Assembly (NCBI GenBank): GCA_016208495.1
Contig: JACQXX010000089.1
Coordinates: 1 to 39,638 of the forward strand
DNA: 39,638 bases
From: Acidobacteriota bacterium
GTDB taxonomy: Bacteria > Acidobacteriota > Blastocatellia > Chloracidobacteriales > Chloracidobacteriaceae
Direction: 5' to 3'
Shown: positions 1-39,638 of the stretch, one piece after another
Position numbering within the stretch: the first letter of the stretch is position 1
Layout of the letters: each line of letters begins with the position of its first letter
Notes under the pieces: model-generated
What the model was told of the DNA's origin: nothing
Seen by the model: only the letters and a program-made list of their open reading frames with translations
Database searches by the model: none
Made by a program: the position numbers and the translations under genes

Positions 1-100
1 ACCAGGGAGGGCTTGTTTCCCCGGACTCCGCTGCGCTCCATCCGGGGCTACGAGCCAGCCACCCGCTTCGCGGGCTCAAGAACGATTTTCTTTCAAATCA
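1..100. repeat. Partial dispersed palindromic repeat at window edge
   Basis: CCCCGGA (19-25) and TCCGGGG (41-47) form a short stem. The following bases (about 46-80: GGGCTACGAGCC, then CCACCCGCTTCG and GGGTTCAA-like text) closely match the right arm of the fold-back element at 25460-25718. The homology fades after about position 95, so this appears to be a related or truncated copy that may extend beyond the left edge of the window. No coding function is visible. Confidence 0.6.
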
Positions 101-142
101 ATATCTTACGGAAATTCCAGGAATTTCCAAACAGTCTCTTAC

Positions 143-178
143 AGATTGTCACCTTGTCACCTTGTCATTTGTTCACTT
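143..178. repeat. Octamer array (CTTGTCAC) touching the stop codon of the 173-904 gene
   Basis: The plus strand reads GTCACCTTGTCACCTTGTCA and runs into the complement of the TGA stop at 173-175. In the sense of the minus-strand gene the text is TGA followed by TGAC units. The same unit fills 15591-15752. Confidence 0.75.
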
Positions 179-904
179 CTTCGGCAGGTTGGCCCGGATC
201 TGAGCAGCAATTGGGTCAATCACTTGGGCGGGGATCAGTCGCCGTGAATTACCGGCCTGGGCGGTTACCCGATAACTGGCGCCATTGGGTTCGACAATTA
301 AGGAAAAATCAAAGAGTGTACGCTCGGTTGGAGTCAATTTCAGGTTTGTGAGGACAAATTTCTGTAGCTCTTCTATTGTTCGCTCTCGATTTTGAACTGT
401 CTGTGGGGATTCCTGCCTGCGGGCAAAATCATTGGCCGTCTGGTAGGAAATCAAAAGATTCAAAAAGGCTTCACGTTTTCGAGCTTCAGGAGTTCGACCA
501 ACAATCTCGCGGTACTCATCAACCCGCCGGTTCAAAAAATCCAGGTCGTATTCATACCGCATCTGCATGGTTTTGGCTTCAGTTTCAACCCTGCGCTGAA
601 GGACGTTAATTTGTGCGGCTGAACTGGCTTTGAGATTGCTGAATTCCGTCTGACATTGAGTCAGCTCTTGCCGAAGTTGTCCAACTTCGTTTGAGCCCCC
701 GCTTTGTGTTCCACTGGTTTTTCCCCCTTGATTGTTCACCAGATTCCGTCCCACTTCAAACCCCAGTCCCCCAGCCAGTACCAGCAAAACAAGAACCATG
801 CCGAAGACCGGAAGTGGGTGCTGGTCAATCATCATTCTTAACATTTCACCGATGGTTAAATCTTCATAGTACAAACTGACTTGCGGAGATCGTTGGACAC
901 TCAT
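173..904 (-). CDS. Membrane-anchored coiled-coil protein of unknown function
   Basis: A 243-residue protein with no family that I recognise. I start it at the ATG at 904 (MSVQRSPQ), because the upstream extension begins with TTG and reads like spacer. An AGGAG lies about 15 bases before this ATG, which is long spacing. Residues about 1-30 are soluble and include an LTIGEMLRM segment. A single transmembrane helix follows (about 35-57, VFGMVLVLLVLAGGLGFEV). Then come a Gly/Ser-rich linker and a long charged coiled coil (about 75-135) ending in a small globular C-terminus. This is the layout of a single-pass envelope scaffold protein. It lies downstream of the two-component genes but is separated from them by a terminator-like hairpin. 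Its stop codon is embedded in a GTCACCTT array. Confidence 0.7.
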   Translation of the reverse strand: MSVQRSPQVSLYYEDLTIGEMLRMMIDQHPLPVFGMVLVLLVLAGGLGFEVGRNLVNNQGGKTSGTQSGGSNEVGQLRQELTQCQTEFSNLKASSAAQINVLQRRVETEAKTMQMRYEYDLDFLNRRVDEYREIVGRTPEARKREAFLNLLISYQTANDFARRQESPQTVQNRERTIEELQKFVLTNLKLTPTERTLFDFSLIVEPNGASYRVTAQAGNSRRLIPAQVIDPIAAQIRANLPKK

Positions 905-1021
905 ATTGGGGGTTAAACACTCCTGAATCGAGAAGTTGCGGCCTTGACTAACAATAGCCGAGAAGCTGATTGGCGACAATTAGCAGCCCGACAAAAATTC
1001 CCCAATTCAAGGCAGTTTCAC

Positions 1022-1067
1022 TGGAAAAAAGAAACGGCGGAAGCCACGTTGCCTCCGCCGTTTTTCC
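1022..1067 (-). terminator. Rho-independent terminator (probably bidirectional)
   Basis: The stem AAACGGCGGA (1032-1041) pairs with TCCGCCGTTT (1054-1063). The extended inner pairing has one mismatch and a short loop. Read on the minus strand it lies about 45 bases after the response-regulator stop and is followed by TTTCTTTTTT. On the plus strand it is followed by a five-T run. Confidence 0.8.
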
Positions 1068-1105
1068 GCTGGATGTATTTTTATGTGCCGGGTTGATGAG
1101 ATGGA

Positions 1106-1786
1106 TTAACTCGTGAACTTGTATCCCACCCGGTGAACCGTGATGATGTACTTTGGATCGCTGGGAGTATCTTCGATTTTTTGACGAAGCTTGGCGATAT
1201 GCATATCCACGGTGCGGGTCAACGGGGCACTGTTGTATCCCCAGACAACATCGAGCAAATGGTCCCGAGTAACCACCTCGCCGCGATGATCAATGAAGTA
1301 TTTCAGAATCTTGATTTCCCGAGGGGAGAGATCAAGCAATTCGCCTTTTTTTCGGGCCTCATACTTTTTCAAATCCAGAGTAATGTCGCCAAATTCATAG
1401 AAATCAAGTTGGGTGTTCTGGCGTGACACCCGCCGTAAGACGGCTTCAACTCTAGCCATTAACTCCATAAAACTGAATGGTTTGGTGATGTAATCATCAG
1501 CCCCCATTTTCAAACCCAGCACTTTGTCAATTTCCTGCCCCCTGGCAGTTAACATAATGATGGGCGTGGAATTGCTGGCGGCCCGAAGCTGTTTGCAGAC
1601 ATCAAAACCGCTCATCTTCGGCAACATCACATCGAGGATGACCAGATCTATTTCCTTCTCGGTCGCCATTCGTAACCCTTCGACGCCATCCCGGGCAATC
1701 AGAACGGAATACCCTTCATATTCAAATCCATCCCGTAGCGCGACGGTGATGGAGGGATCATCTTCTACGATCAAGACTCTTCGCAT
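1106..1786 (-). CDS. OmpR/PhoB-family response regulator
   Basis: A 226-residue DNA-binding response regulator. The receiver domain (about 1-115) has the acidic pair in [10 protein letters not shown], the phospho-acceptor Asp in [13 protein letters not shown], a Thr in IIMLTARG and the conserved Lys in YITKPFS. The C-terminal winged helix (about 130-225) carries the typical [12 protein letters not shown] and [15 protein letters not shown] segments and ends in GYKF. I chose the ATG at 1786; a GTG three codons upstream is possible, and neither has a clear ribosome site. The sensor kinase at 2183-3802 lies upstream on the same strand and is the presumed partner. The roughly 400-base spacer with a perfect palindrome is unusual for such a pair. 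Confidence 0.93.
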
Positions 1787-2182
1787 AATAAACACGTGAG
1801 GTGGTGGAATGATTTTTCGTTGAAGTGTGGTTAAGAATTGTGAATATGCCTCATACCCGGTTTAAGTCAAAAAAGTTTTCAACTTCTCCGCCTGAAAACG
1901 AAAGAACGCATTTCAGAACGGGTCAGTACCACCCAATGACGCAGGTGGTACTGACCCGTTCTGAGTTTTGGAATAGGTCCCTTAGGGAGCGTTAAAAAAC
2001 AACTTCCCGATTTTCATTTGGGTCGAAGCCATTTTCTTTTGAGTTCGGTGGCACTTTCCCTGACAAAAGCTCAGACCCCATTGAAGTCTTTGGATTTCTT
2101 TTTCGTGTTTTTCGTGGTTTTCGTAATTCGATCTCTCCGGGTGACTTTCGATAAAAACGGGAAGTTGTATTTTTACAGTCCC
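1787..2182. other. Spacer between sensor kinase and response regulator
   Basis: No credible gene. It holds the perfect palindrome at 1913-1964. Around 2096-2128 it has repetitive TTCGTGTTTTTCGTGG-type text, which recurs in a variant at about 13322-13350 upstream of the S8 protease. An independent promoter for the regulator may lie here, but I see no convincing boxes. Confidence 0.6.
1913..1964. repeat. Perfect 21-bp inverted repeat with 10-base loop
   Basis: The left arm 1913-1933 (starting TCAGAACGGGTCAG) is exactly complementary to the right arm 1944-1964 (ending CTGACCCGTTCTGA). The loop is CAATGACGCA. No T run follows on either strand, so a classical terminator is less likely than a REP-like or miniature mobile hairpin, or an operator. 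Confidence 0.85.
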
Positions 2183-3802
2183 TTAGCTTTCGGCAACTGG
2201 AAGATGAATCGTGAAGGTCGTTCCCTGGCTTGGCTTGCTGTGGACGGTAATGCGCCCGTGATGAGCCTCAACAATATGTTTGACAATTGACAGCCCGAGT
2301 CCGCTCCCTTTGACGTCGTGAACACACCCGGTACACACACGATAAAATTTTTCGAAGATTTTTTCCTGGTCATCAAGTGGAATGCCAATCCCATGATCAG
2401 TCACGGAAACAGCCAGGTGGCCTTCTTCGGTTTCCAACCGAACCAAAATTTCTTTCGCCTGGCCAGAATATTTGACCGCATTATCGAGCAAATTGAGCAA
2501 TGCCTGGGCAATGGCATCCCGGTCAATGACGGTTGGGGGTAATGGATCTTCCGGCATGGCGACTTTAACATCAAATCCGCTTTGCTTGAGTCGGAGATCC
2601 ACAATTTTCAAGGTGTCATTGATGGTGTCAGCCAGATTGGCTTTTTCATACCGGTACATTTTTCGGCCAGATTCGATCTTCGAAAAATCCAGAATGTTAT
2701 TGATAAGTTGAGTCAAGCGCTGGCTTTCGTTCTCGATATATTCACCATACTCACAGATTTTCTCGAAATCCTTGACCCGTCCCAGTTTCATAAATTCAGC
2801 AAAAACCCGGATGGATGAAAGTGGCGTGCGCAATTCGTGGGACACATTGGAAACAAAGTCGGTCTTCATTTCACACAACCGCATTTCGCGCTCAGCCGCA
2901 CGGAGCGTAAACAAGATGCCGCCCATTAACACCAGCGTCATCAACCCCGAGAGCGTCAGGCTGTACCAGAAATAAGAACGGGCCCACTGTTCGGGTGACA
3001 TATAACAGTCCCGGATTCCCAGGCTTAAATCCGTAAACACAAAGGGCATCGGCATCGAAATATAATCTTCCTGCTCTTTGGCTTTGGTCACATCAGTTGA
3101 CAGCAGGATTTCACCACACGCTTGTCGCAGGTTCACGACCACATTTTTCTGGGCATCATCTGGGAAAAATTTCGGCAGGAATTTCTGGATCGCCTGAGGA
3201 AGGTAATCTTCTTTCAGAAAGTGCATATCCAGAACCACCCCAACCACCCCAACCACCTTAGAGTCATCATTCAGGATTGGATTGAGAATGATCCGGTTTT
3301 CAGGATCTTTTTCATAGACGGTCAGTGAGGCTGATTCAAATTGTGTTCCTTCCATCGAAACAAATTTCCACGGTGAACAGGCTGTACTCACCGCCGGCAT
3401 TTTCGATAGTTCATCCGACTGAATGGTTTTGTTTTGAATTGAGTCATAGACCAGCAGAGAGCTGTTTCCACTTTGATCAAAAGTACAGGCGAAGAATTGT
3501 TTTGAGCCTGGAAAGGTATTGGCTTTAAAGTGGTTTTCAATCGCTTCAGTGCGGCGGGCTTCGACCAGATAGGCTGGAACAGTCAGTGATTGTTTGGCAT
3601 GGACAAAGTAATATTCCTTGACGTCTGACACAATCGCCCACAGACAGTTCTTGAGCCACATTTTCTGGGCGGCGGGCATGGCTTTTTGAAGTTTGGCTAA
3701 GGACTGGTACTGCAACGCCACCAGAATCAGAAGCGGTGCGGTAACCGCCATCAACCCGGCGACAAGGATGTGTTTATTGAGAAAATCTTTCACGGTTCTC
3801 AT
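2183..3802 (-). CDS. Membrane sensor histidine kinase
   Basis: A 539-residue kinase. An N-terminal transmembrane helix (about 12-31) and a second one (about 268-292, WYSLTLSGLMTLVLMGGILF) enclose a periplasmic sensor region of about 230 residues that resembles a Cache-type fold. The HisKA domain has the phospho-His in NVSHELRTPLSSIR (about residue 322). The ATPase domain has an N box (LLNLLDNAVKYS), G1 (VTDHGIGIP), an F box (IFEKFYR) and G2 (GSGLGLSIVKHIVEAHHG). It presumably phosphorylates the regulator at 1106-1786. A short linker (RAAEREMRLCEMKTDF) replaces a full HAMP domain. The codons for VVGVVGVV in the sensor region are an exact 9-base tandem repeat (3233-3259). The start is the ATG at 3802, with no clear ribosome site. 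Confidence 0.92.
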   Translation of the reverse strand: MRTVKDFLNKHILVAGLMAVTAPLLILVALQYQSLAKLQKAMPAAQKMWLKNCLWAIVSDVKEYYFVHAKQSLTVPAYLVEARRTEAIENHFKANTFPGSKQFFACTFDQSGNSSLLVYDSIQNKTIQSDELSKMPAVSTACSPWKFVSMEGTQFESASLTVYEKDPENRIILNPILNDDSKVVGVVGVVLDMHFLKEDYLPQAIQKFLPKFFPDDAQKNVVVNLRQACGEILLSTDVTKAKEQEDYISMPMPFVFTDLSLGIRDCYMSPEQWARSYFWYSLTLSGLMTLVLMGGILFTLRAAEREMRLCEMKTDFVSNVSHELRTPLSSIRVFAEFMKLGRVKDFEKICEYGEYIENESQRLTQLINNILDFSKIESGRKMYRYEKANLADTINDTLKIVDLRLKQSGFDVKVAMPEDPLPPTVIDRDAIAQALLNLLDNAVKYSGQAKEILVRLETEEGHLAVSVTDHGIGIPLDDQEKIFEKFYRVCTGCVHDVKGSGLGLSIVKHIVEAHHGRITVHSKPSQGTTFTIHLPVAES

Positions 3803-4035
3803 AGGCTACGAAAATTTTTTGGAACTGAAATCGTGTAAGGGAGTGATAGTTGGGAAACCCGTGTCCGGGTTGAGCACATCATACGGCCTTTTTCGCACGC
3901 CGTCCGCTCAATTTCTCCGGTTTTTACAGTTCTCTTACATCGTTCACTTCATTTTACAGCAATTTGATGACCTTGCCCCTCAGGTTAGGCATACTGTCGC
4001 CCATCCACACCACAACCTCAGATCAGGAGGACCCT

Positions 4036-4638
4036 ATGAATCAACCAGAAACGTCCGGAAGAAAGATGATTCAGTTTTTGGCCTGCGCGATGATGCTCTC
4101 CTTCTTTCTGGAGTTCTGTAGTGGCCTGGATTTGACTCAGTCATTTGGCTCATCGGCACAGTTTCAAATGGCAGCCGTGGAAGTTCCAGTTTCAGCGTCA
4201 GAAACCGAGATGCCGTCGTTGGAAACTCCTACCAGGACTGATGCTTCAGCCGCGAGTGTCAGTTTACCATCGAAGGCCAAATCAGCCGCCCGGATCACCC
4301 GTAAACCCGCCAAACGAACTGAATCACTCCCTGATTTCAATCCTGATCACATTGCACTTGTGGAAACCAATCTCGAAACCCAACTGCTCAAAAATATTAT
4401 CCAGACGGCTGGCTCAAAGAAATCCTCAGAACTGGCGCTGGCCAAATGTGTCACCCAGTATGCACTGGCCAAATGCTCAACCGAACTATCTGGTGTTGAG
4501 CGAGTCAAAGCGATCAAGGTCCTCAAAGCCACCAATGTATTGATCCAAACCGCGAACCCTGATTTTTCCAAAATGATTTCAATCAGACCAATCAAAGCAA
4601 TTGCTCCATTGATTAAACTCAAATCCACCAAATGCTAA
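4036..4638 (+). CDS. Small secreted hypothetical protein
   Basis: A 200-residue protein with no recognised family. The ATG at 4036 is chosen because AGGAGG (4025-4030) precedes it by five bases; the longer frame from 3964 has no such signal. The N-terminus is signal-peptide-like (Arg/Lys, then about residues 12-28 FLACAMMLSFFLEF), so export is likely. A Ser/Ala/Thr-rich low-complexity stretch (about 35-95) is followed by an alpha-helical C-terminal domain. That domain has two adjacent Cys in similar settings (LALAKCVTQYALAKCS) and a terminal Cys. It is divergent from the kinase gene, and a strong terminator follows. Confidence 0.75.
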   Translation: MNQPETSGRKMIQFLACAMMLSFFLEFCSGLDLTQSFGSSAQFQMAAVEVPVSASETEMPSLETPTRTDASAASVSLPSKAKSAARITRKPAKRTESLPDFNPDHIALVETNLETQLLKNIIQTAGSKKSSELALAKCVTQYALAKCSTELSGVERVKAIKVLKATNVLIQTANPDFSKMISIRPIKAIAPLIKLKSTKC

Positions 4639-4747
4639 TGGTTGCTCTTTTTTCTGAACCCGACTGTTTTCCTCATAGATGAATCCAATGTTGTTGTGAC
4701 GTTTCATTTCGCTTTGAGTTTTTTGTAAATGGCTCAATTCGAATTTT

Positions 4748-4782
4748 CAGCCTCCGGAAGAGTTCCGGAGGCTGTTTTTTTT
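4748..4782 (+). terminator. Rho-independent terminator
   Basis: The perfect 12-bp stem CAGCCTCCGGAA / TTCCGGAGGCTG has a GAG loop and is followed by eight T. It lies about 110 bases after the secreted protein gene and between convergent genes. This is the only one of the four convergent pairs here with a conventional terminator. Confidence 0.92.
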
Positions 4783-4812
4783 CATCGGATTGGTTTTTGT
4801 GGAGGGCTCGCG

Positions 4813-5730
4813 TTACGTCTGATTGGGTTTGGAAGACGATTGCAAACTTTGCAGCACTCCGCGGATAGTCACCGAGGCAACAATCATCACTCCGCCAATC
4901 AGTGCCGACCGCGATGGAATTTCACCCGTTCCAAGGGCCACCCAAATCGGGTTTAAGATGGGTTCGACCAGCGCCAGCAACGTACTTTCAATGGCGGTCA
5001 AGCGAGCCACACCCGCTGTAAAAAACAAATAGGCCAGTGCAATCTGAACCATACCGAGTCCCACGACAACCAACCATCCGGCGATAGTTGGAGGTGGACT
5101 GGAAATCATCCACGGCAATCCGATCAAAGCAGCCAAAATATTTCCAAGAGCAACGGAAACCACTGCCGATACATGGGCTGAATGCCCTGGCCCGTGCTGC
5201 TGGTTCATCTTTAATTGATCCAATCGCAAAAACAAGGTGATTCCCGCAAACCCAACACCAGCAATAATCGCCACAATATTGCCCGTAAATCCAGCCGGTG
5301 AAAGCTGGTCCCGGAAAAAGAACAGCATCCCGAGCAAACACCCCGAAATTGCCAACCAGTCCAATTTTCGGATGCGCTCTTGCAGAAGTGGCCAGGACAA
5401 CAACGCCACATAAATTGGCGCCATGGATTGCAACAAAATCGTGTTAGCCGCAGTGGTTAATTTGGTCGCCACGACAAAACAGGTCAGTGTCAGCGCGTAA
5501 CTGAGCGCCGCAGCCCAAACCCAGGGTCGTTTTAAGCTCGATCCCAACGCGGGTAACTGGTTGGAGGCTTTTCCCATCAGCCAGATCAGCAACACCGGAA
5601 TTGCAAAAAAGCTTCGGAATCCAGAAATTGCCATGGCATCGGTTTGAATGACTTTGATCCCAAGCCCACCGATACTCCAGATTGTGGCGGCAATTAATAC
5701 AAAAAGAATGCCGCGAGAGCGCTCACTCAT
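4813..5730 (-). CDS. EamA/DMT-family transporter
   Basis: A 305-residue integral membrane protein of the drug/metabolite transporter superfamily. It is two tandem EamA repeats of about five helices each. The first begins RGILFVLIAATIWSIGGLGIKV and has the ISGFRSFFAIPVLL segment typical of these carriers. The second contains GVARLTAIESTLLALVEPILNPIWVALGTGE, the usual signature before the last helices. The substrate cannot be read from sequence; family members export amino acids, metabolites or drugs. The ATG at 5730 has AGGAA about eight bases upstream. It is a single gene, with a 105-bp repeat element directly upstream (5781-5885). Confidence 0.9.
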   Translation of the reverse strand: MSERSRGILFVLIAATIWSIGGLGIKVIQTDAMAISGFRSFFAIPVLLIWLMGKASNQLPALGSSLKRPWVWAAALSYALTLTCFVVATKLTTAANTILLQSMAPIYVALLSWPLLQERIRKLDWLAISGCLLGMLFFFRDQLSPAGFTGNIVAIIAGVGFAGITLFLRLDQLKMNQQHGPGHSAHVSAVVSVALGNILAALIGLPWMISSPPPTIAGWLVVVGLGMVQIALAYLFFTAGVARLTAIESTLLALVEPILNPIWVALGTGEIPSRSALIGGVMIVASVTIRGVLQSLQSSSKPNQT

Positions 5731-5780
5731 TGGTTTGTTCCTGAAAAATGATTTAAATTTGTTCTAACCAAACACAGACT

Positions 5781-5885
5781 TACACCATTTTGAAATAGTT
5801 CCGTCGTATAAGCAAGAAGCTAAACTATTGATAGAATTGTATTTCCCTCAGCCCTTAGCCCGATGCCCTCAGCCCTAAATGGCGC
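5781..5885 (+). repeat. 105-bp ATACCA/TGGTAT element, copy D (subfamily 2)
   Basis: The left end is TACACCATTTTGAAAT. The interior carries AGCTAAACTATTGATAGAA and the C-rich block CCCTCAGCCCTTAGCCCGAT. The right end AAATGGCGC is degenerate. It has the same length and interior as the copies at 18056-18160 and 21128-21232. Confidence 0.8.
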
Positions 5886-5912
5886 TACCCTATCTTCAAT
5901 CCCCAGGAAAGT

Positions 5913-6680
5913 TCAACAATGTTTGGATCGGCTGCCACGCCGTCGTTGAACCTGTTGCTCAAAAAGAGACTGGATCACCTGCCAGGTCTCGAACGCGGCA
6001 CCTGGATTGGCAGAAAGTTCTTTCCAAACCGCCTTCAGGTCAAAACAGGTATCAACATCATAATGCTCAGGCAAAAATCGAAGATTGAACCCAAACGATT
6101 GCGCCCGTTTCGCGACTGAAAACACAATTCGGTCGGTGCTCCAGGGCAGGTCGTGAAAAAAGGGATTGATCCGAACTGGGAGATTCGTGTTCGTATTGTT
6201 TTGAAACCCAATGAGATAATACCCGCCATCTTCAGACGGCCCGACCACCACATCTGCCTCGTCGAGCTTTGATAGCGCATCCATCACATAGCTGGCTGGG
6301 AGCGTTGGACTGTCGCTCCCAATGATGATGATGCGCTGGTATCCGCAGTTGAGAGCCTGTTGAATTGCCTGCGCCTGCCGGTGGCCAAGGTCGCCTTTAT
6401 CTTGAGACAGAATCGCCGCTTCACTCAACCAATCTGGCAAGGCAAAGGGTGTCAGTTCGCCGGTAAATATTCCGTTCTTTGGCCACGGAGATGAAGTACA
6501 CAACCAAAAATCAGCCGAGGTTTCCGCCTGAACAACCCGCAGGGTGTGGAGTGTATCAACCACAAACGCATGAAGCAATTGCCGACGTTGATGATCAGAA
6601 CAACATCGGGCCAATCGGGTCTTAATCTCTGTTTCTCCAGGCGCCCGGCTCAAGAGAATCACAATCGCATCTGAGGTCAT
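5913..6680 (-). CDS. TIGR04282/DUF2064-type glycosyltransferase-like protein
   Basis: A 255-residue soluble protein. It opens with VILLSRAPGETEIKTRLA, the nucleotide-binding start shared by the DUF2064 group of GT-A-like transferases related to MobA/CofC. The acidic motif GSDSPTLPASYV (about residues 125-137) is the likely metal/nucleotide site. ADVVVGPSEDGGYYLIGF is the family hallmark. The sugar or metabolite donor is unknown. I use the ATG at 6680, because the frame upstream runs through heptamer repeats and cannot be coding. The gene ends with the basic tail VQRRRGSRSKHC. Confidence 0.88.
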   Translation of the reverse strand: MTSDAIVILLSRAPGETEIKTRLARCCSDHQRRQLLHAFVVDTLHTLRVVQAETSADFWLCTSSPWPKNGIFTGELTPFALPDWLSEAAILSQDKGDLGHRQAQAIQQALNCGYQRIIIIGSDSPTLPASYVMDALSKLDEADVVVGPSEDGGYYLIGFQNNTNTNLPVRINPFFHDLPWSTDRIVFSVAKRAQSFGFNLRFLPEHYDVDTCFDLKAVWKELSANPGAAFETWQVIQSLFEQQVQRRRGSRSKHC

Positions 6681-6766
6681 GGTGTTGAGGGTTTGGGGTT
6701 CGGGGTTCAGGGTTTCGGCGATGAGTTGACTGATCCCACTCAAGATGAAGACTGTGGAACTGGCGG

Positions 6767-6824
6767 GTACCACTCAACGTGGAGTATCTGGCCCTGAACC
6801 CTGAACCCTGAACCCTGGTGGTAT
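6767..6824. repeat. Short heptamer element GTACCAC ... GTGGTAT
   Basis: 58 bp that start GTACCAC and end GTGGTAT, with about three CCCTGAA units before the right end. It resembles the right part of the ATACCA/TGGTAT family, but with a different heptamer cassette. Confidence 0.5.
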
Positions 6825-6877
6825 GATATTTCCATCCGACTCCCTGACTACTGACTACTGACTGGTGTAAAAACAAA

Positions 6878-6950
6878 TTGTCCGTGACGGTTGCCGGTTT
6901 GACTGGTGTTCATACACCAACCATCAATGCCAACAACCGTCACGGACATC
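6878..6950. mobile_element. Candidate 73-bp miniature element with 8-bp flanking direct repeats
   Basis: Terminal arms TGTCCGTGACGGTTG (6879-6893) and CAACCGTCACGGACA (6934-6948) are perfectly complementary. An inner hairpin TGGTGT/ACACCA lies at 6904-6919. AAAACAAA occurs just outside both ends (6870-6877 and 6951-6958), as expected for a target duplication. The alternative is a terminator for the S53 gene, which ends at 6999 on the minus strand; a T-rich stretch follows the stem on that strand. Confidence 0.55.
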
Positions 6951-6998
6951 AAAACAAAGGCACAATCGCGGTTAGAATCCCACGAGCGCCAAACTTAT

Positions 6999-9833
6999 TC
7001 AGCGCACAACGATTTCCTTGGAAGGTGTGTTATTGACCAGGACACCGATTAAGCTCCCTGGTGTAATGCGCTGTTTTTTGGGTTTGCCTTTGATTGTGAT
7101 CTTGGTTGATGACTCAATTGTCACCACGCTGCTGTTGATGGCGATTCCATTCACCAGCACCACGGTGGAACCGGCTTTGAAGCCCACCCCAGTCAGCGTC
7201 GCGCTTTTCTTTTCAAGCACAATATTGGTGACCTTCGGTTTGATATCAAAAGTTGAGGTGGTGATGGTCGCTTCAATTCCGTTCAAATCAACCAACGTCA
7301 AGGCCAGTTGCAATCTCAAGCCGGGTTCAAGGGTTGTGGTATCAAACATAAATTCCCGAACCGTTGCATCAAGATTTGGTGCAATCGGAACTGGAGTTCC
7401 ATTGGCCAACAACGCCAGTCGTTGGGATTGAATTCCAGCGTTGTCCTGAGCCTGCCAACCCATCTGGAGCTTGTCGCCAATTTCCAAAAATTGCGGGAAG
7501 GTGGTCAGAAATATCGCCGTTGGTGGCTGCCGATCAGGAATGGTGAGCAATCCAGGAGATTGATCCTCACCTACATTTTGAGCTGCATCAAAGGACTGAA
7601 CTTTGATCACACCCTGACTGGTAAAGATCGTGGTTGGAACCTTCCACTCAAATTCTGAAGTGGTTGGTGGAATACCGGCGGCAATCACGATGGGGAAGGT
7701 TTCTCCACCATTGGCTGACAGCAGCAAGTTGGTTTTGACCACCCCCCGATCATCACTGGCCTCCCATTTAATGGTCACCAGTGAATCAGGTTCCAATGTT
7801 TGAGCACCGGTAAACCCAAGCAGGATCACGCGTGGTGAGCGGGTATCATCCGACCCAATCCCAGTCAAGGCAATCGCCGATTCAGGAATGTTGACCGAAT
7901 TGTTTGAAATCAAAAGCTTTCCTTTGACCTGTCCCACTCCCTTTGGTGTCCAGGTCAGCCGCAGGGTGATGGACTGAGGGCTTTCCAGGGTAAAGGGCGC
8001 GGTGCAGGGGGCGCTTTCCGGGCATGGTTCAAGCGCAAACCCCGACGCTTTGGCTTCATCGTCAAGCTTGATTTCACGAACTTGAAGCGGTGCCGCCCCC
8101 ACGCTTTGCAGCGCGAGTTCAAATGGATCGCTCTTGCGTCCAACCCGTAACGTCCCGAAATTCACCAGGCTTGTCGAAAGTTCAAGTGCCGGGCGTGGCA
8201 ATCCAGAAGTAAAGTTGCGAACAAAGCGTTCCCCATCAAAGGTACCCCATCCGGTCACCGGGTCAAACCCAGGGCCAGTCACATCTCCGGTGCTGCTTCC
8301 GACGAAGTTGTTCCCACTCAATATATCGCGGTACACCTCTGGTCCAGTCCCCGCAGCTTGCTGGATACCAAGATTGTAAAGCGGAAGGTTGACTGCCCCC
8401 AGCCCGCTTCCGCCGATTTGCTGATTGACCAGTGTAAAAATGGCCGCCCAGGCGGCGGCAGGGACGCCCGTTCCGGCATAGCAGGTTCGAATTCCATTCA
8501 GAATGACCACCAGATTTCCACCGGCGTGGAACGATACATCTGGAATAGCCCGTTTCCGGTTCGGCAAAATTGTCATGCGCGATTGATAGGCTGGTTTCTC
8601 AAATACCTGACTGGTGCCACCGCCGCTGGCCCCGGCATCATTATTCCAGGCAACTTCCGCGTCATAGCGGATGACTTTTCCTTCACTATCCCGAATCGGC
8701 AGCAATTCTGTTCCGCCAACCGCCGTTACATTTGGGCTCGTGGCTGGATAGAAAACTGAATTGCCATTGTTTCGACATCCATCCGAGCCGTTGTCGCCGC
8801 TGGCGACCACCCAGGTTTGTCCTTGAGCCGCCGCTTGCAGCAACAGTGCTTCCTGAGCCTGGATCGTGGCTGGCGATAATGCCTGTTCACAAATTCCTAA
8901 GCTGGTAGCCACCACTTTGGTATCCCGAAGCCGATCAACCACATACCCAATCGCAGCCGTGATATTGGTGGCGGTTACATCGCCACTTCCACTGGCGGCG
9001 ACCTGTACTGCCTGAATCAACGCCTCGGGCGCCATCGCTGATAAATATTCAACTTCGGCCATCGCTCCGTTAAAGGCGGCGCCTGGTGTTCCAAGCCCGA
9101 CAGAGTGAGGTTCAACCGCTCGGACCGGCAGGTTATAGCTCTGTTGAAACATGGCCAAATCAGTTGGGGCGACCGCACCGGCCATGACCAGCGCCACTTT
9201 CTGACCGTTGCCCTTGATACCGACATTGTAGAGTGGGCTCAGATTGTAAAGTGACCATAAGTCTTGTGGATAAAAGAGTTGGCGTAGATCACAGTTTTGG
9301 CCGTTGGTGCTGGCCTTGACCAACTGGCGCTCACTCTGCAGAGCGTGATAGACGTCAACACCATCCAATCCTTCAACCACACTCACATCACCAGCCAGAT
9401 CCGCCGGTAATTGAGTCACAGCAACGCGTTGGCCAGCAGCCCGTGCCGCTTGAAAACCAGCCAGGGTCGGGGCAAACACTTTCCGGATGACCGATGCCGG
9501 CGCCTGACACACCAGCAACGACCGATCATTGATCCGATAGGCAATCTTGAGTCCAGCGGCTTTGGCCCAGGCTTCAACCCGGTCACAGCTTTCAGTCGTG
9601 GGGGCAAACCGCCGCCGAAACTCATCGTGTGTGAGCCAGCGTCGGTAAACGGCGGAACCTGGGGTTTGTTGTTGTTCGACCAGGGCCCGCAGGCCCGCTT
9701 CATCACGCAGTCGAACATGAATATTGACGGTGATCACCTCTTCGGTTTGAGGACCTTCCGCCCGAATACCCGTTGTCATAGCCAGCAACAGGCACAGCAA
9801 TCCAAAAAAGAGTATAAAGCGTTTCATAGCCAT
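6999..9833 (-). CDS. Secreted S53 (sedolisin/kumamolisin) homologue, probably catalytically dead
   Basis: A 944-residue protein. It has a signal peptide (about 1-25), a Pro-kumamolisin activation domain (about 30-165) and an S53 peptidase fold (about 190-545). C-terminal modules follow: an ASH-like beta domain (about 550-655), two Ig-like stretches, and an IPT/TIG-like end (about 865-944). The oxyanion Asp in VASGDNG (D347) and the calcium-site segment FDPVTGWGT are present. The catalytic Ser of the usual GTS motif is Gly (AGTGVPAAAW, G456, codon 8466-8468). The E-x-x-x-D pair aligns with G256 and E260 (GAMAEVEYLSAMAPEA). I infer loss of proteolysis and a possible binding role. It lies 40 bases after the S8 protease gene, so co-transcription is likely. 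The start is ATG 9833; ATG 9827 is equally possible. Confidence 0.88.
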   Translation of the reverse strand: MAMKRFILFFGLLCLLLAMTTGIRAEGPQTEEVITVNIHVRLRDEAGLRALVEQQQTPGSAVYRRWLTHDEFRRRFAPTTESCDRVEAWAKAAGLKIAYRINDRSLLVCQAPASVIRKVFAPTLAGFQAARAAGQRVAVTQLPADLAGDVSVVEGLDGVDVYHALQSERQLVKASTNGQNCDLRQLFYPQDLWSLYNLSPLYNVGIKGNGQKVALVMAGAVAPTDLAMFQQSYNLPVRAVEPHSVGLGTPGAAFNGAMAEVEYLSAMAPEALIQAVQVAASGSGDVTATNITAAIGYVVDRLRDTKVVATSLGICEQALSPATIQAQEALLLQAAAQGQTWVVASGDNGSDGCRNNGNSVFYPATSPNVTAVGGTELLPIRDSEGKVIRYDAEVAWNNDAGASGGGTSQVFEKPAYQSRMTILPNRKRAIPDVSFHAGGNLVVILNGIRTCYAGTGVPAAAWAAIFTLVNQQIGGSGLGAVNLPLYNLGIQQAAGTGPEVYRDILSGNNFVGSSTGDVTGPGFDPVTGWGTFDGERFVRNFTSGLPRPALELSTSLVNFGTLRVGRKSDPFELALQSVGAAPLQVREIKLDDEAKASGFALEPCPESAPCTAPFTLESPQSITLRLTWTPKGVGQVKGKLLISNNSVNIPESAIALTGIGSDDTRSPRVILLGFTGAQTLEPDSLVTIKWEASDDRGVVKTNLLLSANGGETFPIVIAAGIPPTTSEFEWKVPTTIFTSQGVIKVQSFDAAQNVGEDQSPGLLTIPDRQPPTAIFLTTFPQFLEIGDKLQMGWQAQDNAGIQSQRLALLANGTPVPIAPNLDATVREFMFDTTTLEPGLRLQLALTLVDLNGIEATITTSTFDIKPKVTNIVLEKKSATLTGVGFKAGSTVVLVNGIAINSSVVTIESSTKITIKGKPKKQRITPGSLIGVLVNNTPSKEIVVR

Positions 9834-9873
9834 CACTTTTAGTCCGGTAAATACCGCTTTCCTGGGCGGGGTT

Positions 9874-12800
9874 TTATTTTTTCAAGGCGCCAGTGCGCTG
9901 TGAATTTTGCTGGAAGGTTCCCCAGGGAACATTTTCTGGGCGATAGGCGCCGGGGAAATGAAACGCATACACGCGCTCAACCGCGGGGATGACGCCATCT
10001 ATTTTGCCGTCTCCATCCAGATCCCCCAGTGCAAACCCTGACCAGAGATAAGGAACCAACCGTGGCCCAATAATCGCTTTTGGCCAGCCGGTATAAGATT
10101 TCCCGTCGCTATGAACCGCAAACAGGTAGTAATTGCGGTCGGTAAACGGCGTCAAACTTGAACCAGAAAATAGAATCTCCGGTTTGGCATCTCCGTCAAT
10201 ATCCCCAATCACCGGTTGCGAATAGGCAAAGGTCGAAGCCGCCACCACCGGAAATCCTGGCAGATAGCGGCCATCCGCCTGATAGACCACCAGTTGGTTG
10301 GCGGTTCTGACCACAATTTCAGGTTTTCCATCGCCGTTTAAATCAGCAACCGCTGGTGGCGCAACCAGGTGGGTGGTGTTTTCAACCATCTTTGGCCAAC
10401 CAGCTATCGGTCGTCCATCGCCCCGGAAGGCATAAGTCTGAGGATTGGGAAATTCACCTTTGGGATCACGGCAGGCGACAAAATCGAGCTTGCCATCACC
10501 TGTTAAATCCGCAAGTGCCCCGACGTTCACAAAACTGGATTCAAAGTCATTTGGTCCCAGGGTAATTGGCCATCCGCGAATCAGTTTTCCCTGGTTTGAA
10601 TAGGCAAGATAGGTCGTAAACACCGAAGCTGTATTACTTTGCGCCCGGGTGTACCCAACAATGATTTCCGGTGCGGAATCGCCTGTGATGTCGCCCACCA
10701 TCGGCGAACAGGCCCCCAGGCCAATCACATTTTCCCCTTGCTGGACGGCCACCGGATAAATGGGGACTGAAAATCGAACTTGCCCGCTTCCATTGATCAC
10801 AACCAGTTCGGGAGGATCGGCTTCGGTAAAACCACCGCCAATCGCCAGAATTTCAGGACGATTGTCGCCATCTATATCAGCCGCCGTGGGTGATGGGAGC
10901 GGAAAGGAGCTGATGGTGTTAAAGTTATTGAGTTGAACTGGGAAACCAGCCGCCGGTTCGCCTGAAACGTGGTAGGCGTAAATCACCGGCCCTGGATAAT
11001 ACCCGGCGGCAATGATTTCCGGGCGGCCATCACCATCCAGGTCGGCAATGGTTGGCGATCCCTGAACCAGTTGATTGACTGCTTTTGGCCAGGCATCGGA
11101 AATGGATTCGCCATTGGCATTCATGACATAAATCCGTCCATCCCCAAACACCGTCAGTCCCTCAACCACGACTTCCATTTTTCCATCGCCATTGAGGTCG
11201 GCCACGGCTGGGTTTGAAAGCGTGTAACCACCGAGTGGTGACGGCCATCCTTCGATCAATTCTTGATCTTGAATTAGAAAAATTGATGCCTGATCAATAA
11301 AAATTCCACCTGAGCGATTAAAGCCGATCAACCGAAACGTGTAGGTGCCACCTTCAGCATCAGTGGGGACTTTCCAGGTAGTAAGCTCTTTATTGACAGC
11401 CGGTTGCAGTGACGTCGCAAGCTGTGTCCAGGTGGTTGGTGATTCGCCAACCCCAACCTGGAGCAGATAGGACTCGAATTCGATCCCAGTCGCGGTTCCA
11501 GAAACAGGAATCTGGTCTGAATTGAAATAGATTTTATAAGGAGTAGGTGAGGTCAATTGGACAGCAACCGGATTTCCACGCTCCAGTTGGCGAATGGCTG
11601 AAGCGGCGCTAATTCGTCCATATCCAAGTTGCAGGGAGAATTTTTGGGTAATGGGCTGGCTGCTGAGATCGGTCGAACTTTTCAAAACCTGACGGACCTG
11701 CTGGTTGGTAAAATGCGGGAACCGAGAGCGAACCAACGCCGCGATTCCAGCCACGTGCGGCGCCGCCATGCTCGTGCCGTTCAACCGCAAATATTTCGTC
11801 CCATCAGAAGCAGTGACAATGTACTGGCGGCCTTCGGCTGAATCAACAATCGCCGCTCGCGAGGCTAAACAGGACAGCACGTCAAACCCAGGCGCCATCA
11901 CATCCAGTTTGGGGCCAAAATTTGAAAAATTGGCAACGTTTTGATTTGGACCAATCGCACCAACCGTCACCACCGTTCCAATCTCAGCCGGAGTTACACT
12001 TTCGGTCGAAGTCTTACTATTCCCAGCCGAAACCACAACCACCACTCCGCGAGTCTCAGCCAGGGCACAGGCATCTTCCATCACGCGAGTCCGTGGTCCA
12101 CCCAACGAACAATTGATCACATCCGCCCCATTTTGAGCGGCATATTCGACGCCTTTGGCAATTTCGAGCAACGTCCCGTATGGCAACTCATTCGGAAAAG
12201 CCTTGATCGCCATCAGTTTGGCCTCATAGGCGACACCGACCATACCAATACTGTTATTGCCGACTGCGGCGGCAATCCCAGCCACGTGTGTTCCATGTCC
12301 GTAACTGTCAAGCGGGTCATTGTCCTGATCATCTAACCGGTCCAGATCCGCTCCGGAAAAATCCCACCCCATAGCATCGTCTACAAATCCATTGCGGTCA
12401 TCATCAACCCCATTGTTTGGGGTTTCTTTGGTATTTTTCCAAATATTGGCGGCCAGATCCGGGTGAGTATAATCAATCCCGGTATCCACCACGGCAATGA
12501 CGATATCTTTTCCAGTTGACCGATCCCAGGCATCTAAAGCGCCCACATTTTTCAATCCCCACTGGTCATCATAACTCTGCTTCCAGGTCCCTCGGGAGCT
12601 GTAGTAAGGATCATTGGGCGCCTGGGCAAAGGTATAAGCACGCCAGTTGGGTTCGGCATACACACACAAACCACTTTGCTCAAGTTTGGCACAGGCGGCT
12701 TCGATATCGGTTTCCCGATCAACTTCAACCACCATGGTTTCAGCCAGGGCTTTCAAGTTACTGACCTGTAAGGTCGAGTCAATGGCCGTCACCCGCGCTT

Positions 12801-13248
12801 TCTGATTTGGAAATCGGGCGAGATCGGTTTGCAGAATGTCATTGAGCGTTTGCCCCGTGGCGAGTCGTTCGGCCAGATCTTCAAAGGCAGGGCGAACGAC
12901 CTGCACCGGAATCTGTAGGGCTGCCAATCGGCTTTCAAACTCCAGTGCCCGTACTTTTGGGGCCACCTGGGACGCTGGCTTGAGCCGGACAATCAATTGA
13001 CCGGGTTCATATTCTTTTGGAAGCGGCTGGCCTTCTGGAGTTGACCAGGCTTGAAGGCCACCATCGGGCGCGACTTCCTGGGTCCGTCGGCTTTTTGCAA
13101 CACTGGCTTGTGGAGATTGTAAAAACCAAAACGTGGTTCCAACACAGGCCACGACCAGGAAAAAGGCACACAGCACCCGGTACCAATTTCTGGACCGGCC
13201 CCGGCGGCTCAGAGAAGCGGGTTGAGCAGGCTGAATTGTGGTGATCAT
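9874..13248 (-). CDS. Subtilisin-family (S8) protease with FG-GAP/VCBS beta-propeller
   Basis: A 1124-residue exported or membrane-anchored serine protease. Basic residues precede a hydrophobic helix (about 22-43). A propeptide-like region follows (YEPGQLIVRLKP, about 80-210). The catalytic domain has an intact triad: Asp255 in AVVDTGIDYTHPDL, His318 in SYGHGTHVAG and Ser493 in NGTSMAAPHVAG. The oxyanion Asn is in VVVVSAGNS. A bacterial Ig-like stretch (about 560-660) leads to eight repeats such as ADLNGDGKMEVVV and GDIDGDAKPEILF (about 690-1110). These are calcium-loop FG-GAP/VCBS repeats expected to form a propeller for adhesion or substrate binding. The ATG at 13248 has a GAGG 12 bases upstream; the frame upstream to 13362 reads through repetitive spacer text. 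It is first of a probable two-gene unit with the S53 homologue. Confidence 0.93.
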   Translation of the reverse strand: MITTIQPAQPASLSRRGRSRNWYRVLCAFFLVVACVGTTFWFLQSPQASVAKSRRTQEVAPDGGLQAWSTPEGQPLPKEYEPGQLIVRLKPASQVAPKVRALEFESRLAALQIPVQVVRPAFEDLAERLATGQTLNDILQTDLARFPNQKARVTAIDSTLQVSNLKALAETMVVEVDRETDIEAACAKLEQSGLCVYAEPNWRAYTFAQAPNDPYYSSRGTWKQSYDDQWGLKNVGALDAWDRSTGKDIVIAVVDTGIDYTHPDLAANIWKNTKETPNNGVDDDRNGFVDDAMGWDFSGADLDRLDDQDNDPLDSYGHGTHVAGIAAAVGNNSIGMVGVAYEAKLMAIKAFPNELPYGTLLEIAKGVEYAAQNGADVINCSLGGPRTRVMEDACALAETRGVVVVVSAGNSKTSTESVTPAEIGTVVTVGAIGPNQNVANFSNFGPKLDVMAPGFDVLSCLASRAAIVDSAEGRQYIVTASDGTKYLRLNGTSMAAPHVAGIAALVRSRFPHFTNQQVRQVLKSSTDLSSQPITQKFSLQLGYGRISAASAIRQLERGNPVAVQLTSPTPYKIYFNSDQIPVSGTATGIEFESYLLQVGVGESPTTWTQLATSLQPAVNKELTTWKVPTDAEGGTYTFRLIGFNRSGGIFIDQASIFLIQDQELIEGWPSPLGGYTLSNPAVADLNGDGKMEVVVEGLTVFGDGRIYVMNANGESISDAWPKAVNQLVQGSPTIADLDGDGRPEIIAAGYYPGPVIYAYHVSGEPAAGFPVQLNNFNTISSFPLPSPTAADIDGDNRPEILAIGGGFTEADPPELVVINGSGQVRFSVPIYPVAVQQGENVIGLGACSPMVGDITGDSAPEIIVGYTRAQSNTASVFTTYLAYSNQGKLIRGWPITLGPNDFESSFVNVGALADLTGDGKLDFVACRDPKGEFPNPQTYAFRGDGRPIAGWPKMVENTTHLVAPPAVADLNGDGKPEIVVRTANQLVVYQADGRYLPGFPVVAASTFAYSQPVIGDIDGDAKPEILFSGSSLTPFTDRNYYLFAVHSDGKSYTGWPKAIIGPRLVPYLWSGFALGDLDGDGKIDGVIPAVERVYAFHFPGAYRPENVPWGTFQQNSQRTGALKK

Positions 13249-13661
13249 GAAAAAAATAGACCTCGCAGGCAGAAAATGCTTAAACCTGGATGTAGTGCGC
13301 AGGAAGGAGGGGTAATTAACCTTTTCTTCGTCTTTTCGAGTATTTCGTGCGACGGCTTTCAAACTGGTATCAACAAAGAAAAAAATTAAACCTTGTCGAA
13401 TCCTCCAGGCATTCAGTGTGGGGTGTGGATTGGAAGTGTATAATCAACGGGATCAGTATTTTAAATAAGAAAACGTGAATTTTTACTTGAAGTCACATCA
13501 CTGTACCAGAAAACAGGGCTCCATGGAAAGAGCCTCTGGCGAACAGATTTCTGGTGAACAGATGGCTGAAATACAGGGTTAAGCCCGTCAAAGATACAAA
13601 TTCCTGGGCAGAAGTACCAGTAAAATCTGAAAGCGGCGTCAAGCCGCCGCACTCCAAACCC
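13249..13661. other. Spacer between S8 protease and SDR genes
   Basis: There is no supported gene. It should hold the promoter of the protease pair; the A/T-rich stretch around 13370-13400 and 13435-13480 is the likeliest place, but no clear boxes are seen. It also contains a GAACAGAT near-repeat (13542-13563) and the GC hairpin at 13633-13650. Confidence 0.5.
13633..13650 (-). terminator. GC-rich hairpin after the SDR gene
   Basis: GCGGCG (13633-13638) pairs with CGCCGC (13645-13650) over a six-base loop. On the minus strand it starts 12 bases after the SDR stop and is followed by TTTCAGATTTT, so it could terminate transcription. Similar GCGGCGGCTTGACGCCGC-like hairpins could also be a dispersed repeat. 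Confidence 0.5.
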
Positions 13662-14441
13662 TTAGCTTCGGCGGTGGACGTTCATTCCAGCCTGATCAAT
13701 CGAAGTCACAATCATGGTGTCAATATTGACGTGGGTTGGTCGCGAAGCCGCGAAGATGACACATTCGGCGATATCTTCAGCCGTCAGGGGTGAAATCCCC
13801 GAATACACTTTGCTGGCCCGATCCGTGTCTCCTTTGAATCGAACCTGACTGAACTCGGTTTCAACCAGTCCTGGATCAATCGAAGTCACCCGAATTGGCT
13901 GCCCGAGCAACTCCTGTCGCAAGGCTTCAGAGATGGCGCGCAGGGCGTGCTTGGTTCCGGCATACACGCTACCGCCAGGGTAGGAAAGATGCCCGGCCAG
14001 CGAGCCAAGGTTGATAATGTGACCCGCTGCCTGTTTGGTCAGATGGGGTAACATCGCCCTGGTCACCCGCAAAACACCCATCACATTGGTATCAAGCATC
14101 GTCATCCAGTCTTCGTCTGAACCTTCGCTGACTTTGGCAATTCCAAGCGCCAGCCCGGCGTTATTGACCAGGATGTCAATCGTGCCAAACTCCACTACCG
14201 ACGCTTCAACAAACGCCATGACGCTTTGGGTGGAGCACACATCGAGCGGGTGGGTAAATACCCGAACGTCATATCGTTCGTGGGCCTGATGAGCCAATTC
14301 TTTCATTTTGTCACATCGGCGGGCACCGAGCGCCAGGTGGGCGCCTTCGGCGGCAAACGCCAGGGCGGTGCTATATCCAATTCCGGAACTGGCACCGGTG
14401 ATCATCACAACTTTGTTTTTCAAACGATGATGAATACTCAT
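13662..14441 (-). CDS. SDR-family NAD(P)-dependent oxidoreductase
   Basis: A 259-residue classical short-chain dehydrogenase/reductase. The cofactor motif is TGASSGIG (about 15-22). The arginine pair in LGARRCDK after strand beta-2 suggests NADP preference. The structural motif is NNAG (about 93-96). The catalytic set is Ser147 (INLGSLAG), Tyr160 and Lys164 (VYAGTKHA). The length is typical and the fold complete; the substrate is not predictable. It is closest in style to YdfG/serine 3-dehydrogenase-like enzymes. The start is the ATG at 14441; a TTG four codons upstream is less likely. It is divergent from the dienelactone hydrolase, with a 105-bp repeat element between them. Confidence 0.92.
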   Translation of the reverse strand: MSIHHRLKNKVVMITGASSGIGYSTALAFAAEGAHLALGARRCDKMKELAHQAHERYDVRVFTHPLDVCSTQSVMAFVEASVVEFGTIDILVNNAGLALGIAKVSEGSDEDWMTMLDTNVMGVLRVTRAMLPHLTKQAAGHIINLGSLAGHLSYPGGSVYAGTKHALRAISEALRQELLGQPIRVTSIDPGLVETEFSQVRFKGDTDRASKVYSGISPLTAEDIAECVIFAASRPTHVNIDTMIVTSIDQAGMNVHRRS

Positions 14442-14546
14442 AAATGCTTTCAATCACGTGCTTTCAGAATAAGAATGTGGAAAACTGCACTCTGTCACAG
14501 TTTCGCGGTCGAGCAACTTTGAAGGCTTTGCAAACCAGCCTCACTC

Positions 14547-14650
14547 ATACCATTTTGGAATCAAGTGGCTGTATTAGAAAATAATCAAGCTATTCAATTA
14601 AATGAACTTAGCGAACTACTGACTACTGACTACTGACTACTGACTGGTAT
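14547..14650 (+). repeat. 104-bp ATACCA/TGGTAT element, copy A (subfamily 1)
   Basis: It begins ATACCATTTTGGAATC and ends with about four CTACTGA heptamers followed by CTGGTAT. The interior AAGCTATTCAATTAAATGAA matches the copies at 17951-18055 (reverse) and about 18809-18906. It lies in the divergent SDR/dienelactone hydrolase spacer. Confidence 0.82.
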
Positions 14651-14738
14651 AAGATACAAATCCAGGTCTCAAGAAACAACCTGACCTGGCATTTTCCAAA
14701 CCATTTCATTTCTCTCCAAAGGAGTACTCCCAGGCCCT

Positions 14739-15590
14739 ATGCACGAAGATCTCATCAGTTTGCTTCCCAAAACCGAGTTCACCCGGCGTGAATTTGTTGT
14801 GACCTCACTTGCCGCCGGCTTTGCCCTGGCCGTCCAACCGGTTTCAGCCCAGACCATTACCACTGACACCACGGGTCTCATTGCCGGTGAAGTCAAAATC
14901 CCGGTCAAAGACGGCGAAATGCCTGCCTATCGCGCCATGCCTGAAAAAGGTAAGGCATTTCCGGTCGTGCTGGTGGTTCAGGAAATTTTTGGCGTTCACG
15001 AACATATCCGCGACGTGTGCCGCCGGTTTGCCAAAGCTGGCTATCTGGCCGTGGCCCCCGAACTGTATGCCCGTCAGGGTGATGTCTCGAAATTGTCAAA
15101 CTTTGACCAGATTATCGAAGTCGTCCGCAAAGTACCGGATTCACAAGTCATGGCGGATTTGGACGCCACCGTCGCCTGGGCCAAAGCCACCAAAAAAGGT
15201 GAGACTAAACGCCTTGGAATTACTGGATTTTGCTGGGGTGGCCGTGTGGTCTGGCTCTATAGCGCCCATAATCCACAGGTCAAAGCTGGTGTCGCCTGGT
15301 ATGGCCGGCTGGTAGGGCAACCCTCAGACCTCAATCCCAAACATCCGGTTGATATTGCGGCGTCGCTGAAAGTGCCGGTATTGGGGCTCTATGCCGAGAA
15401 AGACAAAGGCATCTCACTTGAATCCGTCGAGCAAATGCGCAAACAGTTGAAGTCACCGTCTGAGATTGTGGTTTTTCCTGGGGTAGATCACGGCTTCCAT
15501 GCCGATTACCGTCCGACTTACAACAAAGAAGCCGCCCAGGATGGCTGGAAGCGACTGCTGGCGTGGTTTAAGAAACACGGCGCGGCGTGA
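14739..15590 (+). CDS. Tat-exported dienelactone hydrolase-family protein
   Basis: A 283-residue alpha/beta hydrolase of the dienelactone hydrolase family. The N-terminus has a twin-arginine signal ([18 protein letters not shown], Arg16-Arg17, cleavage probably after VSA about residue 37), so it should be exported folded. Family features are [28 protein letters not shown], the nucleophile Cys165 in GFCWGG, Asp222 in AEKDKGI and His251 in GVDHGFH, which together form a complete Cys-Asp-His triad. It probably hydrolyses lactones or small esters; the true substrate is unknown. An AGGAG (14720-14724) precedes the ATG by 14 bases and lies inside the palindrome GGAGTACTCC (14721-14730). The TGA stop opens a TGAC-unit array. 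Confidence 0.92.
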
Positions 15591-15753
15591 AGTGACAAGG
15601 TGACTTTTTGACAAAATGACAGGATGACTTTTTGACAAAATGACAATTTGTCACCTGGTCACCTTGTCATTTGTCACCTTGTCATTTTGTCACCTTGTCA
15701 CCTTGTCACCCTGTCATTGGTCACCCTGTCATTGGTCACCCTGTCACTCGTCA
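15588..15753. repeat. Stop-to-stop TGAC/GTCA octamer arrays between convergent genes
   Basis: The whole spacer between two convergent genes is repeats. After the dienelactone hydrolase stop come TGAC units (TGACAAGG, TGACTTTT, TGACAAAA). From about 15650 the complementary GTCACCTT/GTCATTGG units run to the TGA stop of the ATPase gene (complement of 15751-15753). Each half is in the sense of its own gene, so the two halves can pair over most of the spacer. Unit length is about 8 bases, with some 6-9 base variants. Confidence 0.88.
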
Positions 15754-17913
15754 GTTTTCTTCCACTTCGGAAAATTCGGCGTCAATAATGTTGCTATCAA
15801 CAACTGGCGCCGTGGATTGGGTAGGCTCGGGTGAAGAGGACGATGGTGTTTCGGGTGATGGGTTGCGATTGTTGACTCCGGCGGCTTCGGCTTCCATATC
15901 ACGAATGCGGGCTTCGACATCCTTGTAGCGATACCCTTCGACCCCTTCATACACCGGGTCAACGCCATTGGTGGCTTTCATAACCGACTCAATATCCACA
16001 ATCTGGGCAAAGGCATGACACAGACCTGCCCGAAGCATTGACCAGTGGCCCAACGCCAGCGCATTTTCGCGGATTTCATTGATATCGGGATTGGTTGAAA
16101 GCTGGTGCCGCTGAAGTTCTGGATTCCAGATTTCGAAAATTCCGATTCGGCCCCGGTATCCACCAATGCAGTGCGGACAACCCTCTTTATTGGCTCGTTT
16201 CGGACGAAACGAATGCAACGGAACCTGCCAGTATTCCAAAATGGCTTTTAAGCGGGGGTACTTTTTCCAGAGCAGTTCCCAATCTTCCGGGATCGCGCAT
16301 TCGCGGCACAGGCGTGGAAGCAGACGTTGATAAATGACCGCAATCAGGGTTTCGCTGATTTCATTGGGGCTGATTCCATATTTTGAAAGGCGCGGAATGA
16401 CTTGAAATGGATTCCGAATGTGAATCGTGGCCTGGGTGTAAATCCCGGTATCAGCAGCCATAAAGGCAAACCGGGCGGTTTCCGGGTCGCGGATTTCCGT
16501 CATTTGAATGCCTTGAAAATTGCTCCGTAACAAAGCGGGCAGGTAGTCGGTGGCCTGTTTTTTGGCCGATACGCTGACCTGGTACATTGAGGGAACCCCG
16601 ACTTCAACCGGATCTTCGATACTGGCAAACCGTTTGCCTTTGTAATTTTGCTGGAGCAAGGCGGTAATGGCTTTCAGCGTCCCGTTTTTCCCGCTGTTGG
16701 TGGGACCACCAACCAGCAGCAGACCATCAGTGGCCGCCGCGATTTTTTCGTGGATCATTTCGATTTGAAACGGCAAAAAGCCAAGCTCTTCAATTGGGCG
16801 AATTTCTTCATCATCTCGAAATAGTCGAAACGTCACTCCTGAAAGTTCAGCCCGGCGATTGAGGGTATCTTCCTTGGGCAAGATATTGACCCGACCATCA
16901 AACGCGAGTCGGCGGCCTTCCAGCACAAAATCAAATCGAATATGTCCATCGTGTGGAACATCCCGCTCCAGGCTGGAGATTCGGGCATCCTGGCGAATGA
17001 GATTCATAATGGAGTGATAGGTATCAACATCTATCGGATATGGTTTTTCCGGGTGCCAGTCGCCGTCAATACACACTTCGTGACAGAGCTGGCGGCGTGA
17101 GAGGTCATAAAACATCCGAATGTCCGAGGCTTTGCGCACATAGGCGCGTCCCACGACCGTATTGATCATATTACGAGTTTCCGTGGGTAAAAGCGGTTTA
17201 CGCCGATCCTGTCCAAGCCCAGAGAATTGTTCGCGTTCGGCCCTGACCCGCTGCACCTGAGTCCGAATTTTTAAATCGGATTGTTCTTTCACCTGATGAT
17301 CTGGAAAAACTTTATTGAGCTCGTTTTTCAAAACCATTGGGGTGACCCGACGGGGTTTAAACAAGGTCAGCGTTCCGGCTGAACTGCGTGGGATCCCCAC
17401 CGCCACCGCCACCGCCTCGCGAAACAATTTTTGCTGAAAGCGTTCTCTGAGAAATTTTTCACCGTTCCCATCGGTACACAGGGCATAGATGATGGTGCCC
17501 GATGCCCGCTCTAATAACACCCCCATCCGTTCGGATTCAGCGCGCGGCAAAATGCTGGCCAGGGTGGTGTTGATTCGGATCTCTAAATTGGCCGGATACG
17601 TCCGCTCAATGGCTTTCACAATGACTTCTTCAGGATGGACCTGAGTTCTGACCGTTATCCGTGCAATTTCGATCAGCGTCAATTTGGCCACTCGACACAA
17701 TTCGCGCTGGAAGTCAGGTTGGGTCAACCGTTCCTGAAGGTATCGCCGTCCTTCCTCATTGGAAACGGCAGCTTCCAATTCGCGCGCTGAAATTGAGAGC
17801 AAGAGGACCCGGTGGGTCAGGGCCTCGGCGATGGGAAGCGCCACCGCCAGTTGCGAATTCCCACGGAGCGTGGGGCGAATCAGGGCAAGAGCTTTGCTGG
17901 TCAGCGAGGACAT
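15751..17913 (-). CDS. Divergent GspE/PilB-type secretion ATPase
   Basis: A 720-residue protein resembling type II secretion/type IV pilus assembly ATPases. The N-terminal 200 residues are not recognisable. The core has a Walker A-like GPTNSGKNGTL (about 398-408), IEDPVEV, an Asp-box-like FQGIQMTEIRDPETARFA, the His motif QATIHI, and a four-Cys zinc site CRECA ... CPHC followed by GYRGRIGIFE (about 536-590). The residue after the Walker A Lys is Asn instead of Thr/Ser, which is abnormal for a P-loop. A Pro/Ser-rich tail (about 665-720) follows. The ATG at 17913 has AAGGGA about nine bases upstream. It is last in a three-gene set with PilO-like and GspL-like genes. It presumably acts on the cytoplasmic face of that platform. 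Confidence 0.85.
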   Translation of the reverse strand: MSSLTSKALALIRPTLRGNSQLAVALPIAEALTHRVLLLSISARELEAAVSNEEGRRYLQERLTQPDFQRELCRVAKLTLIEIARITVRTQVHPEEVIVKAIERTYPANLEIRINTTLASILPRAESERMGVLLERASGTIIYALCTDGNGEKFLRERFQQKLFREAVAVAVGIPRSSAGTLTLFKPRRVTPMVLKNELNKVFPDHQVKEQSDLKIRTQVQRVRAEREQFSGLGQDRRKPLLPTETRNMINTVVGRAYVRKASDIRMFYDLSRRQLCHEVCIDGDWHPEKPYPIDVDTYHSIMNLIRQDARISSLERDVPHDGHIRFDFVLEGRRLAFDGRVNILPKEDTLNRRAELSGVTFRLFRDDEEIRPIEELGFLPFQIEMIHEKIAAATDGLLLVGGPTNSGKNGTLKAITALLQQNYKGKRFASIEDPVEVGVPSMYQVSVSAKKQATDYLPALLRSNFQGIQMTEIRDPETARFAFMAADTGIYTQATIHIRNPFQVIPRLSKYGISPNEISETLIAVIYQRLLPRLCRECAIPEDWELLWKKYPRLKAILEYWQVPLHSFRPKRANKEGCPHCIGGYRGRIGIFEIWNPELQRHQLSTNPDINEIRENALALGHWSMLRAGLCHAFAQIVDIESVMKATNGVDPVYEGVEGYRYKDVEARIRDMEAEAAGVNNRNPSPETPSSSSPEPTQSTAPVVDSNIIDAEFSEVEEN

Positions 17914-17950
17914 ACTCAATTTCCCTTAATTGGTCAAAGATTCTGAGATG

Positions 17951-18055
17951 ATACCAGTTCGTAGTCAGTAGTCAGTAGTCAATAGTTCACTAAGTTTATT
18001 TGATTGAACTCTTTAGACTATTTCCTAATACAAGGATTCCATTGCAAATTGGTTT
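17951..18055 (-). repeat. 105-bp ATACCA/TGGTAT element, copy B (subfamily 1, reversed)
   Basis: On the minus strand it reads from AACCAATTTGCAATGG to GACTACGAACTGGTAT, with CTACTGA heptamers at the right end. It abuts copy E head to head; together they fill most of the gap between the PilO-like gene and the ATPase gene. Confidence 0.8.
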
Positions 18056-18160
18056 ATACCATTTGGGGATGAACCCTTCAGTATTACGGGAAAGCTAAAT
18101 GATTGAAAGACTTGTATTCCCCTCAGCCCTTAGCCCAATACCCTCAGCCCACAATGGTAT
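18056..18160 (+). repeat. 105-bp ATACCA/TGGTAT element, copy E (subfamily 2)
   Basis: It begins ATACCATTTGGGGATG and ends CACAATGGTAT. The C-rich block CCCTCAGCCCTTAGCCC precedes the right end. This is the best-preserved pair of termini in subfamily 2. Confidence 0.85.
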
Positions 18161-18172
18161 TTTTACCTTTTG

Positions 18173-18754
18173 TTACTTTGGCACCACGGCATTGGCTTCA
18201 GCCACCGCCTCTTTGGTTGGTAAATCAATAGGCGTAGCCGCGGATAATTCCATCACAATCGTTGACTGGGCCGGAAGTGATTCAAGTTTTTGGGTGCGAA
18301 TCAAAATGATCTGAGGGTAAAACGCCAGGGCGCGCAAGAACCCTAATTGCCCCTGGAAGCGGCCACCCAGATGGATCTTGAGCGGTGACTCATTGATTCC
18401 AAGGGTGTATGGAGGATGGGTGTTGTCAAAAACCCTGACCTGTAACCCATTTTTTCGGGCTTCCTCTTTCACGCTGGTCAACACCGAAGCGGTATTTGAT
18501 GCTTTCAGAAGCCAACCTTCCACCTGTTGATATCGAGTCTGGGCAGCTTCTGATTCTCGCTGTAAGGCATCACGTTCCAGGCGAAACCGGTCCGTGGCAT
18601 CATTTTTCCGCCGGAGTTCAGCCACCTCGCGCTGTTGCTTTTCAAGCTGCTCTTTTTTGGGAGCCAGCACAAAGTTATGTGACAGTCCAAACACGGCGGC
18701 AACCGCCACCAGCAGGACCACAATTTGGATTACGATTTTAACTCCATTTTTCAT
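18173..18754 (-). CDS. PilO/GspM-like inner-membrane assembly protein
   Basis: A 193-residue protein with the layout of PilO/GspM. It has a short cytoplasmic N-terminus, one transmembrane helix (about 7-30, IVIQIVVLLVAVAAVFGLSHNF) and a coiled coil (about 32-75, KKEQLEKQQREVAELRRKND). A small alpha/beta periplasmic domain follows (about 80-185). Such proteins dimerise with PilN or GspL and hold the pilus/secretion platform together. The identification rests on architecture and on the gene order GspL-like, this gene, GspE-like. The ATG at 18754 has only weak upstream pairing. Confidence 0.8.
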   Translation of the reverse strand: MKNGVKIVIQIVVLLVAVAAVFGLSHNFVLAPKKEQLEKQQREVAELRRKNDATDRFRLERDALQRESEAAQTRYQQVEGWLLKASNTASVLTSVKEEARKNGLQVRVFDNTHPPYTLGINESPLKIHLGGRFQGQLGFLRALAFYPQIILIRTQKLESLPAQSTIVMELSAATPIDLPTKEAVAEANAVVPK

Positions 18755-18808
18755 AAATCAAAGTTATTGAATGAGTTGAACTGAGTAAAGGACCAAAAGA
18801 CGGCCTGT

Positions 18809-18906
18809 TCCACCATTTTGCAATGAGTACCTTGGATCAGGAAATAGTCCAGTCATTCAATCAAAGGAACTGAGTGAACGCCTGACTCCTGACTCCAAAC
18901 TGGTCT
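18809..18906 (+). repeat. ~98-bp ATACCA/TGGTAT-family element, copy C (subfamily 1)
   Basis: It starts CACCATTTTGCAATGAG and carries TCATTCAATCAAAGGAAC. A diverged CTGACTC array precedes CTGGTCT, which runs into the stop codon of the GspL-like gene (complement TTA at 18906-18908). It fills the gap between the GspL-like and PilO-like genes. Confidence 0.72.
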
Positions 18907-20513
18907 TATTTCGTGGCCGGCGGCTTTGGCGATTCCGGAGCAGCCTGTTTGACAACTTCGGGCAGGGGTTGAAGGGTAAGCGGATCGGAAACAATCTCGC
19001 CTGTATAGGTTGCCGTCACGGTAAACAAGGCTTTTGCATTGTCGGTTTGAGTCCATTTTGCCTGGACGTTGCTATAACTCCCACTTCCATTGAGATTTTG
19101 TGACAACTGATCCATTTGATCATCGAAATACACCGCCGACGGTGATCGGGCGGGTTGCGCTTGAGGGTCGCCACCGGTGGCGTCATTTGGATTGCCCGTG
19201 CCGGATGAATCTGATGGATTTTGACCTTCCGCCACCGAAGCATAGGTCACATATCCTTCAATCAACACATCCCGTCCGGTGATCAATAATTTGGAAAGGA
19301 CCATTCCGGGTGGGATTTGCTGCCAGAGATCATTGGTAATTTCGAAATTGGCCTGTTGGGCATTCCGCATTCGATTCACAACTTCAATTCGATTATTGAG
19401 GGCCTGGATCAAATCACGAAGTTGTTTGGCTTCGGCTTCAACCTGGCGATTATCGGATTCCCGTTTCAGTTCAACCGCCTTTTCATTCGCCAGTCGCTTT
19501 TCCCACGCGGCAGCCTGGAAATACAAATATCCACAGATGCCCAAACCAATCAGGGCTCCCAGAGTCAGCCCTGATAGATTCAGGGCGGCAAATTTCAGAA
19601 ACTGCCCAGGTGTTTGGGGGACGGTCGCGGTCAATCCTTTACTTTTCGGAGGAAGGTATTCTGAGGGAACCACCCTTCTGAAATCAGCTCCGTGTTGAAT
19701 GGAATAACTAATGGCGGCTCCGGCCAGCAATACTGGCAATCCCGTCCGGGTAAACAGGCTCTCCGCTCGACTGGCCTCGCGCTGAGCATCAACATCGGTC
19801 AATTCCATCGAAAACATTCGGTCGGTGGCAAACACTTGAGCCTGAGCACTTTGCTGGACTTGTGGATCAAGCCATTCCAACCGGTTGGCCTGTAGCCACT
19901 GGCTGGCTCCCGAAAATACGATCAGGTCGAGATGACTTCGCCATCGAGCATGGGTGTCAGTCAGCAATAAATGGACGCTATACATAAAACTATCGCGGTC
20001 ATCTTCGGGCAATTCCGTCCCGTGAAAGATGAGTTCCCCACGATCATAGACAAAAATATCAATCTGGCGTTCAGCAATATGCACATGCGCCACCTGGGTC
20101 AATTGCTGAAGTTCAGCAAAGTAGACCGTCCGAAAAGCCGTGATCAAACAGGCGGTATCCGCCAGCGCCGAGTGGCCGACCATCTGAGTCAAGGTGTGCG
20201 AGGAAATTTTATTCAGCAGGAGTGTCTCCCCAAGGCGATACTCAGCCACGCATTCGGAAACGCCCGGAGTTGTCACTGGCCGGTAATGGACGGCTTCAAC
20301 ACCTTTCAGAAGTTCGGTTGAACACGAACACACGCTGATGGTTTCAACTCCCGCCACCTGGGGACCAATTGACTCAAGTGCCGATTGAGCATCGGGGTGG
20401 TGTTCGATATGAATGAATCGGGGAAATGGAAACTGGTCGGGACGGTTTTCGACTTCGACATAGGCCACATCCACCCCAGACGTTTCATATCCATACCTGA
20501 CAATTCGCAGCAT
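18906..20513 (-). CDS. GspL-like protein (PilM-PilN fusion)
   Basis: A 535-residue protein. The N-terminal 290 residues resemble the PilM/GspL actin-like cytoplasmic domain. This part is diverged and has no convincing phosphate loops. A transmembrane helix (about 316-338, LSGLTLGALIGLGICGYLYF) is followed by a coiled coil (about 340-390) and a PilN-like periplasmic domain. That domain includes NDLWQQIPPGMVLSKLLITGRDVLIEGYVT (about 394-425) and a Ser/Asn-rich insertion. GspL is naturally equivalent to PilM fused to PilN. GspE-type ATPases dock on it, and GspM/PilO binds its periplasmic part, which matches the two genes downstream. No GspF, secretin or pseudopilin gene is in the window. The start is the ATG at 20513, with GAGAGA about eight bases upstream. 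Confidence 0.82.
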   Translation of the reverse strand: MLRIVRYGYETSGVDVAYVEVENRPDQFPFPRFIHIEHHPDAQSALESIGPQVAGVETISVCSCSTELLKGVEAVHYRPVTTPGVSECVAEYRLGETLLLNKISSHTLTQMVGHSALADTACLITAFRTVYFAELQQLTQVAHVHIAERQIDIFVYDRGELIFHGTELPEDDRDSFMYSVHLLLTDTHARWRSHLDLIVFSGASQWLQANRLEWLDPQVQQSAQAQVFATDRMFSMELTDVDAQREASRAESLFTRTGLPVLLAGAAISYSIQHGADFRRVVPSEYLPPKSKGLTATVPQTPGQFLKFAALNLSGLTLGALIGLGICGYLYFQAAAWEKRLANEKAVELKRESDNRQVEAEAKQLRDLIQALNNRIEVVNRMRNAQQANFEITNDLWQQIPPGMVLSKLLITGRDVLIEGYVTYASVAEGQNPSDSSGTGNPNDATGGDPQAQPARSPSAVYFDDQMDQLSQNLNGSGSYSNVQAKWTQTDNAKALFTVTATYTGEIVSDPLTLQPLPEVVKQAAPESPKPPATK

Positions 20514-21268
20514 AATAAGTCTCTCTCAATGAATTTTTGTTGTCTGGAGCGTGAAACTTCAGGTTGGCAGACAGGATCTGACCTGGAACACATACCAGGG
20601 TTCAGAACTCACACATCAATCTGCTCTACACAATTCATTCCATGAACTCGATACAACAAATTTGAAAATCCGAATTTCTAAAAATTTATAGGCATATCTG
20701 GATACGCAAATTGTCCATCTGGCAGGAATTCCGGTATGTGTTGGCACACGTACACGACCTGGACAATTCTTCTTATTTCAGAAACTGGAAGCGGAAAAAT
20801 ACAGAAAACCAGCATGATTTTCCAACCCCAAAATCTATATTTGTGATTTTTCTGAAAATAAGTTGTATTCCGGGGGTCAACGTCAAGCCACTCAGGACCT
20901 GCACCACAGGTTCACACCAGGCTTTCTCATCGAAATACTATTCAGCAATCAGGATTTGACCTAAAGTAAGGAACCGGTGGATGTGGAGTTTGAAGCGATT
21001 CGACCACCGACATTTACCGGGCACTGATTTGAACGGGCAGCACTTCGCCCATCATCCCAATATTTCACGCGATCCTCTTTTTTCCACTTCCAGCGACATC
21101 GCTGATTTCCGAGTCAACCCGGCCAATCATATATTTTGGAATGATCCTATTGGATGAGCAAAAGGCGAAGCTGTTGATAAAACTGTATTCCCCTCAAGAT
21201 TTTAGCCCGATACCCTCCGCCCGAAAGGGTATCAGTTCCAACCAGCATCGTGGGCATTGCGAGGACTT
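20514..21268. other. Long divergent spacer (755 bases) with nested inverted repeats
   Basis: No open frame here looks coding. It must carry promoters for the GspL-like operon (leftward) and the hybrid kinase (rightward). Two successive inverted repeats occur: AATTGTCCA (20709-20717) with TGGACAATT (20760-20768), and CTTATTTCAGAA (20772-20783) with TTCTGAAAATAAG (20850-20862). The stretch 20640-20870 is A/T-rich. Copy F of the 105-bp family sits at 21128-21232. Confidence 0.6.
21128..21232 (+). repeat. 105-bp ATACCA/TGGTAT-family element, copy F (subfamily 2)
   Basis: The left end is degenerate (ATATTTTGGAATGATCC). The interior GAAGCTGTTGATAAAACTG and the C-rich block match copies D and E. 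The right end is AAAGGGTAT. Its length is again 105 bases. It ends 37 bases before the hybrid kinase start. Confidence 0.78.
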
Positions 21269-24200
21269 ATGCGCTGCGGGTCAATCATCCTGTGTTGTGT
21301 GATCGGACTTTTTCTTTCGATGATGAGAGTCCTGCCAGCAGCAGCGGCCCCAGCCTCTCTTCCTGGTCAGAAGCCATCACCCCAGGCTCATCCTCCCAAT
21401 GGTCGCCCAGGGCTCAAAATCTTCACCACGCAGGATGGCATTCCCCAAAGCGCACTGCTGTCGTTGGCCTTTGATCAAAAAGGATATTTGTGGGCAGGGA
21501 CTCAGGATGGCGCGGCCAGATATAATGGTCAGACGTGGCAGGTCATCAATCTTCCGGAACGGTTTGTCTCCAATTATATCCGCACGGTGCTGGGAACAGG
21601 TGACGGCAGCGTCTGGTTTGGAACCCGCAACGGTGGGCTGGCCCGATTCAAGGATAACCAGTGGACCACCTTTAATACCTCGAATGGATTGCCCAGTAAT
21701 GCCATCTTTGCTCTGGTTGAAACCAGCCCCCAGCCGGGTCAATCAACCCTGTGGGTTGGGACCGATGCGGGATTGGTTTGGTTTGATGGACAATCCTGGA
21801 AACGAATCACCACGGGTACCGGACTGCCAGGCAACAATATTACCTGCCTTCACCCCGCTGCATTTCCAGATGGTCAATCCGGACTCTGGGTTGGGACCGA
21901 CCGGGGGTTGGTTAAAGTCACCAACCAGCAGGTCCAGCTTGTCTCCACCTCTTCAAATCTGCGGGCCCAACCCATTCTTTCCCTCTGGCAGTCGCCTTCC
22001 TTGAGCCAGGACAAACCATTGTGGGTTGCGACCGCCACGGGTCTCTTCCGGATCGCCAACGGAACAGAAACCGAAGTGATCTTTCCAACCGGGTTCTCTT
22101 CCCGAGGAATCCGCTGCCTCACCACCACATTGGACGCCGGTGGAACTGAATCGCTGTGGGTCGGAGTGGAACAGGGACTGTTACAACTCAAAGATGGGGA
22201 CTGGACCAGGTATGACCAAACCTCTGGTTTGCCCACCAACACGGTTATTTCCCTGCTCAGGCCACATACGGCTCCGGCTTCGCCGACATTGTGGATAGGC
22301 ACTGGCCGGGGACTGGTTCGGTTAACCGACAATAGCTGGCGGTCATTTGGCCAAAGCGACGGCCTTCCCGATGATGAAGTCTATAGCATCCATGAAACCA
22401 AAGACCAAACCCTGTGGATTGGCACGGAAAACGGTCTGGCCCGGTGGGAAGCCACTCAACGAACCATCATTCAGGGAACTCCGCCACTTCCCAAAAACCG
22501 GGTGCTGTGCCTGTATGAAACAACTGACCCGCAAGGTGATCCAACGCTGTGGGTTGGAACCTCGGGTGGACTGGTTCGATTTCATCGGGGAAACTGGTCA
22601 ACCGTGTCGGAAATCCCCTCTGGAAGCGTGCGGCACCTCCTTGAAACCACCACCCCAGACGGGAAAAAAGTATTGTGGGCGGCAACCCAGTTTGGCCTCG
22701 CCCGCGCCGTGGATGGACAGTGGACGTTTATGACCCGGCAGCAGGGGTTGCCCAGCAATATGGTTTTGAGCGTACTTGAAACCCGCTCGCCCGATGGAAC
22801 ACCAACCATCTGGGCTGGAACCGATAGTGGATTGGGGCGCTGGCTCAATGGCGTGTGGAATGTGTTTACCATCCACTCCGGCCTGCCAAACAACATTGTG
22901 CGGGCGCTCCACGAATCAATCGCACCCGACGGAACACAGATGCTTTGGATTGGCTCTTCCGGTGGGGTGGCCCGATTGACCCTCAATGGCTCTCAATCGT
23001 CCTGGGAAACGCTTTCCGATCAGACCATACCCGCCCTTCCAAATAATGTCATTTACCAGATTCGAGAAGATGACCGGGGACGGCTGTATTTGACCACCAA
23101 CAAAGGCGTGGTTCAGTTAACACCGCCGGCAGACCTCAAGCGGGTGCCTCGGATGGACGAATATGTGCTTCACACTTTTACCACCGAGGATGGGCTGGCA
23201 CATGACGAAGCGAATTCCGGGGCGTCCTGGATTGACCAGCAAGGCCGGCTTTGGGTTGGAACCGTCGGTGGAATGGCGGTGTATGATACCCGCCAGGATC
23301 CGCCTCCCCGCTCCCCGTCACCACTTTTAATCGAGCAGGTCCAGCTCTGGGCCAACGCCGGTCAGGGATGGTGGTGGGGATCGCCTTCCCCAGTGCCTGC
23401 CACGGTGGAATCACACCCGGTTTTCCAGATTGATCGCCAGGCCCTTGCCTACCAGTACACTAATCTGGTGTTTCAGTATGCACTTTTGGAGTTTTTCCGG
23501 GATTCGGAAACCCGATATCGCACCCAACTGATCGGCTATGACACCAACCCTTCAGGGTGGAGCACCGATCCTAAACGGGAATATACCAACCTTCCCAACG
23601 GCCAATATGTGTTCCAGGTGTGGGCCAAAAATTATGCGGGCACCATCAATGGCCCGGTCTCAGTCACTTTTTCGATTCGTCCGGCCCCCTGGAAAACCTG
23701 GTGGGCCTATTTGTTCTTTGCCGTGACCCTGGGCGGGTTGGGATATGGGTTAGTTCAGTTTCGCTTGCGGTCGCTCAACCAACGGACTCAGTGGCTTGAA
23801 GACCGGGTGTTGCAACGCACCCAGGAACTGGCAGCCACCATCGAGCACCTGCGCCAGTCTGAATACCAAGCCCACCAGGCCCACCAGGAAGCAATTGATG
23901 AAAAAAGAAATGCCCAGGCAGCCGCCCAGGAGGCCATCGAAGCCAAAAACAAAGCCATTGAAGCCAATCGAGCGAAAACCACATTCCTGGCCAACATGAG
24001 CCACGAATTACGCACTCCGCTCAATGCCATTCTCGGATTTGCGCAGGTCATGGACCGTAAACTCAATCGCAGTGCGGAAGACCTTGAAAATCTGGCCGTC
24101 ATCCGGCGCAGCAGTGAACATCTGCTCGGTCTCATCAATGATATTCTGGACGTCGCCCGGCTTGAGGCAGGACGCATGACCCTGAACGAGCACGTGTTTC

Positions 24201-25381
24201 ACCTTTCGGCTTTGTTAAGAAGCCTGGAAGAAATGTTCCGCCTCCGCGCTCATCGCAAAGACCTTCAGTTTGAGTTCAGCACCTCGCCTGACCTTCCCGA
24301 ATATACCTGGGCGGATGAAGGCAAATTGCGTCAAGTCCTGATTAAACTCCTGGAAAATGCCTTTAAATACACCGGGATCGGCTATGTTGCCTTCCGGGCC
24401 ACCTGGTCGGAATCAGGTGCCACCTTCGAGATTGAAGACACCGGCCAGGGAATTCGCCCGGATGACCTTCAGGTGATTTTCGAAGCTTTTGCCCAAAGCC
24501 AGCACGATCAGAAATACAAAGAAGGCATCGGATTGGGACTCACGATTTGTGAAAAATTTGTTCGACTGATGGGTGGGACACTTGAGGTCAAAAGTCAGCC
24601 CGGAGAAGGTTCAACTTTCCGGGTTCATTTACCGCTCCAACCTGTCAACCGGGAAGACCGAGTCGCAGCCAATAAACACAAAGTCATCGGTCTTGCCGCT
24701 GGTCAGCCACAATTTCGGGTGCTCGTGGCCGATGGGAAATGGGAAAATATTGCTTTACTTGACAAAATGCTGACTCCACTTGGGTTCAAGGTCATTCTGG
24801 CCAGCGATGGCAAAGAAGCGATTGATCACTGGGTCAACCACCGGCCACATGTGGTTTTGATTGATGGACGGCTTCCAATTTGGGATGGCTACACAACGAC
24901 CAAGAAAATCAGACAACTTGAAATGGATGAACGACTTAGCTCTAATCTATCCATTCGAACGGTTATCCTGGCAGTTACATCGAGCAGCTTTGAATTCAGC
25001 CAGGAAACACTGCTTGAAGCCGGCTTTGATGACCACCTGAATCGGCCCATTCGTGAAGAAATGCTGCTCCGACATCTGGCCGAACACCTCGGAATCCAGT
25101 ATCAATATGAGGCCACTGACAGTTCCGAAACTGCCCACGCCGAAAATACACCATCAACTCAACTCACCCCAGAAGTGTTATCGGCCTTGCCCCAGGAATT
25201 GATTTCAAATCTGCAAAAAGCACTCAACGAAGGGAATATTTCGGTAACTGAAGATTTGGCCAGCCAGATCGAGAACACCAATCCAGCCCTGGCCCTTGAA
25301 ATCCGCCAATATCTCAAAGGCTACCAATTTGATGAATTGCTGGAGCTGATTGACCAGGGAACCCGGCAGCGGCAGGAATGA
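21269..25381 (+). CDS. Two-component propeller hybrid histidine kinase
   Basis: A 1370-residue one-protein signalling system. A signal peptide precedes about 14 Reg_prop repeats of the type LWVGTDAGLVWFDGQSW (about 45-680), probably two seven-bladed periplasmic propellers. A Y_Y_Y domain follows (about 715-805), then a transmembrane helix (about 810-832) and a long coiled coil. HisKA has the phospho-His in NMSHELRTPLNAILGF (about 910). The ATPase domain has LLENAFKYT, EDTGQGI and GIGLGLTICEKF. A C-terminal receiver (about 1150-1275) has the acceptor Asp in VVLIDGRLP. However, the usual acidic pair reads VADGK, and the invariant Lys is Arg (HLNRPI). A helical tail follows. The start is the ATG at 21269 because GAGGA precedes it by four bases; the longer frame starts at TTG. 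Confidence 0.93.
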   Translation: MRCGSIILCCVIGLFLSMMRVLPAAAAPASLPGQKPSPQAHPPNGRPGLKIFTTQDGIPQSALLSLAFDQKGYLWAGTQDGAARYNGQTWQVINLPERFVSNYIRTVLGTGDGSVWFGTRNGGLARFKDNQWTTFNTSNGLPSNAIFALVETSPQPGQSTLWVGTDAGLVWFDGQSWKRITTGTGLPGNNITCLHPAAFPDGQSGLWVGTDRGLVKVTNQQVQLVSTSSNLRAQPILSLWQSPSLSQDKPLWVATATGLFRIANGTETEVIFPTGFSSRGIRCLTTTLDAGGTESLWVGVEQGLLQLKDGDWTRYDQTSGLPTNTVISLLRPHTAPASPTLWIGTGRGLVRLTDNSWRSFGQSDGLPDDEVYSIHETKDQTLWIGTENGLARWEATQRTIIQGTPPLPKNRVLCLYETTDPQGDPTLWVGTSGGLVRFHRGNWSTVSEIPSGSVRHLLETTTPDGKKVLWAATQFGLARAVDGQWTFMTRQQGLPSNMVLSVLETRSPDGTPTIWAGTDSGLGRWLNGVWNVFTIHSGLPNNIVRALHESIAPDGTQMLWIGSSGGVARLTLNGSQSSWETLSDQTIPALPNNVIYQIREDDRGRLYLTTNKGVVQLTPPADLKRVPRMDEYVLHTFTTEDGLAHDEANSGASWIDQQGRLWVGTVGGMAVYDTRQDPPPRSPSPLLIEQVQLWANAGQGWWWGSPSPVPATVESHPVFQIDRQALAYQYTNLVFQYALLEFFRDSETRYRTQLIGYDTNPSGWSTDPKREYTNLPNGQYVFQVWAKNYAGTINGPVSVTFSIRPAPWKTWWAYLFFAVTLGGLGYGLVQFRLRSLNQRTQWLEDRVLQRTQELAATIEHLRQSEYQAHQAHQEAIDEKRNAQAAAQEAIEAKNKAIEANRAKTTFLANMSHELRTPLNAILGFAQVMDRKLNRSAEDLENLAVIRRSSEHLLGLINDILDVARLEAGRMTLNEHVFHLSALLRSLEEMFRLRAHRKDLQFEFSTSPDLPEYTWADEGKLRQVLIKLLENAFKYTGIGYVAFRATWSESGATFEIEDTGQGIRPDDLQVIFEAFAQSQHDQKYKEGIGLGLTICEKFVRLMGGTLEVKSQPGEGSTFRVHLPLQPVNREDRVAANKHKVIGLAAGQPQFRVLVADGKWENIALLDKMLTPLGFKVILASDGKEAIDHWVNHRPHVVLIDGRLPIWDGYTTTKKIRQLEMDERLSSNLSIRTVILAVTSSSFEFSQETLLEAGFDDHLNRPIREEMLLRHLAEHLGIQYQYEATDSSETAHAENTPSTQLTPEVLSALPQELISNLQKALNEGNISVTEDLASQIENTNPALALEIRQYLKGYQFDELLELIDQGTRQRQE

Positions 25382-25440
25382 AGAAACCATTTAGTGGTTA
25401 GTGGTTAGAAATCAACATTTTCCAAGAACCAAGAACCAAA
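25375..25440 (+). repeat. 3-prime cassette with TAGTGGT heptamers overlapping a stop codon
   Basis: GAATGAAGAAACCATT (containing the TGA stop at 25379-25381) is followed by two to three TAGTGGT units and TAGAAATCAA. The same flanks, with about seven units, occur in reverse at 37223-37300, where they include the stop of the 37294 gene. Confidence 0.85.
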
Positions 25441-25928
25441 GAGTAGTTAGCGGTTAGTGATGCCAGTGAAGCGTTGAAGCCGTTTTGGTTCTCAGCCCAG
25501 GAACTGGGCGCCGGCTCGTAGCCCAGGGCGAGTCTTCGAGCCCTGGGAATTCGGGTCATTCCCCACCCTTTCCTCGCCCGGCCAGCCGCCGCCGTAGGCG
25601 GCGGCTGGCCGGGCGAGGGTGTGGAGGCAACATTTTCCCAGAGTTGTACCCTGGGCTACGAGCCTTCCACCCGCTTCGTGGGTTCAAAACCGCTCTTTTT
25701 TCAACTCTTAACTGGCATTAGTGATTAGAAATCAACACTTTCCAAGAACCAAGAACCAAACCACTGAGTGGTCAATTCTTGCAAAGACAGCCGGATTGTG
25801 AAAAAAGAGATGAGCACCGAAAGCAGACTGAAAGTTTTTTTGAGGTTTGAACCGTCCTCTATGGATTTTTCATTCTTGATTCTTCATTCTTGGTTTCCTC
25901 ATTTCTTCACACACAGGACCTTTCTCGC
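25382..25928. other. Repeat-dense spacer between the two kinase genes
   Basis: It contains the heptamer cassette, a 36-base direct repeat (25405-25440 and 25725-25760, one mismatch; TTAGAAATCAACA then TTTCCAAGAACCAAG), the 259-bp fold-back element, and TTCATTCTTGATTCTTCATT text (about 25868-25900) before the next gene. There is no gene. Confidence 0.75.
25455..25723. mobile_element. 259-bp fold-back miniature element with 5-bp target duplication
   Basis: The element 25460-25718 starts ATGCCAGTGAAGCGTTGAA and ends with the complement of ATGCCAGTTAAGAGTTGAA. The inner arms GGCTCGTAGCCCAGGG (25513-25528) and CCCTGGGCTACGAGCC (25649-25664) are perfect. The centre is a perfect 22-bp GC-rich stem (25572-25593/25597-25618) with loop GTA. 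TAGTG lies immediately outside both ends (25455-25459 and 25719-25723). Removing the element and one TAGTG restores GGTTAGTGATTAGAAATCAA, which fits the surrounding repeats. There is no coding capacity, so it would need a transposase in trans. Confidence 0.82.
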
Positions 25929-27089
25929 ATGAATGAACCGACCAAACACCTTGGCGACATTCTGATTGTTGACGATAACCCTATCAATTTGAACCTGTTA
26001 TCAGGCATGTTAGCCGAACACAAATACCGGGTTCGGGTAGCCACCAGCGGAAAACGCGCCCTGGCCGCCGTGCGAAGCTGTCTTCCGGATTTGATCCTGC
26101 TCGATATCACCATGCCGGAAATGGATGGGTATGAAGTCTGCCGTCAGTTGAAAGCTGACCCACAAACGCGAGATGTCCCGGTGATTTTTATTAGCGCCCT
26201 GGACGAAACAATGGACAAAGTGAAAGCTTTCCAGATTGGTGGCCTGGATTATGTGTCAAAGCCGTTTCAATTTGAGGAAGTCCTGGTCCGCATCGAGAAT
26301 CAACTCAAGATTTCTCGCCTGCAACGCGAAATGGTCCAGAAGAACGCTGAACTCGAAAACGCCAACCTGAAGCTCAAGGAACTGGATCGGATTAAAGCCA
26401 ACTTTACGGCGATGCTGGTTCACGATTTGAAATCTCCCTTGAGTGTGGTCAAAGGCACGTTCGAGATGTTTGCGTTGGAAGAAACCCTGACGGAACAGGG
26501 GCAGATTCTCTTAACTTCCGCTGACCGCAGTGTGGATAAAATCCTGGATCTGATCAACGAAGTCCTCGAAGTCTTCCGGTCCGAAGCTCAAGACCTGACC
26601 TTGAGCTGTAAAGTCATAGACCCAACCCAGATTTTACAGGCCGCAGTTGAAGAAATCCGCCTCGCTGCCACCAGCCAGAATGTTTCACTCACGGTCAACT
26701 TTGGTCCGAATCTTCCCAAAATCCCGGTTGATGTTGGAAAAATTGAGCGGGTGTTTTCAAACCTGCTATCCAATGCCGTGAAATTCACACCTCCGGGCGG
26801 CTCGATTTCAGTTGATACCGAAGTCAGCCGCGGCACCGGGGTCGAATCCGGTTCAACCTTCCTGGTGGTCAACATCACTGACACGGGCGAAGGGATTCCA
26901 GCCGATGTCTTGCCTTATATTTTTGACCCATACCAGCAGGCAACCACCAAACGCTCAAAACTTGGCGTCGGGCTCGGTCTGGCCATTGTCAAACGAATTG
27001 TGGCGGCCCACGGCGGCAACGTCTCCGTCCGCAGTAAAGTCGGTGTTGGGTCGTGCTTTACCGTTACCCTGCCGACGGCTGGAAGCTGA
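25929..27089 (+). CDS. Response-regulator/histidine-kinase hybrid (REC-HisKA-HATPase)
   Basis: A 386-residue cytoplasmic protein. The receiver (about 8-125) is complete: ILIVDDNPINLNLLSGML, acceptor Asp in LILLDITMPEMDGYEV, and the Lys in YVSKPFQF. A coiled coil (about 130-165) connects to a HisKA-type domain with the phospho-His in MLVHDLKSPLSVVKG. The ATPase domain has LLSNAVKFTPPGG, ITDTGEGIP and GVGLGLAIVKRIVAAHGG. It sits directly downstream of the propeller hybrid kinase, whose own receiver looks impaired, so a phosphorelay between them is plausible. The ATG at 25929 is preceded by AGGA at 11 bases; the upstream frame extension covers spacer text. The stop codon opens the GGGCTTG-unit array. 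Confidence 0.92.
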   Translation: MNEPTKHLGDILIVDDNPINLNLLSGMLAEHKYRVRVATSGKRALAAVRSCLPDLILLDITMPEMDGYEVCRQLKADPQTRDVPVIFISALDETMDKVKAFQIGGLDYVSKPFQFEEVLVRIENQLKISRLQREMVQKNAELENANLKLKELDRIKANFTAMLVHDLKSPLSVVKGTFEMFALEETLTEQGQILLTSADRSVDKILDLINEVLEVFRSEAQDLTLSCKVIDPTQILQAAVEEIRLAATSQNVSLTVNFGPNLPKIPVDVGKIERVFSNLLSNAVKFTPPGGSISVDTEVSRGTGVESGSTFLVVNITDTGEGIPADVLPYIFDPYQQATTKRSKLGVGLGLAIVKRIVAAHGGNVSVRSKVGVGSCFTVTLPTAGS

Positions 27090-27241
27090 AAAACCCAGGG
27101 CTCAGGGCTTGGGGCTGAGAAAACCAGGGCTTGGGGCTTGGGGCTGAGGGCTTGGGGCTGAAGACTCGAAGACTCGGGGCGGAAGAAAATGGGTTCCAAA
27201 CCCGGAGCCCGTCTTCTTCAGCCCCAAGCCCTCAGCCCAAG
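27087..27241. repeat. Opposed GGGCTTG arrays between convergent genes
   Basis: The stop of the REC-kinase lies in GCTGAAAAACCCAGGGCT, followed by GGGCTTGGGGCTGAG units. CTGAGGGCTTGGGGCTGAAGA (27144-27164) is perfectly complementary to 27215-27235. The text next to the P450 stop at 39606 is nearly the same (GCTGAAAAAACCAGGGCTTG). In each half the G-rich strand is the sense of the adjacent gene. Confidence 0.87.
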
Positions 27242-27272
27242 GTGTTCACCCCCGTGTCTTTCATTCCATCCT

Positions 27273-28265
27273 CTATTTACTGACCCACGCCATCATTGCT
27301 GCGGTGTAGCGTGGACCCGCAATTCCTGGCGGGAACAATCGGTCAAGTTCCTCAAGCTCATCACCCGAAAGCTCGACATCCAGGGCACCCAGGTTGTCTT
27401 CAAGATACTTCACCCGCTTGGTACCAGGAATTGGCACAATATCTTCGCCCTGGGCCAGCACCCAGGCCAGAGCTAACTGAGCCGGAGTACAGCCTTTGCG
27501 GGCAGCCAGTGCCTTGACATGAGCGGCCAGTTCAAGGTTTTTCTGAAACGCTTCGTCTTGAAAGCGCGGGTTGGTTCGGCGAAAGTCGTTTTCACCAATC
27601 TCAGCCGTGCTTTGGATGACACCGGTGAGAAATCCGCGTCCAAGCGGACTAAATGGCACAAACCCAATTCCCAGTTCCCGGCAGGCAGTGAAGACGCCAT
27701 TGGTTTCCGGGTCACGCGTCCAGAGCGAAAACTCACTCTGCAAGGCCGCGATGGGATGAACTGCTGCCGCCCGGCGCAACGTTTCAGGACCAGCTTCAGA
27801 AAGTCCCAATGCCCGAACCTTTCCAGCCGTGACCAGTTCGGCCATCACCCCGACCGTTTCTTCAATCGGGAAAGCCGGGTCCACCCGATGTTGATAGAAC
27901 AAATCTATAGTTTCAATTCCAAGTCGGCGCAGGCTGTCGTCACAGACTTTGCGAATGTTATCTGGCGAACTATTCAGACCAGTTGGCGCACCGGTTTGCG
28001 GGTCAATCCGGAAGCCAAATTTGGTGGCGATGACGAGCTTTTCACGCGGTACTTCGCGGAGAAACCGGCCTAATAATTCTTCGTTCTTGTATGGTCCGTA
28101 CACTTCCGCAGTATCAAGGAAATTCCCACCAAGCTCCACATACCGATGGAGAACCCGCATGGATTCGGCATCGTCAGGCACACCGTAGGCGTGTGACATT
28201 CCCATACAGCCCAGGCCCAGCGCCGAGACGACCAGGCCATTTCTTCCGAGTTTGCGCTGCTGCAT
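27273..28265 (-). CDS. Aldo/keto reductase
   Basis: A 330-residue NADP-dependent aldo/keto reductase with a full-length TIM barrel. It opens [25 protein letters not shown], typical of the AKR11/AKR13-like bacterial group. The catalytic tetrad is complete: Asp51 and Tyr56 in [11 protein letters not shown], Lys82 in VIATKFGF and His126 in FYQHRVD. The cofactor loop [16 protein letters not shown] is present near the C-terminus. Such enzymes reduce aldehydes or ketones; the substrate is unknown. The ATG at 28265 is well supported by AAAGGAG seven bases upstream. It is divergent from the VIT-VWA gene and convergent with the REC-kinase. Confidence 0.94.
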
Positions 28266-28520
28266 CAATTGTCTCCTTTGCTCACTATTTCTGAAAACTG
28301 AGGAAGTCTGGTCAACAGGAAGTTGTTGCCAGACCAGAGGCTTTGGTTCAGGCCCGAAACTATGGCGCGGCTATCCCGGCAATGCAATTCATCTTTCCTT
28401 TCGCTGTTGTCCCAGGCGGACAGATGGAACTCTAAATGGATTCCCAGGAACTAATTTTCCTAACCGGTGTCCAACTCGACCAATGCTTCCGAACAAATCA
28501 AACATTGGAGGTAGACGTCT

Positions 28521-31163
28521 ATGCGTCGAACAGGACAAGTGTGTCTTCTGGTTGGGTTTATGACCTTGTTGATCGCAGGGATACTCTGGCAATGTCAGTC
28601 AACGGTTTATGCCGATGGAGCCATCAATCCAGGCAGTGGCATGCTGATGGTACTCGATTCCAATGGACAGATTGCCTCAGATTGCCCGCTCCGTAAAACC
28701 GAAGTTTCCGCCACTATCAGTGGCCCGATTACCCGAGTGAACGTTACCCAAATTTTTTATAACCCGAACAATCATCCAATTGAAGCCATTTACCTTTTTC
28801 CACTCTCAAATCATGCGGCAGTTGATGGGATGACTATTCATATTGGTACGCGTCGGATTGTCGGCAAAATCAACCGCCGCGAAGAAGCCGAGCGCATCTA
28901 CCAGGCGGCACGCCAGTCGGGACGAACGGCTGCCCTGCTCACTCAAGAACGACCCAATGTATTTACCCAATCGGTCGCCAATATTGGTCCGAAGGAAGTT
29001 ATTCGGGTTGAAATTACGTATGCTGAAACGCTGAGTTATGAAAATGGTCAGTACCAGTTTGTTTTTCCAACTGTGGTTGGCCCACGATACCAGCCGGTAT
29101 CAAGTTCACAACCAGCCCTGAGTCAACCGCCAGTAACAACCCGGCCCGGCCATACGCTTTCGATCTCTGTCACGATTGATGCCGGTAAACCAGTCCAGCA
29201 CGTTGTTTCAACCAGCCATGCGATCAGGACAACCACAACTTCTGATCACTCAAAGTCCACAGTTCAACTCCAACAAATAAATGAGATTCCAAATCGGGAT
29301 TTTATTCTCACTTATCAAGTTGCGGAAACTGAGATTTCAGACGTTTTACTGACGCATTGTGAAAATAACGATGGGTATTTTACGTTCCTGCTCCATCCAC
29401 CACATCAAGCCAGAGAAGCCGATATTTCCCCAAAGGAAATTGTCTTTGTGGTTGATACTTCGGGATCCATGTCTGGCCCACCCCTTGAAAAAGCCAAAGA
29501 ATGTATTTTCCACTCCCTGGCTCATCTCAACCCACGTGACACGTTTAATCTGATCACCTTCGCCGGCTATACCTCAGTCTTGTTTCCAGAACCAGTGCCC
29601 GCCACAGCCGAGAATATCGAGCAGGCCAAAGCCGTGCTGGACCGACAGGTTGGCGGTGGCGGGACGGAAATGATGCCGGCCATCCGAGCCGCGTTGGCAC
29701 CCTCTGACGAGCAGGATCACCTGCGAATTGTATGCTTTATGACCGATGGCTATGTGGGCAACGAATTTGAAATCCTGGGTGAAATTCAACTGCACCCAAA
29801 TGCCCGTGTTTTTTCTTTTGGAGTTGGCGAAGGAGTCAATCGGTTTTTGCTCGACACGATGGCACTCGAAGGCGGAGGCGAAGCTGAATATGTCCAGCTT
29901 GCTGCAGATGCGGGAAAAGTTGCATCCAGGTTTTATGAGCGGGTGCGAAACCCACTCCTGACAGATATGTGGATTGATTGGGGCGGGCTTGGAGTTCAAC
30001 AGGTTTTCCCGATGCGAATTCCAGATTTGTTTTCAGCCAAACCCGTGATTATCGCCGGGCGATATGCCCAACCAGGCGCTGAAGTGATTCACCTGCATGG
30101 AAAACTGGGCGGTCGTCCATTTGTCCGGGCCATCAAGGTTGAATTCCCAGAACGCAATTCAGACCATGAGGTGTTAAGGACACTTTGGGCCCGCAAAGCG
30201 CTCGATCATCTCCAGTCAGAGGCGTTTGGACAACCCCAATGGTATGACTCATCAGAACCAAAAAACAAAGAAGCCATTGTTCAACTGGGGCTTACCTACC
30301 GCCTCATGACCCAATACACCGCCTTTGTCGCAGTTGAAGAAACTCCCCGGTTTGAAAATCAAATGCCGTTGACTCAAATGGTGCCTGTGGCTGGCCCAGA
30401 AGGAACCGCATTTGCAAATACCTCGACAGGATCCTCTTCTGGAGAAGCCGCTCCTGAAGATTTTTCAATGTTGGGAATGGTCAAGAAAGTCAGTCTGGAG
30501 TTCATCAGTTTGATCCTGGGTCTGTTTCTGGCCGCAAGTTTCTGCCTGGCGATTGGCGTCGAACGCTGGCTCACCTGCTACACTGCCCGGAATCAAAACC
30601 AGCGTTTGAAAAAACGTCTGAATCAACGACCCAAAAACCGCGACCCACGTCACCTCCTTGAAACGATTGCTGCCTTTCCGAAAAGCACAACTGGCCAGGT
30701 TCTGACCGCCGGGCTGATGGAAATGCGGCAACCAGAATTTGTAAATCTTTCCAGGTATGCTCAGGTTGAGGTTGTTCAAAATCGAATTCGCCAGGCGCAA
30801 ATCCAGCGGACACAACGCTTACGACAAGGACTCAGGGAATTATCAACCACTGGGTGGCTGGTCATTCTGGCGGGATGTGCTGGCGGGATATATTTTGGTT
30901 ATCGAACAGTACTCTATATCTTCTTTACCAAATACACCTGCGCCTTCAGTCTCGGCGAGCTTTCAGAACAACTGCTTCCAATCCCGTTTGGTTTCCTGGT
31001 TGGTATTGCCGCGCTTTGGATGTACACATGGTTGAATGCCAATGTCGAGCGGCACGTTCTTGAAACCGAAACTTCGGTGGCTGAAGTGATGAAAGATATT
31101 CAAGCGGCAGGTGCCGCCAACCAGACGACCGATGCTGTGGCGGAAGTCCTTGCCGCAGATTAA
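28521..31163 (+). CDS. VIT-VWA protein with C-terminal ExbB/TolQ-like membrane domain
   Basis: An 880-residue protein with a strong GGAGG nine bases before the ATG. It has a signal peptide (about 1-32), a VIT domain (about 35-170, with the IEAIYLFPLSNHAAVDGM core) and a linker domain. The VWA domain (about 305-480) has a complete MIDAS: DTSGSMSG, the Thr in GGGGTEMMPA and TDGYVG. After about residue 640 it has a helix (about 660-683, FISLILGLFLAASFCLAIGV). A basic cytoplasmic loop and two more helices follow (about 778-800 and 814-838). The end SEQLLPIPFGFLVGIAALWMYTWLNANVERHVLETE closely resembles the last helix of ExbB/TolQ/MotA subunits. Export of the VIT-VWA part agrees with ExbB topology. 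This suggests a proton-channel-type subunit with a periplasmic metal-binding adhesion head. No ExbD partner is adjacent. Confidence 0.85.
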   Translation: MRRTGQVCLLVGFMTLLIAGILWQCQSTVYADGAINPGSGMLMVLDSNGQIASDCPLRKTEVSATISGPITRVNVTQIFYNPNNHPIEAIYLFPLSNHAAVDGMTIHIGTRRIVGKINRREEAERIYQAARQSGRTAALLTQERPNVFTQSVANIGPKEVIRVEITYAETLSYENGQYQFVFPTVVGPRYQPVSSSQPALSQPPVTTRPGHTLSISVTIDAGKPVQHVVSTSHAIRTTTTSDHSKSTVQLQQINEIPNRDFILTYQVAETEISDVLLTHCENNDGYFTFLLHPPHQAREADISPKEIVFVVDTSGSMSGPPLEKAKECIFHSLAHLNPRDTFNLITFAGYTSVLFPEPVPATAENIEQAKAVLDRQVGGGGTEMMPAIRAALAPSDEQDHLRIVCFMTDGYVGNEFEILGEIQLHPNARVFSFGVGEGVNRFLLDTMALEGGGEAEYVQLAADAGKVASRFYERVRNPLLTDMWIDWGGLGVQQVFPMRIPDLFSAKPVIIAGRYAQPGAEVIHLHGKLGGRPFVRAIKVEFPERNSDHEVLRTLWARKALDHLQSEAFGQPQWYDSSEPKNKEAIVQLGLTYRLMTQYTAFVAVEETPRFENQMPLTQMVPVAGPEGTAFANTSTGSSSGEAAPEDFSMLGMVKKVSLEFISLILGLFLAASFCLAIGVERWLTCYTARNQNQRLKKRLNQRPKNRDPRHLLETIAAFPKSTTGQVLTAGLMEMRQPEFVNLSRYAQVEVVQNRIRQAQIQRTQRLRQGLRELSTTGWLVILAGCAGGIYFGYRTVLYIFFTKYTCAFSLGELSEQLLPIPFGFLVGIAALWMYTWLNANVERHVLETETSVAEVMKDIQAAGAANQTTDAVAEVLAAD

Positions 31164-31196
31164 ATACAAGTTGGAAGCACCTGACCTTCTGGCTTA

Positions 31197-31234
31197 TGCT
31201 GGCGCGCTTTCTTTCTGGCGCGCCAGTATTTTTT
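31197..31234 (+). terminator. Rho-independent terminator after VIT-VWA gene
   Basis: CTGGCGCGC (31199-31207) pairs perfectly with GCGCGCCAG (31218-31226), extended by further A-T pairs, and is followed by TATTTTTT. It lies about 35 bases after the stop codon. Confidence 0.9.
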
Positions 31235-31252
31235 GGAGGTTCAACACTTCTT

Positions 31253-32935
31253 ATGCTTGTCCGAATTATAGAATTTCAGATAAAGAAACCACGGAATACA
31301 CGGAACACACAGAAAATAAATCCAGATTCTTCAATAGTTTATAAAACTTCAAAAAATAAAAACTCAGGAAATATTTATCTAAAAAGCTATATCATTGTCT
31401 GGTTGCTCAGCCTGGGTTTGGTTTGCTCTGGGGCCTGTCGGCGGCACAGGGCTGGAACCAGTTCCACCAATCGGGCCGAGCGCCACGAACTGGTCACAGC
31501 CATCATCTCCGCGCCACTGACGTTTGATCCGCGTGGACTGACCTCGGCAGATACCGCCCACGTGCAGCAACTGTTGTTTCGAACGCTCCTCAAGAAAAGT
31601 CACACCTATGGCCTCGAAGCCGATTTGGCCGAAACGTGGGAAATGGATCCGACGGCAGTGCGGCTGGTCGCCAAACTCCGAGCGGGGATCACGTTCCACG
31701 ACGGACGCCCTTGCCGTGCCCAGGATGTGGCCTATACCTACACCAGCATGCTCGCCGAACATACCGGCAAGGCATCGGCTTTTTCAAAACTGGCTGAGGT
31801 CACAGCCCTGGATGAACTGACCGTCGAATTTCGCAATCGTGAACCGAATCCTGGATTACCGGTGGATCTGGTGGCCGTCGGCATTATTCCCGAAGGAAGC
31901 AGCCCCACGATTGCCGATCATCCAATCGGAACCGGCCCCTATCAGGTTGACGCCTACCAGCCCTCGCAATGGATCCGACTGAAGTCGTTTGCCGGCAACA
32001 GCCAGTCTCCACCAAAACCTCAAATCACACTGACCATTCGCATCTTGCCGGATGCCGCCACCCGCGAACTCGAACTGGCCAGCGGCAGCCTCGACTTTCT
32101 GCTTGATGCCGACTTGCAGCCGAGCCAGCTTGAACAATGGAAATCCAATCCAGACTGGAAAGTGACAGTATTCCCTGGCGGTGGTCTGGTTTATCTCTCG
32201 CTCAATACTGAAAATCCGCTCCTGAAATCCGTGAAAGCTCGTCAGGCCCTGGCGCTGGCCATCAATCGCCCTGAAATCATCAACCGTGTTCTGGGCGGAA
32301 ATGCCGAACCGGCCCTGTCGCCGCTCCCGCCCAAACACTGGGCGCTCTCACCTAACCTGATGCGCTTTGACGTTGATCGCCAGCAGGCAACCCGGCTGTG
32401 GCGGGAAGCCAATGGCACGAATCCCGCCAAACTCACGTTGCTGGTCACCGCCGATGCCAATCAACGCCGAATTGGGGAAATCTTGCAGGAAAACTGGCGG
32501 CACATTGGAGTTCAGATCGAACTACACTCGGTTGAAACCGCGCTCTATTTTGAACGGCTGCGGTATGGCGATTATGCGATTGCTCTGGCGAAATTGACCG
32601 GGGGCAACCAGTTTGTCACGATTTTCAAAGGGGCGTTTCATTCGCGAGCGATTCATGTCCGTGGAAACGCTGACACCGGCGAACTTAACTATGCCCGGTA
32701 TCGCAACCCCGACGTTGACGCCCTGATTGATCAGGCACAACAGTCGCCGTTTTCAATGGATCAGGCCACCGAAGCGTCAAAATATCTGGCGGTTCAGGAA
32801 AAAATTGTCCAGGAAGCCCCCTGGATTTTCCTCTGGCACCCAAGCCATGTCCTGGTGGCCCGAACTACGCTTGATGGGTTTGAGTTCCCACCCGGCGGCG
32901 GCGGTGAAGTCTACGCCAGGGCACACTACCGATAA
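31253..32935 (+). CDS. ABC transporter substrate-binding lipoprotein (SBP_bac_5, peptide/nickel type)
   Basis: A 560-residue frame from the ATG at 31253. It has family-5 extracellular solute-binding features: LLFRTLLKKSHTYGLEADLAETWEMDP, LRAGITFHDGRPCRAQDVAYTYTSML, IGTGPYQVDAY and the C-terminal QEAPWIFLWHPSHVLVART. A lipoprotein-like signal (about 42-62, YLKSYIIVWLLSLGLVCSGAC) sits 40 residues in. The preceding text (KKPRNTRNTQKIN) comes from ACGGAATACACGGAACACAC, which looks like spacer repeat. The true start may therefore be a non-ATG codon near 31370; GGAGG at 31235-31239 supports 31253 at 13-base spacing. It would bind oligopeptides or similar ligands in the periplasm. No permease or ATPase genes are adjacent. 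Confidence 0.85.
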   Translation: MLVRIIEFQIKKPRNTRNTQKINPDSSIVYKTSKNKNSGNIYLKSYIIVWLLSLGLVCSGACRRHRAGTSSTNRAERHELVTAIISAPLTFDPRGLTSADTAHVQQLLFRTLLKKSHTYGLEADLAETWEMDPTAVRLVAKLRAGITFHDGRPCRAQDVAYTYTSMLAEHTGKASAFSKLAEVTALDELTVEFRNREPNPGLPVDLVAVGIIPEGSSPTIADHPIGTGPYQVDAYQPSQWIRLKSFAGNSQSPPKPQITLTIRILPDAATRELELASGSLDFLLDADLQPSQLEQWKSNPDWKVTVFPGGGLVYLSLNTENPLLKSVKARQALALAINRPEIINRVLGGNAEPALSPLPPKHWALSPNLMRFDVDRQQATRLWREANGTNPAKLTLLVTADANQRRIGEILQENWRHIGVQIELHSVETALYFERLRYGDYAIALAKLTGGNQFVTIFKGAFHSRAIHVRGNADTGELNYARYRNPDVDALIDQAQQSPFSMDQATEASKYLAVQEKIVQEAPWIFLWHPSHVLVARTTLDGFEFPPGGGGEVYARAHYR

Positions 32936-33146
32936 CCACCCATATGCGCCCGGATAAGAAAATTTGAGCGCATGTGGGACAAGGAGATGAGGAGACAACG
33001 AGACATCAAACCAGTTCTTGTGGGCCTGAACAACCTCCGATTGGGAGCGAGAATTGAGACCATCCGTTTTTGCTCCTTGTCCCCGTGTCCCCTTGTCCAG
33101 ATCGAGCCCATGTCTCTTATCCTGACGCTTATGCGGTAACCACCCA
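32933..33146. mobile_element. Candidate 194-bp inverted-repeat element with 10-bp flanking direct repeats
   Basis: TAACCACCCA occurs at 32933-32942 (where its TAA is the stop codon of the binding protein) and again at 33137-33146. Just inside are imperfect inverted arms 32941-32959 and 33115-33133 (16 of 19 positions pair). The interior contains opposed GACAAGGAGA-like and CTCCTTGTCCCCGTGTCCCC text that could also pair. There is no coding capacity. Confidence 0.5.
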
Positions 33147-33474
33147 GATCCCACTTCTTTTTCACATCCTACACTGAAGGTTTTCTTTTTCGCGCAAAAC
33201 ACATATAGTTGCTCATCCCCGCTTATCTTAGCCAGAATTCACAGGAAATAACTTCCAGATCCAGGGAAACCGAAAACTCAAACCGCGCACGGCAGGTTCG
33301 TCATTCGGTCAGTTGGCCGGCACTCTCACCTGGGACAGGCTCTTTGCAACTCATTGAACGATCTATCTTTTCAGAGCATCACCGGCGATGCAGGCTCATT
33401 CACCTGGCGGATTCCTGAACCATATCCAAATACAGACTGTTTGCCGAAAGACACCAGCAGAGGAGTTCGTTGCT
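32936..33474. other. Spacer upstream of the 1225-residue protein gene
   Basis: The first 200 bases are the candidate repeat-flanked element (32943-33136). The remaining 340 bases hold no gene that I can support. The A/T-rich stretch TTTTTCGCGCAAAACACATA (33185-33204) is a possible promoter area for the downstream gene. Confidence 0.55.
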
Positions 33475-36400
33475 ATGGAGGACCTTCTTCAGCAGGCAAC
33501 CCTTGATTTCGAGTCCTTTTTGTCAGGTCACAAAGCCCCGGCACTGGTTGGGCATTCGTTGATGACCATCATGAAAAATGATGTGCGTACGATTGCGCAT
33601 ATCACCATGACCTGGGCTGTCAAACAAACTTCGGGGGCCCTTCCCCAAAATCTGATGCAGGCCCGAAACAAGGTTTTTGACATCTTTTTCTATCGCATCG
33701 TTAAATTTGAAGGAATTTATAAATTTTTTCCATTATTCGAAGAGGCGTTGCTTCAATTTTGTCCGCCGAATTTTCGCGGTCAACTCACAGCCCTGTTTGC
33801 GCAATATAGCTGGCAGGATATCCGCCCGATTGGTGATATCAAGGAGCAACCGGTCTTTGCGCTTGAAAAACGGACGGCTGCCGCAGTTCAAGAAGAGCAG
33901 TTCAACGAAGACCTCTATAAAAATGTCACGCATAACATTCTGGCCCTCGAAAGCCGGTTTACCTTTGCCGACGAACAGCAAGGCGCTGAAATGGCCCAGC
34001 ACACGGCCCGCATCAGCACCTTGTTCAAAGATTTCGTCGGGTTGGTCAAAGACAAGGACGCACGTCGCGAAATTATTATTGCCAATGAAGGCGATAAAGA
34101 CGCGATGTATGAAAACAAGAAGAAATTCAATCTTGATGACTACATCGCGCAGTGTCTGGATCTGACCGTTGCGTTTTTCAACGACGATTACCTACTGCAA
34201 AGCGTCCAGATGATGGATTTGCTGGTGGACCTGGCTCAATCCAAGGGTGTTGATTTGGAAAAACACGCCCGGTTTCAAGCCAAATTCAATATGTTCAGCA
34301 CCCGAAAAATCGAGGAGTACACGGCCAGCAAAACCAATCGGTTCCTGGTGCGCTCCTTGCTCGGGCTCTTTACCGAGTGGTATCCAGGCCCGTTGCTCGA
34401 CAAACTACTGGTTGAAGAAAATCGCCGGACCCGACGCGTGATTCTCAATGTGCTGGAATGTTACGGCTATGGGATTTATGAAACCCTGGTCCACGACCTC
34501 ACCAATTGCACCGATCAAACGCCCTGGTATTACATCCGCAACCTGATTTTCCTGTTTGGCAAAATTGTCACCAACGACCCGATGCGGAAAAATCAGGTGG
34601 TTGAACTCGTTGACCGGCATTTAAACCCAAAAAGCGCCCGCCAGGTCAACCTGCAATGTATTTCAACCCTGAGTTTTTTGGCGACCGATCAGGCGGCTGA
34701 CCGATTGATTGAAAAACTGGCGGTATTTCGCAAGCTCCAGGACCCGGTTTCGGTTGACCTGACCAATAAAATTGCACTGACGCTGGCCGCTTTCGAATCT
34801 GACAAAGCCCTGGAATCCGCCATTGAGTTTGCCCAGAAAAACTGGTCCAACGAATTTGCGGAGCGCTTTTCACAGGTGATGCTTCCGAACAGGGTAGTGG
34901 CCAACCTGACCACCAAAATCCGGGCGGAAGTCAAAAAAATGAGATTTTCATTTTCGCTGCTCGGCAATGTTGATTCCGCGCTCAATCTGCTCAAAGCCCT
35001 GGCCTATACCCGCTCGGACGATGTCACCAACCTGTGCAAGGAAATCACGACTTCCCTGCCCGCCAGCAATACACTTCACACCAAGGCCGCCAGTATTTTG
35101 TCACAGGCCGCGGTTGCGCCCCCGCCAGTGTATTGCCCAGATAAATCGTTGAATCGGCTGGCGATAGCCAAAAATATTCCAGAAATGGTGCTCTATATTC
35201 ATGAAGCTGGAATGACTGGGAAATTCAAGGTGCGCACCGTTGACCAGGTTGACTGCTCAATTGATTTTGGTGAAGGCGAAGCGCTCTATGCCGGGATCAG
35301 CGCCCAGTACGTTGATCAGGAAAATGCCTTTTTCTGGACATTCCTGCTTGAATCCCGCGACGTGTTGCAAGTCACATTTGGGCCCAAAACCGGGAGAACC
35401 GGGACCCTGAGCGGGTTACAACTTGAAAAGGAAACCCAGCGGCTCATTCACGAAGGACTGGTCCAGAAAGGCGAAGTTCAGCAAATCGTTGGGAGTGAAA
35501 TCCTGCCTGACTCTCGCTTTAGTCAGCGGCCAGTCGGTGCCTATTTCCTGCAATTCAAAGATGCCGATGATCCCGCCAAGTGCCGATTGGTCTGGCAGGC
35601 ACTCAAAAACAACCCGGATATCGTCGCCCTGCAGCAGGCGACCCGGCTCGGCAAGTACGATCTCTACAAAGTTCTGTTTTATATGCTGAAACAGAACATG
35701 ATCGAAATTGACGCCCACAAAAAGTCCCACGAAATCAGCAGCGCCATCAACGATTCGCTGTCAATGCTCATTACCTATCTGCAGCGAATCGAACGCAAAC
35801 CGGTCTTGTTCAATGCGTACAAGGCGGCCTCCGAAGTCTGTGAAGACATTGTCAACAACACCCCGGACGAAGTGGTCAAGTTTGCCATGGACGTCATGCG
35901 CAAGTACTTCTGGAATGCGTATGCCACCCGGCAAATCTTTGTGGCGGCCAACCTGGCGGTCTGCCAGCAGGTCATCAATCTGGTGGGGACCTATGCCAAG
36001 ACCAAATCGGCTGACAGCAAGGAAGCGTTGCTCAGTTATATCGAGTTTTCCTTTCAGGAACAGGATACAAACCTGGCCCCGCCGCCCCCGCCCGAGCCAG
36101 AACCAAATATCCTGCAAAAAATTGAAAACATTGAATTTGCCAACGATGCCTTTGATGAATTCGAAATCGGCTTTGACGAAGATTCAATTAACGACATGTT
36201 TGGCGTGCTGGAAAATCAGCTCCACGCGACCGGGGCGGATCTCCCCAGCTTTGGTCAGGATGCCGGGTTGACCGAACACGAAGAGCAGATGTTGATGGAA
36301 CTCTATGACAACATTGCCGTCGCGTATGTCAAACCGCTCAAAGACTTTATTCGTGAAATCAAGCTGAACCTCAAAATCAATCGCCAGACATCGCTCGAAT

Positions 36401-37152
36401 GGATTGAAATGGTTGAACCATCGGTCAATCTGCTTTTTGGTTCAGCCGAAAAAATGGGATATACCAAAATCTGCGATTCGCTGGGTGAAATGCAGCGCGT
36501 GTTTCAGGATCAGAAAACCGTACCGGATCTGACCTATTTGCTTGATGATGCGGTGCAGGGACTGTTGTTTTACTATGACCGGCTTTCGACGCTGCTCCCC
36601 AAAACCTTTGCGCTTGATCTCTCAGACACCGACCTGAACAGCAAGAAAGAAGTCCTGATCGTTAAGTTCATCCTCAAGCAGATTCCGGAAATCAATGAAA
36701 AGATGATGAATCGGATCATCCTGGCCGGGCTTTCGACCTTTGACAAATTTATGCACAGCAGCCCGGATGAAATCTCAGCCGTGACGGGTCTGTCTAAACG
36801 CCATGGTGAAGATGTGTTTATGAAGTTCTATCAGTACCGGCACATCTATTACCGCCACGACGATGACGAGTATAAAGACAAATTCCTGCAGATGTTTGAC
36901 GTAAAGTTCAACATCCTGCGCGAAATCCACATGGAAATTGAGAGCATTCTGGCCAGCAACCAGGCCGACAAGGAAGAAAACAAGGCGCGGGTCAATTCAC
37001 TCAAAATGGACCGCCAGCGAACGCTGTGGGCGATTTTCATTTTGTTGTGTATCAAGGAAGAATACGACCTGATCGAAGCCGTCCAGCAGGCGGTCTATGA
37101 TGTCCGATTGCAAAAACTGGAAGAATATCTGAACCACCTGACAACCCTGTAA
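33475..37152 (+). CDS. Large HEAT-like / PATAN(DUF4388)-like / HhH protein of unknown function
   Basis: A 1225-residue, apparently cytoplasmic protein with no signal peptide or membrane helices. The ATG at 33475 has GAGGAG nine bases upstream. The first 560 residues are helical, with HEAT-like repeats (about 300-475, e.g. QVNLQCISTLSFLATDQAADRLIEKL). Residues about 570-755 resemble a PATAN/DUF4388 module: GMTGKFKVRTVDQ, IDFGEGEALYAG, then a winged-helix-like YDLYKVLFYMLKQNMIEI. A Pro-rich linker (APPPPPEPEPN, about 869) and an acidic stretch follow. Next is a helical bundle (about 930-1015) reminiscent of Hpt/chemotaxis phosphotransfer folds but without the phospho-His. The C-terminus has a helix-hairpin-helix-like segment (about 1080-1120, AGLSTFDKFMHSSPDEISAVTGLSKRHGEDVFMKF). 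PATAN-type modules usually act in regulation of surface motility or pili; that role here is inference only. Confidence 0.72.
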   Translation: MEDLLQQATLDFESFLSGHKAPALVGHSLMTIMKNDVRTIAHITMTWAVKQTSGALPQNLMQARNKVFDIFFYRIVKFEGIYKFFPLFEEALLQFCPPNFRGQLTALFAQYSWQDIRPIGDIKEQPVFALEKRTAAAVQEEQFNEDLYKNVTHNILALESRFTFADEQQGAEMAQHTARISTLFKDFVGLVKDKDARREIIIANEGDKDAMYENKKKFNLDDYIAQCLDLTVAFFNDDYLLQSVQMMDLLVDLAQSKGVDLEKHARFQAKFNMFSTRKIEEYTASKTNRFLVRSLLGLFTEWYPGPLLDKLLVEENRRTRRVILNVLECYGYGIYETLVHDLTNCTDQTPWYYIRNLIFLFGKIVTNDPMRKNQVVELVDRHLNPKSARQVNLQCISTLSFLATDQAADRLIEKLAVFRKLQDPVSVDLTNKIALTLAAFESDKALESAIEFAQKNWSNEFAERFSQVMLPNRVVANLTTKIRAEVKKMRFSFSLLGNVDSALNLLKALAYTRSDDVTNLCKEITTSLPASNTLHTKAASILSQAAVAPPPVYCPDKSLNRLAIAKNIPEMVLYIHEAGMTGKFKVRTVDQVDCSIDFGEGEALYAGISAQYVDQENAFFWTFLLESRDVLQVTFGPKTGRTGTLSGLQLEKETQRLIHEGLVQKGEVQQIVGSEILPDSRFSQRPVGAYFLQFKDADDPAKCRLVWQALKNNPDIVALQQATRLGKYDLYKVLFYMLKQNMIEIDAHKKSHEISSAINDSLSMLITYLQRIERKPVLFNAYKAASEVCEDIVNNTPDEVVKFAMDVMRKYFWNAYATRQIFVAANLAVCQQVINLVGTYAKTKSADSKEALLSYIEFSFQEQDTNLAPPPPPEPEPNILQKIENIEFANDAFDEFEIGFDEDSINDMFGVLENQLHATGADLPSFGQDAGLTEHEEQMLMELYDNIAVAYVKPLKDFIREIKLNLKINRQTSLEWIEMVEPSVNLLFGSAEKMGYTKICDSLGEMQRVFQDQKTVPDLTYLLDDAVQGLLFYYDRLSTLLPKTFALDLSDTDLNSKKEVLIVKFILKQIPEINEKMMNRIILAGLSTFDKFMHSSPDEISAVTGLSKRHGEDVFMKFYQYRHIYYRHDDDEYKDKFLQMFDVKFNILREIHMEIESILASNQADKEENKARVNSLKMDRQRTLWAIFILLCIKEEYDLIEAVQQAVYDVRLQKLEEYLNHLTTL

Positions 37153-37300
37153 CCAGATGAAGAATGAAGAAAGTGGTTAGTGGTTAGTGATGAGTGATTG
37201 GCCCTTGGCTCTTCTTCGAAAGCATTGATTTCTAACCACTAACCACTAACCACTAACCACTAACCATTAACCACTAACCACTAAATGGTTTCTTCATTCT
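37149..37300. repeat. Opposed TAGTGGT/CCACTAA arrays between convergent genes
   Basis: AGAATGAAGAAA (37161-37172) and TTTCTTCATTCT (37289-37300) are perfect complements. Inside them, GTGGTTAGTGGTTAGTG (from 37173) faces about seven CCACTAA units (37233-37284). The right arm includes the stop codon of the minus-strand gene (37294-37296). The repeat is in gene sense at both ends. Confidence 0.88.
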
Positions 37301-37863
37301 GCCTTTTCTGGGAATACCCGATTGAGTACCCAACTGAGCAGCCACATACTGATGACGACCACGCCCATTGAAGCCAGCCAGTAATGCCAGTAGACCGGAA
37401 ATGATTGAGCCACCGAAGCATGCGGGAAATGGGCCGTATTGACATTGAGGGTTGGATCTGTCAGCCAGCGCCCCGCTTGCTGGATGACCACAAACCAGCC
37501 GATGCCCTGTAGCCACATCCAGCGATGCGCCCGAACGTGGCCCAGGGCATACAGGCCGACAACGACCCCGCCGACATGCTCCAGGATGGTCGTCACCGGG
37601 CCCATTCCATATCGAGTTGCATCATAAATCCACAGCGGAAGCCCCGGAATGAGCCAGATTGTCGCCACTCGAACCAGAACCGGAACCTTCAGCATCATGC
37701 CAATGCCCAGGGCGGCTGACGAGGCATTGCACATCCACAAACCATTGCCCGGCGTTCCAGATTTCCAATGAAACCAGAAATGCACCAGGAAAAACATGGT
37801 CGGAAGCACGCCCAACCACTGGATCCGCCAATCAATCTCAGGGTTCACCAGATGCCTTTTCAT
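37294..37863 (-). CDS. Six-helix integral membrane protein of unknown function
   Basis: A 189-residue protein with about six transmembrane helices (about 15-33, 40-57, 63-81, 88-108, 113-133 and 155-180). It is rich in Trp and His (FFLVHFWFHWKSG, EHVGGVVVGLYALGHVRAHRWMW, YWHYWLASMG). The His and Asp placement recalls small integral membrane families such as the YwaF/TIGR02206 type, but I cannot assign it with confidence. The ATG at 37863 is supported by GAGGGGA eight bases upstream. It is divergent from the P450 gene and convergent with the large HEAT-like protein. Its stop codon lies in the heptamer cassette shared with 25375-25440. Confidence 0.8.
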   Translation of the reverse strand: MKRHLVNPEIDWRIQWLGVLPTMFFLVHFWFHWKSGTPGNGLWMCNASSAALGIGMMLKVPVLVRVATIWLIPGLPLWIYDATRYGMGPVTTILEHVGGVVVGLYALGHVRAHRWMWLQGIGWFVVIQQAGRWLTDPTLNVNTAHFPHASVAQSFPVYWHYWLASMGVVVISMWLLSWVLNRVFPEKAE

Positions 37864-38226
37864 TCCGAATTTCCCCTCAATTCCCGGTAATCAGCGGTCT
37901 TTCCCGCACGAATAAACGCCAACAATTTAATTCTTCCGAAAAATTTTATTGAATGAACTAAATATTTCTTTTACAGCCACTTAAAAAAGTTTTAACATCC
38001 GGACTTTGGACATCAACGCTGGACAGGATTTTTCCGAATCCGTCTCTCAATAGACAACTCCAGTCAAAGATGTCATAATTCCAGTTTGTTTGCCAGATTC
38101 TGATTCGCGTCTCTACCTCTTTTTCATTCGCGCTTCAATTTTCTTTCCATCATCTTAATCAGTCGAGTTTCCTGGTGTCATCTGACCTGAGGTGTATCAC
38201 CACTTGGGATTTTTGCTGTTAGCCGG
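37864..38226. other. Divergent promoter spacer (363 bases)
   Basis: It has no gene and no repeat of the kinds seen elsewhere, which is notable for this window. An A/T-rich tract (about 37915-38000) could hold promoters for the leftward membrane protein and the rightward P450 gene, but I cannot fix boxes. Confidence 0.5.
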
Positions 38227-39606
38227 ATGTCTATGGCCTTACTGAGTCTCCCACCGGGCCCAGGCCCAATTTCATCTGACGACCACGTGGCGTTGTTTCG
38301 CCAGGGGCCGCTCAGCTTCTTGCACGATCTGGCTCAGCAGTACGGCGACATCGTCTACTTCAAGCGCGGCGCCGAGAATGTTTTTCTCATCAACAATCCC
38401 CACTACATCAACAATGTGCTGGTGACGCATCACCGTAACTTCGTCAAAGGGCGCAGTGTTCAGCGGGCGAAACACGTGGTAGGAGAAGGGTTATTAACCA
38501 GTGAAGGGGATACCCATCGCCGGCAACGAAGACTGGCGCAACCCGCCTTTCACCGCGAACGCGTGGCTGGATATGCCGCCGTGATGGTTGAAAAAGCGAT
38601 CCGCATGCGCCAACGCTGGCAGCCCAATCAGGTGGTTGATCTGTCGGTTGATATGACCGCCATCACCCTCGAAATTGTCACCCAAACTCTGTTTGGAACC
38701 AATATCGAAGCTGAAACTGCCCAGATCAGTCAGGCGTGCGCTGATGCGATGGCGATAATTAAAGCGATGAATGTGGTGGATTTACGCCGCATGATTGGAC
38801 CCGCTGTCGAAGATCAAAACGAATACCACGCCCAGGAAATCCAGTTTGAAGAAATCAAAACCCAACTTGATTCGGTGATTTCAGCCATTATCCATCAGCG
38901 CCGGCAAAGCACGATTGACCATGGTGATTTGTTGTCCATGATGCTGCTGGCTCACGACGTCGAAGGCGATGAAACCGGGATGACCGACGAACAACTTCAA
39001 GATGAAATCGTCACGCTGTTCCTGGCCGGGCACGAAACAACCGCCAATGCCCTCACCTGGACCTGGTACCTGCTGGCGCAACATCCCGAAATCGAAGCCC
39101 AGGTCCATGCCGAACTGGATCGCGTGCTGGGCAACCGCGTCCCCGCTGCTCGTGATTACCCACACCTGTCGTTGCTCAATATGGTCTTTGCAGAATCAAT
39201 GCGACTCTATCCACCGGCCTGGATGATTGATCGCCGTAACCTCGAAGAGTATCAGATGGGTGACTACACCCTGCCGCCCCAATCGGTCGTGGTCATGAGT
39301 CAGTGGGTCACCCATCACGACCCGCGATTTTTCCCGGATCCTGAACGCTTTGACCCGCTCCGCTGGACTCCGGAAGCCAAAGAACAACGACCAAAATTTT
39401 CTTATTTCCCATTTGGAGGCGGGCCCCGGCAATGTATCGGCGAAGGATTTGCCTGGATGGAAGGCGTCCTCCTGCTGGCCACTTTTGCCCAACACTGGAA
39501 ATTCAAACTGGTTCCTGGTCATCCGATTGAGCCGATTCCCATGATGACGCTTCGCCCCAGATTCGGAATGCCAATGCAACTGGAAAGACGAAAGACGTCG
39601 GGCTGA
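38227..39606 (+). CDS. Cytochrome P450
   Basis: A 459-residue soluble P450 of the class-E-like type also found in bacteria. The start LPPGPGPIS is the usual proline-rich lead. The I helix has the oxygen-activating motif LAGHETT (about 266-272). The K helix has E323-S-M-R326, followed by [11 protein letters not shown]. The PERF-like segment is [13 protein letters not shown]. The haem loop is [16 protein letters not shown] with Cys403 as thiolate ligand. All landmarks are intact, so it should be active. The substrate and redox partners are unknown, and no ferredoxin or reductase gene is adjacent. ATG 38227 and ATG 38233 are both possible; upstream pairing is weak. The TGA stop lies in a GCTGAAAAAACCAGGG repeat. 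Confidence 0.96.
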
Positions 39607-39638
39607 AAAAACCAGGGCTTGGGGCTTGGGGCTGAGGG
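39602..39638 (+). repeat. GGGCTTG array at the P450 stop codon, cut by window edge
   Basis: GCTGAAAAAACCAGGGCTTG and the following GGGCTTGGGGCTGAGGG match the text at about 27113-27150. The stop codon of the P450 gene (39604-39606) is part of the repeat. The array continues past the window. Confidence 0.82.

What the first reader, a model, noticed from the sequence alone, without database searches (positions are those of the whole stretch)
28521..31163. VIT-VWA head fused to an ExbB/TolQ-like channel domain
The last about 220 residues have three helices, a large basic loop between helices 1 and 2, and an end that reads like ExbB/TolQ/MotA. The predicted topology agrees: exported VIT-VWA, cytoplasmic loop, cytoplasmic tail. 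A proton-channel-type subunit carrying its own periplasmic MIDAS domain would be a new kind of energised envelope machine.
Basis: partly seen in the sequence, partly recalled or inferred. Interest (0 to 1): 0.75.

Follow-up and report, generated by a model that had tools for sequence, protein, structure and literature searches.

The report
Adhesion-type head on a dead motor ring
One bacterial gene joins an exported VIT-VWA binding head to what looks like a copy of the cell's own ExbB motor subunit, but the copy has lost residues needed to pass protons, so it is more likely a re-used membrane anchor than a new motor.

Summary
ORF 28521-31163 encodes a signal peptide, VIT, VWA with complete MIDAS, and an ExbB/TolQ-family domain (residues 642-858). 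Homology is firm: NCBIfam TolQ E=1.1e-5; the genome's own ExbB, 30%, E=7.5e-23; a profile of 18 ExbBs of the class, 85 bits, against 8.8 for the best of 1000 shuffles.

The "proton channel" reading is not supported. The tail keeps 29 of 73 residues invariant in 18 ExbBs; the head keeps 135 of 141 invariant in 21 relatives. Both Thr of the proton ring are gone (G789, I821), as is the TolA-docking Ser (A672). The entrance Glu (E816) and 8 of 9 invariant Gly remain. No ExbD lies on this contig, and a terminator-like hairpin follows the gene.

Unexpected: the likely parent is exbB of the genome's tonB-exbB-exbD(x3) operon, and a second VIT-VWA paralogue ends in a copy of tonB from that same operon. 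Six of 44 VIT-VWA frames scanned carry TonB_C.

Best reading: a retired ExbB re-used as membrane anchor for VIT-VWA heads. Single known case; new variant of known vWA-TolQ links.

The parts
28521..31163 (+). whole fusion gene, 880 aa plus TAA
   Evidence: open frame
28521..28613 (+). Sec-type signal peptide, residues 1-31 (hydrophobic core 7-25; cleavage after VYA is my reading)
   Evidence: hydropathy; no signal-peptide program was run
28689..29021 (+). VIT domain, residues 57-167
   Evidence: Pfam PF08487 E 4.9e-34
29436..29888 (+). VWA domain, residues 306-456; MIDAS D312, S314, S316 (29454-29468), T382 (29664-29666), D409 (29745-29747)
   Evidence: Pfam; in the alignment of 44 VIT-VWA frames both D and both S are invariant and T is nearly invariant (numbered there two higher); positions checked; the name MIDAS is recalled
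30408..30443 (+). Ser/Thr/Gly linker, residues 630-641
   Evidence: sequence
30444..31094 (+). ExbB/TolQ-derived domain, residues 642-858
30444..30491 (+). junction and periplasmic helix 1, residues 642-657; 13 of 15 aligned residues identical to the genome's own ExbB
30492..30569 (+). TM1, residues 658-683; the position of TolQ S28 is A672 at 30534-30536
30570..30836 (+). basic cytoplasmic loop, residues 684-772
   Evidence: charge count over 679-775; alignment
30837..30917 (+). TM2, residues 773-799; position of TolQ T145 is G789 at 30885-30887, of L142 C786, of P138 I782
30954..31040 (+). TM3, residues 812-840; TolQ E173 kept as E816 at 30966-30968, T178 position is I821 at 30981-30983
31196..31229 (+). 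intrinsic-terminator-like hairpin (13 pairs, T tail) starting 33 nt after the stop codon; suggests that the gene ends its own transcription unit
   Evidence: 6 terminator-like sites found in 28200-31700, 4.7 expected in shuffles; this stem has 13 pairs, the others 5-7

Best explanation
The protein is an inner-membrane-anchored VIT-VWA protein. Its ancestor's C-terminus was replaced by a copy of ExbB, most likely the genome's own, cut just after ExbB's N-terminal hydrophobic leader, so that the head hangs from ExbB's periplasmic end (read from sequence). The copy then lost its proton-path residues and its TolA/TonB-docking Ser but kept an open frame, three membrane helices and the packing glycines (shown). 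I infer that it now serves as a non-conducting membrane module that anchors, and perhaps clusters, metal-dependent VIT-VWA heads in the periplasm. It may sit near the Ton complex, since a sister VIT-VWA protein carries the TonB tail of the same operon (association inferred, not shown).
For: Homology to ExbB. Parent: best hit is the genome's own ExbB (82.9 bits against 76.7 for the next genome); 13 of 15 junction residues are identical to it, while 17 other ExbBs average 46% there; 38 of 45 nucleotides identical. Head constrained, 135 of 141; tail released, 29 of 73, whereas in leave-one-out the lowest real ExbB keeps 73 of 80. Invariant Gly kept 8 of 9, other invariants 21 of 64, Fisher p 0.002 (classes counted by hand). 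Role of the lost residues: passages of PMC12583513 and PMC12965293. Frame kept open. VIT-VWA-TonB_C sister from the same operon.
Against: Singleton: no second species to show that the tail is conserved. The tree of the tail does not put it beside own ExbB: its branch length is 10 and the nearest row by path is another genome's ExbB paralogue, so the parentage rests on the best hit and the junction. The head too has a long branch (1.54, median 0.3). E816 (TolQ E173) is kept, which plain anchoring would not need. Thr777 and Ser673 lie close to lost positions and might partly compensate. Oligomerisation was not tested. The tail model is weak (pLDDT 65.6).
Confidence: 0.55

Rival explanations
1. 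The tail joins the genome's native ExbB in mixed pentamers, so that one or a few VIT-VWA heads are carried on the Ton motor and either regulate it or are moved by it.
For: Likely parent is the ExbB of the one Pfam-level MotA_ExbB locus, which is flanked by TonB and ExbDs; helix 1 and Gly are kept; a sister protein carries TonB_C of the same operon; in TolQ the Thr-to-Ala mutants were still pulled down by TolR (PMC12965293 passage).
Against: TM2, which with TM3 forms the ring core (PMC12583513 passage), is only 6 of 26 identical; docking Ser lost; no interface could be modelled; the gene is not in the ton operon and seems to end its own transcription unit.
Confidence: 0.25
2. One reading: an autonomous proton-driven channel subunit with its own MIDAS head, using an ExbD partner encoded elsewhere.
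For: Near full-length TolQ match; fitting hydropathy and charge; E816 kept; three ExbDs with the membrane Asp, plus an orphan ExbD-like protein on contig C74.
Against: Thr ring and docking Ser lost, and 44 of 73 ExbB invariants. The orphan ExbD-like protein has no Asp in its membrane helix, and its best homologue is in genome G001, where no fusion is among the listed matches.
Confidence: 0.08
3. A recent, largely useless chimaera: the head works and the tail is drifting.
For: Seen in one genome only, in the listed matches; 44 of 73 invariant positions of the tail changed.
Against: No stop in the tail, at a divergence at which neutral drift over 227 codons gives a mean of 9.1 stops; hydrophobic stretches kept and Gly kept selectively.
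Confidence: 0.12

Closest known systems
ExbB/TolQ (energiser subunits of the Ton and Tol systems; PDB 5sv0, 8odt)
   Same: Three TM helices in the same order, basic cytoplasmic loop, periplasmic N-terminus, the E173 equivalent, packing Gly
   Different: 880-aa fusion with a VIT-VWA head; proton-ring Thr and docking Ser absent; no exbD on the contig
vWA force transducers beside TolQ-like genes (PMC12204202; section 8 read whole, other passages by term)
   Same: Link between a VWA fold and TolQ-family motors
   Different: There the VWA is a separate protein with its own TM helix; in the second of its two families the modelled motor ring keeps its Thr; that section mentions no VIT domain. Here VWA and ExbB are one chain and the ring Thr are lost
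TtpC of Vibrio TonB2 systems (PMC6957404, passages; that TtpC is ExbB-like with a long periplasmic N-terminus is recalled)
   Same: An extra protein beside an ordinary ExbB in a Ton system; long periplasmic N-terminus on an ExbB-like body (recalled)
   Different: TtpC2 is encoded in the tonB2 operon and is essential for that system; no VIT-VWA known to me; not compared here by sequence
TIGR03788 VIT-VWA sortase targets; PARP4 and ITIH VIT-VWA proteins
   Same: Same head (NCBIfam 475.8 bits over 59-635; PDB PARP4, ITIH4, ITIH1)
   Different: Score is below TIGR03788's cut-off of 551.65; three Enterovibrio relatives end, by eye, in a single TM-like stretch, not in ExbB

Membership tests
VIT-VWA proteins | VIT domain followed by VWA with MIDAS residues | tested here: met
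MotA/TolQ/ExbB family (by descent) | significant sequence similarity over the whole three-helix domain | tested here: met
   E 7.5e-23; 85.2 bits; E 1.1e-5; but Pfam 16.8 bits is below its cut-off and phmmer against PDB sequences gave nothing
working ExbB/TolQ proton channel | Thr ring in TM2 and TM3 (TolQ T145, T178) | tested here: not met
   G789 and I821 in three alignments
working ExbB/TolQ proton channel | periplasmic-entrance Glu (TolQ E173) | tested here: met
   E816
working ExbB/TolQ proton channel | Ser in TM1 that bonds TolA His22 (TolQ S28) | tested here: not met
   A672; S673 is adjacent
working ExbB/TolQ proton channel | exbD/tolR partner gene alongside | tested here: not met
   whole-genome ExbD search at E up to 10: four matches, on contigs C70 and C74
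working ExbB/TolQ proton channel | pentameric assembly | not testable with these tools
   no complex prediction offered
working ExbB/TolQ proton channel | fold by structure comparison | tested here: inconclusive
   Foldseek's first 22 rows are all from ExbB or TolQ entries, but E is 0.01 or worse, TM-scores by query length 0.24-0.35, rmsd about 14-17 A; VIA-align's 50 rows list none; model pLDDT 65.6
TolQ-linked vWA transducers of PMC12204202 | own TM helix with SHLS, or with a transpore Asp, before the VWA | tested here: not met
   by inspection of the sequence: the N-terminal hydrophobic stretch, residues 7-25, has neither

The most novel reading that the evidence does not exclude
VIT-VWA heads are accessory parts of the Ton complex in this class of bacteria, plugged in covalently at two places: on the transducer side (VIT-VWA-TonB_C) and on the stator ring (VIT-VWA-ExbB). 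Metal-dependent binding by the head would then be mechanically linked to, or would gate, a proton-driven envelope motor through mixed pentamers with native ExbB.
Probability: 0.18. Interest if true: 0.75.

Novelty: new variant of a known kind. Interest (0 to 1): 0.5.

Why it matters
It is a natural experiment in which a motor subunit was copied, stripped of its proton path and apparently re-used while keeping its fold features. That pieces of two neighbouring genes of one Ton operon sit on two VIT-VWA paralogues suggests a functional tie between VIT-VWA proteins and Ton systems, which can be tested in relatives carrying the VIT-VWA-TonB_C form. If the tail enters native ExbB rings, it would be a new way to hang a binding head on a proton-driven motor.

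Tried and rejected
Other fusions: the tail was searched in 162 genomes of the class (147 with a match) and 396 of the phylum (324 with a match). Every listed row other than the window's own is a frame of at most 567 aa, but both lists were cut ("more matches are not listed"), so weaker fusions could be missed. Six of the longer frames were opened: the ExbB-like frames are 567, 453, 436, 354, 231 and 224 aa, the first four with extra open sequence upstream, and no frame of 200 aa or more in those six stretches matches the VIT-VWA head. Genome contigs gave only three Enterovibrio VIT-VWA loci. The plasmid search and two viral scans gave none.

Orphan ExbD-like protein on C74 as partner of the tail: rejected as evidence. 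Its membrane helix has no Asp, nor has the G001 homologue's; among the listed matches of G001, those to the head end by residue 634 and the ExbB one is a 289-aa frame (not all G001 matches are listed).

Operon with the downstream SBP_bac_5 gene: unlikely. Its mechanical ATG at 31196 lies in the terminator-like hairpin.

Trees: the tail's place is not usable (branch length 10; nearest by path is L071, not own ExbB). The head has no supported sister.

Structure: the full-length model with four sequences failed (pLDDT 40.8). The tail alone, single sequence, gave pLDDT 65.6 with long helices where ExbB has them. VIA-align listed no ExbB or TolQ among 50 rows. Structure therefore adds little.

TonB-tail ranking: with BLAST's composition correction on, the own-operon TonB did not appear in the C107 list and the operon TonB of genome G001 was first (73% over 94); with it off, the own-operon TonB was first (58% over 174). 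For L007 and L008 the best row was the operon TonB of the other genome of that pair; for L022 it was that of genome G038, and nothing from the stretch fetched for L022's own genome (L104) appeared. Only for the window's genome were all TonB_C places fetched as rivals; for the five other tails the rivals were operon TonBs and this genome's TonBs, so their ranking is weaker evidence.

Rows dropped: of 46 VIT-VWA frames found in the loci two fragments (L081, L087) were left out of the 44 scanned; further VIT-VWA matches were not fetched. The 18 ExbBs are those I chose to fetch, from 17 genomes.

Paper searches: VIT domain with VWA domain and ExbB (0 papers), VIT domain with TonB (0), VIT domain with VWA and sortase (0), von Willebrand with TonB and inter-alpha-trypsin (1, unrelated by title and abstract), ExbB with degenerate-channel words (14, 10 listed, none about such a fusion by title or abstract start). 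Searches gave only PMC12204202. The library holds open-licence PMC papers only.

Full report
WHAT IS THERE. The frame 28521-31163 (+) encodes 880 residues: a Sec-type signal peptide, VIT (57-167), VWA (306-456) with D312, S314, S316, T382 and D409 of the MIDAS, a short Ser/Gly linker, and a C-terminal domain with three hydrophobic stretches. The MIDAS name is recalled; the conservation is.

IS THE TAIL ExbB/TolQ? Yes, by descent. NCBIfam TolQ matches positions 2-210 of 216 at E 1.1e-5, far below that model's own cut-off. The tail finds the genome's own ExbB at E 7.5e-23. A profile of 18 ExbBs from 17 genomes of the class scores the tail at 85.2 bits; of 1000 block-shuffled copies 908 were reported, the best at 8.8; no other of 284 window frames is hit. 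phmmer of the tail against PDB sequences found nothing, while own ExbB finds TolQ and ExbB at E between about 1e-26 and 5e-23. Foldseek's first 22 rows are from ExbB or TolQ entries, but at E 0.01 or worse with TM-scores of 0.24-0.35 from a weak model, and VIA-align lists none among 50 rows.

WHERE THE TAIL CAME FROM. The fusion begins at position 36 of that ExbB's open frame, just after its N-terminal hydrophobic stretch. From there 13 of 15 aligned residues and 38 of 45 nucleotides are identical to own ExbB. This is normally a variable end of ExbB (17 others average 46% identity to own ExbB there), whereas TM2, normally 93% alike, is 6 of 26. Third-position identity is 10 of 15 in the first codons and 41 of 135 after them (Fisher p 0.008). 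I read this as descent from own ExbB with an unusual rate in the rest, or as a short gene-conversion tract at the junction; these are not separated. The tree of the tail does not help: its branch is 10 changes per column long and its nearest row by path is another genome's paralogue.

WHAT THE TAIL LOST AND KEPT. Of 73 columns invariant in the 18 ExbBs the fusion keeps 29; in leave-one-out each real ExbB keeps most of the others' invariants (lowest 73 of 80). For the head, 135 of 141 columns invariant in 21 relatives are kept (leave-one-out range of the relatives 90-100%). Own ExbB has the numbering of E. coli TolQ. Mapping gives S28 to A672, P138 to I782, L142 to C786, T145 to G789, T178 to I821, and E173 to E816, kept. 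The two Thr and the Glu positions agree in the MAFFT, pairwise and profile alignments. T145 and T178 form the polar ring that meets TolR D23, E173 marks the periplasmic entrance, and S28 bonds TolA His22 (PMC12583513, passages). Under rifampicin TolQ L142A and T145A are severe and T178A moderate in growth tests, while these mutants are still pulled down by TolR (PMC12965293, passages). Invariant glycines are kept 8 of 9, other invariants 21 of 64 (p 0.002). So packing seems kept and pore chemistry lost. The frame is not decaying: 0 of 2000 neutral runs to the same nucleotide identity stayed free of stops (mean 9.1).

THE SISTER PROTEIN. A second VIT-VWA paralogue in the same genome (contig C107, 50% identical to the head) ends in TonB_C (E 8.4e-15). 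Its linker and TonB domain match the TonB of the C70 operon at 58% over 174 aa (184 bits); the next TonB frame of this genome, all TonB_C places having been fetched, scores 110 bits (composition correction off). Six of 44 VIT-VWA frames scanned have TonB_C, and for each the best row among the TonB frames I fetched is a TonB lying next to exbB, of the same or another genome of the class (the rivals fetched were limited for the five other tails, see Tried and rejected). So two VIT-VWA paralogues of one genome carry pieces of two adjacent genes of one Ton operon. This was not in the finding and is, to me, the more interesting fact.

DISTRIBUTION. In 58 genomes searched with the whole protein (55 with a match) no other listed row runs from the head past residue 658 (list cut). 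In 162 class genomes and 396 phylum genomes all listed tail matches other than the window's are in frames of at most 567 aa (lists cut); six of the longer ones were opened with no VIT-VWA found. No other genome of the window's genus is in these results.

CONTEXT. Upstream are a response-regulator/histidine-kinase protein and, on the other strand, an aldo/keto reductase; downstream is an SBP_bac_5 protein. A 13-pair hairpin with a T tail begins 33 nt after the stop. The genome-wide ExbD search has no match on this contig.

HOW IT MOST LIKELY WORKS. Shown: VIT-VWA head with signal peptide, ExbB-derived tail, loss of proton-path residues, retention of hydrophobic stretches and Gly. Inferred: the tail holds the head in the inner membrane and perhaps clusters it; whether it meets native ExbB is open. 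The head's ligand is unknown.

COMPARISON. Published vWA transducers linked to TolQ-like motors are separate proteins with their own TM helix, and in one of the two families the modelled motor ring keeps its Thr (PMC12204202, section 8 read). I found no report of a VIT-VWA-ExbB or VIT-VWA-TonB fusion, which cover open-licence PMC papers only.

Noticed in passing
L054:5541-8069 (own genome, contig C107): VIT-VWA paralogue ending in TonB_C, tail 58% identical over 174 aa to the TonB of the exbB operon.
   Followed up: yes
L053:5787-6227 (own genome, contig C74): Orphan ExbD-like protein whose membrane helix has no Asp; a homologue in genome G001 (L097) has none either. Possibly a second retired motor part; it lies beside a long protein that looks TPR-like by eye.
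   Followed up: partly
L052:9590-11097 (own genome, contig C70): Ton operon with three exbD genes in a row after tonB and exbB; the second and third look much alike.
   Followed up: partly
C-terminal ~75 aa of many close VIT-VWA relatives, e.g. L018, L011, L009: A recurring domain (GKAEVQVWL...LGFEV...IGRLPIEKLEALAEL) without a Pfam match in the two members scanned singly that have it without TonB_C (L009, L015); absent from the window protein and from the end of its C107 paralogue.
   Followed up: no
L026, L025, L084, L085: VIT-VWA relatives with a long C-terminal region that by eye looks like alpha-helical repeats; L083 has extra sequence that by eye looks like a second VWA.
   Followed up: no
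window 33388-37152 (+): 1254-aa ORF with no Pfam match over its cut-off.
   Followed up: no
window 31196-32935 (+): SBP_bac_5 gene whose mechanical start lies inside a terminator-like hairpin; the true start is probably downstream, before a lipoprotein-like signal.
   Followed up: partly
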